In this document: piece by piece, positions 1 to 64,000 of the stretch
Layout: each line of letters opens with the position of its first letter
Position numbering within the stretch: position 1 is the first letter of the stretch
Virus record (IMG/VR): IMGVR_UViG_3300025012_000031
Span: 1-64,000 of that record
DNA: 64,000 bases
Direction: 5' to 3' (one strand)
Origin: a virus
Translations under genes and position numbers: made by a program
The notes under the pieces: model-generated
The model's input: the letters and a program-made list of their open reading frames with translations, nothing else
What the model was told of the DNA's origin: nothing
The model's database searches: none

Positions 1-233
1 TCAAGAATCTCTTCAGCAACATCTGAAGGCAAACGATCGGCATATTCGGAAATAAGAATCAACCCGAAGCTAAGTTCGTCATCGTCGGCAGCATCTTCAA
101 GAATAATTTCAATGACTTCTTTTAGAGTTTTTGCCGTCGACTCTTCTGATTCTTCTTCATCTCGGTCATAATAATCTTCGTTGACTTGGCCAACTCGGAA
201 TTTTTTGAATGATTGAAAGAGTTCCTCTTGCAT
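1..233 (-). CDS. Acidic hypothetical protein, C-terminus outside window
   Basis: The reading frame starts at the ATG ending at base 233 and stays open to the left edge, so only the first 77 codons are seen. The visible part begins MQEELFQSFKKFR and has a Glu/Asp-rich stretch around residues 25-35 followed by a predicted helix rich in Leu and Ile. AGGAG lies about 10 bases upstream and a perfect TATAAATA late-promoter box lies at 268-275, so late expression is likely. No family was recognised. Confidence 0.8.
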   Translation of the reverse strand, partial: MQEELFQSFKKFRVGQVNEDYYDRDEEESEESTAKTLKEVIEIILEDAADDDELSFGLILISEYADRLPSDVAEEIL

Positions 234-267
234 ATGTTGGTTACTCCTATTTTGAATGAGTTTATTT

Positions 268-275
268 TATTTATA
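268..275 (-). promoter_or_regulatory. T4-type late promoter box TATAAATA
   Basis: A perfect TATAAATA on the minus strand about 35 bases before the start of the left-edge gene. This is the consensus recognised by T4 gp55-type late sigma factors; the sigma itself is not in the window. Confidence 0.65.
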
Positions 276-289
276 TTCTTTCAAAAGCA

Positions 290-320
290 AAAAGGGCGAA
301 CCCTTACGAGTCGCCCTTTT
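290..320. terminator. Intrinsic terminator hairpin
   Basis: Perfect 10-bp stem (AAAAGGGCGA / TCGCCCTTTT) around an 11-base loop, with T-rich flanks on both strands. It closes the minus-strand unit containing the 16-, 87- and 102-aa genes and separates it from the late promoter at 268-275. Confidence 0.8.
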
Positions 321-338
321 GTTTATCATCTTGCCGAA

Positions 339-389
339 TTAAATTGAACTGCCCTTACTCTTCGGTCGTCGGTGCGATGAACCTCTCAT
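339..389 (-). CDS. Possible 16-aa basic peptide
   Basis: A short frame, ATG to TAA, encodes MRGSSHRRPKSKGSSI, half of it Arg, Lys, Ser or Gly. It is preceded by AAGGAGGTGA, an essentially perfect anti-SD match, at ideal spacing, which is why it is listed in spite of its length. It lies between the 87-aa membrane protein gene and the terminator. Whether the peptide is functional is unknown. Confidence 0.4.
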   Translation of the reverse strand: MRGSSHRRPKSKGSSI

Positions 390-410
390 ATGAATCACCT
401 CCTTCTGTAC

Positions 411-674
411 TTACCAATATTCCTCTTCCTCATGCCCAAGACAAACGTCCTTAGTCCTGAGATGTACGAGAAGATAATACATAAGTGCAACGTAACTTAT
501 GGCGGAGAAGGACAAACACCTACCGGTGGTTGACAACGGAGTATCGGTCGACAAAGCATGAAATCCGTAAAAACTCGTCCCAAATATTATAAAAACTAAA
601 ATGATAACACTTAACTGCTCGTACCATTTCAGAATATAATGTGAGCACCCGCACTTCTGTTTTTGTTCGGACAT
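411..674 (-). CDS. Small inner-membrane protein, two TM segments
   Basis: 87 aa. The N-terminal 15 residues are polar with a CGC motif. Two hydrophobic segments follow, about residues 21-40 and 53-71, separated by a short Ser/Thr-rich loop; the C-terminus is acidic (HEEEEYW). This predicts a two-TM hairpin protein in the host inner membrane. It lies 15 bases after the 102-aa gene in the same unit. No family recognised. Confidence 0.65.
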   Translation of the reverse strand: MSEQKQKCGCSHYILKWYEQLSVIILVFIIFGTSFYGFHALSTDTPLSTTGRCLSFSAISYVALMYYLLVHLRTKDVCLGHEEEEYW

Positions 675-689
675 AACTTTAATGTACTC

Positions 690-998
690 CTATGCAAATT
701 TTTTGATTATGTCGACGAGTTCTTCCATGTTGTTCTTTGCATGGTCGGTGTATGAAAGAAGCCACTCGAGATTACTAATCTCATCGGTGACATAGAAATC
801 AATTGGTTCACCGTTGTCAGGAAATGGAAATGCAACGATGACACCGTTTTCAAGTGTCCATATGATACCTGTGTCAGACCTGACATTGGAGATGATTTTT
901 GATTCGACCGCTTTGCTGATTTCGATCATAATGGTAACAGCGATGTGCACCAAATGATCTTTATCAAATCCGTTGTTTGTTCCGAAGTCGTGTACCAT
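690..998 (-). CDS. Hypothetical protein (102 aa)
   Basis: The ATG at 998 is chosen over an upstream in-frame GTG because AGGAG lies 8 bases before it. The protein begins MVHDFGTNNGFDKD, has no membrane segment, and is the first gene of its transcription unit, directly downstream of the hairpin promoter at 1041-1069. No known domain recognised. Confidence 0.65.
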   Translation of the reverse strand: MVHDFGTNNGFDKDHLVHIAVTIMIEISKAVESKIISNVRSDTGIIWTLENGVIVAFPFPDNGEPIDFYVTDEISNLEWLLSYTDHAKNNMEELVDIIKKFA

Positions 999-1040
999 CA
1001 CGATCACTCCTAGTTAAGGTTGGACATCTTTGTTGGTATT

Positions 1041-1069
1041 ATTTTAACAAAGATGTCCAACAATGTCAA
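1041..1069 (-). promoter_or_regulatory. Sigma70 promoter embedded in a 15-bp inverted repeat
   Basis: TTGACA, 17 bp, TAAAAT, oriented to the 102-aa gene. A perfect 15-bp inverted repeat (1020-1034 and 1046-1060) places most of the -10 box in the 11-base loop. One arm is the promoter spacer, the other lies in the transcribed leader, so only read-through RNA from the thyX side could form the full hairpin. Confidence 0.8.
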
Positions 1070-1135
1070 CTAATTATTTACACAAGAATTTAAGATAATT
1101 CAAAAGTTGAAAATAAATAAAATAAAGGAGTTTTT

Positions 1136-2065
1136 ATGAATTACAATTATGTTTATGTGGACCCAAGACGCCCGGGAAAATTCGATTATGATGGCCTTGA
1201 TGTGTCATTTTTATTCGAACCATTTTACGTTGGTAAAGGTACGGCAAACAGATGGAAACATCATACGCTATATGTAGACAGTTTTCCAAATTCAAAGAAA
1301 CGTGCAAAAATAAAGAAAATTATAAAAGAAAAATATGACCCACTTTCATATGTGGTCATATTAAATAGAAATTCATCAAAGCTTGCACTAGAGTATGAAA
1401 AATTTATGATATTACATATAGGAAGAATTTGTGATAATGGTCCTCTCCTCAATATAACCGAAGGTGGCGATGGTGGAGACACAATCAGCAATCATCCAAA
1501 TAGAGACGACATCATTAAGAGAATCAAGTGTACCACCGCATTACGTGACAAACAGTCATGGAAAGTTGCCGCTGAAAAACGTCGAGGCCAACACCGAAGT
1601 TTAGAAACAAAAATAAAACAATCGGACAGTAGAAAGAAATTTCTAAACGAGAACCCGCGAGCAATTGATGATATGCGAAATAGGATGTTAATCAACAACC
1701 CAATGAGCGGCAAACATCATACAGATGAAACAAAAATGAAACTTGCTGCCGCGAACAAAGGTAAAAAGAGAACCGGGGAATGTCGTGATAAAATGAAAAT
1801 GAATTCGGGTAAAAAGAAAACATGGTATCTAATAGACCCGAATTCAGAATTTCATATAGTACACTATGGCTTTTCTGATTTTGTGAAAAATAATAATCTA
1901 TCTATGACCATGCTAAAATCAAATTTAAACAAAGGTAAAATTTCTCTGTCAGATAAAGCAACTCGAATTAGTCAGGAAGGTCATAACACAGTCGGGTGGT
2001 TTATTTGGGACAAAGATCCTCGTCAAACTGATCTTCGATCAATTCCCACAACCATGTCTGTTTAA
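1136..2065 (+). CDS. GIY-YIG homing endonuclease
   Basis: 309 aa. The GIY-YIG core is at the N-terminus (YVYVDPR...PFYVGKG, residues 5-40), followed by a long spacer, repeated NUMOD-type DNA-binding segments (NPMSGKHHTDETK and similar) and a C-terminal GWFIWDKD element. Its N-terminus closely resembles that of the product at 55514-56356 (both contain DPR.PGK and CFLFEP or SFLFEP, then YVGKG), so the two are paralogues. SD AAGGAG precedes the ATG. The gene is opposite to its neighbours and its last 65 bases overlap the 3' end of thyX, the likely homing target. An AATAAATA box at 1112-1119 may be a weak late promoter. Confidence 0.9.
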   Translation: MNYNYVYVDPRRPGKFDYDGLDVSFLFEPFYVGKGTANRWKHHTLYVDSFPNSKKRAKIKKIIKEKYDPLSYVVILNRNSSKLALEYEKFMILHIGRICDNGPLLNITEGGDGGDTISNHPNRDDIIKRIKCTTALRDKQSWKVAAEKRRGQHRSLETKIKQSDSRKKFLNENPRAIDDMRNRMLINNPMSGKHHTDETKMKLAAANKGKKRTGECRDKMKMNSGKKKTWYLIDPNSEFHIVHYGFSDFVKNNNLSMTMLKSNLNKGKISLSDKATRISQEGHNTVGWFIWDKDPRQTDLRSIPTTMSV

Positions 2066-2687
2066 GTTCTTCTAACATCAATCTGGCTATGTATCGTATT
2101 TCAAAGTGTGCGGCTGAAGAGTTGCGCAGCCGAATGAAGTTGATAAATGATCTAAAATTCAAAGTAAATGTGAAGTTCGTCCGGAGGTTTTCAGGAAGGA
2201 CATACTTGATCGTGTCGTTATCTTTCTTCGTGGTGTAAAATGTTTTGAAGAAAGCATAAATGCTGTCGAGATTAGCCCGACACTTCTCGGCATACATCTC
2301 ATCGAACTTAGCCTTCTTCTCGTCTGACCAATCGGTGTTTGATAGGTCAGGAAACACGAAGTAATCTTTGACCGGAGCAAATGCCCAACCGCGATTTTCA
2401 TACTGCAGCATCATCTTATCAAGAACATAACGAGTGCTCTCGACGGTCGGAGATGCAATGCGGTGTCGCATGTGTTCTTGGAGTTCAAGACGAGATGAAC
2501 CGAGAACCTCCCATGTTAGAGTAATATGTTCAAGAACAGAACCATGTCGTTCTGCAAGCTTCTCACCGAGACAGATTCTCTTGATGAGTTCCGTTGTGAC
2601 CTTTTCATTTTTATACGGCTTGCCCATTGCATTGATGACAGCCGTTGGGTCAGAATGCGCTATCAGATTAACCTTTATTCTGTTCAT
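2001..2687 (-). CDS. thyX: Flavin-dependent thymidylate synthase
   Basis: 228 aa, the usual size. The ThyX signature RHRX7S is present as RHRIASPTVES near residue 75, followed by TRY. ThyX converts dUMP to dTMP using FAD, NADPH and methylenetetrahydrofolate. It fits with the dUTPase at 21597, which makes dUMP, and the kinase-like protein at 21095. GGAGG lies 10 bases before the ATG inside the upstream 53-aa gene, so translation is probably coupled. The 3' end is overlapped antisense by a homing endonuclease gene. Confidence 0.93.
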   Translation of the reverse strand: MNRIKVNLIAHSDPTAVINAMGKPYKNEKVTTELIKRICLGEKLAERHGSVLEHITLTWEVLGSSRLELQEHMRHRIASPTVESTRYVLDKMMLQYENRGWAFAPVKDYFVFPDLSNTDWSDEKKAKFDEMYAEKCRANLDSIYAFFKTFYTTKKDNDTIKYVLPENLRTNFTFTLNFRSFINFIRLRNSSAAHFEIRYIARLMLEELKQTWLWELIEDQFDEDLCPK

Positions 2688-2829
2688 TCTTTTTCATCCT
2701 CCGTTTGATTAGTTTAATGAAATCTAAAATGATTTCTTTTGCCTCACGTATGTTATTTCCGAAGAGTCTGAAATTGTTAACATCATTTCTCCGTTGTGTC
2801 GATCTTTTAATCAATTGTCTTAGAGTCAT
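2668..2829 (-). CDS. Small basic protein (53 aa)
   Basis: Begins MTLRQLIKRSTQRR and is rich in Lys, Arg, Asn and Ile. Its ATG overlaps the TGA of the 91-aa gene (ATGA) and its 3' end overlaps the start of thyX by 20 bases, so it sits in a tightly coupled three-gene string. No family recognised. Confidence 0.6.
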   Translation of the reverse strand: MTLRQLIKRSTQRRNDVNNFRLFGNNIREAKEIILDFIKLIKRRMKKNEQNKG

Positions 2830-3101
2830 TCGTTGTCACCATCCTTTAATAGTTCAAGTCCTTCAATAAGAAGTAGTTCCGATTCACGTTCCTTACGAGT
2901 CTTTTCACGATTATTACGACACATCCAACAAGAACAGGGTGTTGGTGTATTGACCGCCCTTGCAAGTATCTCTGGTTCAAGAGACAGATCTCTGTCGTGT
3001 CCCCAATGATAGCGCCGTTTACGTTTCAAGCGATCGCGGTGATGGCGCCGCTTAAGACGTGGTACTTTCATAACATCAACAAATTCATGCTCGATATCCA
3101 T
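2826..3101 (-). CDS. Cys-cluster protein (91 aa)
   Basis: The N-terminal half is very basic (RLKRRHHRDRLKRKRR). Around residue 57 is CSCWMCRNNR, a compact C-x-C-x2-C cluster that could bind zinc, followed by a charged helix. Small proteins with a CSC.MC.N.R motif occur in many phages and bacteria without known function; this link is from memory. Translationally coupled to the next gene (ATGA overlap). Confidence 0.65.
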   Translation of the reverse strand: MDIEHEFVDVMKVPRLKRRHHRDRLKRKRRYHWGHDRDLSLEPEILARAVNTPTPCSCWMCRNNREKTRKERESELLLIEGLELLKDGDNE

Positions 3102-3129
3102 GCATTACCTCGCTTTCATTGATAAACAT

Positions 3130-3348
3130 TTAGTCTTTAGTATAACCCGCAATCATAATTGCTATTTCCCAACAGATCAGACCTGCTATCCATTTATTAT
3201 CGTGGGGCGGTTTCCCTTTGCTATAAGGAATGATCTTGAAAAATCTAACAGTTTCTCCATCATGTGCCCACTTCCCATCAGATGATCTCTTGATTGAACA
3301 TGTTAGACCAAATTTGCATTTTATTATCATTGTTCCGCGTTTAAACAT
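3130..3348 (-). CDS. Hypothetical protein (72 aa)
   Basis: Begins MFKRGTMIIKCKFG, with two Cys about 10 residues apart and a hydrophobic C-terminal stretch (WIAGLICWEIAIMIAGY). SD is weak for both possible starts (residue 1 or 7). Unknown function; low-complexity membrane association is possible. Confidence 0.5.
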   Translation of the reverse strand: MFKRGTMIIKCKFGLTCSIKRSSDGKWAHDGETVRFFKIIPYSKGKPPHDNKWIAGLICWEIAIMIAGYTKD

Positions 3349-3364
3349 AATGTTACATCTTTCT

Positions 3365-3394
3365 CGGCGATGGTCTAATCATAGACCATCGCCG
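3365..3394. terminator. Terminator hairpin after the methyltransferase gene
   Basis: Perfect 13-bp stem (CGGCGATGGTCTA and its complement) with the 4-base loop ATCA, starting 9 bases after the methyltransferase stop. The T-rich run is on the plus-strand side, so termination on the minus strand is less certain. Confidence 0.65.
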
Positions 3395-3402
3395 ATTTTG
3401 AT

Positions 3403-4650
3403 TTAAGCAAAAAAGTCAGATGAGAACTCGTTCTCGACATTGACACCTTTTGTGTTGATGCACTGCTTGATGTTATCCTGACGAAGGTCCCTGACACCAG
3501 AGAAAGGAAGTTTACCTTCGATAAATTTAATAACCTCATATGTCCAATCTCTTGATGTGCAGGTGGGGACATTTTGTGTGAGGTGGTGTTGCCACTTGAT
3601 GTCAGTGAGTTCATAGTCATGAGGGTGTCCCATGAGGTGGAGATATTCACGGGCATTCATATAACGATCTTCTGTCGGGTGAATAGAGTCAGCCATGTTA
3701 CGACCGACGACAGCATTGATCTCGTCTTTGAACAGATGAACAGAACCATCCCAGATACCGAGTCCAGCAGCAAACTTTTTGATCGCATGTTCGGTCTCTT
3801 TGATACCACGACGGTCATTGATCTTGTAGGAGAATTCCTTCAGTTCTTCGACGAGATTGTTCTTACAGACATGAGCCCAGACTGTTTTGCTGTTCTCTTT
3901 CCACATGACTTCTCGCCAATTGTCGGCGCCGTACTTGTCCCGCATGAATAGGAAGGTGTAGTTCTTGAACATCTTTTCACGAAGGACATCATTGGTGTCC
4001 TGATAAGAAGCATCTGCAGGGATGTCCTTGAGATAATCAACGATGTTCTTGGTCTCTTTCGTGCGATCGTAGTAATTGAGGATCGGTGCAGAGTCCGCTT
4101 TCCAGAAAAAGAAGAATGTACGAATACGATTCTGGGGAATGCCATGATACTTGGTGCTCGTCTTGACAATCGAGAATGAATAACCGAATTCTTCAGCAAT
4201 CTTGTAGAGTTCAGCCTGAACGCCTTCACCGATCTTGGTGATAAGTCCCGGGGCGTTTTCACCGAACAGAACTTTCGGTTGGATATGCTCAAGAACATAG
4301 CGAGATGAATTGTACATATGCTGATTTTGGACGGCATCTGATCCACGAGCTTTACCAGAATTTTTGTTGCCACCTGTGTTCAACATCGAAAGTCCTGCAC
4401 AGGGACACACGGAGTTTACGATGTCAATACTGCCCGGTTTGAATACCGCACCCTTGTCGAAGTTCTCGTCGATGATATGATAAGGGACATCCGGCCAATA
4501 GTTACGAAGGTGAGCATCATTAGCCTGGAAACCCGGGAAGCTAATGATGAATTCTGGTTTGTGACCGATTGCCTGTTCCATACCGATTGACATACCGCCG
4601 GCGAGAGGGATGATCGACGCCCATTTGATATTCTTCTTTTTACTTGACAT
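3403..4650 (-). CDS. DNA C5-cytosine methyltransferase
   Basis: 415 aa. Motif IV with the catalytic Cys is SVCPCAGLS (near residue 83), motif VI is FGENAPGL (ENV-type) and motif VIII is GIPQNRIRTFFF. The N-terminal PLAGGMSIGMEQA is the SAM-binding motif I. The enzyme should methylate C5 of cytosine in DNA with SAM. Its C-terminus ends EFSSDFFA, similar to the ends of the polymerase (SLEDFFS) and the glycosyltransferase at 5263 (LSDFFS), suggesting docking on the sliding clamp. It is the last gene of the modification cluster; SD GGAGG lies inside the upstream gene. Confidence 0.9.
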   Translation of the reverse strand: MSSKKKNIKWASIIPLAGGMSIGMEQAIGHKPEFIISFPGFQANDAHLRNYWPDVPYHIIDENFDKGAVFKPGSIDIVNSVCPCAGLSMLNTGGNKNSGKARGSDAVQNQHMYNSSRYVLEHIQPKVLFGENAPGLITKIGEGVQAELYKIAEEFGYSFSIVKTSTKYHGIPQNRIRTFFFFWKADSAPILNYYDRTKETKNIVDYLKDIPADASYQDTNDVLREKMFKNYTFLFMRDKYGADNWREVMWKENSKTVWAHVCKNNLVEELKEFSYKINDRRGIKETEHAIKKFAAGLGIWDGSVHLFKDEINAVVGRNMADSIHPTEDRYMNAREYLHLMGHPHDYELTDIKWQHHLTQNVPTCTSRDWTYEVIKFIEGKLPFSGVRDLRQDNIKQCINTKGVNVENEFSSDFFA

Positions 4651-5248
4651 TTTTGAATGCCTCCTTGAGGGCCCTTAATTCTGGGGTGTCATACTCTTTA
4701 TTCTTGATGATGACGGCTTGCCCGGGGGCAAAAGCACAGGTGAGTTTGGGTTTATTTTTATACTCTCTTCCGGTCCACTTGAGCATCATCGTCAAGTAAG
4801 TAATGGATGTTTGGTTAAGCTTTGTAACGATGCCACAACGGGTCACCGCTCCACCACCAAAAGCACTCGCCCCATAAACAACGAAGTCACCGACATTAAT
4901 GTCTTGTCCGAGTTGGTCTTTGTGATTGAACTTTTCTCTTTTGTTAATCAACCCAACAGCATGTTCAACTAACCCAGCAAGTGTTGTCATCTCTTTGCTG
5001 TTCTGATTTGAAATACTGTCGAATTTCATCACAATACAGTTACGTGATCTCTTACAAGAAGAAATACTAAAGTTGTCGGGTAAGCCCGGTTCTTGAATTA
5101 CGTTGGCTTTAACATATCGTACACCGTGCATATTAGTACTAATGACAACACCAATACGTGCCCGGCCGTATTTTGTTCTTGGTGAATGGAAAATGAGATC
5201 ACCAATCGAAATTTCCTGGCCATATGCATCTGTAAAAATTTTTGACAT
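4640..5248 (-). CDS. Protein with duplicated SH3-like module
   Basis: 202 aa from the ATG at 5248 (SD AAAGGA), preferred to an ATG five codons upstream. Two similar segments are visible: DAYGQEISIGDLIFHS near the start and DQLGQDINVGDFVVYG near residue 115, each followed by a .GVV or CGIV strand. That is the pattern of KOW/SH3-like beta barrels. It lies between the glycosyltransferase and the methyltransferase and may be an accessory or DNA-binding factor of the modification system; function unknown. Confidence 0.7.
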   Translation of the reverse strand: MSKIFTDAYGQEISIGDLIFHSPRTKYGRARIGVVISTNMHGVRYVKANVIQEPGLPDNFSISSCKRSRNCIVMKFDSISNQNSKEMTTLAGLVEHAVGLINKREKFNHKDQLGQDINVGDFVVYGASAFGGGAVTRCGIVTKLNQTSITYLTMMLKWTGREYKNKPKLTCAFAPGQAVIIKNKEYDTPELRALKEAFKNVK

Positions 5249-5262
5249 TGAGCATCCTTTCA

Positions 5263-6579
5263 TTAGGAGAAGAAGTCAGACAGATCGGTTCCTTCGGCTT
5301 TCATCTTCACCGATAGACCAGAATCAATCTGCAACATTTTCTCGGAGGTTAATTCATATAAACTGGCATCTTTTCCGGCAACCCTGTAGCACGACTTCAT
5401 GATGAGGTTGTTGATATGTTCACCGGTGTAATATTTATTCTTGAGAACTTGGTTAAGTTTCTCGAGAAGGGCGGTGTATTCAGCCGGGTTGTTCTCCAAA
5501 AACTCAATTTTTTCAAATAGTTCTTCGGGAGTTTCCACACGAATGAATTCTGGAACATCAAGATTCATCTGCTCGTCGTACCAAGGATGCATAAACGGAA
5601 TGATGCCATATTGTAATACTTCCCAGAACTTCATCGTTGCCCAACCACGCTGAATCGGTATGATGAAGGTGTATTTAACATCAGGCAACATATCCTGAAG
5701 AGTTTGGAATTTCACCGATCCTTTGAATCGAGTATCCTTCATCCACTCGTCAGACCACTTACCGTAAATGTCAACGTCCTCAAGGTGATTGAGTACCCAG
5801 CGCTTAAGCTCAGGACCGCGGCTCAATCCACCGTTGCCGCCCTCATTCAACACCACCATGAACTTCTTCTTTTTATGTTTGGCAAGTTCAAGAAGGTCGG
5901 GTTTCTTTTTATCAATGAGGAACACCGTTTCAAGCGCGGTATAGAATGTCGGCACCTTAGAGAACAGATATGACTGATCCTCATAGTTGACGATATGCTT
6001 GACTTGCATGTCCTTTGAATTGAATTGAGACAGTGCAAACTTCGAGATATTGTAGAGGTCTCGTGCACGAATAGGATGATATCGCGGGTCCGGCGTTAGA
6101 GTAAAATAGTCAATCCCAGATACGTTCAGATAGTGAGCGATAGGACCGACATAGTTCTCAAAGCACTCAAGAACCTTAGCAATCCGATCTCCCTTTACCG
6201 TCTTGATCTTATCAGGCATGTTTGCATTACCGGCTGGGCCACCATAAAAGAATGCGGTGTCAAGTTTGACATTATTCTTCTCAAACCAATTGACGACAAA
6301 GTCAGTGACATTATCTCCACGGCGGAAATCACCCCAAACATCAATGATGTTGTTATTCGGTGCAACCTCTTTTCGTTTAGCATCTGACAATCGAGAGAAG
6401 TCAGACTTACCGATCAGATAGAAAGTGTCATCGGGGTTATAGCGAGCAACAGAGGTGATGACGGCCGGCGCCTCACAGTCTCCGCCGATCGCTGCCCACA
6501 GCGATTCATTAAAAAGAATGCTCTTGCCTATTTTCCCATATCCAACTTTCACTTGGGCACCACCCATCCATGCTTGCAT
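5263..6579 (-). CDS. Glycosyltransferase-like protein, possible DNA glycosyltransferase
   Basis: 438 aa. The C-terminal half shows a GT-B-like nucleotide-sugar region: a VVLNEGGNGG strand, then FIIPIQRGW and EVLQYGIIPFMHPW, the conserved turn in which many glycosyltransferases hold the donor. It resembles the product at 9879, giving two related enzymes in one cluster. The C-terminus is TDLSDFFS, matching the polymerase tail, so it may be tethered to the clamp like T4 alpha-glucosyltransferase. Candidate role: transfer of a sugar made by the neighbouring genes to modified cytosine. Decoration of another substrate cannot be excluded. The start is uncertain (codon 1 or 5). Confidence 0.7.
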   Translation of the reverse strand: MQAWMGGAQVKVGYGKIGKSILFNESLWAAIGGDCEAPAVITSVARYNPDDTFYLIGKSDFSRLSDAKRKEVAPNNNIIDVWGDFRRGDNVTDFVVNWFEKNNVKLDTAFFYGGPAGNANMPDKIKTVKGDRIAKVLECFENYVGPIAHYLNVSGIDYFTLTPDPRYHPIRARDLYNISKFALSQFNSKDMQVKHIVNYEDQSYLFSKVPTFYTALETVFLIDKKKPDLLELAKHKKKKFMVVLNEGGNGGLSRGPELKRWVLNHLEDVDIYGKWSDEWMKDTRFKGSVKFQTLQDMLPDVKYTFIIPIQRGWATMKFWEVLQYGIIPFMHPWYDEQMNLDVPEFIRVETPEELFEKIEFLENNPAEYTALLEKLNQVLKNKYYTGEHINNLIMKSCYRVAGKDASLYELTSEKMLQIDSGLSVKMKAEGTDLSDFFS

Positions 6580-6692
6580 TCTACTGTTTTCGTAGAAAGT
6601 GAATGCACGACATCAATAATGGTTGCACAAAAGATAAAAATAATAAAGAATGATAGTACAGGTCTCAGATTTAAAAATTGCCAAAAATTCAT
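6549..6692 (-). CDS. Small single-TM protein (47 aa)
   Basis: Strong SD (GGAGG). The product begins MNFWQFLNLRP and has one hydrophobic segment (about residues 12-27) followed by a polar tail. Its ATG overlaps the stop of the nucleotidyltransferase (ATGA) and its 3' end overlaps the start of the glycosyltransferase by 31 bases, so it belongs to the same coupled string. It may anchor a complex at the membrane; function unknown. Confidence 0.6.
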   Translation of the reverse strand: MNFWQFLNLRPVLSFFIIFIFCATIIDVVHSLSTKTVECKHGWVVPK

Positions 6693-7396
6693 TTCTTTCC
6701 TCCAATCATATCAACGATTTTTGCTTCATCTCCAGCAAAAGTAATGTCACCCCACACGAGACTATTGAAAAGGAAACATCTCCGATCCATAAAGTTAATC
6801 AGATCAGTGATTTCATATTCGCCGCGTCCAGATATGAGGCAGTTATTGAGTTGGTCAAACACCTTTTCGCTGAATGCCGTATAGCCGCAGAAGAACTTTC
6901 CTTCGGTGAATGCATGGGGCTTCTCGATGACGATGTTACCGTCAAGATATGCAAGTTGTAAGTTCCGCGAATTCTTTTCAAGTTCACGATAACTCACAAA
7001 GCAATCATATTCATTGAAATCCATGTAAGGAAGAGAACCCGAATAATAGTTATCACCGAACAGACAAACGAAAGGTTTATTTATGATACCTTGCCAAACC
7101 TTGATAGCGGCTCCCGGCCCCTTCTCCTCTTCATTCTGGAATTGGTAGTGAAGGTTAATAAGGCAATCATATGGAGACAATGATTCGATTATTGGATGTG
7201 TCAATGTCTTATGATCGTTGAGGAAAAAGAAATCTCTTTTACTGATCGTGACATAGACGTCATCCATACCGTTATTGATCGCAAACTCAACACATTGCTG
7301 TGGAAGAGTTCTGTCGCCGATCTTAGTAAGAAGTTTATTTTTTCCGAAGCGGGTTGACGCGCCCGCCGCAAGAATAAGAGCAGCCTTTGGAATCAT
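6689..7396 (-). CDS. MobA-like nucleotidyltransferase
   Basis: 235 aa. The N-terminal LAAGASTRFGKNKLL is the G-x-G-x-R...K nucleotide-binding loop of sugar-1-phosphate nucleotidyltransferases, and LFGDNYY near residue 118 is the metal-binding Asp motif. Such enzymes activate a sugar or polyol phosphate with CTP, GTP or UTP. Together with the kinase-like protein and HAD phosphatase upstream this suggests synthesis of an activated donor for the two glycosyltransferases. SD GGAGG, overlapping the stop of the radical SAM gene. Confidence 0.85.
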   Translation of the reverse strand: MIPKAALILAAGASTRFGKNKLLTKIGDRTLPQQCVEFAINNGMDDVYVTISKRDFFFLNDHKTLTHPIIESLSPYDCLINLHYQFQNEEEKGPGAAIKVWQGIINKPFVCLFGDNYYSGSLPYMDFNEYDCFVSYRELEKNSRNLQLAYLDGNIVIEKPHAFTEGKFFCGYTAFSEKVFDQLNNCLISGRGEYEITDLINFMDRRCFLFNSLVWGDITFAGDEAKIVDMIGGKK

Positions 7397-8295
7397 CTTT
7401 CCTCCAAAATCTTCAAGATCTGTTTGTTAATTGGGTTCAGCTGAACGAATGTGCATGTCTCACAAAGACCAAAATGTGGACGAATCACCATCGGCCACGC
7501 ATCAACAGATATTCTTGCTTTGATCCGTTCAGCAACAGCTTTATATAGTCCAAGATCGGTGATTTGACCGATGATAGAGTTATCAGTTTTCAGACAACAG
7601 AGACGGATGTTACCGAGCTCGTCAATCTGAATCCGCTTAGTATTCCAATCACATTCGGTATAATAAAAATCATCACGGCCGATGTATTCCATAACATCAT
7701 CAAACAACGGTGCAACGAATTTATTGAAGACTTCGATGTCCACTGATTCGATGTTTGATACATCATTCCAACATTGTTGATGTTGGACACGCATCTTCAC
7801 ACCAGGATACTCTTGAACAAGCCTCTTCACATCGGCAATGCACTTGAGGTTCCACGGAAAAAGAATAGTGTTGACATATAGTTGGAACCCAAACTCCTTT
7901 GACTTCTCAAAAAGCGTTGCAAGAACGGCATGAGCGCCGATCGTTTCGCTGATATTGTTCACAGAATCAATCGAGACATAAAGCATATCAAGATTCTTAT
8001 AGACATCATCAAATGCCGGAGCATTGTAATTAAGAGTTCCGTTGGTGATTGTGAGAGTCTTGATTCCTGGATAATGATCCTTAAGTTCTTTTGCCATCCG
8101 ACCGAGGTCCTTGGCCATGAATGGTTCGCCCATTCCTTGAAGTTTTGCAAAATTCAAGTTGGGGAAGGATGAAAAAATAATGGCCTTGTAATCATCCCAG
8201 GGGAAATCGGTTCCCGAACCTTTTCTGTTACACTTCTCACAAGCAAGGTTGCACCTGCTTGTTGGTGATAACATTAGATATTTGATATCTTCCAT
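7393..8295 (-). CDS. Radical SAM enzyme with SPASM-like C-terminus
   Basis: 300 aa. The CNLACEKC motif near residue 15 binds the 4Fe-4S cluster, followed by GMGEPF (SAM-binding GGE-type motif). Additional Cys residues near the C-terminus (RLCCLKT, then CETC) fit a SPASM/Twitch auxiliary cluster. Substrate unknown; its place in the cluster suggests chemistry on the sugar donor or on the modified base. Overlaps the next gene by 4 bases. Confidence 0.85.
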   Translation of the reverse strand: MEDIKYLMLSPTSRCNLACEKCNRKGSGTDFPWDDYKAIIFSSFPNLNFAKLQGMGEPFMAKDLGRMAKELKDHYPGIKTLTITNGTLNYNAPAFDDVYKNLDMLYVSIDSVNNISETIGAHAVLATLFEKSKEFGFQLYVNTILFPWNLKCIADVKRLVQEYPGVKMRVQHQQCWNDVSNIESVDIEVFNKFVAPLFDDVMEYIGRDDFYYTECDWNTKRIQIDELGNIRLCCLKTDNSIIGQITDLGLYKAVAERIKARISVDAWPMVIRPHFGLCETCTFVQLNPINKQILKILEER

Positions 8296-9276
8296 TTATG
8301 ATCCTCTTTTCTTTAATTCGTGATAGGCTTGGCAGGTGCGAATATATGCAACGATGAAATCCTTTTGACTGATGGCGAGTTTATAGATAAGCATACGAAT
8401 GTAATGCGTTACCTCAAGTACGAGTGACGCATCACGAACGGCGTCGGTAAAAAATCCACAACCATGTCCAAATAAGTATTCTTTAATTTTAACATTTTCT
8501 GTGTTATAAGTCAACAAATATTTACCATCGTCAATGATTAACGACGACGAATCAGAAAATGTTTCTTCATAATTAAAATGAAGACTTTGAAATATTTTTG
8601 AATAATCAAGCAGATATGAATTCCACCCGTTGAAGATAAAGTTGTCATCAATGAACTTGATGCGGTTGCAGCCAAAATCTTCATACTCGTTTATGATTAT
8701 GTTTTCAAGAGTGAGGTCGCCGTGGCAGTTTGAGTACTGCTTGTCCATGTACGATGTCATTGATGTCAACATAGAAATGAATTTAATAAAGTCAATGTTT
8801 GGTATGACTTTCTCAACACCGTTCTCTACGAGGATAAATTCTTTTTTCATCAACATATCAACAAAGATCGTCTCTTTCTTCAGACGGCGGAGGTGACCCT
8901 TGAGTCGATCAATGTATGTCGTGAATGTCGTGTTTCCTTTTGGAATGAAATCAATGTCTGATATACTCACCACGGTGTGCATTACATCTTCAAGTAAATT
9001 TCTTGCGATGAATTTATTATCAAGCATCTTGTCGAGAGTTTTACCCTCAACAAATTCCATCCGATAGCAATACAGACCATCTTTGAAGAAGTCGTCGCCT
9101 ATATGCGGAAAATAGTTAGGGAGGGCTTCTTTGTGATAGGCCATCCAGCAGTGCTGGTCACGAAGATGATTAAAACCGTTAGTGTCGGTAACTCTAACGG
9201 TCTTAAGGATTTCATTATGTATTTCATCTAAATAAACGGATGAGGCTGACCCGCCTTTAAGGAGCTTCATATTCAT
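8296..9276 (-). CDS. Aminoglycoside-phosphotransferase-like kinase
   Basis: About 326 aa. CHGDLTLENIIIN near residue 190 is the catalytic loop (HGD....N) of the APH/choline kinase fold, and IKFIDDNF about 20 residues later is the metal-binding Asp motif. The N-terminal GGSASSVYL resembles the glycine-rich loop. Such kinases phosphorylate small molecules. It would supply a phosphorylated precursor to the nucleotidyltransferase. The fifth codon of the longest frame is preferred as start because GAAGG precedes it; it overlaps the HAD gene. Confidence 0.75.
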   Translation of the reverse strand: MNMKLLKGGSASSVYLDEIHNEILKTVRVTDTNGFNHLRDQHCWMAYHKEALPNYFPHIGDDFFKDGLYCYRMEFVEGKTLDKMLDNKFIARNLLEDVMHTVVSISDIDFIPKGNTTFTTYIDRLKGHLRRLKKETIFVDMLMKKEFILVENGVEKVIPNIDFIKFISMLTSMTSYMDKQYSNCHGDLTLENIIINEYEDFGCNRIKFIDDNFIFNGWNSYLLDYSKIFQSLHFNYEETFSDSSSLIIDDGKYLLTYNTENVKIKEYLFGHGCGFFTDAVRDASLVLEVTHYIRMLIYKLAISQKDFIVAYIRTCQAYHELKKRGS

Positions 9277-9904
9277 TAATACCTTCATTGGTGACTTTAT
9301 AAATTGTCAGTTTAGTCTCGGGTGGAAATGCTTTGTAGAGTTCTTCATCAAATGCATTTTTCGTATTCGCCGCAGCCCCCAGACCAAAGTCCGAATCTTC
9401 AAAAATATTTATGTGTTTGATAATTCCATGCGACTCGATGATACCAACACCCATCGCCAAGAGATACATAGCGGGGTCTGGTTTTGCCTTATGACCGACA
9501 TCCTTGAGCCCATAGACACGTTTGAACCAAGGGCGAATCTCGAACTTATCGAGTATCGTCTCGGCAACATCAGGATTGGTATGTGTACAAACATAATTCA
9601 GCGCCAATGGGTGATCCCAGAATTGCCTGACATGATTGATCATGAAAATGCCATCGTACAGTGTGTGTGGATAGAGTTCGTATTTACGATCACGGACCTT
9701 CACCATCGTTTCATGCGAGATGCCGTAATGTTCTTCAAGTGCATATGCACTTTTTCCAAAAATACTTTGCCACACTTCGGGTGTAAGTATATGTCCGGTG
9801 ACTTCTCGGAGGGCCTGACTGTATACCTTATAGAGGGCTGGTTCGGTATCAAAAAGCGTACCGTCAAAGTCCCAGAGGTTAAGAATAGTATTTTGTGATG
9901 TCAT
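9257..9904 (-). CDS. HAD-family phosphatase
   Basis: 215 aa. All HAD motifs are visible: DFDGTLFDTEP (nucleophile Asp, residues 13-23), THT near residue 110 (motif II), KAKPDP (motif III Lys) and FEDSDFGLGAA (motif IV acidic pair). The layout is that of the beta-phosphoglucomutase/phosphoglycolate subfamily. Within the cluster it could dephosphorylate or isomerise a sugar phosphate. Its start overlaps the end of the upstream glycosyltransferase. Confidence 0.88.
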   Translation of the reverse strand: MTSQNTILNLWDFDGTLFDTEPALYKVYSQALREVTGHILTPEVWQSIFGKSAYALEEHYGISHETMVKVRDRKYELYPHTLYDGIFMINHVRQFWDHPLALNYVCTHTNPDVAETILDKFEIRPWFKRVYGLKDVGHKAKPDPAMYLLAMGVGIIESHGIIKHINIFEDSDFGLGAAANTKNAFDEELYKAFPPETKLTIYKVTNEGINEYEAP

Positions 9905-11291
9905 CATTACTCCATTGTCTATTGAGCCAAAAGTCTACATTGAAATGATCGCGGAGGGATTTGAGGAGGGCGAGCCGTTCGGCATCGTGACTGTTATAAT
10001 AATCCATTTTCGCCATAATGTCAACGGAATTCTTTACGATAAGCTTATCTTGAATCTCCTTTGGAATCTGAAGATATTCAGGATCATACCCAACATCAAA
10101 GAAAGGAAGGATGTTGTACTTGGCATAAAGTACGGGGCGGAAGTTCAACGAATCAAATGTCGACACGCATCGTAGGATAAGCGAATACTTAAAGCGTTGA
10201 ATCTGTGCATAAAGATTATCTGGGTGGAGGTAACCCTTATAACACGGATGATTGACAACTTCATCATAAACACGCCCACCGATCGTCTTTGCTTTGTCCA
10301 GCCAACCTTGTTGAAGTTTTCCGTAGTACACACCGTTTGCTTTGAGCGGTATATAGAGTTCGGCATTTGATGCATCAAGGTCGCGAAGAAAGGTGTCCCA
10401 CATTGTCAAACGTGGACCCTTTTCATAAAAGATCGAACCGAAGAAAATGAAATCTTTGTCCTTTTCGATTTCAGTTGGTAGCGATGCTCCGAAGAAATCA
10501 AAATCATCCTTTATTGGTTCTTCATAGACAAGATGTTGAAGTTCAGCCAAAGGAAATGCCGAAAGATTACGGGTGCCACGTTTGTCATCTACGAAGTAAT
10601 AATTTGTGAGTGGAATTCCGTTCATCTCAAAGAATGCGAAGAAGATGCCGGGATCGATGATTGATGTATAGAGCATCTTGAAGTGTTCTTTATTTTTCTT
10701 GTACATCCACAACACAAGGTTGGAAAAGAGGTTCTTATCCCACATTGAGAATGCGATGACGCTGACACGTTCGTTGAAGTTTTCTACGATTGATGCATTC
10801 GTCTCATCAATGATATTCATTCGTTCGTTGTCGTCACCAACATAATCAAAGTACTCGTTTTGCATATCATGGAGTTCTCGGTGCTTTTTGGCGGGGACAT
10901 ACGGAATCAACGGAAGTGCAAACATATAATCTTGGAGCAGAATGATGCGGTGAATTTTGAATTGCCCAAACGAGTGTTCGAACTCCCGTTCTAGGATTGA
11001 TTGATTATGATCACGAGAATTGTCTGATTCCTTTACTCGCTTAAATTCGGTTTCATTGATGCGGGTTAACTCTTTGTTGTTAAACACAAAGCAGTTAGGA
11101 TAAAGAGTTGGGAATGTCCGATCATTGAGCACAACAAAAAGCAGGTTGTACTTTTCCTTCAGCGCATCGATGATCGGAAATGCAAATCCCCAATGATCCC
11201 TAAAATTCTCTGCATTCTTATTGATGAAGCAGACGACATTTTCTTTCGTTGGATCAAGCGGTTGGATATTCGTTGGTGTAAAAAGAGACAT
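9879..11291 (-). CDS. Second glycosyltransferase-like protein
   Basis: 470 aa. Recognised by its likeness to the protein at 5263: a FIFFGSIFYEKGPR strand, then LILRCVSTFDSLNFRPVLYAKYNILPFF, the same donor-pocket layout. It lacks the DFF tail of the other enzyme (ends ITKYYS). First gene of the hypermodification string, with SD GGAGG and a CATAAATA late-like box about 45 bases upstream. Assignment rests on fold-level pattern only. Confidence 0.6.
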   Translation of the reverse strand: MSLFTPTNIQPLDPTKENVVCFINKNAENFRDHWGFAFPIIDALKEKYNLLFVVLNDRTFPTLYPNCFVFNNKELTRINETEFKRVKESDNSRDHNQSILEREFEHSFGQFKIHRIILLQDYMFALPLIPYVPAKKHRELHDMQNEYFDYVGDDNERMNIIDETNASIVENFNERVSVIAFSMWDKNLFSNLVLWMYKKNKEHFKMLYTSIIDPGIFFAFFEMNGIPLTNYYFVDDKRGTRNLSAFPLAELQHLVYEEPIKDDFDFFGASLPTEIEKDKDFIFFGSIFYEKGPRLTMWDTFLRDLDASNAELYIPLKANGVYYGKLQQGWLDKAKTIGGRVYDEVVNHPCYKGYLHPDNLYAQIQRFKYSLILRCVSTFDSLNFRPVLYAKYNILPFFDVGYDPEYLQIPKEIQDKLIVKNSVDIMAKMDYYNSHDAERLALLKSLRDHFNVDFWLNRQWSNDDITKYYS

Positions 11292-11335
11292 TCTCTAATT
11301 CCTCCTCTGTTAGGACTTTAAATTTGTTGTGATAG

Positions 11336-11343
11336 TATTTATG
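11336..11343 (-). promoter_or_regulatory. Late-like box CATAAATA
   Basis: Seven of eight matches to TATAAATA, about 45 bases upstream of the glycosyltransferase at 9879-11291. No sigma70 promoter is visible between this gene and the next one upstream. Confidence 0.35.
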
Positions 11344-11390
11344 TTTAAAGAATTTGATGAATCCAGAGGAAAGACCAGGAATGATAGAGT

Positions 11391-11771
11391 TTATTTTATC
11401 TCAGTATCGCTGATACATTCAATACGCGCCAATCGCCCATCATGTTTTATTGGTGACTCGGGTAAAACACTAGTGACAATGGCCACATATGTTGCCTTCT
11501 GACCATAATGAAGGCGGCGCAGATATATGTAGCCGGGCCAAGGATAGACCGCATAAAATGCATCAAAGAATTTTTTACAGGCTTCATCTGAATTGCGTTG
11601 GGATTTTGCTCTTTGTTTTATTGTAAAGCCACCACGTCGAAATTCAAAAGCACGAGAGGCGACGGTTGCCAATTCCAACAGCGTCGGCTCCTCAATTACG
11701 ATGGCAATATGATTCTGTTGGATCGGCTTTTCATCGACCTCTTTCTTTTCTTTCTTCCACCAACTAAACAT
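11391..11771 (-). CDS. Hypothetical protein (126 aa)
   Basis: Starts MFSWWKKEKKE at the ATG preceded by AGAGG; an in-frame GTG lies two codons upstream. A charged N-terminus is followed by an alpha/beta-looking body. It overlaps the 3' end of the Thg1-like gene by 8 bases, so they are probably co-expressed. No family recognised. Confidence 0.6.
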   Translation of the reverse strand: MFSWWKKEKKEVDEKPIQQNHIAIVIEEPTLLELATVASRAFEFRRGGFTIKQRAKSQRNSDEACKKFFDAFYAVYPWPGYIYLRRLHYGQKATYVAIVTSVLPESPIKHDGRLARIECISDTEIK

Positions 11772-12489
11772 ATTCACCTCTGTTTACGAGTTCGTCAATC
11801 CATGAACGATCATTCTTGAGGTTAACCGATGATATTGATACATCACCGAATTCATCACGTTGAATGAATGAACCATACTTCCACTTATCGGCCAATTCAT
11901 TCCAATTGATATTCTTCTGACAGATTAACATGTCCTTTGCCATTGCACATGATACGCCATGAAGTTGTTTAGCCGAATAGTGAGCCTGTGCCAACATCTG
12001 AACCGAATTCCGTTCCCAGTCAAGGCACCGCCAATAAAAACAGTTGCTGACTTCTTCTTTCGGAATGTTGAATGCGCGGCAATCAAAGTATGCTGGGTCG
12101 ACATCACACAAATGAGTGTCATCATCTGCATACTCTAACGTGAACTTAACGCCCGCCATACTCGCGGCAATCGAACACATCTTCTGCACATTGTAATCAA
12201 ACCAGGCGTCTGTCTCAAGACGATCATAGTCAGTCAACAGCAGGGTGATCTCGTCAGACTGGGTGTATGCCAACTTGACCCCTTGAATGTTTTCTAAAAG
12301 AAATCTTGCAGTCGCTTCCATTGCACCTTGTAGGCGTTCATCAAACGGTTTCACACAACCACGAGTGAACGTGTGGAATGCTTTCCCATCAAGACGCAGG
12401 ATGACCGGTGTTCTTCGAGCTAAATATGTTTTTGACCTGGCTTCATAGAAGCCTTTCATACGATCTCCGAGACTATCTTTGGTTGACAT
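11764..12489 (-). CDS. Thg1-like tRNA guanylyltransferase (3'-5' polymerase)
   Basis: 241 aa, the normal Thg1 length. VILRLDGKAFHTFTR (residues 29-43) holds the metal-binding Asp of the palm-like domain and AYTQSDEITLLL near residue 74 is the second catalytic motif. Thg1-family enzymes add nucleotides to the 5' end of tRNA in the reverse direction; bacterial and phage-like members repair truncated tRNA 5' ends. The phage carries several tRNA genes, giving a plausible substrate. SD AAGGAG. Confidence 0.92.
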   Translation of the reverse strand: MSTKDSLGDRMKGFYEARSKTYLARRTPVILRLDGKAFHTFTRGCVKPFDERLQGAMEATARFLLENIQGVKLAYTQSDEITLLLTDYDRLETDAWFDYNVQKMCSIAASMAGVKFTLEYADDDTHLCDVDPAYFDCRAFNIPKEEVSNCFYWRCLDWERNSVQMLAQAHYSAKQLHGVSCAMAKDMLICQKNINWNELADKWKYGSFIQRDEFGDVSISSVNLKNDRSWIDELVNRGEYV

Positions 12490-12514
12490 AATTCATTCTC
12501 CTTAAGACAAAAGT

Positions 12515-12550
12515 AGGCGGACCGAATTCATCCAACCTTTCGGTCCGCCT
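12515..12550 (-). terminator. Hairpin terminator
   Basis: 12-bp stem (AGGCGGACCGAA and complement) with a 12-base loop; the minus strand continues ACTTTTGTC. It separates the zinc-protein genes from the Thg1-like gene. Confidence 0.75.
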
Positions 12551-12559
12551 TGATGTGTT

Positions 12560-12567
12560 TATTTATG
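12560..12567 (-). promoter_or_regulatory. Late-like box CATAAATA
   Basis: Seven of eight matches to TATAAATA just before the 12515-12550 hairpin. If active, the hairpin would lie in the 5' leader of the Thg1-like mRNA. Confidence 0.3.
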
Positions 12568-12580
12568 TTTTGGGATAAGA

Positions 12581-12637
12581 TCAGAAAATCTTATCTAATT
12601 CGTCAGCAATCTTTGCATTAACTTTTTTCCCAGACAT
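12581..12637 (-). CDS. Possible 18-aa peptide
   Basis: ATG-to-TGA frame (MSGKKVNAKIADELDKIF) overlapping the end of the 78-aa zinc-protein gene. No convincing SD. Listed because it fills the gap before the terminator and reads as a charged helix. Confidence 0.25.
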   Translation of the reverse strand: MSGKKVNAKIADELDKIF

Positions 12638-12854
12638 AAGGTTTTCTGTTCAATGCTTTAAAACGATTCAGTTGGAAAATATTTCCACAACACGAACATT
12701 TAAAGGTGACGAGTGAATGGTGAAAAAGGATGTTGACAACGAAGACGTCGGCTGACCAACATCGCCAATTTGAACATCGGTTCTTCTTATTGGCATGAAT
12801 CTGTTTAACTTCTCTTGCATCATCCATAGAACTTTGCCAGGCTGATGTACTCAT
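12618..12854 (-). CDS. Small Cys-rich protein (78 aa)
   Basis: Contains two Cys pairs (RCSNWRCW near residue 27 and KCSCCG near residue 53) that could form one zinc site. Begins MSTSAWQSSMDDARE. The ATG overlaps the stop of the 124-aa gene (ATGA). Function unknown. Confidence 0.6.
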   Translation of the reverse strand: MSTSAWQSSMDDAREVKQIHANKKNRCSNWRCWSADVFVVNILFHHSLVTFKCSCCGNIFQLNRFKALNRKPYVWEKS

Positions 12855-13225
12855 TCGGTTACCGATATCACTGTTGCGGTGACTCTCCGTTTGAAAATAT
12901 GGTAAGGATTAAACCCACCATACTTTAGACTGATGTTAAGAATCCTTTCATGAGCACCCGTGAGACTAGTACGATAGTTGTTTTTCGAGAGTCCCCAAAA
13001 CGCGCCATCACGATGTAATGTTACACCATCAGTTTTAGACAGTACAGGAAGACTCGAAATCTTAACCTCGATGGTGTAAGTTTTCCCGACCTGCATGATG
13101 TCAACAATATCAGAAAATATACGTTTAGCGTCAACACAAACGCGTGATAAACACCCACGATTCTGATTCCTGATATAGACATTACCAACGCAATCAATGC
13201 ATGCTTCTATTAAACGAGTTTTCAT
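12851..13225 (-). CDS. Hypothetical protein (124 aa)
   Basis: Mixed alpha/beta composition, basic C-terminal half, no recognisable motif. It overlaps both neighbours by 4 bases, so it is part of a coupled string from the promoter at 13834. Confidence 0.6.
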   Translation of the reverse strand: MKTRLIEACIDCVGNVYIRNQNRGCLSRVCVDAKRIFSDIVDIMQVGKTYTIEVKISSLPVLSKTDGVTLHRDGAFWGLSKNNYRTSLTGAHERILNISLKYGGFNPYHIFKRRVTATVISVTE

Positions 13226-13569
13226 TTCTTTAACCCCTCGATAATCTTAATCTTTTCGCATTTTGATAACATAAAGTTCAACTGACTAATGTGATACGCT
13301 TTGTTATGATCACCGATTCGCCGATTCTTAAAATCAAAAGACTGTTCGTACTTCCACCGTGTCAACCAAATATTGTGGTTGATGATCATCAATGCTTTCG
13401 GGACAGTCTCAGTCAACCCATCTTCAATGACAGGGTTCGTCATGATGATATGGGTGATCACCATCGTATAAGCATTCAGAATCTCAACGGGAGATACATC
13501 AAAATTTCTGTCTACCCGGTTCGTTAGCTCTATGATGTGGGCGATGATTGAATCAATGTCGTGTTCCAT
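13222..13569 (-). CDS. Hypothetical helical protein (115 aa)
   Basis: The ATG at 13569 is preferred to a GTG directly before it; AGGAAGG lies 9 bases upstream. Predicted mostly helical, with a His/Ile-rich centre (MVITHIIMTNP). Unknown function. Confidence 0.6.
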   Translation of the reverse strand: MEHDIDSIIAHIIELTNRVDRNFDVSPVEILNAYTMVITHIIMTNPVIEDGLTETVPKALMIINHNIWLTRWKYEQSFDFKNRRIGDHNKAYHISQLNFMLSKCEKIKIIEGLKK

Positions 13570-13572
13570 CAC

Positions 13573-13806
13573 TTAGCCTTCCTGTGGTTTGTAATATAGC
13601 GCCATCGCTTCCCGGCGCGCCTTGACTTCCCGGTAAAACTCAATGTTGGTCGGCTGCGTATACGACAGTAGATTTTCTTCGGTAACACCGCCGGGTAAGT
13701 TTGAACAGAGAATGATGTAATGTACCCACAGATTTTCGATCTTGATGTAGCAGTGATACTTCAAATCTTCTGAACGATGGTTCTTACCACATTCCGGGCA
13801 TTTCAT
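13573..13806 (-). CDS. Small protein with N-terminal CPxCG knuckle (77 aa)
   Basis: Begins MKCPECGKNH, a zinc knuckle half; a further Cys lies at YHCY and LCS. First gene behind the sigma70 promoter at 13834-13862, with SD GAGG. Function unknown. Confidence 0.65.
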   Translation of the reverse strand: MKCPECGKNHRSEDLKYHCYIKIENLWVHYIILCSNLPGGVTEENLLSYTQPTNIEFYREVKARREAMALYYKPQEG

Positions 13807-13833
13807 CTTGATCTCCTCTTGTGATTTGAAACA

Positions 13834-13862
13834 ATTTTAACACAAGATGAAGACCATGTCAA
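13834..13862 (-). promoter_or_regulatory. Sigma70 promoter
   Basis: TTGACA, 17 bp, TAAAAT; starts 28 bases before the 77-aa gene. No strong inverted repeat here. Confidence 0.8.
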
Positions 13863-13870
13863 CAAAAATA

Positions 13871-14107
13871 TTAATCATTTTTTCCACTGAACACATCACC
13901 GAAAATACTACTAAAATCTGGTTCTGATTTCTTCACGCCATTACGAGTCATATCATCGCGCATCCGTCTTGACTGTTCTGTGACATTGCATGTTGGGCAA
14001 AGGCAAACCATTCCCTTCATCAACTTACTGCCTTCGCGGATGCGACCAACGTGTCTTTTACAAATGTCGCAGTGGACATCCTTTCCTTCGATCTCGCTCA
14101 TACTCAT
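13871..14107 (-). CDS. Zinc-finger protein (78 aa)
   Basis: Two CxxC pairs (CDICKRH and CPTCN, about 24 residues apart) form a likely zinc ribbon. ATGA overlap with the upstream gene. Found with several other short CxxC proteins in this area; possibly a DNA- or protein-binding adaptor. Confidence 0.65.
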   Translation of the reverse strand: MSMSEIEGKDVHCDICKRHVGRIREGSKLMKGMVCLCPTCNVTEQSRRMRDDMTRNGVKKSEPDFSSIFGDVFSGKND

Positions 14108-14436
14108 TTTGTTGTGTCCTCATCCTTTTTAAATTCGTACCATCGCGGCAAAATAAATTCCTGCATATGGTCATATTCGCTTAACTCATGAAAACCAACC
14201 CAACGGCGATCATAATTGATGATAAGTGTTGTTCCGTCATAACGTTCGAACATGTGTTCAAAGTGGGTCCAGTCCTCTAAAGATGGAGGTAAGAAATCAC
14301 AGACAATACCAAACGTCTTTATGAGGTAATTTAAATCCTCTATCGCCCGAATCTTTTCCTCGATGTCTAGGTGTTGTCTCTTGATAACACGTTCTTGCTC
14401 TTTCAGTTTAATCAGTTCATCAGTAAAGAATTCCAT
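14104..14436 (-). CDS. Hypothetical protein with N-terminal coiled coil (110 aa)
   Basis: Residues 1-35 are a charged heptad-like helix (LIKLKEQERVIKRQ), followed by a Trp/Tyr-rich domain. The start at 14436 overlaps the TGA of the upstream gene. No family recognised. Confidence 0.6.
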   Translation of the reverse strand: MEFFTDELIKLKEQERVIKRQHLDIEEKIRAIEDLNYLIKTFGIVCDFLPPSLEDWTHFEHMFERYDGTTLIINYDRRWVGFHELSEYDHMQEFILPRWYEFKKDEDTTK

Positions 14437-14954
14437 CACTTTGCCCTTTCACCGACGAAGGCAACCTGCCGGGCGATTTTTGTTGGGGGCCATTCGAGAT
14501 GAATACCAACCTCAACGAGAGTCTCAGAAACATTAACACCCATTCCTTCGGGACACCATGTTGCAACATATCCTTGACATTTCTCAGAAGCAAGGGCGTA
14601 TCCGATTTTCTCCCTGAGTTGTTTCCTTGCTGTTCCCTGCCAATAGAGAACACATCGTAGTTGTCTTTCACTCCAATCGGGGTGCTTCACTCTCAGTCGC
14701 TCAACATGTGAACCAAGATCGAACTCATTGACGATTGCATAGATCGGCTTTGATGTATCAAAGAAACGATCGAACAGTGGTGCTTCTGGTGGACACCGAT
14801 CGCACTTCCCAACATTCGGACAACCCTTGGGATGAGCTTCATAAGGTTCAACACATAGCGCCCTGACGGTGTAGTCAATGACGGGGTTAACCTTGATGAG
14901 AAGATCATCACAAGGGTCATCGAAGAAGTGGATTAGTGTATCAAGCTTTTTCAT
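14436..14954 (-). CDS. Predicted metal-binding protein
   Basis: 172 aa. CPNVGKCDRCPPEAP near residue 46 plus further Cys at VEPYEAH (upstream) and KCQGYVATWCPEG near residue 125 suggest a metal or Fe-S site. The pattern resembles the DUF2284-type predicted metal-binding proteins, though I cannot verify this by search. It may be a redox or iron-related accessory protein. Confidence 0.6.
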   Translation of the reverse strand: MKKLDTLIHFFDDPCDDLLIKVNPVIDYTVRALCVEPYEAHPKGCPNVGKCDRCPPEAPLFDRFFDTSKPIYAIVNEFDLGSHVERLRVKHPDWSERQLRCVLYWQGTARKQLREKIGYALASEKCQGYVATWCPEGMGVNVSETLVEVGIHLEWPPTKIARQVAFVGERAK

Positions 14955-15244
14955 TTGTCATCCAGTTTCAAGAGAAAGACTTCGATGGCATAATCGTAGA
15001 TTGCTTCGGCCTCTTTCTTTTTCTCAAGCATTTGAACTTCTTTGTCCTTGAGGTATTGGCTGACATCAGGACGATTGCTCACCGGACCAAATCCATCATC
15101 TCTGTTGTTGGCATCATATATCATTCGTCTTATTTCAATACCGGCAATCTCTTCCCTGACTTTGCTGTAGTCATCGACGGCCTTTTGGAAATTCATTTTT
15201 GCCATCCAAATAATTGCTTTTGCTTTTGTTGAAGATAATTCCAT
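14951..15244 (-). CDS. Hypothetical coiled-coil protein (97 aa)
   Basis: Starts MELSSTKAKAIIW; two long charged helices (residues 8-40 and 62-95) flank a short loop containing GFGPVSNRP. Four-base overlap with the downstream gene. Unknown function. Confidence 0.55.
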   Translation of the reverse strand: MELSSTKAKAIIWMAKMNFQKAVDDYSKVREEIAGIEIRRMIYDANNRDDGFGPVSNRPDVSQYLKDKEVQMLEKKKEAEAIYDYAIEVFLLKLDDK

Positions 15245-15260
15245 GATCTCACTCGCTCTC

Positions 15261-15434
15261 TTAAAGATATTTGTAAAAGAACATCAATAATACCCAACAG
15301 ATTATAACAATAAGCAAACTGCCATGATATAATAGGTTGTTCAAAATACCTTCAATCGGGCCATAATTTGATGGTGTCACATAAAGATGAACCATTGTCC
15401 ACACAATCATCATTATGAATATGAATGTTGTCAT
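15261..15434 (-). CDS. Small membrane protein, two TM segments (57 aa)
   Basis: Begins MTTFIFIMMIVW; hydrophobic segments at about residues 3-18 and 38-54 with a polar loop (PSNYGP) between. SD is weak (GGATGA). It follows the larger membrane protein at 15465 and fills an otherwise empty stretch. Confidence 0.55.
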   Translation of the reverse strand: MTTFIFIMMIVWTMVHLYVTPSNYGPIEGILNNLLYHGSLLIVIICWVLLMFFYKYL

Positions 15435-15464
15435 GATGTCATCCGATCTAAAGTGAAGCGGTTA

Positions 15465-16049
15465 TTATGCGTTGGCAAAGAGGATCACGGATGCAACGAG
15501 AACACACCCATACAAAAGAACCCACCCGAGAATATTATCTACTGCTGGTTTATTTCTCTTTTTAACTGTCCGTAATTCAAACCCGAAAATTTTTCGGCCA
15601 CTTGCTTCATATTCAACGATGGATGGGTTAGATCGCCGCATACAGTAAGTAATGACAGAAATGCCACAGATAAGAATTATAAATCCGGCACAGACCATGA
15701 CGACGCTGTGACCCGCAAATTTCCAGATGATGATGAACATCGCCATCTTGCCGACCGGTGTCTTCACAAAATCATTCGCCGCAACACCAAGTTCTCTTGC
15801 TGCGCCACCGAGAGCACTACCAACTTTCTGTCCGAGATCAACCCATTCCTCGGCCTGCTTTGCTGTTGATAGTTCTGTCTTTGCTGTAACAGAAGCAGCC
15901 TTCATCGATGCAATGTTTTTTAATACATCGGCCTGCTGCTCGACGGTTAAGTCGCCGAATCCTGCCGAACTAACAGTTTCTGCTCCCAAGCACCATGCAG
16001 AAGAGACAAGGGAGAGAACGAGAATGACCGAAAGAATAAAGTGTTTCAT
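15465..16049 (-). CDS. Exported membrane protein
   Basis: 194 aa. An N-terminal signal peptide (MKHFILSVILVLSLVSSAWC), an Ala/Lys-rich central helix with two predicted TM segments at about residues 102-138, and a last TM at the C-terminus. Its ATG overlaps the stop of the lipoprotein gene (ATGA), so the two are made together and may form an envelope complex. Role unknown; an envelope-modifying or superinfection-exclusion function is a guess. Confidence 0.6.
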   Translation of the reverse strand: MKHFILSVILVLSLVSSAWCLGAETVSSAGFGDLTVEQQADVLKNIASMKAASVTAKTELSTAKQAEEWVDLGQKVGSALGGAARELGVAANDFVKTPVGKMAMFIIIWKFAGHSVVMVCAGFIILICGISVITYCMRRSNPSIVEYEASGRKIFGFELRTVKKRNKPAVDNILGWVLLYGCVLVASVILFANA

Positions 16050-16225
16050 TTTGTCTCCTTAACGAAAGAGGTGGGGTACATAGCGACTGGTGTTCTTGGT
16101 GATGGCGGTGTCGTCTTCACGAACACCAATGCCCGCTGCTTCTCCGCAGCACTTGCCCCACAACCGCTCATAATTGCTGCAATACCGAGAAGGACTACGA
16201 AATTAGCCTTGGACGTTTTTTTCAT
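16046..16225 (-). CDS. Small lipoprotein (59 aa)
   Basis: Signal sequence with a lipobox-like AAIMSGC around residue 22, so the mature protein would be about 38 aa and attached to a membrane by Cys22. Pro-rich centre (TTPPSPRTP). SD AAAGGAAC. It is coupled to the downstream membrane protein gene. The size fits an o-spanin, but no i-spanin-like partner lies next to it. Confidence 0.7.
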   Translation of the reverse strand: MKKTSKANFVVLLGIAAIMSGCGASAAEKQRALVFVKTTPPSPRTPVAMYPTSFVKETK

Positions 16226-16247
16226 TAATTAGTTCCTTTCATGATTT

Positions 16248-16274
16248 GGCGGTGCTGATAATATCAGCACCGCC
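16248..16274. terminator. Perfect 13-bp hairpin after the VWA gene
   Basis: GGCGGTGCTGATA and its exact complement around a single central A (functionally a 4-7 base loop). Lies just after the VWA gene stop and before the lipoprotein gene; no strong T run. Confidence 0.65.
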
Positions 16275-16285
16275 AATGTTCTTTG

Positions 16286-17605
16286 TTAACGCACGGTCGG
16301 CCAGTGAAGGACGAAGGTACCGGGCAGCAGTTTGCGATTCAGCGAAGTCGATTGGATGAAAATATCGAAGTCACCGTGGTCACCGGGAACAAGACGGACG
16401 GTTCCGAAAGCAGGGAGTCCGAGGAGTTGGCGAGCACCGCCACCGGTATAAACATGTTTGGTGGTACGATCACGAATGACGATCTTTTTGTAATCCTGAA
16501 CTTCCTTTTCGGCCTTCATGAGCATGTAAAATGCACTGCCTTTGACGAAGGCTTTACGAGTAACGCTTTCGATGTACGGCGCAATCTCGACGGTGGAGTT
16601 GATCGGAAGGATGCAGACCTCGCTAGTAATATCAACGAGTTTCTGTTTAACCTCTTCCTTGGAGACATTGGCGACATTGGAATAGAAGGTGTTGGTCGAT
16701 TTAGCGCCGGCCGAACGGGCGGAAAAGAATGAGGAATATGCCTCGGTGTTTGTTTGGAAAGCCTGCTCGGTTCCCATATCGCTGGTTTCATCCCAGGGAA
16801 GAATATTGCCGCGGTTGATTTTATATTTACTGCAAAATGAGTTAACGTACTTATTGGGAACCAGCCAGGTGAAGGTCCAACGATCAGAGCCGACCTTTTC
16901 TTGAATAAGACGCTGTGTCTCGGCGACACCGGGACTACGCGAATCATTTTCATCACCATCCGTTACGGCTGTGATGATGAAAACAGTATCAGGATTACCG
17001 TCGTCAAGTTTCTCGAGTGCGCGGATGGCGCGGTGAACGGAATCGAACAGAGGGGTCATCCCTGAGGGTTTAAGATCATTGTCATTGAGACTGCGAACCG
17101 TTTGAACCTGGACTCCTTCATAAATGGTACGATGCTTGAGATAGCGATCGCCGAAAGCATATGCCGACATTGTCGCTTCCTGTCCCTCATTCATGACAGC
17201 ATTGCGGATGCCGACCACATTGATGTTGTAGGCCGCAATAAGTGCACGCTTAATGGTTGCAACAGAACCGCTCTCATCAAGACAGAATGCAATGTGCGTC
17301 TTCTTAGCACCGGTACCCATACCAATCGGGGCCGTTTTTATCTGAGCCGGGTCGGTGAACTCCTTGATTGTCGTCGGATTGACCGAAATCTTTTGGGAAA
17401 CGATGTTGACGTTGTTCTTGCGGCACCAATCCTGCCATGACTCGCGACTGATGCACTTGACAACGCCGTTCTGTTTGTAATCGATGAAATGGGTTGGAAC
17501 TCTGTTTGTGCTAATCCCGTCAAAGACCCGCACGACCTCCCGAATTCCGTTGCGACCTTGTACGATGAGACCGACTTTTGGACTACTGATTTGTTTTGAC
17601 AGCAT
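16286..17605 (-). CDS. VWA-domain protein
   Basis: 439 aa. The MIDAS metal site is visible: DESGSV (DxSxS, near residue 110), SGMTPLFDS (Thr) and TDGDEND (Asp). The N-terminal 95 residues look like an SH3-like module (VGLIVQGRNGIREVVRVFDG). VWA proteins mediate metal-dependent protein contacts. The C-terminal 120 residues match nothing I know. SD AAAAGGAG. Could be a host-targeting or assembly factor. Confidence 0.8.
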   Translation of the reverse strand: MLSKQISSPKVGLIVQGRNGIREVVRVFDGISTNRVPTHFIDYKQNGVVKCISRESWQDWCRKNNVNIVSQKISVNPTTIKEFTDPAQIKTAPIGMGTGAKKTHIAFCLDESGSVATIKRALIAAYNINVVGIRNAVMNEGQEATMSAYAFGDRYLKHRTIYEGVQVQTVRSLNDNDLKPSGMTPLFDSVHRAIRALEKLDDGNPDTVFIITAVTDGDENDSRSPGVAETQRLIQEKVGSDRWTFTWLVPNKYVNSFCSKYKINRGNILPWDETSDMGTEQAFQTNTEAYSSFFSARSAGAKSTNTFYSNVANVSKEEVKQKLVDITSEVCILPINSTVEIAPYIESVTRKAFVKGSAFYMLMKAEKEVQDYKKIVIRDRTTKHVYTGGGARQLLGLPAFGTVRLVPGDHGDFDIFIQSTSLNRKLLPGTFVLHWPTVR

Positions 17606-17613
17606 ACGTGATG

Positions 17614-17949
17614 TTACTCCTTTTCTTTGTTAGTGAGATAAATTTTGATCTTGGAACTCAATTTATCTGGTGTTACTAACCACTGAACACGATGACCGTC
17701 ACCGAATGTGGCGTAATCATCGCCCCAAACAGAATCACGGTCAGTCGGTTCCCCTTGTTTTACAAAACCCATGAATTTACACCTGCGACCCGCACCACAA
17801 CTGAAACCAGAACAGAGAGTGATAACATCCATTCCGGGTTGAAGGTCGGCGAGAAGGCGTTCATTTAATCCTTCGGTGATCAATGACGGTATCATATTGA
17901 TTTCCTCAATACTCAACGTCTTCAAGAATTCTCTAATTTTATTCTTCAT
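17614..17949 (-). CDS. Hypothetical protein (111 aa)
   Basis: Start at 17949 fixed by AAGGAG 7 bases upstream. N-terminal helix, then an SH3-like stretch (LQPGMDVITLCSGFSCGAGRRCKF) with four Cys, possibly metal-binding. First gene after the promoter at 17985 and directly upstream of the VWA gene. Confidence 0.6.
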   Translation of the reverse strand: MKNKIREFLKTLSIEEINMIPSLITEGLNERLLADLQPGMDVITLCSGFSCGAGRRCKFMGFVKQGEPTDRDSVWGDDYATFGDGHRVQWLVTPDKLSSKIKIYLTNKEKE

Positions 17950-17984
17950 TGTTCTCCTTAAAGGCAATCATCGACAAAGTGTTT

Positions 17985-18013
17985 ATTTTATAACATTTAT
18001 CATCACTTGTCAA
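17985..18013 (-). promoter_or_regulatory. Sigma70 promoter
   Basis: TTGACA, 17 bp, TAAAAT, upstream of the 111-aa gene and the VWA gene. Confidence 0.75.
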
Positions 18014-18018
18014 CAACT

Positions 18019-18438
18019 TTATTCCTCTTCCATATCTTTTTGGTGCTGACCCAACATACATCCTAGTTGGCATCGATGTTTAAGGGTCGATTCATTCTTT
18101 TTGAAAAGAGTCTGCATCTGCCCAACCCGCGGAGCAATATCGGTTTCGTATTGACTAAGAAAAACCCCACCGACTCTACTAAAGAACATGACATCCTTCG
18201 GATAGAACCAATCGAAAAGCTGCTGTGGTGAAATAAATCCACAAAAGTCATCTTCTTCCATATCACTGAGCATATCACGGTATGGTTCCGGGTGGGCAAA
18301 AATATGGGGGCTGTTGGACATATAAGATCGAACTTCGTCATGGTGGCAACGAGAAGTATAAATCCCACCAAAATCTTGATCATTATCATCTCGCTTAATC
18401 TCAAAACGCAAAACACCAAATGTTTTTTCAAGTGACAT
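18019..18438 (-). CDS. Hypothetical protein (139 aa)
   Basis: The ATG at 18438 is chosen because AGGAGG lies 8 bases upstream; the longer frame would start inside the promoter. Begins MSLEKTFGVLRFEIK and ends in a Cys-containing tail (HRCQLGCMLGQ). No family recognised. Its SD is one arm of a long inverted repeat that overlaps its own promoter. Confidence 0.65.
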   Translation of the reverse strand: MSLEKTFGVLRFEIKRDDNDQDFGGIYTSRCHHDEVRSYMSNSPHIFAHPEPYRDMLSDMEEDDFCGFISPQQLFDWFYPKDVMFFSRVGGVFLSQYETDIAPRVGQMQTLFKKNESTLKHRCQLGCMLGQHQKDMEEE

Positions 18439-18474
18439 TAAAAAGCCTCCTGATGAATTGTAATTCGCAGATGC

Positions 18475-18503
18475 AAAATACAATCATCAAGAGGCTATGT
18501 CAA
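18475..18503 (-). promoter_or_regulatory. Sigma70 promoter whose spacer is complementary to the RBS
   Basis: TTGACA, 17 bp, TATTTT. A near-perfect 17-bp inverted repeat (18445-18462 with 18479-18495, one bulged base, one mismatch) pairs the promoter spacer with the SD region; the -10 box is in the loop and TTTTT follows the hairpin. RNA read through from the polymerase gene would be terminated or would hide AGGAGG; RNA started here keeps only one arm. Confidence 0.8.
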
Positions 18504-18516
18504 TTAAAAAATACTG

Positions 18517-21027
18517 CTAGGAGAAAAAATCTTCTAAACTGACTGCTTTATTATTCATTGACCAACCGATCAGTTCAAAGATCTTCTCCATTGGATTCAT
18601 ATAAGCCTTCTCCCACTGAAGGTCATAATCAATCGGACACATTCGATCAAACTCAACGGGGAACTTATCTAAACAAGCAATGGCATTAGAGCCAACTCGA
18701 TTTGGTTCTTTGAGATAGCAGTATTTAACTTTATCGCCTTCGTGTATCAGTTGATACTTATCTTCAAGATTCATCATCTTAACGAATTTGTTAAAGACAA
18801 TGGCGGCTCTTGGTGCTAACGGAACACCTTTCGTTTGACCAATGTACTTGTTGAATTCGTTGACACCACGAGGGAATGCAACCTTCTCAAATGGCAATGT
18901 CTTGAAGATAACATGTTGTGAATCAAGATAATCCTTAACGGCTTTCTGATCGGCCGTTTCGAAGATTAACTCAAGTGTTCGTTTAAGGGCATCACGAACA
19001 AATTGCGGTGTTGATGTCCGCACCACTTCGATGCCTTTGATCTTCAGTTTCGTTTTGTCGAAGTAGAATGTACCTTCGTTCTCAAGCAACCGCATGGCAT
19101 ACATTTTCTTTTCACGGAACAAGCAGACGTTTGAGATAGATTCATGCTCCATCGTCAGAGTCTTCTGTTTTGTGTTAAGACCATCCGTCAACTTGTTGAA
19201 GAACTCCTTGAGGACAGGATCAAGAACCATGTCACTATATTTCAACAGGAAGTGTACGACCGTTTCATTGTCTGGTAGTTCATCCCCAAAACGTTTATTA
19301 AGAGTCGGAACCATGTCAAGGAAAACGGAGTCGGTGTCTGTGTAAATGTTTTTGACATCCGGGAGTTTCTTTTCAATGTATCTTGCAGCACCACGAACGG
19401 ATGTCTGACCTGCTGATGTAATGGCGGCGGCGATACGAAGGTCAAAATATCTAAACCATTCGTTTGACATCGCACCGTAAAGACTGTTCATGAATACCTT
19501 AAATGCTCCCTGAATTGCATCAAGTGAAGCAATTTGGTTCTTAATGTCAGGTGTCTTCTCTAATACATCAAGTTCCTTAATTGATCTCTTTGCACCTTTA
19601 CGACCAGCGAAAATTTCAGCAACGATTTCTGGAATGAATCCGATCTTGTCACGACGATAGAATGTTCCGTTTGGTGCCATACAGACATCATATCTGTCCA
19701 AGACGGGTTGTACTCTTTCCATAAGAACATCGGGGTCAAGACAGCTTTCAATATTACCGAACTGCATGGCGATGTTCTTGAGTTCATCTGGTAGAATTGA
19801 TTCATCAACAATTGTCTCTGGAGACATGTTATATGTGATGATAGAGTTTGGATATGAAGATGCGATATCTCGTACCATAACCCAGTAGTTAAGGCCACGT
19901 CTTGGGTCCTCAACGAATCCACCAGGGAACTGACCTTTGATGTTTGATTTCTTCGGTGGGGCAAGAATCTTTTTTGACAGCAGAATGTTGTAGAGATATG
20001 CATCCCAGATACCAACTGTACCAAAGACGTCCTTGAAATCACATTTCGCCATGTAGGTCATCGTGATAGCAAGTGCAAGATAGTTACGCTTCTTATCAAT
20101 CGCTGTCACCAACCGAACGTCTTTGATGTTGTATGACATGTATGTCTGAAAATCATTTTCATACAACTCGTTCAGTGGCCCGTCATAGTCTAACTTGTCA
20201 TCGCCTAATTCAACTTTTGCAATATATGACAGAGACTTCTGTTCTCTTGGTTCAACACAGAATTTCTCATAGAGGTTTTTGTAATCATAATGAACGATGC
20301 CCTCAATTGAGTAACCGATCTGCTCGTTACCAAAGTTGTCGGTATACTTATGCGCCGATACTTTCCGAATCGGTGAAAGTTGAAGAACATAATTCGTCGG
20401 CATAATCTTGTTGATACGAGTGACGATGTATGGTATGTCAAATCCCTCAGTGTTCCACCCGGTGTAGATATCAGGATACGCAGACGACCAGAAATCAACG
20501 AACTTGATAATCAAATCCTTTTCGTCTTCACAGAAGATATAAGTAACATCATCTTCTGTTGGGATGTAATTTTCTTTATAGCCGAATGCTGTGATTTTTC
20601 CACTGATGATTTCTTCAACAGTCAATGCGGATATCGGCCAAGCTGCATCTTCGGGTTTTGGGAAACCCTTCGTGCACTGTACCTCCACGTCAAGGTTAAA
20701 GATACGCATATGATTCATCTGAGGGAGAACCTGCCCTGGATAATTCAATGCGATGAATTGATACAGCGGACTAATGTCGCCGTGAATATCAATGTAATCA
20801 CCGTTTTCCTTTTTCCAATTTCGCATCTCGGAAATACTTTCGAAGACTCGATGCTCAATTGGTTTTCCGTGGATCGTAGTGAAACTTGTTTTTGCACCCG
20901 GAGATGCGTCTACACCAAGAAACGGACGAAAGTTGATTCGTTCTTCCTTTCGTTCACCGTCTTCAATGTAGCGATGATAGATGACATCTCTACCGACTTG
21001 TGTAACATTCAGATAACTCTTTGCCAT
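18517..21027 (-). CDS. 43: Family B DNA polymerase (T4 gp43 type)
   Basis: 836 aa. Exonuclease motif FNLDVEVQ near residue 112 and GWNTEGFDIPY near 195; polymerase motif A RDIASSYPNSI near 387, motif B FMNSLYGAMSN near 514 and motif C YTDTDSVFL near 562. Proofreading and polymerase domains are both intact. It ends AVSLEDFFS, fitting the clamp-binding tail of T4/RB69 gp43. The gene is last in a string with gp45, gp44 and gp62, the T4 order, but has its own hairpin promoter at 21063. Confidence 0.97.
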   Translation of the reverse strand: MAKSYLNVTQVGRDVIYHRYIEDGERKEERINFRPFLGVDASPGAKTSFTTIHGKPIEHRVFESISEMRNWKKENGDYIDIHGDISPLYQFIALNYPGQVLPQMNHMRIFNLDVEVQCTKGFPKPEDAAWPISALTVEEIISGKITAFGYKENYIPTEDDVTYIFCEDEKDLIIKFVDFWSSAYPDIYTGWNTEGFDIPYIVTRINKIMPTNYVLQLSPIRKVSAHKYTDNFGNEQIGYSIEGIVHYDYKNLYEKFCVEPREQKSLSYIAKVELGDDKLDYDGPLNELYENDFQTYMSYNIKDVRLVTAIDKKRNYLALAITMTYMAKCDFKDVFGTVGIWDAYLYNILLSKKILAPPKKSNIKGQFPGGFVEDPRRGLNYWVMVRDIASSYPNSIITYNMSPETIVDESILPDELKNIAMQFGNIESCLDPDVLMERVQPVLDRYDVCMAPNGTFYRRDKIGFIPEIVAEIFAGRKGAKRSIKELDVLEKTPDIKNQIASLDAIQGAFKVFMNSLYGAMSNEWFRYFDLRIAAAITSAGQTSVRGAARYIEKKLPDVKNIYTDTDSVFLDMVPTLNKRFGDELPDNETVVHFLLKYSDMVLDPVLKEFFNKLTDGLNTKQKTLTMEHESISNVCLFREKKMYAMRLLENEGTFYFDKTKLKIKGIEVVRTSTPQFVRDALKRTLELIFETADQKAVKDYLDSQHVIFKTLPFEKVAFPRGVNEFNKYIGQTKGVPLAPRAAIVFNKFVKMMNLEDKYQLIHEGDKVKYCYLKEPNRVGSNAIACLDKFPVEFDRMCPIDYDLQWEKAYMNPMEKIFELIGWSMNNKAVSLEDFFS

Positions 21028-21062
21028 TTAATACCTCTCGTGTTGAATTAACTTGGGGAGTT

Positions 21063-21091
21063 ATTATATCACAACAGCTCCCCGATGTCAA
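21063..21091 (-). promoter_or_regulatory. Sigma70 promoter with inverted repeat around the -10 box
   Basis: TTGACA, 17 bp, TATAAT in front of the polymerase gene. GGGGAG (21055-21060) and CTCCCC (21078-21083) flank the -10 box, and 9 of 11 positions pair when the arms are extended inward. Confidence 0.85.
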
Positions 21092-21094
21092 TCA

Positions 21095-21592
21095 TTAACC
21101 AAACAGCATATCTACGAACTGGGCGGCGGCCTTCTCAAGATGTTTAAGTTTTCCGCCGTTCATTATAGTGACATCATATTTGTAATTGTATGCATTCGCA
21201 TCTGCACGATTCATGAATTGTTCAACAACATCACGTTTCACACAGACCGCCGTTGCTCCGGTTTTTTCAACAAACTTAGCAATTTCTTCTGGTTCTCTGA
21301 TATGAAAGAAGAAAATCCCACGTTGGTTTGTTTGAAGGACATTCAGCATATAGTTCATTGGTCCATCATATGCTTTAGTGGAGAGGTCTTTGAGATCAGC
21401 GAGAAACTTGCGACCAATCTCATCCTTCACCCCATCCCACCCGAGAGTCATCGCGGCCTCTTTCACACGATCAACAGAAGAGATGTTAAAACCCGGAATA
21501 TTATAATGCTCGGCGGCATACTTGATACACATTTCGCAAAATGTATCTTTTCCAACCCTCGCTGGGCCATTAATAACAATGACTTTCTTCAT
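21095..21592 (-). CDS. P-loop deoxynucleotide monophosphate kinase-like protein
   Basis: 165 aa from the ATG at 21592 (AAGGAAGG upstream; a longer frame has no SD). INGPARVGKDTF (residues 6-17) is the Walker A loop of dNMP kinases such as T4 gp1; a DR.V-type second motif and an Arg-rich lid (FHIREPEE) follow. It should phosphorylate dNMPs, possibly including modified ones. It ends QFVDMLFG, which also resembles a clamp-binding tail. Neighbours are the dUTPase and polymerase. Confidence 0.8.
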   Translation of the reverse strand: MKKVIVINGPARVGKDTFCEMCIKYAAEHYNIPGFNISSVDRVKEAAMTLGWDGVKDEIGRKFLADLKDLSTKAYDGPMNYMLNVLQTNQRGIFFFHIREPEEIAKFVEKTGATAVCVKRDVVEQFMNRADANAYNYKYDVTIMNGGKLKHLEKAAAQFVDMLFG

Positions 21593-21596
21593 ATGA

Positions 21597-22040
21597 TTAA
21601 CCTTCCTTATTGGTGCTACCGAAACCACCCGCCCCGCGTTCTGTTTCGCTAGTAAAAAGTTCACCATCAGAAACTAACATAGGTTTAGAATAAAGTACTG
21701 GGATAAGAACCCCTTGTACGAGTTTCATTCCCGGCCCAATGTAGACCGTATCGTTGCCGGTGTTAACAACATTGAGGTGGATTTCTCCTTGATAATCTTC
21801 ATCTACAACACATGCAAGAATGTCAAGGCCGAATTTTGAACCGACTCCCGACTTGTTGAAGAAGATCAGTGCATGGCCTTCGGGAATTTGTGCACGGATG
21901 CCTGAAGGAATCAGGGCACGTTCACCACCTTCAAGTGTAATCGTCATTACGTCATTAGGAACGAAGAAATCTAATCCTGCTGACTTTGGGGTACCGCGTT
22001 CGATATCTTTAACATCTCTAACCTTTGAATAACGAATCAT
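21597..22040 (-). CDS. dut: dUTP diphosphatase
   Basis: 147 aa, a full-length trimeric dUTPase. Motif I SAGLDFFVP, motif II KSGVGSKFGL, motif III VVDEDYQGEIHLNVVN and motif V ERGAGGFGST are all present. It hydrolyses dUTP to dUMP, feeding ThyX and keeping uracil out of the DNA. It lies between gp62 and the kinase gene, where T4 has regA. Confidence 0.95.
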   Translation of the reverse strand: MIRYSKVRDVKDIERGTPKSAGLDFFVPNDVMTITLEGGERALIPSGIRAQIPEGHALIFFNKSGVGSKFGLDILACVVDEDYQGEIHLNVVNTGNDTVYIGPGMKLVQGVLIPVLYSKPMLVSDGELFTSETERGAGGFGSTNKEG

Positions 22041-22054
22041 CTTTCATTTCTCCT

Positions 22055-22450
22055 TTATTTTCTTCCTCTATTTTCGTAATACTCAGTTATAGTTCCAAGT
22101 TCTTCTTCGGAGATAACAGTCGCATACTGCTTTGCAGTGTCAGTGTTAACCTTGAACCAATCCATGAGGTACTGAATTGTCTTCTCAGCCTTTTCCTTTT
22201 TAGCATTGTACTTTATGAACTTATTATTCTTTGGGACACCGAGATAATAAAAGTCAAAGACCATTTCTGGTGTATAGCCGTAGTTCATATTCATTGCATT
22301 TGCTAAGAATACGAAGCTAGGTTCGCATGACATAAAACGATTAATTATGAACGGGGAGAAGCCTTTGACGAATGTCGATTTGTCTTCATCTTTTGGGAGG
22401 GATTTTTTGTTGATTGCATTGAGGTAATCGAATAGTCCTTTTGCTGCCAT
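22055..22450 (-). CDS. 62: Clamp-loader small subunit (T4 gp62 type)
   Basis: 131 aa, shorter than T4 gp62. Recognised by a helical stretch FDYLNAINKKS...FSPFIINRFMSCEPS, which parallels the T4 gp62 region around AINNK, and by its place between gp44 and gp43. It would complete the gp44/62 clamp loader that opens the gp45 ring. SD AAGGTG. Confidence 0.8.
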   Translation of the reverse strand: MAAKGLFDYLNAINKKSLPKDEDKSTFVKGFSPFIINRFMSCEPSFVFLANAMNMNYGYTPEMVFDFYYLGVPKNNKFIKYNAKKEKAEKTIQYLMDWFKVNTDTAKQYATVISEEELGTITEYYENRGRK

Positions 22451-22478
22451 AATTTTTCACCTTACTTCTTTATGATTT

Positions 22479-22486
22479 TATAAATA
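22479..22486 (+). promoter_or_regulatory. T4-type late promoter TATAAATA in a weak hairpin
   Basis: Perfect TATAAATA 30 bases before the homing endonuclease start. ATAAAT at 22480-22485 can pair with ATTTAT at 22495-22500, and TATAAAT with ATTTATA at 22510-22516, overlapping the start codon. Confidence 0.65.
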
Positions 22487-22515
22487 AAATTAAAATTTAT
22501 TTTTGGAGAATTTAT

Positions 22516-23364
22516 ATGAACGGTTTTATATACAAAGTAACGTGTACGATAAACAATAAATCTTATATCGGAAAAACAAAACAAGATATAGATTCATATA
22601 TCGAGGGTCATTTTCAAAATGCATTAAAAAATTCACCAACGAGAGTTTTTTATCGTGCTATACAAAAACATGGTAGAGAAAACTTTATATATGAAACACT
22701 TTATGAAGGTCCCGTTGAAATGCTCAATGAAATGGAATGTTTTTATATTCAGAAATATCACACATATTTGGGACTCCCTGATTGTTGTGGTTATAATATG
22801 ACTATGGGTGGGGATGGAGGAGATACGAATTCCCAACACCCAATGAAATCAGAAATATATTCTAAGGTGTCTAAAAGTAATAAGGGAAGAATATGGTCAG
22901 AAGAACACAAAGCAAACATGAAACTCGCCCAAATTAAACGATATTCAATTATAATAAAGAAACCAAGAACACCAAAACAAATAAGAACAACAAAACAAAA
23001 ACAAATAAGAACAATACGTATTCAGGCAAGAAATCCTAACAGGGCCGTGTTTGGATCAAAAGAACATATTGATAAAATGCAGAGACCAAAAAGCGATGAA
23101 CATAAAAGAAAAATGTCAGAAGTAAGAAAGATTAAGGGCCTTGCTAAAGGCAAAAATAATCCAAAGGCGGGAGACTTTCTTTTAACATCGCCATCAGGAG
23201 AAACATTTGAATTACATGGCGAACTTTCTGCATTCTGTTTAGAAAACAAACTACCATTCACAACCATGATTAGACATGCGGGCCATGGAATCATAAAATT
23301 TAAAAGAAAACTCAAAGATCCATCGACCGCTAATTGTGAGGGGTGGGAAATTAATCGAATCTAA
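22516..23364 (+). CDS. GIY-YIG homing endonuclease
   Basis: 282 aa. GFIYKVTCTINNKSYIGKT (residues 3-21) is the GIY-YIG core, followed by Arg and Glu of the active site (ENFIYETLYEG region), a basic Lys/Arg-rich linker and a C-terminal DNA-binding part ending CEGWEINRI. Inserted antisense exactly between gp44 (its stop abuts the gp44 stop) and gp62. Strong SD (TGGAGAA) and TATAAATA upstream indicate late expression. Confidence 0.9.
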   Translation: MNGFIYKVTCTINNKSYIGKTKQDIDSYIEGHFQNALKNSPTRVFYRAIQKHGRENFIYETLYEGPVEMLNEMECFYIQKYHTYLGLPDCCGYNMTMGGDGGDTNSQHPMKSEIYSKVSKSNKGRIWSEEHKANMKLAQIKRYSIIIKKPRTPKQIRTTKQKQIRTIRIQARNPNRAVFGSKEHIDKMQRPKSDEHKRKMSEVRKIKGLAKGKNNPKAGDFLLTSPSGETFELHGELSAFCLENKLPFTTMIRHAGHGIIKFKRKLKDPSTANCEGWEINRI

Positions 23365-23365
23365 T

Positions 23366-24307
23366 TTACTTCCATTGTGCGACCTTCATGATCTCGGTGA
23401 CACAAGCAACCAGATTGACCTCTGAGTCAACACATGAACAATGCTGATAGTTATACTGTCCGAGGATTGGAATGATGTCTAGCAACGATACGTCTTTAAT
23501 ATGACTATCAATTTCCTTATAGAAGGTCGTATAGAAAGAACTTGTATCAATTTCAGTACACAACTTACGAACGGTTGCAAACTTACCGGCCTTCATCGCT
23601 GGGATCAGTTCGGACATATAGGAATTGTCACTAACAGCAAGAACCGATGCCGTGATCTTTCCGTCATTCATACTTGAGAATTTTTGAAGTGCGCCGATTG
23701 TTTTGCGGAAGTCAGGGAAGAAGTTCTTTACGAGGGTTGCAACTGATTGCTTGTCATATTCAACCTTTTCGTTCTCGAGAATGAAGCATACTCTTTTGAA
23801 GTAGTTCAACATGATTTCATCCTGAACCTTGGGTCCATAGTTGAAAGAAATCATTTGGCAACGAGAGTGGATAGGGTCAATGATTTTCTGAAGGTTGTTT
23901 GTGCAGATAATAAAACGAGCATTTGATTCCATCTGTTCCATGAGAACTTTGATGGAGTCTTGTGCATTTCCTGACATACGATCCATCTCGTCAAGGATGA
24001 CAAGTTTCTTTCCACCCATCAGCGAACTCGTAGATGCAAATTGCATAACATCATTACGAATAACCTCAACTTGCGTTTGAAGAGAACCGTTGATGTAGAG
24101 CAGGTCCATCCCCATTTCGTTGGCGATTGCTTTTGCCGACGAGGTCTTGCCGAGCCCCGCCGAACCATAAAACATTAGGTTCGGTACTTCATTGGTTTTC
24201 TTAATTTCTTTGAACAATTTATGAACTGTTGCTGGTGCAATCACATCATTCATTGTCTGTGGTCGATAACGTTCAACCCAAAGCGAACTTGTGCCAATCT
24301 TCTCCAT
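23366..24307 (-). CDS. 44: Clamp-loader ATPase subunit (T4 gp44 type)
   Basis: 313 aa. Walker A GSAGLGKTSSAK near residue 50, Walker B LVILDEMDRM near 105, sensor 1 IICTNN near 135 and the SRC motif HSRCQ near 148 identify an AAA+ clamp loader. With gp62 it loads the gp45 clamp onto primed DNA. A homing endonuclease gene is inserted just after its stop codon. Confidence 0.95.
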   Translation of the reverse strand: MEKIGTSSLWVERYRPQTMNDVIAPATVHKLFKEIKKTNEVPNLMFYGSAGLGKTSSAKAIANEMGMDLLYINGSLQTQVEVIRNDVMQFASTSSLMGGKKLVILDEMDRMSGNAQDSIKVLMEQMESNARFIICTNNLQKIIDPIHSRCQMISFNYGPKVQDEIMLNYFKRVCFILENEKVEYDKQSVATLVKNFFPDFRKTIGALQKFSSMNDGKITASVLAVSDNSYMSELIPAMKAGKFATVRKLCTEIDTSSFYTTFYKEIDSHIKDVSLLDIIPILGQYNYQHCSCVDSEVNLVACVTEIMKVAQWK

Positions 24308-24339
24308 ATTCCTCGTCCTCTTTCATTAATTTTTTTATG

Positions 24340-24385
24340 AATTGAATAGGGCAACCTTAATTTGTTCGGGTTGCCCTATTCAATT
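24340..24385 (-). terminator. 17-bp hairpin between gp45 and gp44
   Basis: Perfect stem (AATTGAATAGGGCAACC and complement) with a 12-base loop. No run of T follows closely on the minus strand, so it may attenuate or protect the abundant gp45 mRNA rather than fully terminate, allowing gp44/62 to be made from the same promoter at a lower level. Confidence 0.75.
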
Positions 24386-24399
24386 ACTACCACTACAAA

Positions 24400-25074
24400 T
24401 TAAATGACATTACATCCGATGTAATACTCAACGCCGGTGTAAGAGCCCCATTTGGTGATTTTCTTTGAAGAGATTTTGACATCATAGTCACCCGGAAGAA
24501 TCTTGAGTTCGGAGACGGCCATCTTGATGACACCTTTACCGAGAGTGTTGGAACGGATGCCTTCGCGAATGACGATGTCAAATGCGTTTGCTGTCGAATC
24601 CTTTTCCTTGGCAACAGTGATACGAATGCCGTTGTCTTTCTCGTCGGTCTCGAAGAAAACAAACTCCGCCTTCAGGACAGATGCCATCTTGAAGATCGTT
24701 GCAAGCTTTTCGGCGGGCAAAGAGAAGTCAAGCTCGCAATCAACAGTAGCAAACTTCTTATCAATGTCCGGGACATTGGGGCAGAGTTCAGACGGTGTGG
24801 TGTAATAGGTGATCTTTGCTCCACCATCTTTAATGACAAGACGTTTTGTCTGAACATCAATGTCCGCATCCTTGAAGGCACCGACGGCCTGAAGCAACTC
24901 TGTCACTTCATAAATACCGAAAGAGTCAAATCCGTAGGGATTGTCGAACTTATACTTCCCAACAATCGTCTTGGTATTGTTGATGACTTCAAGGCGGTCA
25001 GGATAGATGACCATTGAAGGATTGATGCCGGCAAAGTTTTTGAGAATGCCGAGTTCTGTGTCAGAAAATTTCAT
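24400..25074 (-). CDS. 45: Sliding clamp (T4 gp45 type)
   Basis: 224 aa, T4 gp45 length. Recognised by the N-terminal MKFSDTELGILKNFAGIN, by two repeated alpha/beta halves and by its position upstream of gp44. It forms the trimeric ring that tethers the polymerase and, in T4, activates late promoters. Here several other proteins carry polymerase-like DFF tails and may also dock on it. Strong SD and its own sigma70 promoter. Confidence 0.92.
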   Translation of the reverse strand: MKFSDTELGILKNFAGINPSMVIYPDRLEVINNTKTIVGKYKFDNPYGFDSFGIYEVTELLQAVGAFKDADIDVQTKRLVIKDGGAKITYYTTPSELCPNVPDIDKKFATVDCELDFSLPAEKLATIFKMASVLKAEFVFFETDEKDNGIRITVAKEKDSTANAFDIVIREGIRSNTLGKGVIKMAVSELKILPGDYDVKISSKKITKWGSYTGVEYYIGCNVI

Positions 25075-25116
25075 TTGTGTTGCTCCTTTTAGTTGTGGTT
25101 GATTGATTGGACCGCT

Positions 25117-25145
25117 ATTTTAAACTAAATGATGATGTATGTCAA
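25117..25145 (-). promoter_or_regulatory. Sigma70 promoter of the clamp operon
   Basis: TTGACA, 17 bp, TAAAAT in front of gp45. TTTAGTT in the spacer can pair with AACTAAA next to the SD, a weak version of the hairpin design seen at other promoters here. Confidence 0.8.
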
Positions 25146-25148
25146 TAG

Positions 25149-25634
25149 TTAATGCGGAACTGGTAGAAGAATTGTTTTTGCAATATGAACGCCCTCATCA
25201 AAATCATCTGTACGAAAATATGAAGTCTCGCGGAGCATAGCGTGTTCGTGGGGATATCCGGTCTTCTCCATGACAAGCACAATTGGTACATTTGCTTGAA
25301 ACGCCCATGCCATCTCCATGACGGTGCCTATGCTGATGCGATCGGCGCCAAGAAGGTTAACAAAAATAAGATCTCGTTTCGTTGCATCATGATAATCACG
25401 ACCGAAGATTCCGCGCTGTGACGATAGAACATGTTCTTCATATGTATCCTTTATGACATCTTGCATTAAGTTGGGATCGCCGTTTGTCGGTCGTAGATAA
25501 CTCTTTGCCCGGAGTGGCGAGAAACACACGATACCACTATCTTTGAAGGCAGCGGCCGCACGATCTCGCCAGCCAATAGAGTCTGAATAATGTAACCCAG
25601 TAATCGGTCCTGCTAGGTAAATGCTCGGTTTCAT
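25149..25634 (-). CDS. Nucleoside 2-deoxyribosyltransferase-like protein
   Basis: 161 aa. SIYLAGPITG at the N-terminus and the later NLLGADRISIGTVMEMAWA (Asp...Glu) are the signature of the nucleoside 2-deoxyribosyltransferase/DUF4406 fold. It could cleave or exchange nucleobases, either in salvage or to remove unwanted nucleotides. ATGA overlap with the 61-aa gene upstream. Confidence 0.75.
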   Translation of the reverse strand: MKPSIYLAGPITGLHYSDSIGWRDRAAAAFKDSGIVCFSPLRAKSYLRPTNGDPNLMQDVIKDTYEEHVLSSQRGIFGRDYHDATKRDLIFVNLLGADRISIGTVMEMAWAFQANVPIVLVMEKTGYPHEHAMLRETSYFRTDDFDEGVHIAKTILLPVPH

Positions 25635-25816
25635 TTTGTTGTTTCCCTTTCTTTACCGGTGATTAACACATACTCGCGGTTTGTGACGGGAGAATAGTCA
25701 AGGCACACCGCATGGCCATCGTCTAGAGAAATATCAATAGTGGTATCTTCAGTTACCCAACACGTACCATGTTTGTGGTGTAAACAATCATTAGCAGAGC
25801 ATTTAATCTTTGGCAT
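25631..25816 (-). CDS. Small Cys-rich protein (61 aa)
   Basis: IKCSANDCLHHKHGTCW followed by AVCLDYS gives four Cys in a pattern typical of a small zinc-binding fold (like DUF1540, not verified). Coupled to both neighbours by stop/start overlap. Function unknown. Confidence 0.6.
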   Translation of the reverse strand: MPKIKCSANDCLHHKHGTCWVTEDTTIDISLDDGHAVCLDYSPVTNREYVLITGKERETTK

Positions 25817-26067
25817 CAGTTATGTCCGCCGCACCCGACGCTGAGATTTAGAAATAATCTATCAGCGTTTTGTATGTTAAGCTCAATTGGCGTCTTCAAG
25901 GGATCAAGTAAGACACCTTCGTCATTATGAACTTCCCATTCATCCATCGGTCGCCCGGTATTATTTGACTCAGTGAGAGCAAGGTTCCTGGCTACCGATA
26001 GCGGTTGATTTCCGTCGGCCTCAATGTGGACATCAACACCGTTTACGATAAAAATAATAGTTATCAT
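25816..26067 (-). CDS. Ubiquitin-like beta-grasp protein
   Basis: 83 aa from the ATG at 26067 (SD AAGGAGG). The order strand (MITIIFIVNG), strand (VDVHIEADG), helix (SVARNLALTES), strands (WEVHNDEGVLLDP...ADRLFLNLSV) is that of ubiquitin-like folds. It ends VGCGGHN: a GG two residues from the end, as in modifiers that need trimming. It resembles prokaryotic ubiquitin-like families such as DUF2604; this match is from memory. No E1 or JAB gene lies in the window. It may act as a modifier or only as a binding domain. Confidence 0.65.
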   Translation of the reverse strand: MITIIFIVNGVDVHIEADGNQPLSVARNLALTESNNTGRPMDEWEVHNDEGVLLDPLKTPIELNIQNADRLFLNLSVGCGGHN

Positions 26068-26077
26068 ACAATCCTCC

Positions 26078-27040
26078 TTAAAAATTATGATGTCCACGAA
26101 TGATCTGAAGCAATAATTGTTCGATGTTCCATACACGAGGACCACTTGGTAGCTTTGATTCGTTCAGCGCGCATCGCATGTCATCCTCGGTCATTGTTGC
26201 CATATGCATAACTTCTTCTACAGAGTATTTACCCTGCTTGATGTCAAGAATAAGCTCGGCCTGTGGCAGTGGGAACGTCAATTCACCATACTTGAGAAGG
26301 TCTTCTCCTTCCTTCAATAAACGAATAAGATGCGATGCAAATTTCGTATCGTAACCATGCTTTGATACGAGCTCATGGCGACTACCAAATTTGTCTTTAC
26401 GTTCATTCAATTGTTCCAATGCCCGCTTGACATTGATGTTCAATTGAATCGCCATGTCGCCAATCGTAACATGGTTGTTGTTGAATTTAAACTTACACAA
26501 ACCGAACATTTGTTTGTGTTCTGCCATTAGAGATTTGGGGTCTTGTTTAGAAAAGAACTCGATTGCCGCCTCAATGAACTCCATGTTATCACGTTTGATA
26601 ATCATCTTGTGCTTCTGTGAGGTTGCATAACCGATGAATTTCTCAAAACATCCTTTATGCGGAAATAATTTTGCATAACGAAGAATCTCTTTGCCCCAAT
26701 GATTTGAATAGACAATGTTCTTTTCATTGACGAAAACATGCTCAATGATGTTTGGGTTGTTATCCATCGCCAAACGAAGGAACTTCTTCACTTCATACAA
26801 CTTCTTATCAATTGCATCTGGGGCGTTCTGACCATTCTCGAGTTTACTGATCTTCGAAAAGTCAACCTCCTCTACATGGTTAAATCCAATGTAACAAGAG
26901 AGATCGGCTACGAACACACCAGAGTAATCCGTGTCAGACAACTTGCCTTTGGTCGGATCATCATTCGACGTTCCGTAGAGACGTGAACCAACCTGAATTT
27001 CAAGAATACGATTTTGCTTTGCCATATTGAACATGTCCAT
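26078..27040 (-). CDS. Predicted nucleotidyltransferase (pol-beta superfamily)
   Basis: 320 aa. VGSRLYGTSNDD followed by KLSDTDYSGVFV is the GS...DxD motif of pol-beta-type minimal nucleotidyltransferases; a helical C-terminal domain of about 200 residues follows. Proteins of this type occur in many T4-like phages and have been placed in RNA-repair contexts. Substrate unknown. SD GGAGG. Confidence 0.75.
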   Translation of the reverse strand: MDMFNMAKQNRILEIQVGSRLYGTSNDDPTKGKLSDTDYSGVFVADLSCYIGFNHVEEVDFSKISKLENGQNAPDAIDKKLYEVKKFLRLAMDNNPNIIEHVFVNEKNIVYSNHWGKEILRYAKLFPHKGCFEKFIGYATSQKHKMIIKRDNMEFIEAAIEFFSKQDPKSLMAEHKQMFGLCKFKFNNNHVTIGDMAIQLNINVKRALEQLNERKDKFGSRHELVSKHGYDTKFASHLIRLLKEGEDLLKYGELTFPLPQAELILDIKQGKYSVEEVMHMATMTEDDMRCALNESKLPSGPRVWNIEQLLLQIIRGHHNF

Positions 27041-27124
27041 GGCATACCTCCAAAAGAGACGAGTGTATAGTAGCCCTCAGTTAAGAAGGCTACACATTAC
27101 ATTATGATGTTAACGGAATTTGAT

Positions 27125-27373
27125 TTACTTCGGGAGTTGCTTATTGAAGGGGCAGAGATAACCAAGCATTTCGATACTGAGGGAATTAAGTTCAGTCGGA
27201 TAAAGCGGGCATTGGGTACAATAAGTATGTGACGAAGAAAATTCATGGATGCAGATGAAGTTCTTTGCTTCGAGAAACTTCTTTCGGAGTTCATCGTTAG
27301 CAACTTGGAGTTTATCAAACTTCTCCTTTGGAACTAGTGCCGCATATTCTTCTGGTGATAAAAGTATTTGCAT
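27125..27373 (-). CDS. Hypothetical Cys-containing protein (82 aa)
   Basis: An N-terminal coiled-coil-like helix (residues 8-38), then FICIHEF...YCTQCPLYP...YLCPF, with five Cys that could bind metal. A short hairpin (27070-27093) follows the gene. No family recognised. Confidence 0.55.
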   Translation of the reverse strand: MQILLSPEEYAALVPKEKFDKLQVANDELRKKFLEAKNFICIHEFSSSHTYCTQCPLYPTELNSLSIEMLGYLCPFNKQLPK

Positions 27374-27376
27374 TGT

Positions 27377-27649
27377 TTATTTCCAAAATGTGAACATAAT
27401 AGTACCAGAGCGGAGTTGCGTGTCCGCCCATGTTTTACATTCAACTTTCGACCAACCGGCATCAACGTATAATCTAACAACCTCTTTACGCTCGGTCATG
27501 TTTAGGTTGTCGGGGAGAATGATGTCAACGGACTCTCCGATGAGTTGATTGTTTCTTGCACAATCCTTCAACTTACCGTCAATAATCCTCAGTGTGTTTC
27601 CAAGGATCGGCTCACGAAGGCGCTCAAATATTTCAGGTCCTACGGGCAT
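27377..27649 (-). CDS. MPVGP-family small protein, copy 1 (90 aa)
   Basis: Begins MPVGPEIFERLRE and contains YVDAGWSKVECK near residue 66. The protein at 28075 begins MPVGPGLFLEVN and contains YEKAGWSKVEYE at the same place, so the two are paralogues flanking one gene. Function unknown; the conserved AGWSKVE region may be a binding surface. Confidence 0.65.
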   Translation of the reverse strand: MPVGPEIFERLREPILGNTLRIIDGKLKDCARNNQLIGESVDIILPDNLNMTERKEVVRLYVDAGWSKVECKTWADTQLRSGTIMFTFWK

Positions 27650-28062
27650 AGGTTCTCCTTCTTTATGTAGTTCATTAAGATCGTTGGAAAGGTGAGGCGA
27701 TTGATAATAGAGTGTGGTTTACTCCATGCCATTTCCATATTAGCTGTCCAGAAATCGGGGAACCATTTCTTTCCTTGTACTTTATCCCAGAGCAGACCAA
27801 AACCATCCCAGGTGAAGAGGTCGGGCGAGTCATTGAAACATGAATGCCCATACTCATGATCCTCTCCAACTTCACCACATTTAGAACACTTATAAAGATA
27901 GACATTATACTCTTCTTGTCCACCCTTACATTTATGTAAATCTTGCCAATCGTGCCAACATCGACCAAGAAATTTATCGGTCAAGAATTCGTTTGTTACT
28001 TCCTTGACCATTGCATCGAGTTCCGCATTTGCTGTATCTAATAGATGATCTGATTTTTTCAT
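27640..28062 (-). CDS. Zinc-knuckle protein, phage ABA-sandwich type
   Basis: 140 aa. CWHDW, then YKCSKCGEVGEDHEYGHSC gives a C..C...H/C zinc site, and the following SPDLFTWDGFGLLWDK resembles the phage ABA-sandwich domain seen in many small phage proteins. Overlaps the MPVGP copy 1 start by 10 bases. Function unknown. Confidence 0.6.
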   Translation of the reverse strand: MKKSDHLLDTANAELDAMVKEVTNEFLTDKFLGRCWHDWQDLHKCKGGQEEYNVYLYKCSKCGEVGEDHEYGHSCFNDSPDLFTWDGFGLLWDKVQGKKWFPDFWTANMEMAWSKPHSIINRLTFPTILMNYIKKENLCP

Positions 28063-28074
28063 TTTAACACTATC

Positions 28075-28362
28075 TCATTTCTTAGCCGAGAATACAAGCT
28101 GACCGTAAAAACCTTCGGGTAGAAATTTATGACCGGATTCATATTCGACCTTTGACCACCCAGCCTTCTCATATGCAAATATGATCTCGTTCAACTCTCC
28201 CATATTAAAAAAATCTCTTAATGGGATTTTGACTTTATTTACTGACATATAATCGATATTCTTGCTTTTAGCAGCCATCTTAAGCATGCTATCGATATAG
28301 TCAATACCGTGAAGCAGATGAGATCTATTGACTTCTAAAAATAATCCGGGTCCAACAGGCAT
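28075..28362 (-). CDS. MPVGP-family small protein, copy 2 (95 aa)
   Basis: Paralogue of the gene at 27377: same N-terminus and AGWSKVEYE segment, otherwise divergent. First gene after the sigma70 promoter at 28390. Function unknown. Confidence 0.65.
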   Translation of the reverse strand: MPVGPGLFLEVNRSHLLHGIDYIDSMLKMAAKSKNIDYMSVNKVKIPLRDFFNMGELNEIIFAYEKAGWSKVEYESGHKFLPEGFYGQLVFSAKK

Positions 28363-28389
28363 AAAGATTCTCCGTCATTTGATTCGTCT

Positions 28390-28418
28390 ATTTTAACAAA
28401 TCAGCGAGACAATGTCAA
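28390..28418 (-). promoter_or_regulatory. Sigma70 promoter
   Basis: TTGACA, 17 bp, TAAAAT upstream of the MPVGP copy 2 gene; ATTTG/CAAAT arms flank the -10 box weakly. Confidence 0.8.
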
Positions 28419-28424
28419 TGGAAA

Positions 28425-28733
28425 TTACAGGGGTCCCTGTTGTGTTTCAAGAACATCGTCGGTCAATAGCGGAACATCTTCTGCAAGTTCGACATTCTCT
28501 TCGCCGAGCAATTCTTCACGGGTCGGTTCTTTATAACCGGCCTTCTTTGCGGTAGCCTTCACTTTATCAACACGCCGATGAATCTTCTTAATGACACGCC
28601 TGGTATGAGCGGCGAGATAACGCTTTGCTTTGCGGGGCGTCATTCCTTGTGCCATCAGATCGGCCAAAATTTGTTCATAACGCTCTTCGGCGCTCAATTC
28701 TCTTTTCGGTGAAACAACTTGTGCTTCTGTCAT
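28425..28733 (-). CDS. Hypothetical basic protein with acidic tail (102 aa)
   Basis: SD AGGAGAAC. Residues 34-70 are strongly basic (AKRYLAAHTRRVIKKIHRR) and predicted helical, while residues 75-102 are acidic. Possibly nucleic-acid binding. Follows the topoisomerase subunit gene in the same direction. Confidence 0.55.
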   Translation of the reverse strand: MTEAQVVSPKRELSAEERYEQILADLMAQGMTPRKAKRYLAAHTRRVIKKIHRRVDKVKATAKKAGYKEPTREELLGEENVELAEDVPLLTDDVLETQQGPL

Positions 28734-28745
28734 TTAAATGTTCTC

Positions 28746-28937
28746 CTAGTGAAGGGTTAAAAGTTTATCGGTACACTCTGTTTCAAGTACCCAACCAAGA
28801 CGTTGAAATGTGTCGCGAACATCCGTTTCGTTCATCACACCTCTATATTCAATTAACACCGAGAGTTTACCTTCATCTGTTAACTCGGCGGTGATTGATC
28901 GCCCAACTTTATCTTTGAGGCCAAAAATCATCTTCAT
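28746..28937 (-). CDS. Hypothetical protein (63 aa)
   Basis: Begins MKMIFGLKDKVGRS and looks like a small alpha/beta domain. ATGA-type overlap with the stop of the topoisomerase C-terminal gene. No family recognised. Confidence 0.55.
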   Translation of the reverse strand: MKMIFGLKDKVGRSITAELTDEGKLSVLIEYRGVMNETDVRDTFQRLGWVLETECTDKLLTLH

Positions 28938-30211
28938 TTTATTTCCTTGAGATCGTCTTCCCAGAATTGACCAGGAGACGTATCGGCAACTACTTTATAT
29001 TCTTCAGAATGCTCAAGCCACTTTTTCTTTAATTCAGACATCGTATCTTCTGATAGAGAGTGCAGTGGCATGTTGATGAGATAAGCGTATGATCCTTCTA
29101 CCTCGTCATATCCCCGAGCTTGGATCTGTGTAATGATTTCGTCTTTCCTGCGGCGTTCGAGGATGATCGCCTTATCAAGAACGTCACCGATGAATTGATA
29201 CTTTGCTTGGGCAACTGTAATCTGATTCGTAAGTTTATCAAGAATTGAGTCTTTACGGAGCTGATAATACCGAAGACGAATTTTGCAATAGTCTTCAAGA
29301 ATCTCAATATCAGACTTGAACTCGCGGACCATGTTGTTCTCGTCAAGACATGTGAAGTTCTCTGTTACTCGTTTGATGAGTTTGAGATCATTGAGCACGA
29401 TCTCTTTATCACGATCAATGAATTCGCTTGTAACCTTAACGATGAATTCAAACTTACTATTTCCTGGATTAGAAAGGTCATCAAAATCCCGGATGACCTT
29501 TTTCTCTTCAAGTTCTGTCAACACTTTGACATACTTATCGAGGTCATATCCGATCGGTAGTTCTGTAATACGAAGTGTGGTCCGATTGACTTTCTCAAAG
29601 TCACCTTTAATCAACCAACGGTTCTTCTCTGCTTCGTATTCAATCACACCGTTAAAGCCCTTATAATAAGGAGCAATCCGTTGTGGCAATTTTCCATTCT
29701 TCAGATAATTACGAATGTGTTTGGTAACCTCCTTAGAATCGCGAGGAAGAATCTTCTGTGACCAACCAGAACCGATACCTTCTGAGCCGTTGATGAGAAT
29801 GAGTGGCAAGGTCGGAACAAAGAATCTCGGCTCAATGACATCTCCCTCGAAAACCTGCTCGGTGAGAAGCGGGATGTCATCCTTATTGAAAATTTGATTA
29901 AAGACAGGAGCCTTGTAGGTGAAGATGTAACGAGTTGCAGACGGGGCCGGTTTCAAACGAGAGCCGAACGTTCCATCGGGAATCATCAGCGTAATGTTAT
30001 TCGTTCCGACGAAATCTTGGGCCAATCCACAGATGACGCCACCGAGACTCTGCTCACCGTGTAAGTATTGTGTGCAATTGTGAACACAAATTCCAGATTT
30101 ACCAATAGGAAAATTATGATTTTTCTTCACATGAAGATCATATACGTCAATTGGTTTTTCTAACTTTATTCTTTTAATTGACTTTATTTTTATGCTTGCA
30201 TTTATCTCCAT
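28934..30211 (-). CDS. 52: C-intein plus C-terminal part of topoisomerase subunit gp52
   Basis: 425 aa. Residues 1-45 are the C-terminal half of an intein: block F IDVYDLHVKKNHNF and block G GICVHN, followed by Cys (+1). The C-extein starts CTQYLHGEQSLGG and continues with the type II topoisomerase breakage-reunion region: AQDFVGTNNITLMIP, GSRL and the catalytic Tyr in TRYIFT near residue 95. The N-terminal half is encoded at 31012-31482. Trans-splicing would join ...SKVAE to CTQY..., exactly the conserved AE-(Y/H)HGE region of the family. Own SD (GGGAG) overlaps the end of the homing endonuclease gene. Confidence 0.93.
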   Translation of the reverse strand: MEINASIKIKSIKRIKLEKPIDVYDLHVKKNHNFPIGKSGICVHNCTQYLHGEQSLGGVICGLAQDFVGTNNITLMIPDGTFGSRLKPAPSATRYIFTYKAPVFNQIFNKDDIPLLTEQVFEGDVIEPRFFVPTLPLILINGSEGIGSGWSQKILPRDSKEVTKHIRNYLKNGKLPQRIAPYYKGFNGVIEYEAEKNRWLIKGDFEKVNRTTLRITELPIGYDLDKYVKVLTELEEKKVIRDFDDLSNPGNSKFEFIVKVTSEFIDRDKEIVLNDLKLIKRVTENFTCLDENNMVREFKSDIEILEDYCKIRLRYYQLRKDSILDKLTNQITVAQAKYQFIGDVLDKAIILERRRKDEIITQIQARGYDEVEGSYAYLINMPLHSLSEDTMSELKKKWLEHSEEYKVVADTSPGQFWEDDLKEIK

Positions 30212-30959
30212 GCCATCTCCCGTAGTTACCTTTTGTTGTTATGAACCCACAATGTTCACAGGCCCAAATTTTTGCATTCATTATTGATAAACCATTCGCT
30301 GCTATTGTTTTTCTGGTGGTTTCGTCGCGGCCTTCCCATATATTCTTAACCATTGCATCTCTTTTACTATATGACAATTTTTCAGCATCAGTAAATTCTT
30401 TTTTGTTCATTCTTTGTTTATATTTTTTTCTACCATTCTTCCAATTATCATTACTTAAAATTTTTGTGTGGTCCCTACCGAATCTGTTTAACAGAATTAC
30501 ATATTCTCCACCACGGTTATGACGACCATCATAATCAAAATCATTCTCGTATTGAGTAAAAGATAAAGAATCTATTCTACGTTGAATTGGTGTGCTGTTT
30601 ATTTTGCGGCGAAGTCCGCTAAAAGATAACCAACAAAAACCGCGAAGTTTGTAGTGCACCCAGTCATAACTACCACCACAGTTGTTATTAATTTCTGGTT
30701 TTAACGATTTGATTAATCTCGTTTCATCTTTACCAGCCTCATACCTAGAATCATAATAACTGATTAGAGATATGGAAAAATCGTCATTCGAAAAACCATC
30801 TTCAAGATAAGGAATAAAACCAAGGGCGCCTCTTCTCGTCATATGTTCTTCAAATCTGTCAAATAATGTCTTCCCTCTTTTTAATACTATTCCAACATAA
30901 CGATCGCCTGTCTGTAAATGTGTAATTAAATACGAATGTGGTTTATCTTGTATCACCAT
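30174..30959 (-). CDS. GIY-YIG homing endonuclease inside the split intein
   Basis: 261 aa. SYLITHLQTGDRYVGI (residues 8-23) is a GIY-YIG variant, followed by RFEEH and an ETRLIKSLKPEINNNCGG segment carrying the catalytic Glu and Asn region. The C-terminus has a zinc-finger-like C..CGF...H..KC segment for DNA recognition. It lies between the two intein halves of the gp52 gene, so it is a free-standing homing gene in a fractured gene. Start and SD (GGAGG) are buried in the 30953-31000 hairpin. Confidence 0.9.
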   Translation of the reverse strand: MVIQDKPHSYLITHLQTGDRYVGIVLKRGKTLFDRFEEHMTRRGALGFIPYLEDGFSNDDFSISLISYYDSRYEAGKDETRLIKSLKPEINNNCGGSYDWVHYKLRGFCWLSFSGLRRKINSTPIQRRIDSLSFTQYENDFDYDGRHNRGGEYVILLNRFGRDHTKILSNDNWKNGRKKYKQRMNKKEFTDAEKLSYSKRDAMVKNIWEGRDETTRKTIAANGLSIMNAKIWACEHCGFITTKGNYGRWHGDKCKHKNKVN

Positions 30960-31000
30960 GAAGATACCTCCGTTTAAAGGTATTTATATCTTCATGGTGA
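30953..31000 (-). promoter_or_regulatory. Late promoter TATAAATA inside an RBS-masking hairpin
   Basis: Perfect 14-bp arms (30953-30966 and 30987-31000). The minus-strand order is arm, TATAAATA (30981-30988), SD GGAGG, arm containing the start ATG. Transcripts of the gp52 operon would hide the start; late transcripts beginning after TATAAATA lack the 5' arm. Same logic as T4 I-TevI. Confidence 0.85.
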
Positions 31001-31011
31001 AAAATCGTAAA

Positions 31012-31482
31012 TTACACTAACGAAACTATTTCATCGTCCGCTGTAAGAGCATCGGCCCGCTTCCAACCAGAAATCGTTCTTATCGGATGATTCGGCGTCA
31101 CCTTGAATGTTTCACCGTTCACCAACTCGATCTCAATAAATTCGTCGCTCTGTTTGGTAACAAATACATCCAAACATTCATCTAATTCCCACTGTTTAGA
31201 GTTTTCATTAAATGATTGAATATCAAAATTTTTACCAATCAATTCTTTGACGGTTATAAGTTCGCCTTCAATGTTAATCAGCGTATCTGGGTGTAGACAT
31301 TCAGCAACCTTAGACATCAACTGGCTGACTTTAATCGGTGAAGTAATATTGTTCCGCAGTACCGTATGGATCACCTTTCTGGAGGAAGGTTTTAGGCCAT
31401 CTACATAACAAGCAACTGACCGATAAAGATCATACTGTGAAAACTGAGAATGTTCATTTGTAAAGAAGTCGGTGATTTTCAA
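31012..31482 (-). CDS. 52: N-terminal part of topoisomerase gp52 plus N-intein
   Basis: 156 aa. The start codon is TTG (SD GGGAG 7 bases upstream). Residues 1-64 are the gp52/GyrA-type N-terminus (VDGLKPSSRKVIHTVL). Intein block A CLHPDTLI follows SKVAE directly, and block B is GETFKVTPNHPIRTISGW. The frame ends after DDEIVSLV, so it is only the N-half of an intein. The catalytic Tyr is in the other fragment, so neither half is active alone. Confidence 0.93.
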   Translation of the reverse strand: MKITDFFTNEHSQFSQYDLYRSVACYVDGLKPSSRKVIHTVLRNNITSPIKVSQLMSKVAECLHPDTLINIEGELITVKELIGKNFDIQSFNENSKQWELDECLDVFVTKQSDEFIEIELVNGETFKVTPNHPIRTISGWKRADALTADDEIVSLV

Positions 31483-31485
31483 ACG

Positions 31486-31695
31486 TTAACTCCCAAAATA
31501 CAATTTATAGAGTAAAACAAGCACAATGACATCGAGCACCTCAATGATGAAGATACAAAACGCCATCATTCCCACGAAACCCCATCCGTCGTTCGATCTT
31601 TCCCCGCCGATATCAAATGCATATCGAAACGGTAGTGTCATCATGTCAATCAGAAAAGAAAAGAATTCCTTTACCGCTTTAAGTTTTTGTTTCAT
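31486..31695 (-). CDS. Small membrane protein (69 aa)
   Basis: SD AAGGAGAAC. An amphipathic N-terminus, then one strong TM segment at about residues 41-64 (VGMMAFCIFIIEVLDVIVLVLL). Lies 3 bases before the split gp52 gene. Function unknown. Confidence 0.6.
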   Translation of the reverse strand: MKQKLKAVKEFFSFLIDMMTLPFRYAFDIGGERSNDGWGFVGMMAFCIFIIEVLDVIVLVLLYKLYFGS

Positions 31696-31704
31696 GTGTT
31701 CTCC

Positions 31705-32256
31705 TTAAGGACGTTTATTTTGCATCTCTTCAATCATGGTCGGAAGATCAATTACAGTTCCGCATGATTTCGCTGGAAGGTTGTCTGATGGAAGGTACTG
31801 TTCGAGTTGCGGGTAATCATCGACTACAGACTTGTGAGTGGTTTTATTTCTGATGGCATTATTGAGCGACCACCGAAAACTATCCATGTCTTTGCTGATG
31901 CTCTTATAGTCAGCGGTGATATCAACATACTCGACCACTAATGCCTGCTGTTGCTCTAATGGAATTGATCCCGTGTTGAATCGGTTATCGCGGGGTACGA
32001 TGACGCGTTCATCTCCCATATTTCCACTAACACTCCTGCCCTCAAGATGACAATCAAAAGTGCAAGATGTGCTACGGAAGGATAGTGGTATATCTTTGGT
32101 AAGAACTTCCTGTGATTTATTCTCGGTAAGGATCGCATACAGTCGATGCGAAAATTCAATCTTAATTTTATCAAGTGCCGCCGTGCGTTCAGCAAACACC
32201 GCCGCGGTTAAACGATTGACTGCTATCTTCTTTGCATCCATTGTAAGTTTTGCCAT
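31705..32256 (-). CDS. Nmad5-like hypothetical protein
   Basis: 183 aa. The N-terminal MAKLTMDAKKIAVNRLTAAVF and overall length recall the Nmad5 family (nucleotide-modification-associated domain 5) found in phages, but I cannot confirm this without a search. The central part has two Cys in STSCTFDCHLEG. SD GGAGA. Overlaps the upstream gene by 68 bases. Confidence 0.45.
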   Translation of the reverse strand: MAKLTMDAKKIAVNRLTAAVFAERTAALDKIKIEFSHRLYAILTENKSQEVLTKDIPLSFRSTSCTFDCHLEGRSVSGNMGDERVIVPRDNRFNTGSIPLEQQQALVVEYVDITADYKSISKDMDSFRWSLNNAIRNKTTHKSVVDDYPQLEQYLPSDNLPAKSCGTVIDLPTMIEEMQNKRP

Positions 32257-32557
32257 TTTCTTTTTCTCCGTTTCTTTTATCGTTGATTAATTGTAGTCGT
32301 TCATTTAGTTCATGGAGTATTTTCTCGTTTGCTTCACTGACAGATAGATGACCGACTGTAACATACAATCGATGATTGACATTCCAAAAATTAACAGACT
32401 TACCGAATCGGCTATTCATGATTACCCATCGTGAAAACGGGTCTTTATTACTGAGTGCCCAGATGAAATAATCTTTGTCTACAGGATTTGCTCCAGCAGC
32501 ATCGATCAGTTCATCATAAACTCTCCTGGCCATTTCTTCAGTTAATCTTTGTTTCAT
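32189..32557 (-). CDS. Hypothetical protein (122 aa)
   Basis: The ATG at 32557 is chosen (AGGAG 4 bases upstream). N-terminal helix (MKQRLTEEMARRVYDELIDAAG), Trp-rich centre, Asn/Gly-rich tail. Its SD directly follows the -10 box of the promoter at 32568, so RNA from that promoter would start between SD and ATG and be nearly leaderless. Confidence 0.55.
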   Translation of the reverse strand: MKQRLTEEMARRVYDELIDAAGANPVDKDYFIWALSNKDPFSRWVIMNSRFGKSVNFWNVNHRLYVTVGHLSVSEANEKILHELNERLQLINDKRNGEKENGKTYNGCKEDSSQSFNRGGVC

Positions 32558-32567
32558 CAAGACTCCT

Positions 32568-32596
32568 ATTATATCAAAGAGTTGGAGAGATGTCAA
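32568..32596 (-). promoter_or_regulatory. Sigma70 promoter abutting the SD
   Basis: TTGACA, 17 bp, TATAAT, immediately followed by AGGAG and the ATG at 32557. Expected start sites fall 1-5 bases before the ATG. CTCC in the spacer can pair with GGAG across the -10 box. Confidence 0.8.
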
Positions 32597-34474
32597 TTAC
32601 ATTGCGTCGATAACGAAGGCATTTCCTCTGAGTACTTTCTTCCTCTCATCGACGGTCGTAGCGCTTAACCAATTCTTTATTGATGTAGCAGCATCATCAT
32701 CAAACTCAAAGTCCTGGATGAAATGGTCAATGCCTTCGCGGACAATCAACTCCTTCAATTCTGGTCCACGGAAGCTACCCAACCCTTTATAGTACTTGAT
32801 TTCAAAGCCGTTCGTGGAGTTCTTTGATAGCCAATCATTATATGCATTGAAGTCAAAGAAGTAGTGAACGATCTTGTCTTTCTTTTTAAGGGCAATGAGG
32901 GGCGTTCGCATGTACTTGATGCGGTTAGACTTGACGAGGGAAGGAGAGAAGCGATGGAAGAAACCTAGAAGCAGCGAACGAATGTGTATACCGTCTGCAT
33001 CTTGGTCGGTGGTGAGGAGAACATTTTGATAACGAAGTTCGTCTTGTTTATCTTTGACTAGATTTAGGTTAAGGATATCACGAATAGATTTGATTTCGTC
33101 ATTCTCAACGATCTTCCTTGTCGCCGCCTCAAAGGCATTGAGGGGTTTACCTTTGAGAGGAAAGAATCCAAACTGTTCCCGACCAAGTACGGCGGAGATA
33201 CCACCAACGGCCGAATCACCTTCAGCAAGAACGAGATACTTATGTTCCTTTGTTGCTGGAAGATATTTCTCAACGCGGATTTTCTTTGTCGTCTTGCTTG
33301 CGTTCTTCAGTGCAAGATTTTCTTTGACCTGTTCTTTCAGCTTATATGTCTCGACGATCGGATCAATGATATCTGCATTCCGACAGATGGCACCGAGGAA
33401 TTTATCATTAAGAACTTCCTCAATGATATCTTTAAAATCGGTGACGCTATTCATCAACTCTTCTTTTGTCTGACCGTTGAATCTTGCTCCAGGCATCCTC
33501 ATTGAGAACATGATGAACAACTTACTTTTGATGTCGGCGGGCTTGACGTCAAGCTTATGTTTTCTTTTGATGAACTCCCGAATGTTATCGCATATCTTCC
33601 ATGAAAGGTAATCAATATGCGATCCACCCCGCCGTGTCTCTAAGCCGTTGACGAATGATAGATGATCAAAGTCGGTGTCTGAATAGAAAACGCCGATCCT
33701 AGCCTTCTGACCTTCGAAGTATTCAAAGTTTTCGCTGATTCCCTGAAGGAAGATTTTCAGCCGAGTGGCGGTGATCTTCTTCCCATTGAATTTGAAGCAA
33801 ATCTCTGGATAACAGAAGGCGGAGTTCTTGAGATAGCGGAAGATCAATTGTGGCAAGATGTTCATTCCGTCTTGACTGATCTTAAAGTAATCATAGTTCG
33901 GTTCAAACGAAATCTCGGTGAAATTCTCTGTTGATTTTCTGACGGTCGGTTTTTCTTTGACCATCGTAGAGTTCCGATATGTCTGTTCATAGAACAGTGC
34001 GCCGTTGGCCGTCCGAACCCTGAACCACTTGGAGAAGATGTTTGTGAGTGATACACCGACACCATTCTGGCCCTTCTGTTCTTCGAGCTTATCATCGTCG
34101 AAATTTGAACCGGAACGCAGCTTGGTAAAGATGATTTCTGGAATCCACTTATCATCCCCATTTTTCTCGATCGGTAATCCACGACCATCATCTCTTACCG
34201 TGATAATGCCGTTGTCATACTTGACTTCGATTGTCGTGCCGTACTTAAAACCCGTCTTGATACTTTCATCAATGCAGTTATCAATGACTTCTTCAATGAT
34301 CTTTTGGAGCCCGGGAAGGAATGCTGTTTCACGGATGACCATCTTGTCATCTTCATACATCCTGATAGGAACTACCGACTCTTTAACGGAACCGATGTAA
34401 ATACCCGGACGCTTGATAACATGTTCAACGTCTGTTAGTTCTACGATGTCATTCTTTCTTAATGGTGCTGTCAT
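32597..34474 (-). CDS. 39: Type II topoisomerase ATPase/TOPRIM subunit (T4 gp39 type)
   Basis: 625 aa. GHKL ATPase motifs: EVIDNCIDE near residue 63, DDGRGLP near 118 and GQNGVGVSLTN near 163. The TOPRIM motif is LAEGDSAVGG near 418 with PLKGKPLN, and TDQDADGIHIRSLL near 490 binds the metal. In T4 this protein is split between genes 39 and 60; here it is one chain. It works with the split gp52 subunit. Own promoter at 34533. Confidence 0.95.
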   Translation of the reverse strand: MTAPLRKNDIVELTDVEHVIKRPGIYIGSVKESVVPIRMYEDDKMVIRETAFLPGLQKIIEEVIDNCIDESIKTGFKYGTTIEVKYDNGIITVRDDGRGLPIEKNGDDKWIPEIIFTKLRSGSNFDDDKLEEQKGQNGVGVSLTNIFSKWFRVRTANGALFYEQTYRNSTMVKEKPTVRKSTENFTEISFEPNYDYFKISQDGMNILPQLIFRYLKNSAFCYPEICFKFNGKKITATRLKIFLQGISENFEYFEGQKARIGVFYSDTDFDHLSFVNGLETRRGGSHIDYLSWKICDNIREFIKRKHKLDVKPADIKSKLFIMFSMRMPGARFNGQTKEELMNSVTDFKDIIEEVLNDKFLGAICRNADIIDPIVETYKLKEQVKENLALKNASKTTKKIRVEKYLPATKEHKYLVLAEGDSAVGGISAVLGREQFGFFPLKGKPLNAFEAATRKIVENDEIKSIRDILNLNLVKDKQDELRYQNVLLTTDQDADGIHIRSLLLGFFHRFSPSLVKSNRIKYMRTPLIALKKKDKIVHYFFDFNAYNDWLSKNSTNGFEIKYYKGLGSFRGPELKELIVREGIDHFIQDFEFDDDAATSIKNWLSATTVDERKKVLRGNAFVIDAM

Positions 34475-34532
34475 ATTTCATTACTCCGTTATCAATGAAT
34501 TCACTTCACTGTCAAATAAAAATGGTTGGGAG

Positions 34533-34561
34533 ATTATATCCCAACCACCTTTGAATGTCAA
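34533..34561 (-). promoter_or_regulatory. Sigma70 promoter with -10 box in a terminator-like loop
   Basis: TTGACA, 17 bp, TATAAT. GGTTGGGA (34539-34546, minus strand) and TCCCAACC (34524-34531) form a perfect 8-bp stem with the -10 box in the 7-base loop, followed by ATTTTTATTT. Read-through RNA from the pilin-like gene would terminate here, while the same element starts topoisomerase transcription. Confidence 0.85.
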
Positions 34562-34583
34562 TAGCAATGTTGTGTGGCGATGA

Positions 34584-34862
34584 TTATTTACAAGGAACCC
34601 CGCCGCCTTTTTCATTACGAACCTGGATAACTTCTCCACCGAGAGCAGTGAATGCAAACCCATCAATACATTCTCGCCTCACTGATATTGATTTAATCCC
34701 GCCGTTTTCACGCTGTACCTCTTTAACCACAACGGGCCCGCTTTTTTGAAGGCCACGATTTCGATAAGCTGCAAATTGCGGAATGGCAATGGATGCAATG
34801 ATACCGACGATGGATATGACGATCATCAATTCAATTAGGGTGAAACCATTTATTCTCCGCAT
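34584..34862 (-). CDS. Type IV prepilin-like protein
   Basis: 92 aa. MRRINGFTLIELMIVIS is a textbook prepilin leader: short basic leader, cleavage after Gly, Phe+1, Glu+5, then a hydrophobic helix to about residue 30 (IASIAIPQFAAYRNRG). The remaining 60 residues include two Cys (ECIDG and the C-terminal VPCK) that could form the pilin-type disulfide loop. It could be processed by the host prepilin peptidase and enter or block the host pilus machinery. The ATG overlaps the stop of the 45-aa gene. Confidence 0.85.
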   Translation of the reverse strand: MRRINGFTLIELMIVISIVGIIASIAIPQFAAYRNRGLQKSGPVVVKEVQRENGGIKSISVRRECIDGFAFTALGGEVIQVRNEKGGGVPCK

Positions 34863-34999
34863 CAATATTCAACCTTCCTGCGGCAGAACTTTCGGTCCGC
34901 GTCCTTCCGTTTGTTCTTGAAGGCATTGTTAGGAGGGAGGATGCAACGGAACGAAGCAATCTGTTGAACCGTCTTGGTGTTCTTCTTTTTGTCATTCAT
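34862..34999 (-). CDS. Small basic protein (45 aa)
   Basis: MNDKKKNTKTVQQ..., with 16 Lys/Arg and two Cys. SD GGAG 10 bases upstream; an in-frame ATG 14 codons upstream lacks an SD. Coupled by TGATG overlap to the prepilin-like gene. Behind the promoter at 35051. Function unknown. Confidence 0.6.
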   Translation of the reverse strand: MNDKKKNTKTVQQIASFRCILPPNNAFKNKRKDADRKFCRRKVEY

Positions 35000-35050
35000 T
35001 TTCTTTTCTCCGAATGATATTGAAGTATTTTTAACTTTCATAACTTAGCC

Positions 35051-35079
35051 ATTATAATTCATATGATGTTTAATGTAAA
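35051..35079 (-). promoter_or_regulatory. Sigma70 promoter
   Basis: TTTACA, 17 bp, TATAAT; drives the 45-aa basic gene and the prepilin-like gene. Confidence 0.75.
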
Positions 35080-35091
35080 TAGAAATTTTAC

Positions 35092-35709
35092 TTATTTCTT
35101 CTTTTTCTTTTCAGCCTTCTTTGCAGCTTTCTTCTCATACTCAATGCGATCAGATTCATCGTCGATTGCTTTATGCTCGAAAGCATAATCCGCGAGCCAA
35201 TATGCATCAGTGAGATCGTATAAAGAAGCCGGCTTTGCCCCCGGTGTTACCTTCACATATAACTGAAGTTCTTCTTTGACATTCTCCGGTAATTTTTCAA
35301 CGGCGACAATCTTGAGGCCATCTTTGAGGTCCTCCTCTTTGATACGATCACGATCATCTTTGTTGACAATATACTTTCTCCACCGAGTGACCGGCACGGA
35401 GAAAATGTCGATCGTTTCTTCAACGCTTTTGACCGCGCATCGAGCCATCCAATAGTTACCGTAAAGGATATCCTTTGAGCCCGATGCAGAGCCAAGCGAG
35501 AGACCCTCGATCACTACCCTGACCTCGTCTTTCTCTACAAGTTTACAAAGAAAGCGTGAAATATTTTCACTAACATGAAAAAGCAAATGCTCATCATTAT
35601 ACTCTTTAGCAGAAGGCATGATGAGCATTTTTGAAATGATTTTTCTTTCGTCGTTAAGAGCGACCAAACCCGTTGATCTCATTGAGAGGTCAATGCCTAC
35701 AGTAATCAT
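35092..35709 (-). CDS. RuvC-like Holliday junction nuclease
   Basis: 205 aa from the ATG at 35709 (SD GGAGG). RNase-H-fold motifs: VGIDLSMRSTG (first Asp), VVIEGLSLG (Glu, near residue 80) and YDLTDAYWLADYA (last Asp pair, near 172). The basic tail is KKAAKKAEKKKKK. It probably resolves junctions before packaging, the job of T4 gp49. As in T4 gene 49, the start lies behind a hairpin with an internal late-promoter-like box (35717-35749). Confidence 0.85.
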   Translation of the reverse strand: MITVGIDLSMRSTGLVALNDERKIISKMLIMPSAKEYNDEHLLFHVSENISRFLCKLVEKDEVRVVIEGLSLGSASGSKDILYGNYWMARCAVKSVEETIDIFSVPVTRWRKYIVNKDDRDRIKEEDLKDGLKIVAVEKLPENVKEELQLYVKVTPGAKPASLYDLTDAYWLADYAFEHKAIDDESDRIEYEKKAAKKAEKKKKK

Positions 35710-35716
35710 AGTTCCT

Positions 35717-35749
35717 CCACTTGATAGTTTAGAAATATTTATCAAGTGG
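35717..35749 (-). promoter_or_regulatory. Late-like box GATAAATA in an RBS hairpin
   Basis: Perfect 10-bp arms (35717-35726 and 35740-35749), extendable over GGAAC by a 3-base bulge so that the SD GGAGG is covered. GATAAATA (35736-35743) overlaps the 5' arm and loop. Confidence 0.65.
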
Positions 35750-35767
35750 AACGTTGCTGACACTCTA

Positions 35768-35797
35768 ACGGTCCTCTAAGTGATTCTAGAGGACCGT
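35768..35797 (-). terminator. 11-bp hairpin after the ligase gene
   Basis: ACGGTCCTCTA and its exact complement with an 8-base loop. No T run, so terminator strength is uncertain. Confidence 0.6.
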
Positions 35798-35820
35798 CGG
35801 CAATTGAGCTATACAATCTA

Positions 35821-37659
35821 TCAGATCATTTTCATGAATGCCTGTTCGTTAAGAATCGTGATGCCGAGCTTTTCGGCTTTGGCTAGTTTACCACCTGCAT
35901 CTTCGCCGACGAGCAGATAATTCAGATTCTTCGAGACGCTTGCAAGTTCGCCGCCATTGGCAACAACCATCTGCTCGAAATGTTTCCGAGGCTTGGAGAG
36001 TGTCCCGGTGATGCAGAACGTTTTCCCAGCGAATTTGTCGCTTGCCTTAGGAGCTTCAACTTTCTTTTCCTCTTTGTAGCGGGGGTCGTCTACGATCTTG
36101 TCAACAATTTCAAGATTTGCTTTCCATGCCACGAAAATTTTGAGGAGGGATTTCTCTCCCATTCCTTCGGGATACGGTCCGCCGATTTCGCCTTCCGTTT
36201 TACAGAGGCCTTGCTTCAGCATGCAGGAACCGTAGAACTCGATGATCTTACCGACGGTGTTCTTGCCGCCACCGTTAAAAGGCATGGCACCCATAAGATC
36301 GGCCTTCGACATCTTGAAGATCGCCTGAAGGTTGTCATAGAACTTTTCAGCCATACGACCTTGACCGTTCGGCGACCAGGTGAGAAGGTCCTCAATGCAA
36401 TTGATTCCCCACTTCTCAAAGGAAGTTCCCGATGCACCCTCAACATTACAGCAGCGGATGAAGTATTCAAGCTGACGCATTCCTTGAGCGGGGCAAGCAT
36501 CGTTGTTACATTTCAGATCGACAGGAACGAGATTCTTATTAACAATATTCCATTCAAGATCTCCACCACAAGACGGACAAACCGACCACGGGGCGCCACC
36601 TTTACCCGGTTCCATCGTCTCAACAATCTTCGGGATAATGTCTCCGCCTTTGGTAACCCGGACGATTGCACCTTCCCAGATGCGGTTGTTGAGAATGTAC
36701 CGCATGTTGTACCCGGTTGCTTTGGCAACCGTCGTACCACAGAGTTCTTGCGGTTCAAGCAAAACGGTCGGTTTCAGCAATCCGCCTTTGGAAATTCTCA
36801 ACCGAAGCCCGGTGACCTTCGTCTGCACGGCCGGGGTATCAACCTTGAAAGCAACCATTCCTTCGGGATGAGTTACATTCTCGGCGCCGTAATTGATATC
36901 GCAAATGACCAACCCATCGATGTCATAAGGAACGACAACCTTGACCGCCTCGAGATGCGCCTTCAGGATTTCTTCCATGTCAGGCGTAATCGAGATGATG
37001 TCGTAATCAGGAATAAGGAATCCGAGCTCCTCTAGTTTGAGCAACTGACCGACCCGGGTGTTCCTTGAACCGAGAATTTGGTAACAGTATGCTTTGACGT
37101 GGGCAAGGCGAGTAGGAATGATCTTTTCTTTCTTGATGATCCCAACCGTGCCATTGCGGCGGTTCTTGTAGCCGAGAACGATGTGGGAATCTCCCGTTAG
37201 GGTAAGTTCACCGCGAACCTCGGTGAGTTCCTCTTTACTATCAATCGTGGCCGGGAGAACAAATCGGCAGGCCTCAGTGATATCTTCACCGGATGTTCCG
37301 TCGCCACGAGTTGCGGCCGACATATAATTACCGAAGGAGTATTTTGCAACGAAGCACATCCCGTCGAGTTTTACTTGGGCGAGAAGTTTGTTGATGTGAA
37401 ACTTGGTAAGGAATTTGGTGAGGGGTTGATCGGCTTCGCCGTACTTGCATTTGCGAAGGGAACCGATGACGTAATCGTGGACGATGTCACCACCGACTTC
37501 CATGAGTTCCTTGATGAAGTCCTCGTATTCCTCATGAGAAATTTCAAGGCGAAGAAGTTCGAGTTCATCGTCATAACGAAGATCGGTGACAGCGGGATTT
37601 CCTTCGCGATATGAACGATTCCACATTTTGATTTTCTTCTTTCTTTCGATGACCGACAT
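35821..37659 (-). CDS. ligA: NAD-dependent DNA ligase (LigA type)
   Basis: 612 aa. Domain Ia (NRSYREGNPAVTDLRYDDE, residues 14-32) binds NMN, so NAD is the cofactor. The adenylated Lys is K97 in VKLDG. Then OB fold, a four-Cys zinc finger (CPSCGG...CNNDACPAQ, near 368-400), HhH-type helices and a C-terminal BRCT domain (from FAGKTFCITGTLSKPR, near 530). T4 itself uses an ATP ligase. All core parts are present. Promoter at 37691. Confidence 0.95.
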   Translation of the reverse strand: MSVIERKKKIKMWNRSYREGNPAVTDLRYDDELELLRLEISHEEYEDFIKELMEVGGDIVHDYVIGSLRKCKYGEADQPLTKFLTKFHINKLLAQVKLDGMCFVAKYSFGNYMSAATRGDGTSGEDITEACRFVLPATIDSKEELTEVRGELTLTGDSHIVLGYKNRRNGTVGIIKKEKIIPTRLAHVKAYCYQILGSRNTRVGQLLKLEELGFLIPDYDIISITPDMEEILKAHLEAVKVVVPYDIDGLVICDINYGAENVTHPEGMVAFKVDTPAVQTKVTGLRLRISKGGLLKPTVLLEPQELCGTTVAKATGYNMRYILNNRIWEGAIVRVTKGGDIIPKIVETMEPGKGGAPWSVCPSCGGDLEWNIVNKNLVPVDLKCNNDACPAQGMRQLEYFIRCCNVEGASGTSFEKWGINCIEDLLTWSPNGQGRMAEKFYDNLQAIFKMSKADLMGAMPFNGGGKNTVGKIIEFYGSCMLKQGLCKTEGEIGGPYPEGMGEKSLLKIFVAWKANLEIVDKIVDDPRYKEEKKVEAPKASDKFAGKTFCITGTLSKPRKHFEQMVVANGGELASVSKNLNYLLVGEDAGGKLAKAEKLGITILNEQAFMKMI

Positions 37660-37690
37660 CTTGATCTCCTTGGCAATTTGATTTGAGTTG

Positions 37691-37718
37691 ATTATAACAA
37701 ATATACAGATGATGTCAA
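37691..37718 (-). promoter_or_regulatory. Sigma70 promoter of the ligase gene
   Basis: TTGACA, 16 bp, TATAAT. Confidence 0.8.
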
Positions 37719-37727
37719 ACTATTTTT

Positions 37728-38153
37728 TCACATTATAAGATATTCTTTTTCACGACGAGAAATGAAAGAAAAATCATTACCGAAGATAGATATAAAATCT
37801 TCTTTATAATCTCTATAGACAGGAGACACCCAGATGTCGGGGCGAGAAGTTACATATCTGTACCAAAGAATGTCAAGGAAGACATTGATACGATAACAAT
37901 CTTTGGATGCCTCGATGATTATGATTCTGCCGTTAGGTTTCAGTACACGACGGAATTCAATTAACAGTTGGCGAATATCTTTAACATGATGTAAGACATT
38001 CCTACAGCGGATCACATCAACACTTGCATCACCACAATCCAAGATTGCATACTCGTTGGCATCAAAGTAGTAATCTAAAAATGGTGCGGCCGTCATGTCA
38101 CAGGTTCTGTAACCGACGGCCGGAGCATGTCCCGAACCAAAGTCAATCTTCAT
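37728..38153 (-). CDS. SAM-dependent methyltransferase, class I
   Basis: 141 aa, short for the fold. IDFGSGHAPAVGY is the SAM-binding motif I; DVIRCRNVLHHVKD (motif IV) and VLKPNGRIIIIEA (motif V/VI) follow. It matches the Methyltransf_11 group that acts on small molecules. Directly follows a tiny Cys-rich gene; substrate unknown. Confidence 0.8.
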   Translation of the reverse strand: MKIDFGSGHAPAVGYRTCDMTAAPFLDYYFDANEYAILDCGDASVDVIRCRNVLHHVKDIRQLLIEFRRVLKPNGRIIIIEASKDCYRINVFLDILWYRYVTSRPDIWVSPVYRDYKEDFISIFGNDFSFISRREKEYLIM

Positions 38154-38258
38154 TTATTTCTTCATTGATTTATATTCTTCGCAATGTTCACATCCGCATG
38201 GACGTTCAAGAGGCCGACAACGGACACAATGACAATTTTCTTTGTGCTCGTTTTTCAT
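38154..38258 (-). CDS. Tiny Cys-rich protein (34 aa)
   Basis: NCHCVRCRPLERPCGCEHC contains six Cys and two His in 19 residues, a clear metal-binding knuckle pair. The TAA abuts the ATG of the methyltransferase. SD is poor. Confidence 0.55.
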   Translation of the reverse strand: MKNEHKENCHCVRCRPLERPCGCEHCEEYKSMKK

Positions 38259-38268
38259 ATCATGTGTA

Positions 38269-38472
38269 TCAAGATTGATTGTCATCGTCATACTTGATTT
38301 CTTCAACAGATGTACGATACGAAAAAAACTTCAGGATATGATACATAAGGAAGCCGACCTCGATCTTTGGTCCAACATGACCAAAATGATCAGAGATGAT
38401 GCCTCGACTTTGGTGGCCGAAATAACGGCGCTTCTTTCTTAACAACCTCATCACCGATGCACGCTCTAACAT
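38269..38472 (-). CDS. Hypothetical protein (67 aa)
   Basis: SD GGGAGG. Basic N-terminus (MLERASVMRLLRKKRR), acidic C-terminus. No family recognised. Confidence 0.55.
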   Translation of the reverse strand: MLERASVMRLLRKKRRYFGHQSRGIISDHFGHVGPKIEVGFLMYHILKFFSYRTSVEEIKYDDDNQS

Positions 38473-38496
38473 AGATCAGTCCTCCCTGACATTACA

Positions 38497-38682
38497 TCAC
38501 CCCATTATATTTTCCGGGTCTTCATTCCCAGAGTAACTATGCGCTTCCTTAAGAAGCTTCTTGTATTCCTTGAATGCTATTGCTCCGGCAGTAACCCATT
38601 GATAAATGAGCCCTATCTTGTTTTCGTAAGTGGGCTGCCTCCGTATTGTCTTTAATCTCTTTGTGGGTGACGATGATGCCAT
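38497..38682 (-). CDS. Hypothetical protein (61 aa)
   Basis: Start at 38682 fixed by GGAAGG 7 bases upstream. Basic N-terminus (ASSSPTKRLKTIRRQ) and a predicted amphipathic helix. Lies just after the radical SAM gene. Function unknown. Confidence 0.55.
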   Translation of the reverse strand: MASSSPTKRLKTIRRQPTYENKIGLIYQWVTAGAIAFKEYKKLLKEAHSYSGNEDPENIMG

Positions 38683-38683
38683 A

Positions 38684-39460
38684 TTAATCCTTCCTGACAT
38701 TATGACCAACCGATTCGCAATAGCCGTCCCAATTGGTGAATGTTCCGTTCGGCGTTACGACAAGATCGGTGTCATTATATGCCGAGTTGCGATGTGTGTA
38801 ATAACCGATCTGATGGCCGGCATATTTGAGAAGGATCAGACCGTAATTCGTTTCTTCTTCGACGGTACAACCGATCTCGTCGAACTTACCGTAAAAGGAA
38901 TATGTGCCGAGGATGTCTTCGCATAATGTGACATTGAAATGCATCAGTCCAACAAACCAGGCAAGCAGCTCTTTTAGCTCGGGGTTGGGCCCCTCGACAT
39001 TTTCCTTACAGAGTGCAATGTTGACCCGGACATTTTCATCACCGAAGATTTCCGCGGCAATCAGAAGATTGCTAATGACGTGCTTGAGGCTCCCTCCACC
39101 GGTTAGTGGATGATAATGACGGAATGACGGAATTGAAATATTGAGGCCGGTTAGACCGTATTTCTTGAATTGCTGCATATCAGCATCGGTGAGGAGCGAA
39201 CCGTTCGTCGTCAGGCGCGTTGCTTTAGATTTCGCTGCTGCTATGCGAATGTAATCGATGAGGTCCGGAAGAAGTGTTGATTCTCCACCCATGATTGTCG
39301 CATATTCAAAGTGCTTATTCGGATAGGCGGCAATAGCGTCGTCAAGTGTCCATGTTGTCAAAATCTTCCGTGACTTGTCAACCTGGTAGCACATGGAGCA
39401 GTTATAGTTACAGTGCAAATTTGTGATGACCCGGAGACCTTTTAATTTTTCATTCTTCAT
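38684..39460 (-). CDS. Radical SAM enzyme
   Basis: 258 aa. TNLHCNYNCSMCYQ (residues 13-26) binds the 4Fe-4S cluster; MGGEST near residue 58 is the SAM-contact motif. One further Cys cluster is not obvious at the C-terminus, so it probably has a single cluster. MoaA-like layout. Overlaps the 68-aa gene by 4 bases. Substrate unknown. Confidence 0.85.
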   Translation of the reverse strand: MKNEKLKGLRVITNLHCNYNCSMCYQVDKSRKILTTWTLDDAIAAYPNKHFEYATIMGGESTLLPDLIDYIRIAAAKSKATRLTTNGSLLTDADMQQFKKYGLTGLNISIPSFRHYHPLTGGGSLKHVISNLLIAAEIFGDENVRVNIALCKENVEGPNPELKELLAWFVGLMHFNVTLCEDILGTYSFYGKFDEIGCTVEEETNYGLILLKYAGHQIGYYTHRNSAYNDTDLVVTPNGTFTNWDGYCESVGHNVRKD

Positions 39461-39663
39461 TCGTTGATAAGTTCAACGTGATCGCCGAACTCCTCCTTGA
39501 ATACAGCAACTGCATTGCGATAATTTCCTTGCTTCATCCGCCTGACGATATCGTCGCCGTTCTTCCCGGTTTTCTCAGCGAGTTGCTTGGCAATACCGAA
39601 AAGGAAAAACACATTACCCTCCGGTCCCGACAGATCAATGATTCGTTTCTCTTTTCCACTCAT
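39457..39663 (-). CDS. Hypothetical phage protein (68 aa)
   Basis: MSGKEKRIIDLSGPEGNVFFLFGIAKQLA...; small proteins with IDLxGPxGNAF openings are common in phages, function unknown. SD GGAGG; ATGA overlaps on both sides. Confidence 0.65.
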   Translation of the reverse strand: MSGKEKRIIDLSGPEGNVFFLFGIAKQLAEKTGKNGDDIVRRMKQGNYRNAVAVFKEEFGDHVELINE

Positions 39664-40001
39664 TCTGATTCCTCCGCAGTATAGACAGTGAAGGCGGCGA
39701 GAGTGCCGACCTCTTCTAGTTGTTTCTTGAATTTTTTCACTTCTTCCGGTGTATTACCAATGCGCCAATGAGATTGTGGTGCACCGGTGTAACGCCAACG
39801 GACAATGAAAATTGGAGCCGGGGCAACGATTTGATCTTGGCGTGTTTGACATTCGATCTCCAAAGAGACTTCGTCGATCAGATCAGAAACAAGAAGACGG
39901 TCCGGGCCAACCAACGGCTGATTATTCAGACAGTGTTCAAGAACTAACTTGATGGCTTTAAATCGACCGGGGTTGAAGAAGTGTAGAACTTTCTTTGTCA
40001 T
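39660..40001 (-). CDS. Hypothetical protein (113 aa)
   Basis: SD GGGAGA. Contains a beta-rich centre (IFIVRWRYTGAPQSHW) and a charged C-terminal helix. Coupled to the 68-aa gene. No family recognised. Confidence 0.55.
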   Translation of the reverse strand: MTKKVLHFFNPGRFKAIKLVLEHCLNNQPLVGPDRLLVSDLIDEVSLEIECQTRQDQIVAPAPIFIVRWRYTGAPQSHWRIGNTPEEVKKFKKQLEEVGTLAAFTVYTAEESE

Positions 40002-40022
40002 TACCGATCTCCCTATTGGTGT

Positions 40023-40295
40023 TTACCAAGAGTTCTTTTGCTTTTCAAGATATTCCCAGGCTGCCTCGATAATTTTATTACCGTGAGACTGCTTGATGCT
40101 TTCGGTAACATCCTCGCCTTCACAGTCAGTAATCTTGATTACTTCAATTTCGTCTTCATCATCGGGGCTGAGTGGAAGATTCGTCTTCTTTTCACGAAAC
40201 CCCGGCAAACCGGTTGTGAGACTGAATTCAACATCGAATGTAACTTCTTCATCATCAATCTTTGTTGTGTATTCGAAGTCTAATAAACAGGCCAT
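40023..40295 (-). CDS. Hypothetical acidic protein (90 aa)
   Basis: Begins MACLLDFEYTTKIDDEEVTFDVEF; strongly acidic with predicted beta strands, two Cys. Directly follows the DUF262 gene with a 2-base gap. Function unknown. Confidence 0.55.
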   Translation of the reverse strand: MACLLDFEYTTKIDDEEVTFDVEFSLTTGLPGFREKKTNLPLSPDDEDEIEVIKITDCEGEDVTESIKQSHGNKIIEAAWEYLEKQKNSW

Positions 40296-40297
40296 GA

Positions 40298-41149
40298 TTA
40301 TTTCTTCCCGATTGCTTCAAGAGCCTTACGATGAAGTTCTTCGACATAAGCGATGTGCTTCGGGTCCTGTGCATGCCCGGAAACGTTGAGCTTGAGGAAG
40401 TAACGGTACTTCTGCTCGGCCGTAACAACGCCGGTAATCTGACCAACGGCAACAGAATAGTTCTCGAGGTGATTCTGATCATAGGGATGAAGTTCAAAGA
40501 AAGTCTTACCACGATAGGTGAATCGGCCTTCCATGAATTCGATCAGTGCGGTCAGGCGCTGTTTTCCATCGAGAATTTCATAGGAGTGGGAGTTATCCTT
40601 GTATGGCAACTTGATGAAGACAAACTTACCGATGTCAATATTGTTGAAGATGGAGTGAATGAGGGCAACTTTATCTTCGAGGGTCCACACGTTACCGCGC
40701 TGATAATCAGGATCAAAGTCAACCCCGAAATGCCAATGCATACCGACAATACCGTCAATGCAACGAGATGTTGCTTCGACATAAATGTCATCTTTGACAT
40801 GAAATTCTTGAATCGCCATCTTTTCATTAAGGGTGCGATACGGTTCAACACTGTGCCAGGGAACATACATGAGACGATGCATAAAACCATCTGCGGCGGG
40901 TTTGTCATCTCGGCCGGGATTGATCCGCTCTTTAAGCTCAAGAATCTTTCCACCATCAAGAACGGCGACGACAATGGATTCGTAAATAGCACCATGTTGA
41001 ACACGATTTCCAACAACATAAAGAACCGTGGGATCGTTGATATAGGCGCGGCGAAGGTCATCAAGATATCTCACATGATTCTCGGCTTCCCGCTTCTCGT
41101 TAAGTTTGCGTTGAGCTTCGAGTTTTTCTGCATCGGTTTTCTTGGCCAT
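40298..41149 (-). CDS. DUF262 (ParB/GmrS-like) domain protein
   Basis: 283 aa. DPDYQRGNVWTLEDKVALIHSIF (about residues 145-167) and LDGKQRLTALIEFMEG (near 208) are the DUF262 signature, in which DGQR-type residues bind or hydrolyse nucleotides. Larger relatives include GmrSD-type modification-dependent nucleases; here only the N-terminal domain is present, without an HNH part. It could be a nuclease fragment, a regulator or an antagonist of the host version. Promoter at 41179. Confidence 0.8.
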   Translation of the reverse strand: MAKKTDAEKLEAQRKLNEKREAENHVRYLDDLRRAYINDPTVLYVVGNRVQHGAIYESIVVAVLDGGKILELKERINPGRDDKPAADGFMHRLMYVPWHSVEPYRTLNEKMAIQEFHVKDDIYVEATSRCIDGIVGMHWHFGVDFDPDYQRGNVWTLEDKVALIHSIFNNIDIGKFVFIKLPYKDNSHSYEILDGKQRLTALIEFMEGRFTYRGKTFFELHPYDQNHLENYSVAVGQITGVVTAEQKYRYFLKLNVSGHAQDPKHIAYVEELHRKALEAIGKK

Positions 41150-41178
41150 GATGTTCTCCGTTTGTTTTATTTGAGACG

Positions 41179-41206
41179 ATTATACAACATCAGAAGATGA
41201 TGTCAA
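41179..41206 (-). promoter_or_regulatory. Sigma70 promoter
   Basis: TTGACA, 16 bp, TATAAT upstream of the DUF262 gene. Confidence 0.8.
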
Positions 41207-41218
41207 TAAAAATATTCA

Positions 41219-41545
41219 TTAATAAGAAATATTCATTTTGAATTTCGGAAATGCTCTTTTTATGACATCACAAGGATATCCTTCGCCTGTAATATATTTC
41301 TTTGCCTTCTTATCAAAGATCGTCTCTTCGTCGAAGGGATCGGGATCGGTGCTACGTTGTACCTCTCGCATAGTTCCCGTGATTTCCATAACACCGTGCG
41401 TTGCTGACAACAGGGCCTGGATGCGGCCCTGTGCTTTCGAGAGATCACTAAAGGCATCGGCCGCAGTTCTGAAGTCATTCTTAGAAAGAGCCTTCTCCAA
41501 GGTTTCTTGAAGAGCAGCGATTTTAGTTTCATCAAAGATTGACAT
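41219..41545 (-). CDS. Hypothetical protein (108 aa)
   Basis: SD AAGGAG. Two N-terminal helices (LQETLEKALSKNDF, AADAFSDLSKAQGR) then an acidic loop (DPDPFDEE). Unknown. Confidence 0.55.
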   Translation of the reverse strand: MSIFDETKIAALQETLEKALSKNDFRTAADAFSDLSKAQGRIQALLSATHGVMEITGTMREVQRSTDPDPFDEETIFDKKAKKYITGEGYPCDVIKRAFPKFKMNISY

Positions 41546-41570
41546 CAGTTGATCTCCTTAAGGCAATTGG

Positions 41571-42038
41571 TTAAATTTGTGGAACAAGGCGAAGCCGATC
41601 ATCACTGTGTCTACCCTTATGTTTCTTGAACTTGCGGACGGTATCTTCTGTGCCACCCGTGCGATCTTCAGTAACGACCGCAATCAGATAATCAGATGTC
41701 ACCGCAATCGGTGTGTTGCGTTCAAGAAGAACACGGGCCGCCTCAAATCGCTGGTTCTTTTCCGGATCAACGTCTTCCCACTTTGGTAAGAAAATTTCTT
41801 TTTCCCAGCCGTACTCTTCAGCAAACTCTTCGGCAAAACGATCACCGCCACAAGGCACTCTTTTCCTTAACTTTCGATCATATACAACGCACCCACCAGA
41901 GACGATCACAACTTTAATGTTGGCATTCAGTTCACCCAGTAGTTCTAGTAGAACTTTACGTGTCGCTTCTTTATCAGCTGCGCTATCGCGTTTTCGTGAA
42001 CCAACAATACCGATTCGTACAGTATCACACCAAAACAT
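41571..42038 (-). CDS. SLOG/YspA-like protein
   Basis: 155 aa; start at 42038 has GGAGA upstream. RIGIVGSRKR (Rossmann-like first strand and loop) and VVIVSGGCVVYD...CGGDRFAEEFAEE fit the YspA/DUF2493 branch of the SLOG fold, which binds nucleotides or nucleotide-derived signals. Possibly part of nucleotide signalling or a defence/antidefence function. Confidence 0.75.
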   Translation of the reverse strand: MFWCDTVRIGIVGSRKRDSAADKEATRKVLLELLGELNANIKVVIVSGGCVVYDRKLRKRVPCGGDRFAEEFAEEYGWEKEIFLPKWEDVDPEKNQRFEAARVLLERNTPIAVTSDYLIAVVTEDRTGGTEDTVRKFKKHKGRHSDDRLRLVPQI

Positions 42039-42078
42039 TTCTATCTCCATTCAGATTGGTTAAAGATTATTTTGTTTT

Positions 42079-42107
42079 AAATTATCAAACTTCATAGTAG
42101 ATGTAAA
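42079..42107 (-). promoter_or_regulatory. Sigma70 promoter
   Basis: TTTACA, 17 bp, TAATTT, for the SLOG-like gene; it lies back to back with the plus-strand late box at 42117. Confidence 0.6.
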
Positions 42108-42116
42108 TAGAAAAAT

Positions 42117-42124
42117 GATAAATA
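42117..42124 (+). promoter_or_regulatory. Late-like box GATAAATA
   Basis: Seven of eight matches to TATAAATA, 28 bases before the phosphoribosyltransferase start. ATAAAT can pair with ATTTAT next to the start codon across a loop containing the SD. Confidence 0.5.
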
Positions 42125-42151
42125 ATAAAAAAATATTACTTGGAGAAATTT

Positions 42152-42907
42152 ATGATACGATTCAAAGACTTCATATCAGAAGGAATTGCGCTGGCTGGTA
42201 ACAGAGTCAGTATTGATTATAAGAATAACGATGGAGATGTTGTCGGTCTTAAGATGGGTAAGCGGAATCGTATGCCGTTTAAGACGGGTGGGCGAATGTT
42301 CGATGGTCACGAAGTCTTCAGCAGCTATGTCGTCGATACAAAGATTCCTGGGGCCAAAGACATCATGGTTGCACTAAAGGGCAAACATCCTGATTTAGTT
42401 GTTGGAGAAGAAGACCTTGATCATTTTCTCAATAGAACAACACAACACTTATTGGCGACCGTCCTGAAGGGAAAGAGTATTGATCTAGTCGTCACAATCA
42501 AATCAAGTTCTAATCTGACTAAAAGATTTGCCGAACAGTTTACAAGAAGAATCAATAATCAAGTCTTCTTTCCCGCAGCAATCACTAAAGCAGCAATTGA
42601 TAAAGTAAAAGTATCTGATGATGTTCCGAATGAAAAGATGAGGAAAGATATTCAACGAGTCATCGATAATGTTAAGACTGGAAAAACTGCCGGTCTTGAG
42701 ATTAAAAAGTTACGTCCTCAAGACCGGCAGTTTTTAGTTGACTTCCTCGAACTCGATGAAAAACTAGTAAAGAAGATAGAAGGGAAGAACATTCTTATTG
42801 TAGATGATTATGTCACGAGTGGAAACACAATCGCTGAATCAATGAGGCTCCTTGAACTTTATGCACCAAATGACATCTTTGCCGTGACACTGTTTAAGGT
42901 CGGTTAG
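42152..42907 (+). CDS. Phosphoribosyltransferase with capsid-targeting N-terminus
   Basis: 251 aa. ILIVDDYVTSGNTI near residue 215 is the PRPP-binding loop of type I phosphoribosyltransferases. The N-terminus MIRFKDFISEG matches the T4 capsid-targeting sequence pattern (MKTYQEFIAE in the T4 internal proteins) that ends at an (I/L)xE prohead-protease site. With the late-type promoter and plus-strand position this suggests a protein packaged in the head and injected. SD TGGAGAA. The substrate base is unknown. Confidence 0.8.
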   Translation: MIRFKDFISEGIALAGNRVSIDYKNNDGDVVGLKMGKRNRMPFKTGGRMFDGHEVFSSYVVDTKIPGAKDIMVALKGKHPDLVVGEEDLDHFLNRTTQHLLATVLKGKSIDLVVTIKSSSNLTKRFAEQFTRRINNQVFFPAAITKAAIDKVKVSDDVPNEKMRKDIQRVIDNVKTGKTAGLEIKKLRPQDRQFLVDFLELDEKLVKKIEGKNILIVDDYVTSGNTIAESMRLLELYAPNDIFAVTLFKVG

Positions 42908-44031
42908 ATACCGTTTACCGTTACACCGATCTTATAGATTTTACGATTGCCCATGATGAATTTTCGTGGGGTCCTTACATCACTGTTATAATATGAATAT
43001 TGGTGGCGATACGGAGAAAACTTCGGCGCCTTGCCACTTTCAAGAACATCCCTAAAATTTTCTAAATCATTACAGTTACCCTTTGGAATTATGCCGTGGA
43101 TTTCATTTTGGTTCAAGTCAAACTTCACGTGAAATGTGTCAGTTGTCTCGTCCTTGATGACAAACACTCCATCATATCGTAACATAGATGAATCCGATAC
43201 ATCTAATTCAGACGCATTCCAAATCAAATTGGGTGCGTCTTTTTTCGTTGATAAGAATGGACGACTACGATAACCACCCCTAGCACCCCCGTCAAAAACC
43301 ACTTTTTCTTTGGTGAGGGCAATGTTGACGATATCGTAAAGTGATTCGGCGCTCGTATGATTATTGGGTCGTAGAATTTTAAACGGCATCAACTTATCAC
43401 CTCGGAGATATTTACCTTCTTCTATCTCCAAGATGTGTTGTTTGCTTGACAGCATCTCGACCTTTCCTGGCTCGTAAAAATCAACATACCCAACATAGTA
43501 CTTACCGATGTAAATTCCAATGACACCGTTGGTTAGTTCTATCTTGTCCCCGGCCCACACCATATCCCATGATATTGGGTTGTTGATCATGGTGGTGTTC
43601 TTAAAGGCAGCAACATAGGGTTCAGATGACAACGGTAGAAGAATGTTCTTTCCATCTTCTCGACCCCATACACACGCGTCCATGATGACGCCGTTCTCAA
43701 TCTTTGAGCACTGAAGAATTTCCATGAGATTGCCGCTGTAAATCTCAAGCTCGAATCCACGTGGGTCCTGTACTCGCCACACAACATTTGACGTTGACCA
43801 ACGAGTGACGTTCTTTAGGAGCTTGAAGCCGGGGAGCGGTTCATTCTCGAAAGTTACCTCTGGGAGTTTGAACATATCATCGGCGATACAACGTCGAGCC
43901 CAATGTAAACCGGTTGCTTTTCGTTTTTCGAAGGCGGAGTCGGTGGCATGATTTGTCATATAGACAAGATTTTCTTGTCCTTCTCTTTCATTGTGAATGC
44001 GCCAGAGTTTTTTCGGAATCGTTACACTCAT
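42904..44031 (-). CDS. Large hypothetical protein (375 aa)
   Basis: Begins MSVTIPKKLWRIHNE; beta-rich, with several Trp and Gly-rich turns (FDGGARGGYRSRPF near residue 245) and a basic C-terminus. No motif I can assign. Its 3' end overlaps that of the phosphoribosyltransferase gene by 4 bases (convergent). Confidence 0.6.
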   Translation of the reverse strand: MSVTIPKKLWRIHNEREGQENLVYMTNHATDSAFEKRKATGLHWARRCIADDMFKLPEVTFENEPLPGFKLLKNVTRWSTSNVVWRVQDPRGFELEIYSGNLMEILQCSKIENGVIMDACVWGREDGKNILLPLSSEPYVAAFKNTTMINNPISWDMVWAGDKIELTNGVIGIYIGKYYVGYVDFYEPGKVEMLSSKQHILEIEEGKYLRGDKLMPFKILRPNNHTSAESLYDIVNIALTKEKVVFDGGARGGYRSRPFLSTKKDAPNLIWNASELDVSDSSMLRYDGVFVIKDETTDTFHVKFDLNQNEIHGIIPKGNCNDLENFRDVLESGKAPKFSPYRHQYSYYNSDVRTPRKFIMGNRKIYKIGVTVNGI

Positions 44032-44037
44032 CTTATA

Positions 44038-44370
44038 TTATAGACCTTTCATTTCAATATATTCCAGGAAATCATTCCAACACAACTCCATCCAACAGGG
44101 TTCATTATTCTGTCCCTGTTTGATTAAATTGTGATCGGTGATAAATGTATCGTCTGTCGCTTCATTAAAAAAGGTCATTTTACCAATACCGACGTATGTG
44201 GCGGCATAACCCTTATATCTTCCAACGGATATGACGACTGCATAATAAAGAGCTGATTGAAACGACGGACAACATTTATCACCGCAGTGTTTTTTAGTAT
44301 CGCCGAAAAGATCACTCTTTGGTGGCATTTCAAAATCATCGGAGTCGATTATACAACGTGCACAATTCAT
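44038..44370 (-). CDS. Hypothetical Cys-rich protein (110 aa)
   Basis: MNCARCIIDSDDF...HCGDKCCPS: five Cys in the first 40 residues suggest a zinc site. The start at 44370 has better SD spacing (GGGAGA) than the ATG two codons before it. C-terminal half contains WMELCWNDFLEY. Unknown. Confidence 0.55.
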   Translation of the reverse strand: MNCARCIIDSDDFEMPPKSDLFGDTKKHCGDKCCPSFQSALYYAVVISVGRYKGYAATYVGIGKMTFFNEATDDTFITDHNLIKQGQNNEPCWMELCWNDFLEYIEMKGL

Positions 44371-44372
44371 TT

Positions 44373-44618
44373 TCATTTCTCCCTTGGGATGATAATAACA
44401 TCTACTTCTTTTCCGATAAATTGGCCGAGCGAAAAAGAAATTATATTGAGCTTACCCTGTTGGCCGCCAGTGTGAGTGGATACCGGTTCGGCAAAGATTC
44501 TAACTGAACCTTCAGGAATTTCCTCAACATTTACAGAAAGACCTTCACCGCATCGACCGGGTTCTACCTCTAATGTCTCAAGATCACTTCTTAACAAACT
44601 TCCTTTAAATCGTGGCAT
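44373..44618 (-). CDS. Hypothetical protein (81 aa)
   Basis: Beta-strand-rich, starts MPRFKGSLLRSDLE. Overlaps the upstream gene by 14 bases. No family recognised. Confidence 0.5.
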   Translation of the reverse strand: MPRFKGSLLRSDLETLEVEPGRCGEGLSVNVEEIPEGSVRIFAEPVSTHTGGQQGKLNIISFSLGQFIGKEVDVIIIPREK

Positions 44619-44976
44619 GATTTTCCTCCGCTAATAACTTCTCAAGATAATCAGCGCAGAACACACAGAGTTCCTTACGCCGGTTCCCATTCTCGCCGAC
44701 CCATTTATCCGCTGTATTAAAATATCGAGCTTTCCCACCGGGTACTGGATAAGCTCTGTCACCAGAACAGAGGGGCCATTCCATAAAGGCCACTTTAATC
44801 ATATTACCGACTTCGTTAATGACTGGTCGGGGAAATTCTTGTATGCGCAGTGTTGTGAAGAGATTGTAGCATAGCCCGTACTTTGTTTCTTTTATGCCGA
44901 TTCCAATGGCAAGTTCACGTAAAACATTAATTGCTTCACGAACGATGCCCTCATTATTACTCGTTAATTGAACCAT
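44605..44976 (-). CDS. Hypothetical protein (123 aa)
   Basis: Helical N-terminus (IVREAINVLRELAIGIG), a Gly/Pro-rich middle and CVFCADYL near the end. No family recognised. Confidence 0.5.
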   Translation of the reverse strand: MVQLTSNNEGIVREAINVLRELAIGIGIKETKYGLCYNLFTTLRIQEFPRPVINEVGNMIKVAFMEWPLCSGDRAYPVPGGKARYFNTADKWVGENGNRRKELCVFCADYLEKLLAEENHATI

Positions 44977-45001
44977 GTTTTATTTCTCCACCTTCGTTAT
45001 A

Positions 45002-45193
45002 TTACTTCTGTGCCGTCAATGTAAGCTCGACCCTATAGCGTTCTGTATCACCGGCTTCCTCGGGGTCAGAATGAAGAAGAAAGGCGGTTTTTCCACAAGG
45101 ACATTTCATAAAGTGTTTTCTCTCATCAAAGCCTTCTGGTGGCCAACCCCATTTTCCACAGGTGCAGGAACCGTATATGATATTCTTTTTCAT
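45002..45193 (-). CDS. Small zinc-ribbon-like protein (63 aa)
   Basis: CTCGKWGWPPEGF...FMKCPCGK: two CxCG knuckles about 20 residues apart. Start at 45193 fixed by AAGGAG. A much longer in-frame extension upstream lacks an SD and overlaps the neighbouring gene. Function unknown. Confidence 0.65.
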   Translation of the reverse strand: MKKNIIYGSCTCGKWGWPPEGFDERKHFMKCPCGKTAFLLHSDPEEAGDTERYRVELTLTAQK

Positions 45194-45212
45194 TTGATGC
45201 TCCTTATTTGTA

Positions 45213-46421
45213 TCAATCCCACTTACCGTTTGAATTTTGGGTGCTAATGATTTTTGCTCTGGTGATCTGTGTTTCCTTAATGCCGCGGAATTCATTATGA
45301 GACTTAACGCGACCAGAAAGGATAACGCGATCATCTTTCTCCAGGCCGAGGACCTTTGTTTTCCAAACGATGTTGTTCCCACAGTCATCGATGAACTTGT
45401 GATACCCGGTCATACCAAATTCACCTTCAAAGATGTGGGCAGAGACAAACGTCGCCTTCACCTCGATCAACTTACCGACCTCACCGATGTGTTGACTTAC
45501 AACAGTGGGTTTCTGCTTTTCTTCAATCTTTATCGTTTCCCGGCGGTAAGCAGATATCAAAGATGCCGTAAGTCCGATCGTTCTGAGGTTAACAGTCTCT
45601 TTATGAGCAGCACCGATGCAGTTTAGAACGTAGTCATTCTTCACATCTTTGAGATTGCGGAAGTATGAAATGACATCGGCGGCTTCTTTGTGGTGTTTGG
45701 GTTCAGGTGTGATCGGTTCATCTAAAGAGGTAGGAGGAAACATGTTGAGGAGAACACGATCGGCCGTTGCCGCAAGATTGGGGTTGTCGGCAGCAGCACC
45801 GCGACTTACCCATCCACAGACATCAATGACCGCCGCGGTGTATGCCAAGAAATTCTTTGTTCCGTATTCAGCAACATAACCACATTTAAATTCAAGGCCT
45901 TCCTCAAACATTTCTTGGAACTGTCTCGGCCATCCCGCGGAAAACATAAAACTTTCAGGAGAAGCATGACCGAGGAAATCAGCAATGCAAGAACGACCGA
46001 CTTGTTTGAATTCATCGGTGTTGATATTATGGAGGACGAATACATTGTTTCTGCGACGTTGAGAATTGCAATGTTCGCAGAAAGTATCATTGGCGCGGAA
46101 TCTTTCGGGAATGATGAAATCAGGAACAGTTAAGATGATGTTCTTATTTCCATCTTCCGTGTTAACCGGGACGACGACCGCGGCCAACTCCCAACCGTTG
46201 ATCTTCGGGCTTTCGCCGCTAACGGAAACATTGACGAGTGTAACCATTTCACCGAAACGAGCATTATCATAATACATCGTGGCGGGGGCAAACTCTTCCC
46301 CATTAAAGACAACCACGATCGGCGGACAGCCAAGCTTCTTCGCTTTCTTGTTTAAGCGTTCAATCTTGGTTTCAAACCACCCGATGTTCTCTTTAAGAAT
46401 TCGCCCGGTATAAACTGACAT
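45213..46421 (-). CDS. Zinc-finger plus OB-fold nucleic-acid-binding protein
   Basis: 402 aa. CEHCNSQRRRNNVFVLHN near residue 115 is followed by GRSCIADFLG, a four-Cys zinc site. The C-terminal 100 residues (EVKATFVSAH...NIVWKTK...DRVILSGRVKSHNEFRGIKET) look like an OB fold of the kind binding single-stranded nucleic acid. Widespread in phages and plasmids as an uncharacterised family. Its SD and start codon are one arm of the 24-bp inverted repeat at 46417-46485. Confidence 0.7.
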   Translation of the reverse strand: MSVYTGRILKENIGWFETKIERLNKKAKKLGCPPIVVVFNGEEFAPATMYYDNARFGEMVTLVNVSVSGESPKINGWELAAVVVPVNTEDGNKNIILTVPDFIIPERFRANDTFCEHCNSQRRRNNVFVLHNINTDEFKQVGRSCIADFLGHASPESFMFSAGWPRQFQEMFEEGLEFKCGYVAEYGTKNFLAYTAAVIDVCGWVSRGAAADNPNLAATADRVLLNMFPPTSLDEPITPEPKHHKEAADVISYFRNLKDVKNDYVLNCIGAAHKETVNLRTIGLTASLISAYRRETIKIEEKQKPTVVSQHIGEVGKLIEVKATFVSAHIFEGEFGMTGYHKFIDDCGNNIVWKTKVLGLEKDDRVILSGRVKSHNEFRGIKETQITRAKIISTQNSNGKWD

Positions 46422-46487
46422 GGCCTTCTCCTATTGTTATTAATCCGTAGTTGGATTGAATATAACAATAGGAGAAGGCCATGTCAA
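46417..46487 (-). promoter_or_regulatory. Sigma70 promoter within a perfect 24-bp inverted repeat
   Basis: TTGACA, 17 bp, TATATT (46459-46487). Bases 46417-46440 and 46462-46485 are exactly complementary over 24 bp with a 21-base loop. The 5' arm covers most of the -35 box, the spacer and part of the -10; the 3' arm covers SD AGGAGAAGG and the ATG. Read-through RNA hides the start completely, RNA from this promoter does not. Confidence 0.9.
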
Positions 46488-46518
46488 CAAGAATAATGAT
46501 TTTTTATGAAAATATTCT

Positions 46519-46767
46519 TTACTGTTTTTTGTATGTAACCAATAGAGCAATGGTTGATGTATCTTCGGTACATTTGAAACCACCAGCAAAAGCAGTTGGT
46601 GTGTAATCTGTTAGTGCTGGGCCGGCAGTTGCACCATAAACAGAAACGATAACATCCGTTGCTTCCATGCCCGTGACGGCAATAAGAGTGTCGGCGGTCG
46701 TACCTGTTACTTCAGCCTGAAGGACCGTAGTAAATTCGGCATTAGGGTCTGTTCTTGTCTGCTTCAT
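46519..46767 (-). CDS. Small Thr/Ala-rich protein (82 aa)
   Basis: SD AAGGAG. MKQTRTDPNAEFTTVLQAEVTG..., beta-rich and weakly charged, like small virion or decoration proteins, but no homologue was recognised. It follows the Hfq-like gene and may be expressed late from 47038. Confidence 0.55.
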   Translation of the reverse strand: MKQTRTDPNAEFTTVLQAEVTGTTADTLIAVTGMEATDVIVSVYGATAGPALTDYTPTAFAGGFKCTEDTSTIALLVTYKKQ

Positions 46768-46790
46768 ACTTGTATCTCCTTAAATGATGA

Positions 46791-46994
46791 TTATCTAAAA
46801 GGTGTTGCTGAGATGATCCGATTACGCGGAATCAAGCACTCACCCAAAACGATATCTTCTTCATCAAAATCAGTAATGACACCCGTCAACATTGTCTTCT
46901 TGGCATCGCGAGATTCTCCCTCGAGAAAAACCTTAAGTGTCTGCTTGCCTGTTTTTGCCTGTGTGAAAAAACGATTGAAAGTACTTTCTTTCAT
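46791..46994 (-). CDS. Hfq/Sm-like RNA-binding protein
   Basis: 67 aa. N-terminal helix (MKESTFNRFFTQAKTG), then LKVFLEGE, MLTGVITDFDEEDIVLG and IPRNRIISATPF. This is the Sm1/Sm2 order of Hfq (helix, VSIYL-type strand, G.I..FD...I.L, and the I..V.P end). A phage Hfq could redirect host or phage small RNAs; the late box at 47038 suggests late synthesis. Assignment by pattern only. Confidence 0.65.
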   Translation of the reverse strand: MKESTFNRFFTQAKTGKQTLKVFLEGESRDAKKTMLTGVITDFDEEDIVLGECLIPRNRIISATPFR

Positions 46995-47037
46995 TGTGTA
47001 ACCTCCTTCAATTTCTGTTTGGTTTATTTAAAAAAAT

Positions 47038-47045
47038 TATTTATA
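47038..47045 (-). promoter_or_regulatory. T4-type late promoter TATAAATA
   Basis: Perfect box overlapping the stop of the 140-aa gene, 44 bases before the Hfq-like start. Confidence 0.65.
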
Positions 47046-47463
47046 ACAATGCTATTGCCAGTAGAAGAAAGACGGTCCCCGCAGAACCTGCACCATAACT
47101 AAACCAGGTCATCCTCGACGGTTGGTCTTTGATTAATTTTTGAACCTTACCATTCTCCTCTTCATACAGTAATTTAAAATTAGCTGATTGTCTTTGAAGA
47201 TCAGCTGTGTTATCTTCCAACAAACTAATCATCGTTTTTTGTTTATCGATGATTTTCTCGTCATTAGAAACCTCAACACGGAGAAGCGATATCAGGGTCT
47301 GCTTAGCTTTCGAATCTTCTTTATAATACTGAAGATCTGCCAACAGCTTCTTTGCTTGGTCTATTTTAAAGAATACGCCTTCTTCAGCGTATGATAAGTT
47401 CGGCACCATAATCGAGATTGTTAAAATTATCAGCAACGGCAGTACCGCTAAGTTTCTTAACAT
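47041..47463 (-). CDS. Exported coiled-coil protein, possible spanin partner
   Basis: 140 aa. Signal peptide (MLRNLAVLPLLIILTISIMVPNLSYA), long coiled coil (residues 45-110) and a C-terminal TM segment (VFLLLAIALL). Its 5' end overlaps the i-spanin-like gene by 80 bases in another frame, recalling Rz/Rz1, but there is no lipobox Cys. Confidence 0.6.
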   Translation of the reverse strand: MLRNLAVLPLLIILTISIMVPNLSYAEEGVFFKIDQAKKLLADLQYYKEDSKAKQTLISLLRVEVSNDEKIIDKQKTMISLLEDNTADLQRQSANFKLLYEEENGKVQKLIKDQPSRMTWFSYGAGSAGTVFLLLAIALL

Positions 47464-47758
47464 TGGCTTCTATTTCCTTCCTATTCGGTGTTGGGATTTC
47501 TCTAATCAATTGCTTTATGCGATCATTTGCAACCTCAAGTTCTGCTGTCTTTGCTTCAAGTTCTTTGCCGAGTCTTGTTCTTTCCGCCATAACAGCTGCA
47601 TCCTTTTCCGCATCGGCGATCTTTTGTTGTTTATCCTTTTCTGATACCATAATGTCGATCTGCCTTTTTAAACCGAAATATGAATTGATTGAAAAGGCAG
47701 ATGTTAAAAACAAAACAACTACGAGAATGAATATTCCTATTGATACATTTTTGCTCAT
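47384..47758 (-). CDS. i-spanin (Rz)-like protein
   Basis: 124 aa. N-terminal TM anchor (residues 6-25) then a periplasmic coiled coil (QKIADAEKDAAVMAERTR... to residue 95), the plan of i-spanins. ATGA overlap with the endolysin gene upstream. It would help disrupt the outer membrane in lysis. Confidence 0.65.
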   Translation of the reverse strand: MSKNVSIGIFILVVVLFLTSAFSINSYFGLKRQIDIMVSEKDKQQKIADAEKDAAVMAERTRLGKELEAKTAELEVANDRIKQLIREIPTPNRKEIEANVKKLSGTAVADNFNNLDYGAELIIR

Positions 47759-48423
47759 TGTTTGATTTCCTTCTTCGGAAAGATGTGTCTTACGAAAGCC
47801 TCTACGCGAAAATCCGAGCCCATTTCAATAATACGAACACGGCGATAAACACCGTCACCGTCGCGCTGATTTCCTCCTGCGCCGCTACTGGTGTTTCCCT
47901 CGATTGATTCAAAAGCAGTAGACGAAAGTTGTTTGGTGACAATACCAACATGCCCGTTGAAGTTGTCTAGCATCGTCTTATTCGCACCCTTGACCCAGAT
48001 AGGCATATCCCCGGCCTCAAGTTTGTTGACACCGTAAACAAGTGACTTCGATGTTATGACCTTATATTCATAAGGGCGATTGATTGCATGCTGAAGAAAG
48101 CGTGAAACTCTTGCACCACGATGTTGGGGAAAGTTTAGGAGATACGGCTGACTTGATTCATGCCAAATATAATTGATAAACATCAGACACCAAGGATTGC
48201 CGTAGGGAAGGCCAGCGAAGTTGTGGAATTTATCAACTTCCTTTCCACGATTCGCCCCGCCTTTTTCTCTTACATACAGATATGATTCAGCTGTCTTTAC
48301 GGCTAAGCTTGGGAAGTTAACGTAGGTGGGCTCTTTAGTAGTTTTTTCTACAGCATACGCTGTTTCTTTAAATCCATTTATTAAAAGAGCCCACAGTAAA
48401 ATTGCTACTGTGAACACTCTCAT
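47755..48423 (-). CDS. CHAP-like endolysin with signal sequence
   Basis: 222 aa. Signal peptide to about residue 24 (..KETAYA). NPWCLMFINYIW (catalytic Cys, near residue 79), NGHVGIVTKQ (His, near 157) and FESIEGNTSSG (third residue) follow the CHAP/NlpC order. Export by the host Sec system would make holin-controlled release less critical. Part of the lysis cassette with the gene at 48441 and the spanin-like genes. Confidence 0.8.
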   Translation of the reverse strand: MRVFTVAILLWALLINGFKETAYAVEKTTKEPTYVNFPSLAVKTAESYLYVREKGGANRGKEVDKFHNFAGLPYGNPWCLMFINYIWHESSQPYLLNFPQHRGARVSRFLQHAINRPYEYKVITSKSLVYGVNKLEAGDMPIWVKGANKTMLDNFNGHVGIVTKQLSSTAFESIEGNTSSGAGGNQRDGDGVYRRVRIIEMGSDFRVEAFVRHIFPKKEIKQ

Positions 48424-48440
48424 ATATTTTCCTTTGTTGT

Positions 48441-48767
48441 TTAAAGCATTGCTCTCGACATCACGATTGCAATACCGATTACGATGCAGCCTTGGAATAC
48501 ACCAGCCGCAACATTACCTTCTTTGAAGATACTTTCGTTGACATCACGTTGACTACCAAACTGAAAGTATTGAAGAGTGAAAATAATAACCATGTAAAGG
48601 GCCACATTATTAAGCATTGCGGCGAAGAGGCCCCACAGCGAAGCAATATTAATATTACCACCGAATGCACCCGCAGCCATGGTAAATGCAATTGCAAAAA
48701 CAGAGAACAGTAGATTGAATTGGCCAGTGCCCATGCGGGTTTTAATTGCTTTAAGGAAAGCGATCAT
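48441..48767 (-). CDS. Multi-TM membrane protein, holin candidate
   Basis: 108 aa; the start at 48767 has AAAGGA upstream. Three or four hydrophobic segments (about residues 18-37, 44-70, 86-106). The last part (GNVAAGVFQGCIVIGIAIVMS) resembles DUF350 membrane proteins. Position directly before the endolysin gene supports a holin role; the family resemblance gives the alternative. Confidence 0.6.
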   Translation of the reverse strand: MIAFLKAIKTRMGTGQFNLLFSVFAIAFTMAAGAFGGNINIASLWGLFAAMLNNVALYMVIIFTLQYFQFGSQRDVNESIFKEGNVAAGVFQGCIVIGIAIVMSRAML

Positions 48768-48820
48768 CGTAAAATCCTTTCTTGTTTTTCTATATTCTAT
48801 TTTCCGCAAAGGCAAGCTTT

Positions 48821-48849
48821 ATTTTAACCTAAACGGAAGAAAATGTCAA
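48821..48849 (-). promoter_or_regulatory. Sigma70 promoter of the lysis region
   Basis: TTGACA, 17 bp, TAAAAT. TTTTCTTCCG in the spacer can pair with CGGAAAA in the leader, leaving the -10 box in the loop. Confidence 0.75.
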
Positions 48850-48871
48850 TAGAAAATTTGTTGGTTGTTAA

Positions 48872-49093
48872 TTATAAATTCTTTGCATGAAGATAATCGA
48901 CGTACTCTTTGTTTTGCTTAAGAGCCTCACCGATAACTCTGATCCTTATAGCCTCATTTTCGGCTCTCCGAATTGACGAATCGGATAACCAATTGACATA
49001 CCACGGAATGCCTCCCAAAAGCATCCACAGCATCAATAATGCTGCTATACACATTGTACATAGACCACCGACTGAATTTACGAATTTTAGCAT
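48872..49093 (-). CDS. Single-TM protein (73 aa)
   Basis: SD AAGGAGG. One TM at about residues 10-32 (LCTMCIAALLMLWMLLGGIPWYV), then a charged helix. Lies between the histone-like and lysis genes; late-like box at 49121. Confidence 0.6.
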   Translation of the reverse strand: MLKFVNSVGGLCTMCIAALLMLWMLLGGIPWYVNWLSDSSIRRAENEAIRIRVIGEALKQNKEYVDYLHAKNL

Positions 49094-49120
49094 TCTTGTA
49101 ACCTCCTTAGTTTTATCAAT

Positions 49121-49128
49121 TATTTATT
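49121..49128 (-). promoter_or_regulatory. Late-like box AATAAATA
   Basis: Seven of eight matches to TATAAATA, about 28 bases before the 73-aa membrane protein gene. Confidence 0.4.
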
Positions 49129-49145
49129 GCACAAGAGAAAAGAAA

Positions 49146-49179
49146 AGGGAAAAGGCGACCCGAAGATCGCCTTTTCCCT
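49146..49179 (-). terminator. Intrinsic terminator of the histone-like gene
   Basis: Perfect 13-bp stem (AGGGAAAAGGCGA and complement) with an 8-base loop, followed on the minus strand by TTTTCTTTTCTC. Confidence 0.85.
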
Positions 49180-49202
49180 GTGTGATTGTGGTTTGTGTTG
49201 GT

Positions 49203-49958
49203 TTAGCGGGTGGCGGCCACCTGACGAGCAGGGGTCTTCGGCGCGGGGTAAGGCTGCCCCGCGAGCATCCGCTTGCGGACCACGACGCAGGCGCCGCATT
49301 TGCATCCGATCTTGTGGTTGGCAAGGGCTCCCGGAAGGTGGGTTGCCATAAGATCGGCTTCGGTCAAGACCTTTGCCTTCTTGGCACGAGGTTCCTTTGC
49401 CGGTTTGGCGGCCGCGGCAACCTTTTCAACCTTTTCTTTCACGGGTTTAGCAACCTTCGGCTCTTTGTTTTTGTTCGGGCCGGGTTTCACTCGCGGCGTA
49501 ACGCCGTCGGCCTTGTAACCCCAGGGAGCATTGGCATCAGGCGCGCGGTTGCCGACGAGGGGCAACGGACCGGGCTTTTTCTTCGGTTCGTTGTTGAGCT
49601 TGAGACCGTGGGGAGCCTTCATCAAGCGGGGCGCCTTTTCGGGAGCTTCCTTGCCGCGTTCCTTGGCGAGGAGTTCGTCCTGCTTGTGTTTGGTGTCGGC
49701 GGTCAGGCCGGCTTTCGTCAGTTCGATGAGCGGCTTGGCGAAGCCCAGTGCGATGTGGGTGTGGATGCCGTCAAGGAAAATTTTGCATTCGGCGCGGTTG
49801 CGAAGATCGTCTTTCAAGGTGCGGATCGGTTTCGTACCGCGGAGCAGCTGAACCATCCAATGCCCCTTTTCGATCGGGCTAACCGCAATGGACTGTCCTT
49901 TGCCCATCAGTTTGGAAATAATCTCCGCTTCAGCAATCAAAATTTCTTTCTTAATCAT
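49203..49958 (-). CDS. Histone H1-like basic protein
   Basis: 251 aa. An N-terminal folded part of about 95 residues (MIKKEILIAEAEIISK...), then a long Lys/Ala/Pro-rich disordered region with KKPGPLP, RVKPGPNKN and VAKPVKEKVEKVAAAAK repeats like histone H1 tails, and a C-terminal CKCGAC knuckle near residue 220. Its GC content is clearly higher than that of its neighbours. Three candidate promoters upstream and a strong terminator suggest abundant synthesis. Probably coats or condenses DNA or remodels the host nucleoid. Confidence 0.75.
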   Translation of the reverse strand: MIKKEILIAEAEIISKLMGKGQSIAVSPIEKGHWMVQLLRGTKPIRTLKDDLRNRAECKIFLDGIHTHIALGFAKPLIELTKAGLTADTKHKQDELLAKERGKEAPEKAPRLMKAPHGLKLNNEPKKKPGPLPLVGNRAPDANAPWGYKADGVTPRVKPGPNKNKEPKVAKPVKEKVEKVAAAAKPAKEPRAKKAKVLTEADLMATHLPGALANHKIGCKCGACVVVRKRMLAGQPYPAPKTPARQVAATR

Positions 49959-50038
49959 GGCCTAGCTCCTTTCGTTTGTTGGTTCGTTGGAATGTTCAAT
50001 ACCGCCCAGCGCGGATGAATCATTTTTTGTTAATCTTG

Positions 50039-50268
50039 ATTATATTGTATACTATGTTTTTACAAGTCAAACAACTTTTTTCCAAATAATCATTTTTTTA
50101 TTTTGTGCCGTTGAATCATCGTGTTGATTATATTGTATATAGCTTTTTGAGAATGTCAATCATTTTTTTCTAAATAATCATTTTTTATTTTCTTTAACAA
50201 TCTTTTTTTAATTTTTCCTTTTTAATCATTGTGTAATTATAATTTAACATAGGCTGGTTGTATGTCAA
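50039..50268 (-). promoter_or_regulatory. Three tandem sigma70-like promoters
   Basis: The 340-base AT-rich gap holds no gene. -35/-10 pairs: TTGACA (50263-50268) with TAAATT at 16 bp; TTGACA (50154-50159) with TACAAT at 16 bp; TTGACT (50065-50070) with TACAAT at 15 bp or TATAAT at 20 bp. The segments between them share imperfect repeats of AATCATTTTTT, so the region may have grown by duplication. Confidence 0.7.
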
Positions 50269-50297
50269 TAGGAAAAAGTAAATAAATTAGAAAAAAA

Positions 50298-50313
50298 AAT
50301 GCCCGAGCATTTC
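50298..50313 (-). terminator. Terminator with TCGG tetraloop
   Basis: AAATGC-TCGG-GCATTT followed by nine T on the minus strand, after the PTH2 gene. A direct repeat of TGCTCGGGCA precedes it. Confidence 0.8.
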
Positions 50314-50349
50314 TGCCCGAGCATTTTAAAGGGAAAGTATTTGAATTTG

Positions 50350-50688
50350 TTAGGTATTCACAGGCGCGGTCCACAGCTGAAAATTCTTGAACCTGTTCCG
50401 ATTCTTTCCATAAAGCGGTTGGGTTGCAAGTGCTGTGTAGCCGAGGTCATAATCGGGTTCGAAGAAAATGTGGGACTTGATGCCGTCTTCCTTCAATTGT
50501 TCGTGGATTCGGATCAACTCTTTTTCCCCCGACACACCCAGAAGAACCATATGAGCGGTCCTTGTCGGCTTTTCCTCGTCGGTCAAACGCAGGCCGAGTT
50601 CAAAGTTAGCGTGAGCCGCCTGGATAATGGAAGCAGCTTGGCTGAGGTCTTCACGTAGGAAGCAATATGTATAAGGAATATTACGCAT
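50350..50688 (-). CDS. Peptidyl-tRNA hydrolase 2-like protein
   Basis: 112 aa, PTH2 length. FLREDLSQAASIIQAAHANFE (N-terminal strand and helix with the R.DL...Q..HA pattern), MVLLGVSGEKELIRIHEQL and FFEPDYDLGYTALATQPL match the PTH2 order (catalytic region, helix, D.G.T end). It would release tRNA from stalled peptidyl-tRNA. The start overlaps the upstream gene; the SD is GGTGG. Confidence 0.75.
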   Translation of the reverse strand: MRNIPYTYCFLREDLSQAASIIQAAHANFELGLRLTDEEKPTRTAHMVLLGVSGEKELIRIHEQLKEDGIKSHIFFEPDYDLGYTALATQPLYGKNRNRFKNFQLWTAPVNT

Positions 50689-51070
50689 TTGCCACCGCCG
50701 CATGGCACCCGAAATGTTCTTCAGGATTGGTAGGGATTGTAAGAGACTGAAACTCTTCAAAGGTAAGACTCCCTCCAAAGGGTTTGAGCATGTTTTCGGC
50801 GATCCATTTGTGCGTCTGCGCATATTCAATGTTCCTCATTGCTTCGTTGGCTGCGTGATATGGGGAAGACTTGCCTTGTGATCGCATTTTAATGAGATTC
50901 GTGGCAGGACAAAAACACTTCGTCCAATCTTGCCCCTTGAACATTTTATAGAGAACAAAATGTTCAACCGTTAATCTGTGTTTCATTTCGGAATTCGTTG
51001 CCGTTTTCCATGAACCGATGAAATTTTCATACTGTGATTTATCTTGAAAGAAAAATTTGTTTTCGCTCAT
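50681..51070 (-). CDS. NADAR-like or hypothetical protein (129 aa)
   Basis: SD AAGGAG. FIGSWKTATNSEMKHRLTVEHFVLYKMFKG and AHKWIAENM-type segments: the LTVEHFVLYKMF stretch recalls the S.EQ..M..KA. helix of NADAR (YbiA-like) proteins, but key residues are not clear, so the family is uncertain. Coupled to the PTH2 gene. Confidence 0.45.
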   Translation of the reverse strand: MSENKFFFQDKSQYENFIGSWKTATNSEMKHRLTVEHFVLYKMFKGQDWTKCFCPATNLIKMRSQGKSSPYHAANEAMRNIEYAQTHKWIAENMLKPFGGSLTFEEFQSLTIPTNPEEHFGCHAAVANA

Positions 51071-51215
51071 AGCTTATCTCCTTGGGTTTACTTAATAGTG
51101 GTAGTTTATAGAAAAAATCAAACGGGCCAATAAAGTAAACTTGTCAAGGCGGGTTGCTATAAGGATTCACCTAGAGATTGCGCATAGTCATTCACCGTCC
51201 TTTCTTTTTGGAATA

Positions 51216-51410
51216 TTATTTATTCATACCCACGATGAATTCCATCACCACGTTCGGATTCAGATGTCCACGCGTTTCTTTCATAATAATACAACAGAAA
51301 TCGTGTGGTGACATTGATGACCATGTTTCTTGGTAATCATTTCTAATGTTCATCATAGCAACAAACATTTCATGATATGTTGAAATTTGGTTGAATGCGC
51401 CGTTCGTCAT
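51216..51410 (-). CDS. Hypothetical protein (64 aa)
   Basis: Start at 51410 fixed by AAAGGA; a longer frame runs into the tRNA gene. Met-rich helical protein (YHEMFVAMMNIRNDY). The following 51071-51215 gap holds only a weak TTGATT/TATTAA promoter candidate. Confidence 0.5.
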   Translation of the reverse strand: MTNGAFNQISTYHEMFVAMMNIRNDYQETWSSMSPHDFCCIIMKETRGHLNPNVVMEFIVGMNK

Positions 51411-51421
51411 ATTATTTCCTT

Positions 51422-51496
51422 TGGTGCCCGGTATGGGAATCGAACCCATCTTGCCGGATTTAGAGTCCGGTGGCTCAACCGATCACCCAACCGGGC
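51422..51496 (-). tRNA. tRNA-Arg (TCT)
   Basis: Acceptor GCCCGGT pairs with ACCGGGC; anticodon stem CCGGA/TCCGG with loop CTCTAAA, anticodon TCT; T-arm ATGGG-TTCGATT-CCCAT; CCA encoded. Stands alone, 8 kb from the main cluster. AGA codons are often rare in hosts, fitting a codon-supply role. Confidence 0.92.
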
Positions 51497-51504
51497 AGAA
51501 GGAA

Positions 51505-51768
51505 TTAATCAATTTCCATCCAGACGAATCCCTGCCAATAAAATTTCTTCCCGGCGACTTTATAGAATACCGCCATCGAATCTGCATTGGAGTAAATGAT
51601 CTTGGCATTGGGCACAACCTTATAATCCGTCATACCCGGACCGACAAGATGCAGCGTACCTTCTTCGTTCGAGAGGCTCTCATAATTTTCTTGATCGTAG
51701 GTTCGTTCGATCGTACCGCAACCGGAAATTGCGAGGGCCATTAGTGCGACGATGATTAACTTTCTCAT
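51505..51768 (-). CDS. Lipoprotein (87 aa)
   Basis: MRKLIIVALMALAISGC: signal with lipobox AISGC, so lipidated at Cys17. The mature part is a small beta-rich domain (GTLHLVGPGM...FYWQGFVWMEID). Could sit in the outer membrane, for instance in superinfection exclusion. TAATG overlap with the 78-aa gene. Confidence 0.8.
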   Translation of the reverse strand: MRKLIIVALMALAISGCGTIERTYDQENYESLSNEEGTLHLVGPGMTDYKVVPNAKIIYSNADSMAVFYKVAGKKFYWQGFVWMEID

Positions 51769-52004
51769 TAGCGCACCACCGATCCGCGGTTGGCATAGGC
51801 CGAACCCTTACCGTTGAGCCACTTGCTTGCCTGGCGCCGAGTAACTTTGACACCGGCAACTTCACATGCCGATTGGAACTGACCGTTTGTCTCAAAGAAC
51901 TTCTTTACGGTGATCTTGTGCGGACTCACGCGCTCTGCACCGGTGTGATACGAATTAACGCGTTCCCATTTGTTTCCACCGATGAGGCGGGCTTCGTTTG
52001 CCAT
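51768..52004 (-). CDS. Hypothetical protein (78 aa), HTH-like C-terminus
   Basis: KFFETNGQFQSACEVAGVKVTRRQASKWLNGKG looks like a small helix-turn-helix. SD AAGGAG; promoter at 52044 directly upstream. Might be a regulator or a structural DNA-binding protein. Confidence 0.6.
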   Translation of the reverse strand: MANEARLIGGNKWERVNSYHTGAERVSPHKITVKKFFETNGQFQSACEVAGVKVTRRQASKWLNGKGSAYANRGSVVR

Positions 52005-52043
52005 CTGTTGATCTCCTTCTGTGTTGGGTTATTTGATTCTTGT

Positions 52044-52072
52044 ATTATACAAGGATGAAGCACGAATGTCAA
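52044..52072 (-). promoter_or_regulatory. Sigma70 promoter with palindromic -10 region
   Basis: TTGACA, 17 bp, TATAAT; the 15-base palindrome 52039-52053 (CTTGTATAATACAAG) is centred on the -10 box. Confidence 0.85.
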
Positions 52073-52079
52073 TGTTTAT

Positions 52080-52472
52080 TTAATCTTCCCAGAGAAATTC
52101 GACATTGGGATATTTGGCGAGGACGCGGATTCCGTCTTTGATGATCGCCTCATAGATGCCGTATTTATTTGCCAATCCGCCGCCGAGGCGAGAGATGAGG
52201 AACGTCTTATCGGGTTCCGCAATAATTCTTGCGGTGATCTTTGATAATTCGCGCCCAAAAACCGCTTCGTAATTTTCTGGCCGATAATAAGCACGGTCAT
52301 CATGGGTTGGGAGAATCTTCGTTATGAATCCGATAGCCTGTTTATGGAACCGAAGGATTGCTGCACCACCACATCCTTTGCGGATGGTATTGTCTCCGAA
52401 GACAAAGTAACACTCCGGATTTTCGTCAAGATATTCCTTATCAATTTCTCTTTCCTGACTGGGTGTTGACAT
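52080..52472 (-). CDS. Conserved phage-type protein, macro/SLOG-like
   Basis: 130 aa. YFVFGDNTIRKGCGGAAILRFHKQAIGFITK and ISRLGGGLANKYG give a nucleotide-binding-like alpha/beta core. Proteins with a FVFGDN..R.G.GG opening are common in phages and may bind ADP-ribose or nucleotides; not verified. SD AAAAGGA. Confidence 0.6.
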   Translation of the reverse strand: MSTPSQEREIDKEYLDENPECYFVFGDNTIRKGCGGAAILRFHKQAIGFITKILPTHDDRAYYRPENYEAVFGRELSKITARIIAEPDKTFLISRLGGGLANKYGIYEAIIKDGIRVLAKYPNVEFLWED

Positions 52473-52531
52473 CGCTTAATCCTTTTGAATTTGTATTGGG
52501 TGCTCTGACCACCCAAATCGTTGTCTGCTAA

Positions 52532-53257
52532 TTAAAGCAGGCTGTTTATAAGAATCCGATTCTTATGCGATTCTGATATTTTCTTCTTTGTTTCAACAGA
52601 GTGTGTTTTTCCTTTATGTGATTGGCTATTTTTCTGACAAAAATCTACCGAACGTTTTATACCTCTTAATGGTGATATTTGTCCCATAAGAGAATTACTA
52701 ATTTTTTCTCTTTGTTCATCGGAACAAGGAACCCCCTTGTTGTAACCACCCGTTAGCGATCCACCTCTTTTAGCGCCGATAATCAATGAATCGGTTCGTA
52801 AACGACCAAGAACCCATCCTTCCGACAAAAGTTTTTCCATTTCTATTCCTTTTGTCATACAAGAATTATTTCCATCATTTAACCAACGGCGATCTTTAGA
52901 TGCATCAGAACATTTTTGTCGTTTCTGATCTTTGCATGGTATTCGTCTAACGTGATTATTATCACCAAGCAATCGTTCCTTTATATATTTTTCTCTAACC
53001 CATTTATATGATCTGCTATTATACTTTCCAAATGATGTCATCATAAGTGCTGCATGTAACATTCCACCACCGTAGATCTTGGCTAATAAAAGATGACATA
53101 TTAAATGTTCTCTGAGAAACAGTTTTACGAGATTTTCTTTTTTATTAGACCCACCTAAGCTTCTTGGAACTATATGATGTATCTCACACATTTCCTGTTG
53201 TGTTGCTCTTTGTTTTGCATTAAGTATAATGTTATCATAAGCTTGTTGATAATTCAT
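52532..53257 (-). CDS. HNH homing endonuclease
   Basis: 241 aa from the ATG at 53257. MCEIHHIVPRSLGGSNKKENLV...REHLICHLL is the HNH core with flanking His. The C-terminal half holds NUMOD-type repeats (SNSLMGQISPLRG, SHKGKTHSVETKKKISESHK). It interrupts a string of small genes. SD GGGAG is buried in the 53258-53305 hairpin. Confidence 0.92.
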   Translation of the reverse strand: MNYQQAYDNIILNAKQRATQQEMCEIHHIVPRSLGGSNKKENLVKLFLREHLICHLLLAKIYGGGMLHAALMMTSFGKYNSRSYKWVREKYIKERLLGDNNHVRRIPCKDQKRQKCSDASKDRRWLNDGNNSCMTKGIEMEKLLSEGWVLGRLRTDSLIIGAKRGGSLTGGYNKGVPCSDEQREKISNSLMGQISPLRGIKRSVDFCQKNSQSHKGKTHSVETKKKISESHKNRILINSLL

Positions 53258-53305
53258 AATTTTAACTCCCACTTTATTTTTATTTATAAAGTGGGAGTTA
53301 AAATT
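53258..53305 (-). promoter_or_regulatory. Late promoter TATAAATA in a 20-bp RBS hairpin
   Basis: Perfect 20-bp arms (53258-53277 and 53286-53305) with an 8-base loop. TATAAATA (53281-53288) sits in the loop and 5' arm; the 3' arm carries the SD and ends directly before the ATG of the HNH gene. Confidence 0.9.
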
Positions 53306-53316
53306 GGTGCAGCGTG

Positions 53317-53433
53317 TTATCCGATCAAAGATAACATCCCGCAAGCAGCACCGGCTGCAATTTCGGCGTCGGTTGCCACGGCGAGGGCGAAATCAAAACC
53401 AGCTTCTTCCAATTGTTCCTGAATTGCTTCCAT
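53317..53433 (-). CDS. Small protein (38 aa)
   Basis: Excellent SD (AAGGAGG). MEAIQEQLEEAGFDFALAVATDAEIAAGAACG...: acidic helix followed by an Ala-rich segment. Directly upstream of the HNH gene, which may be inserted behind it. Function unknown. Confidence 0.6.
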   Translation of the reverse strand: MEAIQEQLEEAGFDFALAVATDAEIAAGAACGMLSLIG

Positions 53434-53445
53434 CTTGGTACCTCC

Positions 53446-53601
53446 TTAACAACATACTTCATAGTTGACGGTGGCGGCGGGATTGGCTTCTTTGAATGCT
53501 TCAGCCAATAATTCTCTATCGTCTTCTTGATCAAAAGAAAATCTTTTACCATTCACAATGACGGCAAACCCATCGTAGTAATCTTCAATCTTGATATCCA
53601 T
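53446..53601 (-). CDS. Small acidic protein (51 aa)
   Basis: MDIKIEDYYDGFAVIVNGKRF..., ending in VCC. SD AAAGG. First gene after the promoter at 53625. Function unknown. Confidence 0.6.
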   Translation of the reverse strand: MDIKIEDYYDGFAVIVNGKRFSFDQEDDRELLAEAFKEANPAATVNYEVCC

Positions 53602-53624
53602 TTCTTTTCAACCTTTAAAATTGA

Positions 53625-53653
53625 ATTTTAACAAAATCATCATCACATGTCAA
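53625..53653 (-). promoter_or_regulatory. Sigma70 promoter
   Basis: TTGACA, 17 bp, TAAAAT for the 51- and 38-aa genes; ATTTT/AAAAT flank it weakly. Confidence 0.8.
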
Positions 53654-53660
53654 TACAAAT

Positions 53661-53888
53661 TTACTCGGTGTAAACATTATTACCCATAAAAACAATACCG
53701 CCGATGAATACTGAGCAGGCAGCATCGCGCATCGCAATTTCTCCACCCTCAATTGAATACACTATCGCGCCGGCTATACGCACCGATTTATTCAAATGGC
53801 CCGTTGATAATATCTCTATGCTGTTATCAGTGAACCCATTTGCAATGAGAATAGAATTTGCGTCACTGATTAATTTGTCACTGATCAT
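53661..53888 (-). CDS. Hypothetical protein (75 aa)
   Basis: Beta-rich with a small hydrophobic C-terminus (CSVFIGGIVFMGNNVYTE). Overlaps the YqeY-like gene by 4 bases. No family recognised. Confidence 0.5.
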   Translation of the reverse strand: MISDKLISDANSILIANGFTDNSIEILSTGHLNKSVRIAGAIVYSIEGGEIAMRDAACSVFIGGIVFMGNNVYTE

Positions 53889-54328
53889 TGGCCCAGTTTC
53901 CTTTTGAGAATTTCTCCAGCCACCTTCGCATCGTAATTTCCGTTGAGCTGACGCTTCAGTTCACCCATGATGCTTCCCATGTTCTTCATCGTCGGTTTCT
54001 CGAATGCCATGAGAATGATATCAATCGTCTGCTCAAGTTCGACACCAGAAACTTGGGCCGGGAGGAACGAGTTGATAATCTCGAGCTCTTTGTTTAACTT
54101 CAACAGAACGGATGTTCCGGGTAGCACAAGAGCAATCGTCTCTTCTGTAGAATTCTTGAACTTCTTGAGGGCGGAGAGAACATCTTCAAGTGTCACCTCC
54201 CGAACTTCGTTCTTTGCCCGCATATCGATGTCAGACTTCAATGTCGTTAAAAGATTTGATTTGATGACATCTCTAGCAATGCGAGCCATCATACGTTCTT
54301 TTTCAATCTGTGTATATAGTTCGATCAT
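53885..54328 (-). CDS. GatB/YqeY-like protein
   Basis: 147 aa from the ATG at 54328. The order of a helical N-terminal half (ERMMARIARDVIKSNLLTTLKSDID) and a C-terminal half with FLPAQVSGVELEQTIDIILMA and MKNMGSIMGELKRQLNGNYD matches YqeY, the stand-alone relative of the GatB tail that binds tRNA. Another translation-linked protein of this phage. Confidence 0.85.
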   Translation of the reverse strand: MIELYTQIEKERMMARIARDVIKSNLLTTLKSDIDMRAKNEVREVTLEDVLSALKKFKNSTEETIALVLPGTSVLLKLNKELEIINSFLPAQVSGVELEQTIDIILMAFEKPTMKNMGSIMGELKRQLNGNYDAKVAGEILKRKLGQ

Positions 54329-54338
54329 TTTGTTCTCC

Positions 54339-55208
54339 TTAAAAGATAGCTTCTCCAACGAACCCATTGCGGAGTTGGTTGATGTCATAGACAAGGGTGT
54401 TCTCGCAAACATCAGACTTGCTGTGGTGGCGAGCATAAACCTTTGCGATATCCCCCCGTGAATTTGTCACAAGATAGTTAGCACAGCGGCATATATCATT
54501 TCCGCGACACCAATCTTTTGTCTTTACAAAATCCTGGAATCTGGTAAGGTCAAGGTCGGTGAATTTCACGCAGTTTTCTTTTGCATAATCGTTCACCGGC
54601 ATCAGTGTAACAAATCCGAAATCCATGATACCACGACTCATGAAGTGGGAGACATATTGTTGAACTCTCTCGGAGCTGTCAATGTAACCCAGGATGAGAT
54701 TGCAACTGAGATGGACCTTATTAAGATTCCCGTATTCAAAGATGTCGTCGATTTTATGCTTTGAATTGAAAACACAATTATTCAGAGAATCTTCATAATG
54801 ATGAACACTCATGGCAACACTATCAACCAAACTCACCGCATCGCCAAGAAGCTTCATGGCATCATACGATTGTGTATTGATAACTGTGTAGATATTTTTA
54901 TCATGCTGCTTGATGAATTCCAAACATCTTTTAATCGCTTCAACATGAAGCATCGGTTCGCCGCCGGTAAATGAGACTTTGTTTATTTTACATTGGGCGG
55001 CAATCATACAGAATGCATAGAAGAATTTGTAGAAATCAAAGGCCTTGGTTGCCACTCCGTGGAATGTACAGAATTCGCAATCACTAACACAGAAGTCAGT
55101 CATCCGAACGTAGATGTTAACCGCCGGCATTTCTTTCTTTTGACCCGGCTGACCATTAAGACCACAGAAGTCATTCGTTAGTTTGATCTCAACACCGCCG
55201 ATTTTCAT
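54339..55208 (-). CDS. Radical SAM enzyme
   Basis: 289 aa from the ATG at 55208. MTDFCVSDCEFCTFHG (near residue 40) is the cluster motif, SFTGGEPMLH near 98 the SAM motif; four more Cys near 235-280 (DWCRGNDICRC, VCE) could hold a second cluster. TAATG overlap with an 83-aa gene whose product ends in a Cys/Ser/Gly-rich tail. It could modify that peptide, or a base or tRNA. Confidence 0.85.
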   Translation of the reverse strand: MKIGGVEIKLTNDFCGLNGQPGQKKEMPAVNIYVRMTDFCVSDCEFCTFHGVATKAFDFYKFFYAFCMIAAQCKINKVSFTGGEPMLHVEAIKRCLEFIKQHDKNIYTVINTQSYDAMKLLGDAVSLVDSVAMSVHHYEDSLNNCVFNSKHKIDDIFEYGNLNKVHLSCNLILGYIDSSERVQQYVSHFMSRGIMDFGFVTLMPVNDYAKENCVKFTDLDLTRFQDFVKTKDWCRGNDICRCANYLVTNSRGDIAKVYARHHSKSDVCENTLVYDINQLRNGFVGEAIF

Positions 55209-55459
55209 TAGCACCGTCCATTCGAGGAAAGTACTTTGCTTGATCCGCTACATCCGTCGCTAAAAGTCGTGACCGATTTCTTTGCGCCGGGTGCCGAGGC
55301 ATCAGCGATCTGCTTCATTATTTCGTGGGCTGGCTTCGTGCACTCACCCTGAAGATACAACTCATTGAGCCGCGACTTGAAATCGGATACGGGCTTGCCT
55401 GCAGCAACAACCTTCTCGAGGCTTGCCATGAAAAATCGAATTTCTTCAAACAATGTCAT
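55208..55459 (-). CDS. Small protein with Cys/Ser/Gly-rich tail (83 aa)
   Basis: A helical leader of about 60 residues followed by SVTTFSDGCSGSSKVLSSNG and a final Arg-Cys. This leader-plus-Cys-rich-tail plan and the translational coupling to a radical SAM gene resemble RiPP precursor/maturase pairs, but could be coincidence. Its ATG overlaps the stop of a remnant of the upstream radical SAM gene. Confidence 0.6.
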   Translation of the reverse strand: MTLFEEIRFFMASLEKVVAAGKPVSDFKSRLNELYLQGECTKPAHEIMKQIADASAPGAKKSVTTFSDGCSGSSKVLSSNGRC

Positions 55460-55521
55460 ACGATGTTCCTTCCCTTGATGATACCTTCGCCCATGTTATT
55501 GGCAATAGAAATATCATTCAT
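55456..55521 (-). pseudogene. Duplicated 3' end of the RlmN-like gene
   Basis: A 21-codon frame reading MNDISIANNMGEGIIKGRNIV. The full gene at 56402 ends DITRKNNIGPGIIKGNNLV, so NN.G.GIIKG.N.V is shared in frame, with diverged codons. It lies on the far side of a homing endonuclease gene and still overlaps the next gene by ATGA. Most likely the original end of the gene left after the endonuclease brought in a recoded end. Confidence 0.7.
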
Positions 55522-55546
55522 TGTTATCAGTGATGCAAATATCATT
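55491..55546. repeat. Tandem imperfect 28-base direct repeat
   Basis: 55491-55518 and 55519-55546 match at 20 of 28 positions. One copy encodes the end of the homing endonuclease, the other the remnant of the RlmN-like gene. Confidence 0.6.
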
Positions 55547-56356
55547 AATGTATTCGCATTTCCAACCCTTGTAATTATCACGTTTTCCTTTAGCAACCGC
55601 CCCTAATAATTGCGGTGATTTAATATTATGTTCTATACAAAAATTATTAAAACCACCCCTAAAAATAAAAACCTCATTATTCGGCGAAATCACCTTCCAC
55701 CGATTTGCATGTGTTGCCTTATCTCCTGTTAATTTTTTGCGGGCCACACTTATTATTTTTCTTACTTCGGGTGTATGTGTTTTGCCGAAGAAAGGATGAT
55801 CTTCACCAGCCCTTTTACCTTTTCTACTTATTGAAATTTTTTCTAAAGATTGTTTTGAGTGCTTCTTTCCAAAGAAATGGTTATCTTTGCCCATCATACG
55901 TAGAGATCTTTCAAGACGTTCTATTAGAGGTCTCTTTGTTCCCATCTTTACGGCACGTTGCTTTTCTCTTGTGATTGGTCCTGGAATATTTCCTTCACCA
56001 CCACCCGTTAAGTTTGTTAACGGTCCAGTTTTTAAATCTAACCGCCCTATTATACTTATACATTGGCTCTCAAAACATAGAGCGGACTCATTTGTATTTT
56101 TTGGTATTATCAAAACATAAGGTTCTTTATCTTCTTTTAATATACGAACAATCTTATTGATCTTAAGATTGTTCCCATCATATATTTTTAATTTTTTAAT
56201 TCTTTTACGAGCATGTTTTAGATGACACATTGCTCGTCCGATTCCGCCACTACCCTTACCAACATAAATTGGTTCAAATAGGAAGCACAAATCAATTTCC
56301 GGATATTCATACTTTCCCGGGCATCTTGGGTCAAGATAAAAATAAGAATAAAACAT
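55514..56356 (-). CDS. GIY-YIG homing endonuclease
   Basis: 280 aa. YSYFYLDPRCPGKYEY...CFLFEPIYVGKG is the GIY-YIG core, paralogous to the gene at 1136. NUMOD-type repeats (DNHFFGKKHSKQSLEKIS, DHPFFGKTHTPEVRKIIS) and a final GWKCEYIND follow. It separates the RlmN-like gene from its downstream partner and is flanked by a duplicated 3' end. The SD and ATG lie in the loop of the 56340-56383 hairpin. Confidence 0.92.
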   Translation of the reverse strand: MFYSYFYLDPRCPGKYEYPEIDLCFLFEPIYVGKGSGGIGRAMCHLKHARKRIKKLKIYDGNNLKINKIVRILKEDKEPYVLIIPKNTNESALCFESQCISIIGRLDLKTGPLTNLTGGGEGNIPGPITREKQRAVKMGTKRPLIERLERSLRMMGKDNHFFGKKHSKQSLEKISISRKGKRAGEDHPFFGKTHTPEVRKIISVARKKLTGDKATHANRWKVISPNNEVFIFRGGFNNFCIEHNIKSPQLLGAVAKGKRDNYKGWKCEYINDICITDNNE

Positions 56357-56386
56357 GAGACCTCCACTGTTTTATTCTTATTTATA
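56340..56386 (-). promoter_or_regulatory. Late promoter TATAAATA with RBS-loop hairpin
   Basis: TATAAATA (56379-56386) followed by perfect 15-bp arms (56369-56383 and 56340-56354) enclosing GGAGG and most of the start codon in the loop. Confidence 0.85.
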
Positions 56387-56401
56387 AAACTAACCCCAAT
56401 A

Positions 56402-57202
56402 CTAGACTAAATTGTTTCCTTTGATGATTCCGGGGCCAATGTTATTTTTTCTCGTGATATCAGATTCATTCACGGGTGAAAGTTTAATGAAGAAGTATTT
56501 TGGGTCAAAGTATTTCTTCAGCTTTTCAATGTCAAAATCCTTTTCATCGACGAGTGTCAGGTTTACAGTCGTCTTCTGATTTGATCTTGTGCGAATCTGG
56601 CCGAGCTCTTCAATGGTCATAAGGTTGTTGATAGGAATAAGTTCTTTGCGGCGGTCTTCGTCAAGGCTGTGTAGTGAAATCTGGAGGGTTGTGTTGCCCT
56701 CGATCCAAGAGAAGACACTACCACGAATACCTACCGTAGAGATGTAGTGATGTGTGTTCGGAATTGTTCCTGTGATCGCCTGCATCGCGAAACGAACATT
56801 CTCAAGATTGAGGAACGGTTCGCCCATGCGAGTCCAATTGATCTTGAACTCTTTTGCTTTTGTTGGGTCGGGCGGATAGATGTTCTCTGCATTCTGTTTG
56901 TCAAGAATAAACTTAACCTGCGACACCATTTCATAGGAAGTAAGATTGCGCCACCCATTGAGCTTTCCAGTTGCACAGAACTTACAACCAACGGGGCAAC
57001 CACTCATACAGGAGACACCCAGTAACCATCTTTCACTCCTATCACCCAAACAACAATCATCGAGTAGATTCTGTTTCCTCCCGATTGCATCCTTTGTATA
57101 AAATGGCAAGAACGTATCAGTGACCTCGACGGGGTACCCATCAGGTGTTGATAATGCATAAACAACACCGTTGGCAAATTCCCTTTTCCTAAGTTCTTTC
57201 AT
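56402..57202 (-). CDS. RlmN/Cfr-like radical SAM protein
   Basis: 266 aa, shorter than RlmN (about 380). GVSCMSGCPVGCKFCATGK (near residue 65) and TRMGEPFLNLENV (near 128), STVGIRG and ISLHSLDEDRRKELIP are RlmN-type motifs. The N-terminal accessory domain of RlmN is missing and the C-terminal Cys used for methyl transfer is not seen, so the reaction may differ. Flanked by homing endonuclease genes on both sides; its last 23 codons are duplicated at 55456-55521. SD GAGGAG. Confidence 0.85.
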   Translation of the reverse strand: MKELRKREFANGVVYALSTPDGYPVEVTDTFLPFYTKDAIGRKQNLLDDCCLGDRSERWLLGVSCMSGCPVGCKFCATGKLNGWRNLTSYEMVSQVKFILDKQNAENIYPPDPTKAKEFKINWTRMGEPFLNLENVRFAMQAITGTIPNTHHYISTVGIRGSVFSWIEGNTTLQISLHSLDEDRRKELIPINNLMTIEELGQIRTRSNQKTTVNLTLVDEKDFDIEKLKKYFDPKYFFIKLSPVNESDITRKNNIGPGIIKGNNLV

Positions 57203-57216
57203 TCCGTTTCTCCTCT

Positions 57217-57984
57217 TTATTGATTATAGTGATAAACCGTCCACCCGTTGCACCATTTGTCTTTTCTTTTATTACATGCAATCAATCTCATCGATTTATG
57301 ACTTAAATTATTATCAATACAGAATTTTCTAAATGCGCCGATAATAATAACTTCTTCGTTGTTCCTATTTTTAAAAACCCATTTTTTTGCTGATGGGTTT
57401 TTTTCACCAGTCATACTTAAAGAAACTCTTTGTTTTACATCGTCCCTTTTCAGAGGATTATTAGTTTTCATTAGGATTGATCGCCGTGTTCGTTCTTCGT
57501 CAGATATATTTGTTCTGTCTATGATTCCGGCGCAAATCAATTCCTTCATTTTGATAGATATCCGTGACTTCGATTCAGTAGTATGAAATGATTTTCCTTC
57601 TTTTGAATTGCTTATATTTTTCAGTGTTTCTTCTGTGTGTTTCTTTCCGAAGAACGGATTTCCATTTCCCATATATTTCAAAGATCGTCTTTTACGACTT
57701 TCTTCTGATATGAGTGTATTCCCACCTTCACCACCGTTTGTTAAATTATAACCGATGTTTTTATTATTTGCTTTTAACTTATCAATCCAAAAAATTTCTC
57801 TTTCGTTTAATTCTTTTTTTGATTCACATTTTTCTAAAGTTTCTTTATGAAAATTATCAGTGCCGTATTTTAATACCAATTTAGAAATAATAATACCGGA
57901 ACCGAAGTATCCTGGCCTATCAAGCGAATCTTGGCCTACATAAATTTTACCATTTCTTTTATCTGTTATTTTATAAATTATCAT
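57217..57984 (-). CDS. GIY-YIG homing endonuclease
   Basis: 255 aa. IIYKITDKRNGKIYVGQDS (residues 2-20) is a canonical GIY-YIG core, then NUMOD-type repeats (GNPFFGKKHTEETLKNIS) and a final CNGWTVYHYNQ. Inserted directly before the RlmN-like gene. SD GAGGAGGAC and the ATG are in one arm of the 57983-58030 hairpin. Confidence 0.93.
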   Translation of the reverse strand: MIIYKITDKRNGKIYVGQDSLDRPGYFGSGIIISKLVLKYGTDNFHKETLEKCESKKELNEREIFWIDKLKANNKNIGYNLTNGGEGGNTLISEESRKRRSLKYMGNGNPFFGKKHTEETLKNISNSKEGKSFHTTESKSRISIKMKELICAGIIDRTNISDEERTRRSILMKTNNPLKRDDVKQRVSLSMTGEKNPSAKKWVFKNRNNEEVIIIGAFRKFCIDNNLSHKSMRLIACNKRKDKWCNGWTVYHYNQ

Positions 57985-58030
57985 GATTGTCCTCCTCTTT
58001 ATTTTTATTTATAAAGAGGAGGACAATCAT
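57983..58030 (-). promoter_or_regulatory. Late promoter TATAAATA in a 20-bp RBS hairpin
   Basis: Perfect 20-bp arms (57983-58002 and 58011-58030), 8-base loop. TATAAATA is at 58006-58013; the 3' arm carries GAGGAGGAC and the first bases of the ATG. Confidence 0.92.
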
Positions 58031-58061
58031 ACATAAAAGTTAGTTCAATAGCAAGAATGAG

Positions 58062-58090
58062 ATTATATCAAAAAGTGATGATGATGTAAA
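58062..58090 (-). promoter_or_regulatory. Sigma70 promoter
   Basis: TTTACA, 17 bp, TATAAT, just after a terminator; it would transcribe through the masked homing endonuclease gene into the RlmN-like gene. Confidence 0.8.
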
Positions 58091-58094
58091 TAGA

Positions 58095-58136
58095 GAAAGC
58101 AAGGCGATAGAATTAAAATTCTATCGCCTTGCTTTC
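58095..58136 (-). terminator. Strong terminator of the riboswitch-controlled gene
   Basis: Perfect 19-bp stem (arms 58095-58113 and 58118-58136) with a 4-base loop after the 71-aa gene. Confidence 0.85.
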
Positions 58137-58157
58137 TTTTGGATGTTGTCGTGGCGT

Positions 58158-58373
58158 TTATGCCGGGCAATATTCCTGGATCGAATCTTCCAGGGGGAAG
58201 AAGTAGAACCAACGGGAACAGCCGCCGTGAAGAGGAACTTCAACCTGAACGACGGAACCGTCTTCGTTTGCAGCAGCTTCAAAGCTCAAAGGTTCTTCGG
58301 CTTCTTTGTGCACGGTGCCAACGAAATGATTCTTGACTTTTTCGATTGCAGCTTTGACTTGTTCACGATTCAT
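58158..58373 (-). CDS. Small protein under riboswitch control (71 aa)
   Basis: Start at 58373 (AGGAGG 11 bases upstream). MNREQVKAAIEKVKNHF..., beta-rich second half (VVQVEVPLHGGCSRWFYFFPLE). It is the only gene between the c-di-GMP-type riboswitch and a strong terminator, so it is probably the regulated product. No family recognised. Confidence 0.65.
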   Translation of the reverse strand: MNREQVKAAIEKVKNHFVGTVHKEAEEPLSFEAAANEDGSVVQVEVPLHGGCSRWFYFFPLEDSIQEYCPA

Positions 58374-58412
58374 GCGAGTACTACCTCCTGTGGTTAAACG
58401 AAATTGGGCATT

Positions 58413-58505
58413 AAAAATCCCACCTTTCGGCGGCCCGGCTAACCCATTGGGTCCCGTGGCTCTGCGTCGCCGGATTGCTCCGGGTTTGCTATTATCGGTT
58501 GCGAG
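58413..58505 (-). promoter_or_regulatory. Candidate c-di-GMP-I (GEMM-I) riboswitch with terminator
   Basis: On the minus strand: AGCAAACC, a 5-bp hairpin CCGGA-GCAA-TCCGG with GNRA loop, GACGCAGAGCCAC, then AGCCGGGCCGCC. These match the GEMM-I core (GCAAACC, GNRA hairpin, GACGCAAAGCC, AGCC.GG..CC) in order and spacing. The aptamer end overlaps a terminator stem CCGCC-GAAA-GGTGG followed by GATTTTT (58413-58433), so ligand binding may prevent termination (ON switch, inferred). Confidence 0.82.
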
Positions 58506-58530
58506 TAACAATCAATTAATTTATGGACAG

Positions 58531-58559
58531 ATATTAATACAAATTTAAAAGGATGTAAA
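58531..58559 (-). promoter_or_regulatory. Sigma70 promoter of the riboswitch gene
   Basis: TTTACA, 17 bp, TAATAT; expected start about 20 bases before the aptamer. The AT-rich 58560-58720 stretch beyond it holds no gene. Confidence 0.7.
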
Positions 58560-58721
58560 TAGAAAAATATCAAACTTTAGTTTTAATTCCATTAATTTTC
58601 GTTTAATATTTTAATATTATTAAAATTAAATAATCTTATTTTTATTGACATTTACGTGCAATTATATTACGCGTAGAAAGGCCTGTAATTTGGGCTATAT
58701 CAAACCATTGGGCAATATAAA

Positions 58722-58752
58722 AGGGTTCACCAGAATCGCCCTGGTGAACCCT
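58722..58752 (-). terminator. Intrinsic terminator
   Basis: Perfect 12-bp stem (AGGGTTCACCAG and complement), 7-base loop, then TTTTATATT on the minus strand. Ends the unit starting at 59470; 58560-58830 otherwise shows no gene. Confidence 0.85.
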
Positions 58753-58829
58753 AATATTCAAAAAATATTAATACTTTGGTTTGATATACTGAAGTTACTA
58801 TTTAGAAAACGTATTGATACCTCTATTCT

Positions 58830-59039
58830 CTATATGCCCAGCAAAGCGGCGCCACGGGCCATACGAATCTTCGCGGACATATAATCCTTAATCTTCGTCT
58901 CAATTCGCTGTTCGACGTCTTCAATGGATTTAGTTCTTTCAAAGATTTCTTGTTGGGTCGGAAGCTCCCGGATCAAGACATCAAAGACAGATTCTAACTC
59001 AACATTTGAAAGCCCTTTAAATTCGAGATTGAAATTCAT
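58830..59039 (-). CDS. Hypothetical helical protein (69 aa)
   Basis: MNFNLEFKGLSNVELESVF..., highly charged helices. SD AAGGG. Follows the zinc-ribbon gene. Unknown. Confidence 0.55.
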   Translation of the reverse strand: MNFNLEFKGLSNVELESVFDVLIRELPTQQEIFERTKSIEDVEQRIETKIKDYMSAKIRMARGAALLGI

Positions 59040-59048
59040 AATCAGCCC

Positions 59049-59207
59049 TTATGATTGCCCGTATCGCAAAGACTGCTGTTTCTTTTTGCAGTGAGGGCAG
59101 ATGAAAAACTCCACATCGTCTACTTTAATCTCGACCTCAAGAGTTTCAACATCTTTCTCGTCTATGAAAACTTTACACTCGGGACATCTTAACTTTGCGT
59201 CTGTCAT
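59049..59207 (-). CDS. Zinc-ribbon protein (52 aa)
   Basis: RCPECKVF and FICPHCKKK form a C2C2 ribbon separated by 25 acidic residues. Excellent SD (AAGGAGG). Possibly a protein- or nucleic-acid-binding adaptor. Confidence 0.7.
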   Translation of the reverse strand: MTDAKLRCPECKVFIDEKDVETLEVEIKVDDVEFFICPHCKKKQQSLRYGQS

Positions 59208-59222
59208 ACAACCTCCTTGAGG

Positions 59223-59432
59223 TTACCCGCCTAAGGCAACCTCAAAATTGTCCGGATCAACCTTGAAGGTTAATTCGTAGGTAACAAAAGTAACATCAAC
59301 CCGGGTGCGACCGAATGCATCGCTACCCTCAACGACCATATTCTGTACAGCTTCAGGAAACCGCTCTTCGTTATTTTCAATGAACTCAACAACGGCCTCT
59401 AAACTCTTTGCATTAATTTCGATGGTGTCCAT
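59223..59432 (-). CDS. Hypothetical protein (69 aa)
   Basis: Start at 59432 has GGAG 7 bases upstream. MDTIEINAKSLEAVVEFIENNEE..., then beta strands. First gene after the double-hairpin promoter at 59470. Confidence 0.55.
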   Translation of the reverse strand: MDTIEINAKSLEAVVEFIENNEERFPEAVQNMVVEGSDAFGRTRVDVTFVTYELTFKVDPDNFEVALGG

Positions 59433-59446
59433 TGTCATTCTCCGTA

Positions 59447-59498
59447 TTGGTTTATTATCATTTGATTTGATAATAAACCAAGTCAAATCAAATGTCAA
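59447..59498 (-). promoter_or_regulatory. Sigma70 promoter with two mutually exclusive hairpins
   Basis: TTGACA, 17 bp, TATTAT (59470-59498). Hairpin A: 9-bp arms 59461-59469 and 59484-59492, -10 box in the loop. Hairpin B: perfect 14-bp arms 59447-59460 and 59468-59481, -10 box in an arm. They share 59461-59469 and 59468-59481, so only one can form. Confidence 0.85.
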
Positions 59499-59532
59499 TA
59501 GAAAAAATGATTATTTTCTTGAGATGAAAAAT

Positions 59533-59567
59533 AAAAAGGCCATGACAAATAATGTCATGGCCTTTTT
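59533..59567. terminator. Bidirectional terminator
   Basis: Perfect 15-bp stem (AAAAAGGCCATGACA and complement) with a 5-base loop and T runs on both strands; directly follows the tRNA-Gln. Confidence 0.88.
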
Positions 59568-59569
59568 GA

Positions 59570-59644
59570 TGGCAGGGATTTCCGGAATCGAACTGGATTC
59601 TCTAGGTTCAAAGCCCAGAGCGAAGCAACCAACTTCCAACCCCT
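59570..59644 (-). tRNA. tRNA-Gln (TTG)
   Basis: Acceptor AGGGGTT/AATCCCT with one G-U pair; anticodon stem CTGGG/CCTAG, loop CTTTGAA, anticodon TTG; T-loop TTCGATT with one mismatch in the stem; CCA encoded. Confidence 0.85.
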
Positions 59645-59647
59645 ATA

Positions 59648-59953
59648 TTAAAACTGCTCGTTTGCTAAAACGAAATCAAGCAACTCGTTGATATTTGCAA
59701 ATTCTTTCACTTCAAATTTACCCACGGAGTTACCATCATTCAACAGAGTTGAAGAAGCGCATGGGATGCTGTCGCCAGTGGTGCCATAGACATTCGGTCT
59801 GTATGTGGTCGGAAACCCCGGTGGCCAAGGATATGTAATCGGCCCGACCACGGCCGTCTTTTCATTGATTTTACTGATGACCTCAATTACCTCGCCAACT
59901 GATCCTTCGATATCGTATGTTACACCATCTTTTTCGATTTTTACTTTGAGCAT
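59648..59953 (-). CDS. Hypothetical protein (101 aa)
   Basis: Start at 59953 has GAGGAG upstream. MLKVKIEKDGVTYDIEGSVGE..., Pro/Tyr-rich centre (TYPWPPGFPTTYRP), helical C-terminus. Unknown. Confidence 0.6.
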   Translation of the reverse strand: MLKVKIEKDGVTYDIEGSVGEVIEVISKINEKTAVVGPITYPWPPGFPTTYRPNVYGTTGDSIPCASSTLLNDGNSVGKFEVKEFANINELLDFVLANEQF

Positions 59954-59967
59954 TCTTTTCTCCTCTT

Positions 59968-60180
59968 TCAAAAGTCGACCATTATAACGGCCGGTTCACG
60001 ATAATGACTTAACCCATATCGGTCTAATTCAGTTTCAACAAGCTTCATCATCTGCTCACTATGTCCGGTGATAATTTCAAGGCGGGCACCATAATCGGCC
60101 CAATGATCTTCAACGAACCTCTTTACCGTGTTATGAACATCTTCATGCTTAACACCATGCAAGTCAAGTTTGTCTGACAT
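59968..60180 (-). CDS. Smr-domain protein
   Basis: 70 aa, just the Smr domain. LDLHGVKHEDV near the start and IITGHS (usual IHGKG position) near residue 37, ending REPAVIMVDF. Stand-alone Smr proteins nick branched DNA or cleave RNA; in the middle of a tRNA cluster either is possible. Confidence 0.8.
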   Translation of the reverse strand: MSDKLDLHGVKHEDVHNTVKRFVEDHWADYGARLEIITGHSEQMMKLVETELDRYGLSHYREPAVIMVDF

Positions 60181-60194
60181 TCATTTCTCCTGAG

Positions 60195-60266
60195 AGCCCA
60201 CACGGGGAATCGAACCCACGGTCTCATCCTTACCAAGGATTTAATCTACCATTGAAATATGCGGGC
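60195..60266 (-). tRNA. tRNA-Thr (GGT)
   Basis: Acceptor GCCCGCA/TGTGGGC with one G-U; anticodon loop TTGGTAA; T-loop TTCGATT. CCA not encoded. Confidence 0.85.
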
Positions 60267-60280
60267 GTGTTTTTTTTGAT

Positions 60281-60357
60281 TGGAGCCCCGGGCCGGAAAT
60301 GATCCGACTTCTCCTGCTTACAAGACAGGACATCATCCAGTTAAATGTTTCAGGGGC
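60281..60357 (-). tRNA. tRNA-Thr (TGT)
   Basis: Acceptor GCCCCTG/CCGGGGC (one mismatch); anticodon stem CCTGT/GCAGG, loop CTTGTAA, anticodon TGT; CCA encoded. The T-loop (GGATCATT) deviates from TTCGA, so function is less certain. Confidence 0.65.
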
Positions 60358-60371
60358 ATAATGTTTTGATG

Positions 60372-60680
60372 TTAAACTAAACCCAATTTGGGTTCATAGA
60401 TGACACCGTTATTTAAAGCAACGAAATCTTTCTTAACAACGGTCATCATACTAAGAATGTCTGCTTCCCAATATTCCCGATGTTCGAGCTTCCACCAATG
60501 ATAACGAATACACGAAACATCATGTGCTGGGTAACCATGACCCGGATTGGTACGACTTCTTTCATCGCCTTCGATATGAATTGAATCGAAGATAATGATA
60601 GCAAGATGATGTTCTTTTGGAAACTCCGATTTCCTCGAGACAATATGTCTTGCATTAAACGATGTAATCTTATCACTCAT
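60372..60680 (-). CDS. Hypothetical protein (102 aa)
   Basis: MSDKITSFNARHIVSRKSEFPKEHHLAIIIFDS..., SD AAAGGA. A His/Trp-rich centre (RYHWWKLEHREYW). Sits within the tRNA cluster. No family recognised. Confidence 0.6.
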   Translation of the reverse strand: MSDKITSFNARHIVSRKSEFPKEHHLAIIIFDSIHIEGDERSRTNPGHGYPAHDVSCIRYHWWKLEHREYWEADILSMMTVVKKDFVALNNGVIYEPKLGLV

Positions 60681-60699
60681 TATTTATTTCCTTTATCAG

Positions 60700-60775
60700 T
60701 GGAGCCCATGCCCGGCCTTGAACCGAGGACTTTGGATTACGAAACCAACGTTTTACCAACTAGAACTACACGGGC
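60700..60775 (-). tRNA. tRNA-Thr (CGT)
   Basis: Acceptor GCCCGTG/CATGGGC with one G-U; anticodon loop TTCGTAA, anticodon CGT (stem has a T-T mismatch at its base); T-loop TTCAAGG; CCA encoded. Confidence 0.75.
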
Positions 60776-60784
60776 ATTACTAAG

Positions 60785-60854
60785 ATGCAGGACTTGGAGT
60801 CGAACCAAGAAAACTGAGCTTATGAGACTCAGCAGAGGACCGCCGCTTCCTGCA
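60785..60854 (-). tRNA. tRNA-Met-type (CAT)
   Basis: Acceptor TGCAGGA/TCCTGCA perfect; anticodon loop CTCATAA, anticodon CAT; T-arm CTTGG-TTCGACT-CCAAG. CCA not encoded. Could be elongator Met or an Ile tRNA with modified C34. Confidence 0.85.
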
Positions 60855-60869
60855 ATGAAATCAAATTTA

Positions 60870-62060
60870 TGTTCTCCCAAATTCGTCTGCTAGTCAGTGG
60901 GAACCAAAAGAAATGTTGCAACACTATAATTTGGAGGGCAAAATCTTCGCTGAATTAATCAGTTCCCGATTTCGGTGTGAAGGGTTACCGCAAGACGATC
61001 CGTTCCTTCTTAATGGGTTCACCAAACTCCCTAAACATAAATTTTAAAATATTCCCTAGGTCCGCATTAAGGTCTGTGACTGCTCAATAGAACCGCCCTT
61101 AGGTTCTAGCATCGGACTTTAGCCACTATTCAGGAATTCATTTGCCCGGAGAGGCAGGAATCGAACCTACGATTTTACCATCTTCCTTTAATCTGCGCAG
61201 ATTAAAGCTATCACCCGGATAATGTTTTAATGACTGAGACTAAATCATTTGCATTAGAACTTTCAACGGATTACCAACCGGGTCCTACCCCAATTGTTGC
61301 CGCATTGTCCACCCCGCACATCCAAATAGATCGTACGATGGTATTCTAACATGGTTGCCTTTGTTGAAGAGTGGCGTTTCTCTTGTCATGATGATGTACT
61401 CGGCGATCATCGTACCCTGACTGGCAGCTAACCAACCAAGTGCGGATTCCGACCAATGTGTATCAGGCTTGGGGCCTTACCACATCCCAATTCTTTCGTT
61501 AGATAGTTGGGAGTTAAACCATTTATCCATCATCATCGCGGCTGTCTTTCCATTTTGTATATATGATATCCAAATCATTAAGGAACTTACCAAGAAGTGC
61601 AGCCGCAGTGGCTTCATTATCTTTCGACAACGAAATACCACACTCCTTTATGTCTTTCTCCGTGGGTCGGATACTCAACGGATTTGTCGGAATTCGTATT
61701 CACCGAACCCCTAAAATCTTCTGCGCGCCCTTGTACACCATACTCGGACCTTAACACAGATACCCCTTATCTCTTATTGTTCATCAGTTTGGTTGAATGG
61801 AGCTCAGCACCACCTGTTAGTCTTTCGGTCACCGTTAGGCCATCCGATTTCTCCCATTCCTGACGTCCCAACTATCTCCACCGAAACCAATCGATGAAGC
61901 CACACTAAAATGTGGAGACGAGGCTTGTTTGGTTGACCATATGTATAGTTCATATGGCGGGACTATGTAAGATTCGTCCCTTTCACGCTGTTACCAACGC
62001 TTATCTTCGACCCCCAAACGGCCGTAAAACTTCAAATTTTAAAAGAACTGATTTGCTGAT
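60870..62060 (-). ncRNA. Candidate large structured noncoding RNA region
   Basis: About 1.2 kb behind a strong sigma70 promoter with no credible gene. All minus-strand frames have stops at random density. The RNA can form many helices, e.g. GTTTGG/CCAAAC closing a branched domain (about 61930-62015), CCATATG/CATATGG, TCTCCAC/GTGGAGA, GGGAC/GTCCC, and GTCCG...TAGAACC/GGTTCTA...CGGAC near 61070-61125. A tRNA-like T-arm (GTAGG-TTCGATT-CCTGC) lies at about 61155. Size, phage setting and tRNA neighbourhood recall GOLLD and ROOL RNAs; identity and ends are unproven. Confidence 0.5.
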
Positions 62061-62071
62061 TGAAAGATGTT

Positions 62072-62100
62072 ATTATAACAAAGATGAACCACAATGTCAA
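62072..62100 (-). promoter_or_regulatory. Strong sigma70 promoter of the noncoding RNA/tRNA block
   Basis: TTGACA, 17 bp, TATAAT, both perfect. GTTATAATAAC is a short palindrome over the -10 box. No start codon with SD follows for more than 1 kb. Confidence 0.9.
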
Positions 62101-62135
62101 TAACTTTTTTCATCCTTGTGTATTTTGTTACTTCG

Positions 62136-62250
62136 TGCCAGCGTAGGGAATCGAACCCTTGTCTCCGAGAAGTAGAATTATACCCGAGGGAATCGAACCC
62201 TCATCAACCGTCCTGCGCGCATGGTGTTTGGACGTCCGCCAGATCTGGCA
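62136..62250 (-). ncRNA. tRNA-like element with two T-arms
   Basis: Ends TGCCAGA (5', 62244-62250) and GCTGGCA (3', 62136-62142) pair as a tRNA-type acceptor, but the 115-base interior holds two T-arm-like hairpins (62145-62159 and 62186-62202, both with TTCGATT loops) and no normal anticodon arm. It looks like a fused or decayed tRNA pair. Confidence 0.5.
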
Positions 62251-62395
62251 TTTTTGAAATTAGAAATAACCGAGCAATGTTCCGACGAGCGGAATTAAAG
62301 ATTGAACAGTGACCTCGAGTATTCAATCCATACTTCTTCAAATTTCTAGTCAATGATAACTTATTCGAGGTGTTCGGTTCCATTCATAAGGTCGA

Positions 62396-62424
62396 ATTAT
62401 AACAAAGATGACGAACTATGTCAA
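62396..62424 (-). promoter_or_regulatory. Strong sigma70 promoter
   Basis: TTGACA, 17 bp, TATAAT. The RNA would begin near 62390 and run through about 140 structured bases (competing helices ACCTCGA/TCGAGGT and GATTGAA/TTCAATC) before the tRNA-like element. Confidence 0.88.
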
Positions 62425-62454
62425 CAAAAATCTTCTTCGCCAAACATATTTTTC

Positions 62455-62778
62455 TTAATCTTTTGCTAAATCACTAACCGCGCTTGACCAAGTAGCATGA
62501 CCATTGTCAACGAGTAATTTATTCAGATTGAGTGCATATCCACCATCTTGTAAAAATATGACACCATTTTGTCCATGATCAAATGTATGAAGTTTAAACA
62601 TTCCTGGATATTGCTCGAAGCATTTCTCAAGAAAGACCTTTGAATCAGGACCGCATTCTTTTATAGATGCTAATTTAATTTGTTTATCATGTACCCAAAT
62701 ATTAAATCCTAGATCAACGTCAACGACAATCTGATCTCCGCTAATAACACTTTTCAAATATGCATTAAACGAATACAT
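62455..62778 (-). CDS. Staphylococcal-nuclease-like domain protein
   Basis: 107 aa. VISGDQIVVDVDLGFNIWVHDKQIKLASI has the SNase opening (V.DGD...V.VDLGF), but the catalytic R..GI..PE segment is replaced by KLASIKECG, so nuclease activity is doubtful. C-terminal LNKLLVDNGHA matches the fold end. SD AAAGGATGA inside the upstream gene. Confidence 0.65.
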   Translation of the reverse strand: MYSFNAYLKSVISGDQIVVDVDLGFNIWVHDKQIKLASIKECGPDSKVFLEKCFEQYPGMFKLHTFDHGQNGVIFLQDGGYALNLNKLLVDNGHATWSSAVSDLAKD

Positions 62779-62787
62779 AGAATTAGT

Positions 62788-63459
62788 TCATCCTTTTAAC
62801 ATCCAAGATTTAAAATTGAATGATTTCTTTTCTTTTTCGATTTCTTTCAAGATATAGTCGTCATAGAAAGCGCGAGCATCTTGATTTGAATCGTTTGGTT
62901 TATAACTGAAGTTCTTCCATGTACTCTCGGGAACTCGATGATAGACGGCGATCTTTCCTCCCGCGTATCTCCCGAGTGTTGGGTCCAATATCTTGTTGTC
63001 TTTTGTCAGGATGACGCCGTGTTCTAAGATATCAAACAAGAACGGTCTCGGACCTTCACCCGTCTTAGCCCAAGAAGCAGCATCACCTAACGAACCTTTA
63101 TTGATGATAATCACGTAAGCAAGATCACCGTACTTCGTGCCGTTCCTGTTAACGAAGTCAAGGGCATTATAATAACATCTCCCGACTTTACGACTACAAG
63201 CCTCAGCATCTTTCGGAAAGCTTTTAACACCAACAGAATCAACAAAATCGCCGGAGCGAATCTTATCAAAAATCCATGGTCCGGCGTTATGTGTTAATCG
63301 GAAGAATTCTTCCTTCATATAAGAAACATCATCAATCCCGGCTTCATCCGGAAAATCCCGCATCCATTTAGCGTGTAAAGCCTTTACATAATCTCTTGCA
63401 AGATCTTCAAGACCACCACCGCCAACAGACTCGGTTAGATATCGCTTAAATGATATCAC
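62788..63459 (-). CDS. Papain-like candidate with capsid-targeting N-terminus
   Basis: 223 aa, GTG start. MISFKRYLTES fits the T4-type capsid-targeting sequence ending at LxE. The body has RCYYNALDFV (Cys, near residue 97), LEHGVILT (His, near 148) and NKILDPTLG (Asp, about 10 residues later), the Cys-His-Asp order of papain-like or deamidase folds. It may be packaged and injected to act on host proteins. The catalytic call is pattern-based. Confidence 0.65.
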   Translation of the reverse strand: MISFKRYLTESVGGGGLEDLARDYVKALHAKWMRDFPDEAGIDDVSYMKEEFFRLTHNAGPWIFDKIRSGDFVDSVGVKSFPKDAEACSRKVGRCYYNALDFVNRNGTKYGDLAYVIIINKGSLGDAASWAKTGEGPRPFLFDILEHGVILTKDNKILDPTLGRYAGGKIAVYHRVPESTWKNFSYKPNDSNQDARAFYDDYILKEIEKEKKSFNFKSWMLKG

Positions 63460-63623
63460 CCCTGACCCCGACTGATCTTCTTCATACGACGAGCATTCTT
63501 ACTCTTAAAGCGAGTGTATTTGCTCGAACCCTGGGAGGTGACCTTATTCTTACGAACGATCCTCTTCAATGATCCAGTATCGCTCTTCGTCGGTTTAACC
63601 TTTGTTGTTGCTTTTGCGGCCAC
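63456..63623 (-). CDS. Small basic protein (55 aa)
   Basis: GTG start with GGAGA upstream. 20 Lys/Arg residues (KSDTGSLKRIVRKNK, KSKNARRMKKISRG). GTGA overlap with the papain-like gene. Possibly DNA- or RNA-binding, or a packaged internal protein. Confidence 0.6.
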   Translation of the reverse strand: MAAKATTKVKPTKSDTGSLKRIVRKNKVTSQGSSKYTRFKSKNARRMKKISRGQG

Positions 63624-63679
63624 GGCTGTTCTCCAATCATAGATGTAATTGATTTACATTCGTTCCGCTATTTCATTCT

Positions 63680-63754
63680 TGGAGCGGGCGAAGGGATTCG
63701 AACCCTCGACTTTCACATTGGCAATGTGAATCTCTACCACTGAGTTACGCCTGC
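63680..63754 (-). tRNA. tRNA-Gly (GCC)
   Basis: Acceptor GCAGGCG/CGCCCGC (one mismatch); D-arm ACTCAGTGGTAGAG; anticodon stem TCACA/TGTGA, loop TTGCCAA; T-arm GAGGG-TTCGAAT-CCCTT; CCA encoded. Confidence 0.92.
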
Positions 63755-63759
63755 ATACG

Positions 63760-63910
63760 GTTTTTGTGCCTCGCTTATATACCAAGACGCACATAGACTA
63801 CCGAAACTACCTTCCCTTGGTCTCTCGTCAAGCGCACCGTGCTAACGTCCCCCAGCTAGCTACCCCGTGTCAGGCCATCCGTCCGATGATGTCACTAGGC
63901 CCAAACATCC
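63760..63910 (-). ncRNA. Possible structured RNA upstream of tRNA-Gly
   Basis: About 150 GC-rich bases without a frame of note. Helices include GGCC...GGCC, CATC-GGAC-GGATG and ACCAAG...CTTGGT enclosing about 29 bases. It lies between a terminator and the tRNA-Gly, so it may be a 5' leader or a separate small RNA. Confidence 0.35.
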
Positions 63911-63911
63911 A

Positions 63912-63938
63912 GGAGATGAAATTATTAGTCATCTCCTA
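63912..63938 (-). terminator. Hairpin after the right-edge gene
   Basis: AGGAGATGA and its complement, 9 bp, with a 9-base loop, 20 bases after the stop at 63958. Confidence 0.65.
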
Positions 63939-63957
63939 CGATACATCCGAGAAATTT

Positions 63958-64000
63958 TATTCGTCGTCATCATAACGATCTTCGGTTGGTTCTTCATACA
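63958..64000 (-). CDS. C-terminal end of an acidic protein, start outside window
   Basis: The last 13 codons (YEEPTEDRYDDDE) of a minus-strand gene entering from the right; stop TAA at 63958-63960. Nothing more can be said. Confidence 0.6.

What the first reader, a model, noticed from the sequence alone, without database searches (positions are those of the whole stretch)
28934..31482. Fractured topoisomerase gene: split intein around a free-standing GIY-YIG gene
The gp52-type subunit is encoded in two separate genes. The first ends with an N-intein (blocks A and B), the second starts with a C-intein (blocks F and G, HN then Cys). The N-extein ends SKVAE and the C-extein starts CTQYLHGE, so splicing restores the conserved topoisomerase region just before the catalytic Tyr. 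A GIY-YIG homing gene with its own late-type control sits between. Fractured genes with split inteins are known from metagenomic phage data (Dassa and colleagues), but a topoisomerase host gene with a GIY-YIG partner is unusual. The phage's topoisomerase would depend on trans-splicing.
Basis: partly seen in the sequence, partly recalled or inferred. Interest (0 to 1): 0.9.

Follow-up and report, generated by a model that had tools for sequence, protein, structure and literature searches.

The report
Phage topoisomerase rejoined by split intein
In this uncultured phage the gene for the DNA-cutting half of its topoisomerase is broken in two around a selfish DNA-cutting gene, and each half carries one part of a split intein that should stitch the two protein pieces back into one enzyme; the trick is known from other phage genes, but I found it in no sequenced isolate's topoisomerase.

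Summary
Minus-strand 31482-31012 encodes residues 1-61 of a T4-gp52-type topoisomerase plus a 95-residue N-intein. Minus-strand 30211-28934 encodes a 45-residue C-intein plus the remaining 380 residues. Class-1 splicing residues are all present. The joined exteins (SKVAE|CTQYLHGE) align without a gap to uninterrupted gp52 genes. The 155-kb record has no other gp52.

Between the halves is a GIY-YIG endonuclease gene. Its ribosome site and start codon lie in a strong RNA hairpin whose 5' arm holds a T4-type late box, the I-TevI/SegB scheme.

Corrections: the junction is 49 residues before the catalytic Tyr. A GIY-YIG gene inside a split intein is not unique: Klebsiella phage KP13-7 nrdA has one.

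Extensions: the same phage has a second fractured gene (NrdJ). Contig L066 has a homologous split intein at the same gp52 site with no endonuclease. At least six other contigs carry split inteins at two TOPRIM sites of phage topoisomerase II. Of 79 further gp52 loci readable at the site, none is interrupted.

Verdict: new member of a known kind (Dassa-type fractured genes) in a host gene I could not find described. Trans-splicing and homing are inferred, not shown.

The parts
31300..31482 (-). N-extein: first 61 residues of gp52-type topoisomerase subunit (TTG start), ends ...SKVAE
   Evidence: (phrog_551 E 1e-12)
31012..31299 (-). N-intein, 95 residues (blocks A and B: Cys1, TPNH), then TAA stop
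   Evidence: (TIGR01445 E 6e-11)
31490..31494 (-). likely ribosome binding site GGGAG of the N-half
   Evidence: sequence
30953..31000 (-). RNA hairpin that encloses the ribosome site and start codon of the endonuclease gene
   Evidence: -23.4 kcal/mol, z -6.7
30981..30988 (-). TATAAATA late-promoter box in the hairpin's 5' arm, 29 nt before the start codon
30967..30971 (-). GGAGG ribosome site of the endonuclease gene, in the hairpin
   Evidence: sequence
30174..30959 (-). free-standing homing endonuclease gene, 261 aa
   Evidence: 34.2% GC against 41.8% for the window
30672..30935 (-). GIY-YIG nuclease domain (residues 9-96; Y10, Y21-V-G, R35, E79, N91)
30189..30266 (-). C-terminal Cys/His finger CEHCG..RWHGDKCKHK, a module shared by HNH and GIY-YIG phage homing endonucleases
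30217..30221 (-). likely ribosome binding site GGGAG of the C-half, inside the 3' end of the endonuclease gene
   Evidence: sequence
30077..30211 (-). C-intein, 45 residues (blocks F and G, ends VHN); its first 38 nt overlap the end of the endonuclease gene; 25.9% GC
   Evidence: (TIGR01443 E 4e-6)
28934..30076 (-). C-extein: 380 residues of gp52 starting CTQYLHGE, TGA stop
29927..29929 (-). codon of the predicted catalytic Tyr (RYIFT), 49 residues after the splice junction
32597..34474 (-). intact partner subunit (gp39-type: ATPase, gyraseB, TOPRIM), 625 aa

Best explanation
This is a fractured gene. A T4-type phage gp52 topoisomerase gene is interrupted, three residues before its conserved Y-x-H-G motif, by a canonical class-1 split intein whose two halves are encoded as fusions with the two enzyme pieces. 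A free-standing GIY-YIG homing endonuclease gene sits between them. Shown from sequence: the three ORFs, the intein and enzyme domains, an exact extein junction, intact splicing residues, no second gp52 in the record, and the hairpin with a late box on the endonuclease gene. Inferred: the two precursors associate through the intein halves and splice in trans (Cys1, then Cys+1, then Asn cyclisation) to give one 441-residue gp52. In early and middle read-through transcripts the hairpin blocks translation of the endonuclease while the N- and C-halves are made from their own ribosome sites. Late transcripts start inside the hairpin, lack its 5' arm, and allow the endonuclease to be made. The endonuclease cuts intein-less gp52 alleles of co-infecting phages near the insertion site, so that the whole element (N-intein, endonuclease, C-intein) is copied in.
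For: Intein profiles on both halves above curated cut-offs. Enzyme profiles on both halves. Gap-free junction against 84 uninterrupted homologous sites. Only one gp52 in the record. Homologous split intein at the identical site in L066, 44% (N) and 48% (C) identical and sharing the IG-x-S insertion before the HN. Same architecture in isolate genomes: uvsW in Salmonella STP4-a and Proteus PM2, nrdA in Klebsiella KP13-7 with GIY-YIG between. A second fractured gene, NrdJ, in the same phage. Hairpin plus late box as published for I-TevI, SegB and MobE (PMC2988022). GIY-YIG identity via a bridging homologue. Low GC of the endonuclease gene and C-intein.
Against: No splicing or cleavage data. No close relative with an empty site is held, so the homing target is not shown. 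The endonuclease's direct Pfam score is below the curated cut-off. The record is linear and may be incomplete.
Confidence: 0.86

Rival explanations
1. Genes in pieces without splicing: the two polypeptides assemble non-covalently into an active enzyme and the intein halves are passive or only act as dimerisation tags.
For: Precedents reviewed in PMC2988022: phage Aeh1 NrdA split by mobE, phage 25 polymerase 43A/43B, T4 topoisomerase gp39/gp60. None of them needs splicing.
Against: Those cases carry no intein sequence. Here all class-1 catalytic residues are kept in both halves, and the extein ends meet exactly at the homologous position with Cys at +1, a residue seen in only one uninterrupted homologue (L097) of 84.
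Confidence: 0.08
2. The GIY-YIG gene is not the homing partner of this intein. It is one of the phage's many free-standing endonucleases, landed in an already split intein, and it cuts elsewhere or nowhere.
For: Split inteins without any endonuclease exist in related topoisomerases: L066 at the same gp52 site, and L129 at a TOPRIM site. The genome holds six GIY-YIG domains. Free-standing T4 endonucleases can cut far from their own gene (PMC2988022).
Against: It sits exactly between intein halves, overlaps the C-intein, and the same layout recurs with other nuclease types in other genes. Its catalytic residues are conserved.
Confidence: 0.3
3. Assembly or sequencing artefact, or a decayed element in a dead gene.
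For: Metagenomic contig; the near-identical contig L002 stops inside the C-half 66 nt after the junction, so no second assembly spans the insertion.
Against: All three ORFs are open, the C-half and its surroundings are identical over 7,075 bp in an independent contig, ribosome sites and hairpin are in place, and the arrangement recurs independently in L066.
Confidence: 0.03

Closest known systems
Fractured genes of Dassa et al. 2009 (NAR 37:2560; split inteins gp41-1, NrdJ-1, IMPDH-1 and others)
   Same: Enzyme gene broken by a split intein with a free-standing endonuclease gene between the halves, in phages (paper known to me from memory of its abstract and from citations; not held)
   Different: Host gene is a type II topoisomerase gp52. 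I could not check whether a topoisomerase is among the enzymes of that paper.
Fractured nrdA of Klebsiella phage KP13-7 (OP617745, L040)
   Same: N-intein, GIY-YIG gene (PF01541 E 4e-7) overlapping the C-intein start, C-half; the endonuclease start also lies just after a strong hairpin
   Different: Host gene is ribonucleotide reductase; pieces annotated mostly as hypothetical proteins; intein halves 32% and 50% identical
Fractured uvsW of Salmonella STP4-a/S16 and Proteus PM2 (L038, L039)
   Same: Same gene order and overlaps; intein halves 36-58% identical to the window's
   Different: Endonuclease is not GIY-YIG (NUMOD3 plus a TnsA-like nuclease region); no hairpin or late box at its start
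Contig L066 (IMGVR_UViG_3300035180_002231) gp52
   Same: Homologous split intein at the identical gp52 site
   Different: No endonuclease between the halves; its gp39 subunit is fractured too, by another split intein
Hairpin- and late-promoter-controlled T4 endonucleases (I-TevI, SegB, Aeh1 MobE; PMC2988022)
   Same: Late promoter placed so that late transcripts lack the hairpin that hides the ribosome site
   Different: I-TevI is in a group I intron; SegB and MobE are free-standing, without an intein
Bacterial GyrA inteins (NCBIfam NF038098)
   Same: Intein in the breakage-reunion subunit of a type IIA topoisomerase
   Different: Contiguous cis-splicing intein; the window C-half matches that model only in its extein part

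Membership tests
Fractured gene (split intein plus free-standing endonuclease) | Conserved enzyme encoded in two separate ORFs, no intact copy | tested here: met
Fractured gene (split intein plus free-standing endonuclease) | N-half ends with N-intein (blocks A, B), C-half starts with C-intein (blocks F, G) | tested here: met
Fractured gene (split intein plus free-standing endonuclease) | Exteins meet exactly at the position where homologues are uninterrupted | tested here: met
Fractured gene (split intein plus free-standing endonuclease) | Free-standing endonuclease ORF between the halves | tested here: met
Fractured gene (split intein plus free-standing endonuclease) | Trans-splicing activity | not testable with these tools
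   needs co-expression
Class 1 intein | Cys/Ser at position 1, TxxH in block B, His-Asn end, Cys/Ser/Thr at +1 | tested here: met
   C1, TPNH, VHN, C+1
GIY-YIG homing endonuclease | Catalytic residues Tyr (GIY), Tyr-x-Gly (YIG), Arg, Glu, Asn in order | tested here: met
   Y10, Y21, G23, E79 and N91 are invariant columns in the alignment; R35 read from the sequence
GIY-YIG homing endonuclease | Match to PF01541 at curated cut-off | tested here: inconclusive
   E 0.013 and 0.083, 13 bits against 22.6; homologue in Synechococcus phage MA01 passes the cut-off (E 4e-7) and matches the window protein at E 3e-7 pairwise
GIY-YIG homing endonuclease | Sequence-specific cleavage of the empty site and homing | not testable with these tools
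   no close intein-less allele held
T4 gp52-type topoisomerase subunit | Breakage-reunion domain with catalytic Tyr and Y-x-H-G motif | tested here: met
   PF00521 E 3.5e-62, phrog_551 E 1e-102, RYIFT and YLHGE conserved
Group I intron | Self-splicing RNA in the interruption | tested here: not met
   no Rfam match in 28800-31700

The most novel reading that the evidence does not exclude
Type II topoisomerase is a recurrent home for split inteins in large environmental phages (gp52 Y-x-H-G site, TOPRIM EGD|S site, TOPRIM DAD|C site), and at least some splits persist after or without an endonuclease. That suggests the split itself is kept, for example to delay or control assembly of active topoisomerase, rather than being only a scar of homing.
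Probability: 0.15. Interest if true: 0.75.

Novelty: new member of a known kind. Interest (0 to 1): 0.55.

Why it matters
It adds a replication-type DNA topoisomerase to the genes that phages carry in fractured form. It supplies a new natural split intein pair (95 + 45 residues) with a known native junction. With L066 it gives a site-matched pair of alleles, one with and one without the endonuclease, for asking how endonucleases enter and leave inteins. The shared hairpin and late-promoter control on endonucleases of different families in one phage, including those inside both of its fractured genes, is a ready test of whether such control is what lets selfish genes sit inside important genes.

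Tried and rejected
Dassa et al. 2009 is not held, so whether a topoisomerase is among its enzymes could not be checked; paper searches on topoisomerase plus split intein found no description, but most subscription papers are not held. Close relatives of the N-half and of the endonuclease's nuclease domain in viral contigs: none. AlphaFold of the endonuclease without an alignment was useless (pLDDT 32) and was not used. Group I intron: no Rfam match. Sigma-70 promoters and terminators near the genes: no more than shuffles give. Recoding of stops as the cause of the break: rejected for the window (N-half ends TAA, endonuclease TAA, C-half TGA; TAG still ends the DNA polymerase ORF). Of eight DNA-pattern hits for HNC..Y.HG[DE], seven are chance and one (L066) is real. 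L066 gp52 could also be one contiguous mini-intein with a frameshift error, since its two open frames overlap by 32 nt; L129, with a gap of about 66 nt holding several stops, is a clean endonuclease-less split. Direct hhalign of the endonuclease with a small GIY-YIG alignment was weak (E 0.033).

Full report
WHAT IS THERE. On the minus strand, in transcription order, lie an intact gp39-type topoisomerase subunit (34474-32597), small ORFs, the N-half of a gp52-type subunit (31482-31012), an endonuclease gene (30959-30174) and the C-half (30211-28934). Residues 1-61 of the N-half are topoisomerase (phrog_551, E 1e-12) and residues 62-156 an N-intein (TIGR01445, E 6e-11, above cut-off). Residues 1-45 of the C-half are a C-intein (TIGR01443, E 4e-6, above cut-off) and the remaining 380 residues topoisomerase (PF00521 E 3.5e-62; phrog_551 E 1e-102). 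The N-intein also resembles solved inteins: a DnaB intein, E 2e-8, and NrdJ-1, E 2e-6. The two fragments are the only gp52-type sequences in the 155,098-bp virus record. Stops are TAA, TAA and TGA, so reading TAG through does not join the pieces.

THE JUNCTION. Eighty gp52 loci were fetched from IMG/VR with a family alignment, the best 80 of 419. With loci fetched earlier, the position homologous to SKVAE|CTQYLHGE can be read in 85. In 84 the frame runs straight through with no extra residue. The +1 residue there is usually Tyr, Phe, Glu or others; Cys occurs in an uninterrupted phage gene only once (L097, SSVAE|CTEYLHGE), though yeast Top2 also has it (CTAYHHGE). So the exteins rebuild exactly the conserved sequence, with the Cys that splicing needs. 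The predicted catalytic Tyr (RYIFT; yeast ARYIYT) is 49 residues beyond the junction.

THE INTEIN. Cys1, TPNH in block B, the NHNF and VHN ends and Cys+1 are all present, and the split lies after block B as in the other natural split inteins compared (95 + 45 residues). The closest N-intein found is at the same gp52 site in contig L066, a 33-kb IMG/VR record: 44% (N) and 48% (C) identical, with the same IG-x-S insertion before the final HN. L066 has no endonuclease between its halves; the N-half stops with TAA, and the C-half resumes in another frame about 50 nt on. A sequencing frameshift joining them into a cis mini-intein is not excluded. No gp52 intein was found in 50,697 phage records, 1,934 of which match the gp52 C-extein. 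The isolate hits to the intein halves that were listed are in helicase, UvsX, terminase and ribonucleotide reductase genes; lower-ranked hits were not listed.

THE ENDONUCLEASE. Direct profile support is weak (PF01541 E 0.013 in the genome search, 0.083 for the domain alone). The N-terminal domain matches a protein of Synechococcus phage MA01 (pairwise E 3e-7) that itself passes the GIY-YIG cut-off (E 4e-7). Y10, Y21, G23, E79 and N91 are invariant in an alignment with clear GIY-YIG proteins. The C-terminal CEHCG..RWHGDKCKHK finger is an exchangeable module at the end of both HNH and GIY-YIG phage endonucleases. The gene has 34.2% GC and the C-intein 25.9%, against 39-43% for the exteins.

THE CONTROL. 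The start region folds into a hairpin (-23.4 kcal/mol, z -6.7) that hides GGAGG and AUG. A TATAAATA box sits in its 5' arm at -29. This is the scheme reviewed for I-TevI, SegB and MobE: early transcripts are silenced, late ones start inside the hairpin (PMC2988022). It is not a quirk of this gene. The window has only seven TATAAATA sites on both strands, and five lie 29-37 nt before the starts of five of its six homing endonuclease genes. Hairpins occur at 57984 (z -10.9), 53257 (HNH, z -8.5) and 56356 (z -3.6), and outside the window at a GIY-YIG gene (z -6.1) and the NrdJ-associated endonuclease (z -8.3). Those at 22516 and 1136 have none. The starts of the N-half, the C-half and gp39 show none (z about 0).

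RELATED ARRANGEMENTS. The same phage has a second fractured gene: class II ribonucleotide reductase NrdJ, record positions 145,621-149,439, with an endonuclease-like gene of another type between the halves. Isolates carry the same architecture, partly annotated as hypothetical proteins: uvsW in Salmonella STP4-a and Proteus PM2, nrdA in Klebsiella KP13-7, the last with a GIY-YIG gene. Topoisomerases are hit repeatedly. Split inteins interrupt TOPRIM at DAD|C in L003 (also L005, L131), L004 (also L133) and L129. They interrupt it at EGD|S in the gp39 of L066, and C-intein halves at the matching site are seen in L089, L095 and L135. L003 has a GIY-YIG-like ORF between the halves (PF01541 E 0.002 on a trimmed stretch). 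L129 has no endonuclease, only a short gap with stops.

HOW IT MOST LIKELY WORKS. The two precursors are translated from their own ribosome sites on a shared transcript, associate through the intein halves, and splice into one gp52 chain that pairs with the gp39-type subunit. The endonuclease is held off until late and then spreads the element into intein-less gp52 alleles. Splicing, timing and homing are inferences from anatomy and precedent; none was tested.

NOVELTY. The kind (fractured gene) is known since 2009. The gp52 host and site, the endonuclease-less allele at the same site, the repeated hits on phage topoisomerases, and the shared hairpin control across endonuclease families in one genome are what I could not find described. 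I could not open the 2009 paper to exclude a topoisomerase among its enzymes. I therefore file it as a new member of a known kind, of solid but not extreme interest.

Noticed in passing
L052 (record positions 143000-152000; genes at 145621-146835, 146885-147640, 147610-149439): Second fractured gene in the same phage: NrdJ ribonucleotide reductase with a split intein around an endonuclease-like gene whose hairpin (z -8.3) also holds TATAAATA.
   Followed up: partly
window 22479, 30981, 53281, 56379, 58006; L053; L052: Late-promoter boxes, most of them inside hairpins that hide the ribosome site, stand before endonuclease genes of different nuclease families; 5 of the window's 7 TATAAATA sites are at such genes.
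   Followed up: partly
L066: A contig with both topoisomerase subunits fractured: gp39 at EGD|S with an endonuclease-like ORF between, gp52 at the window's site without one.
   Followed up: partly
L003, L004, L129, L089, L095, L135: Split inteins in TOPRIM of phage topoisomerase II genes at two catalytic motifs; L004 has about 3.6 kb with several ORFs, including a methylase-like one, between the halves.
   Followed up: partly
L040 (Klebsiella phage KP13-7, OP617745): nrdA with N-intein, GIY-YIG gene, C-intein, then a possible second intein and an HNH-like ORF, annotated mostly as hypothetical proteins.
   Followed up: no
window 51422-51496: tRNA with CUA anticodon (called Pyl by ARAGORN), i.e. 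an amber-suppressor-type tRNA, although TAG still ends several ORFs including the DNA polymerase.
   Followed up: no
window 30189-30266; L009-L037, L149, L150: The finger CxxCG..RWHGDKCKHK is an exchangeable C-terminal module across HNH and GIY-YIG phage endonucleases; it has no clear Pfam match in the proteins scanned.
   Followed up: partly
L002 (IMGVR_UViG_3300024999_000996): A contig identical to the window over 7,075 bp ends 66 nt downstream of the splice junction; the break may reflect mixed alleles at the insertion or chance.
   Followed up: no
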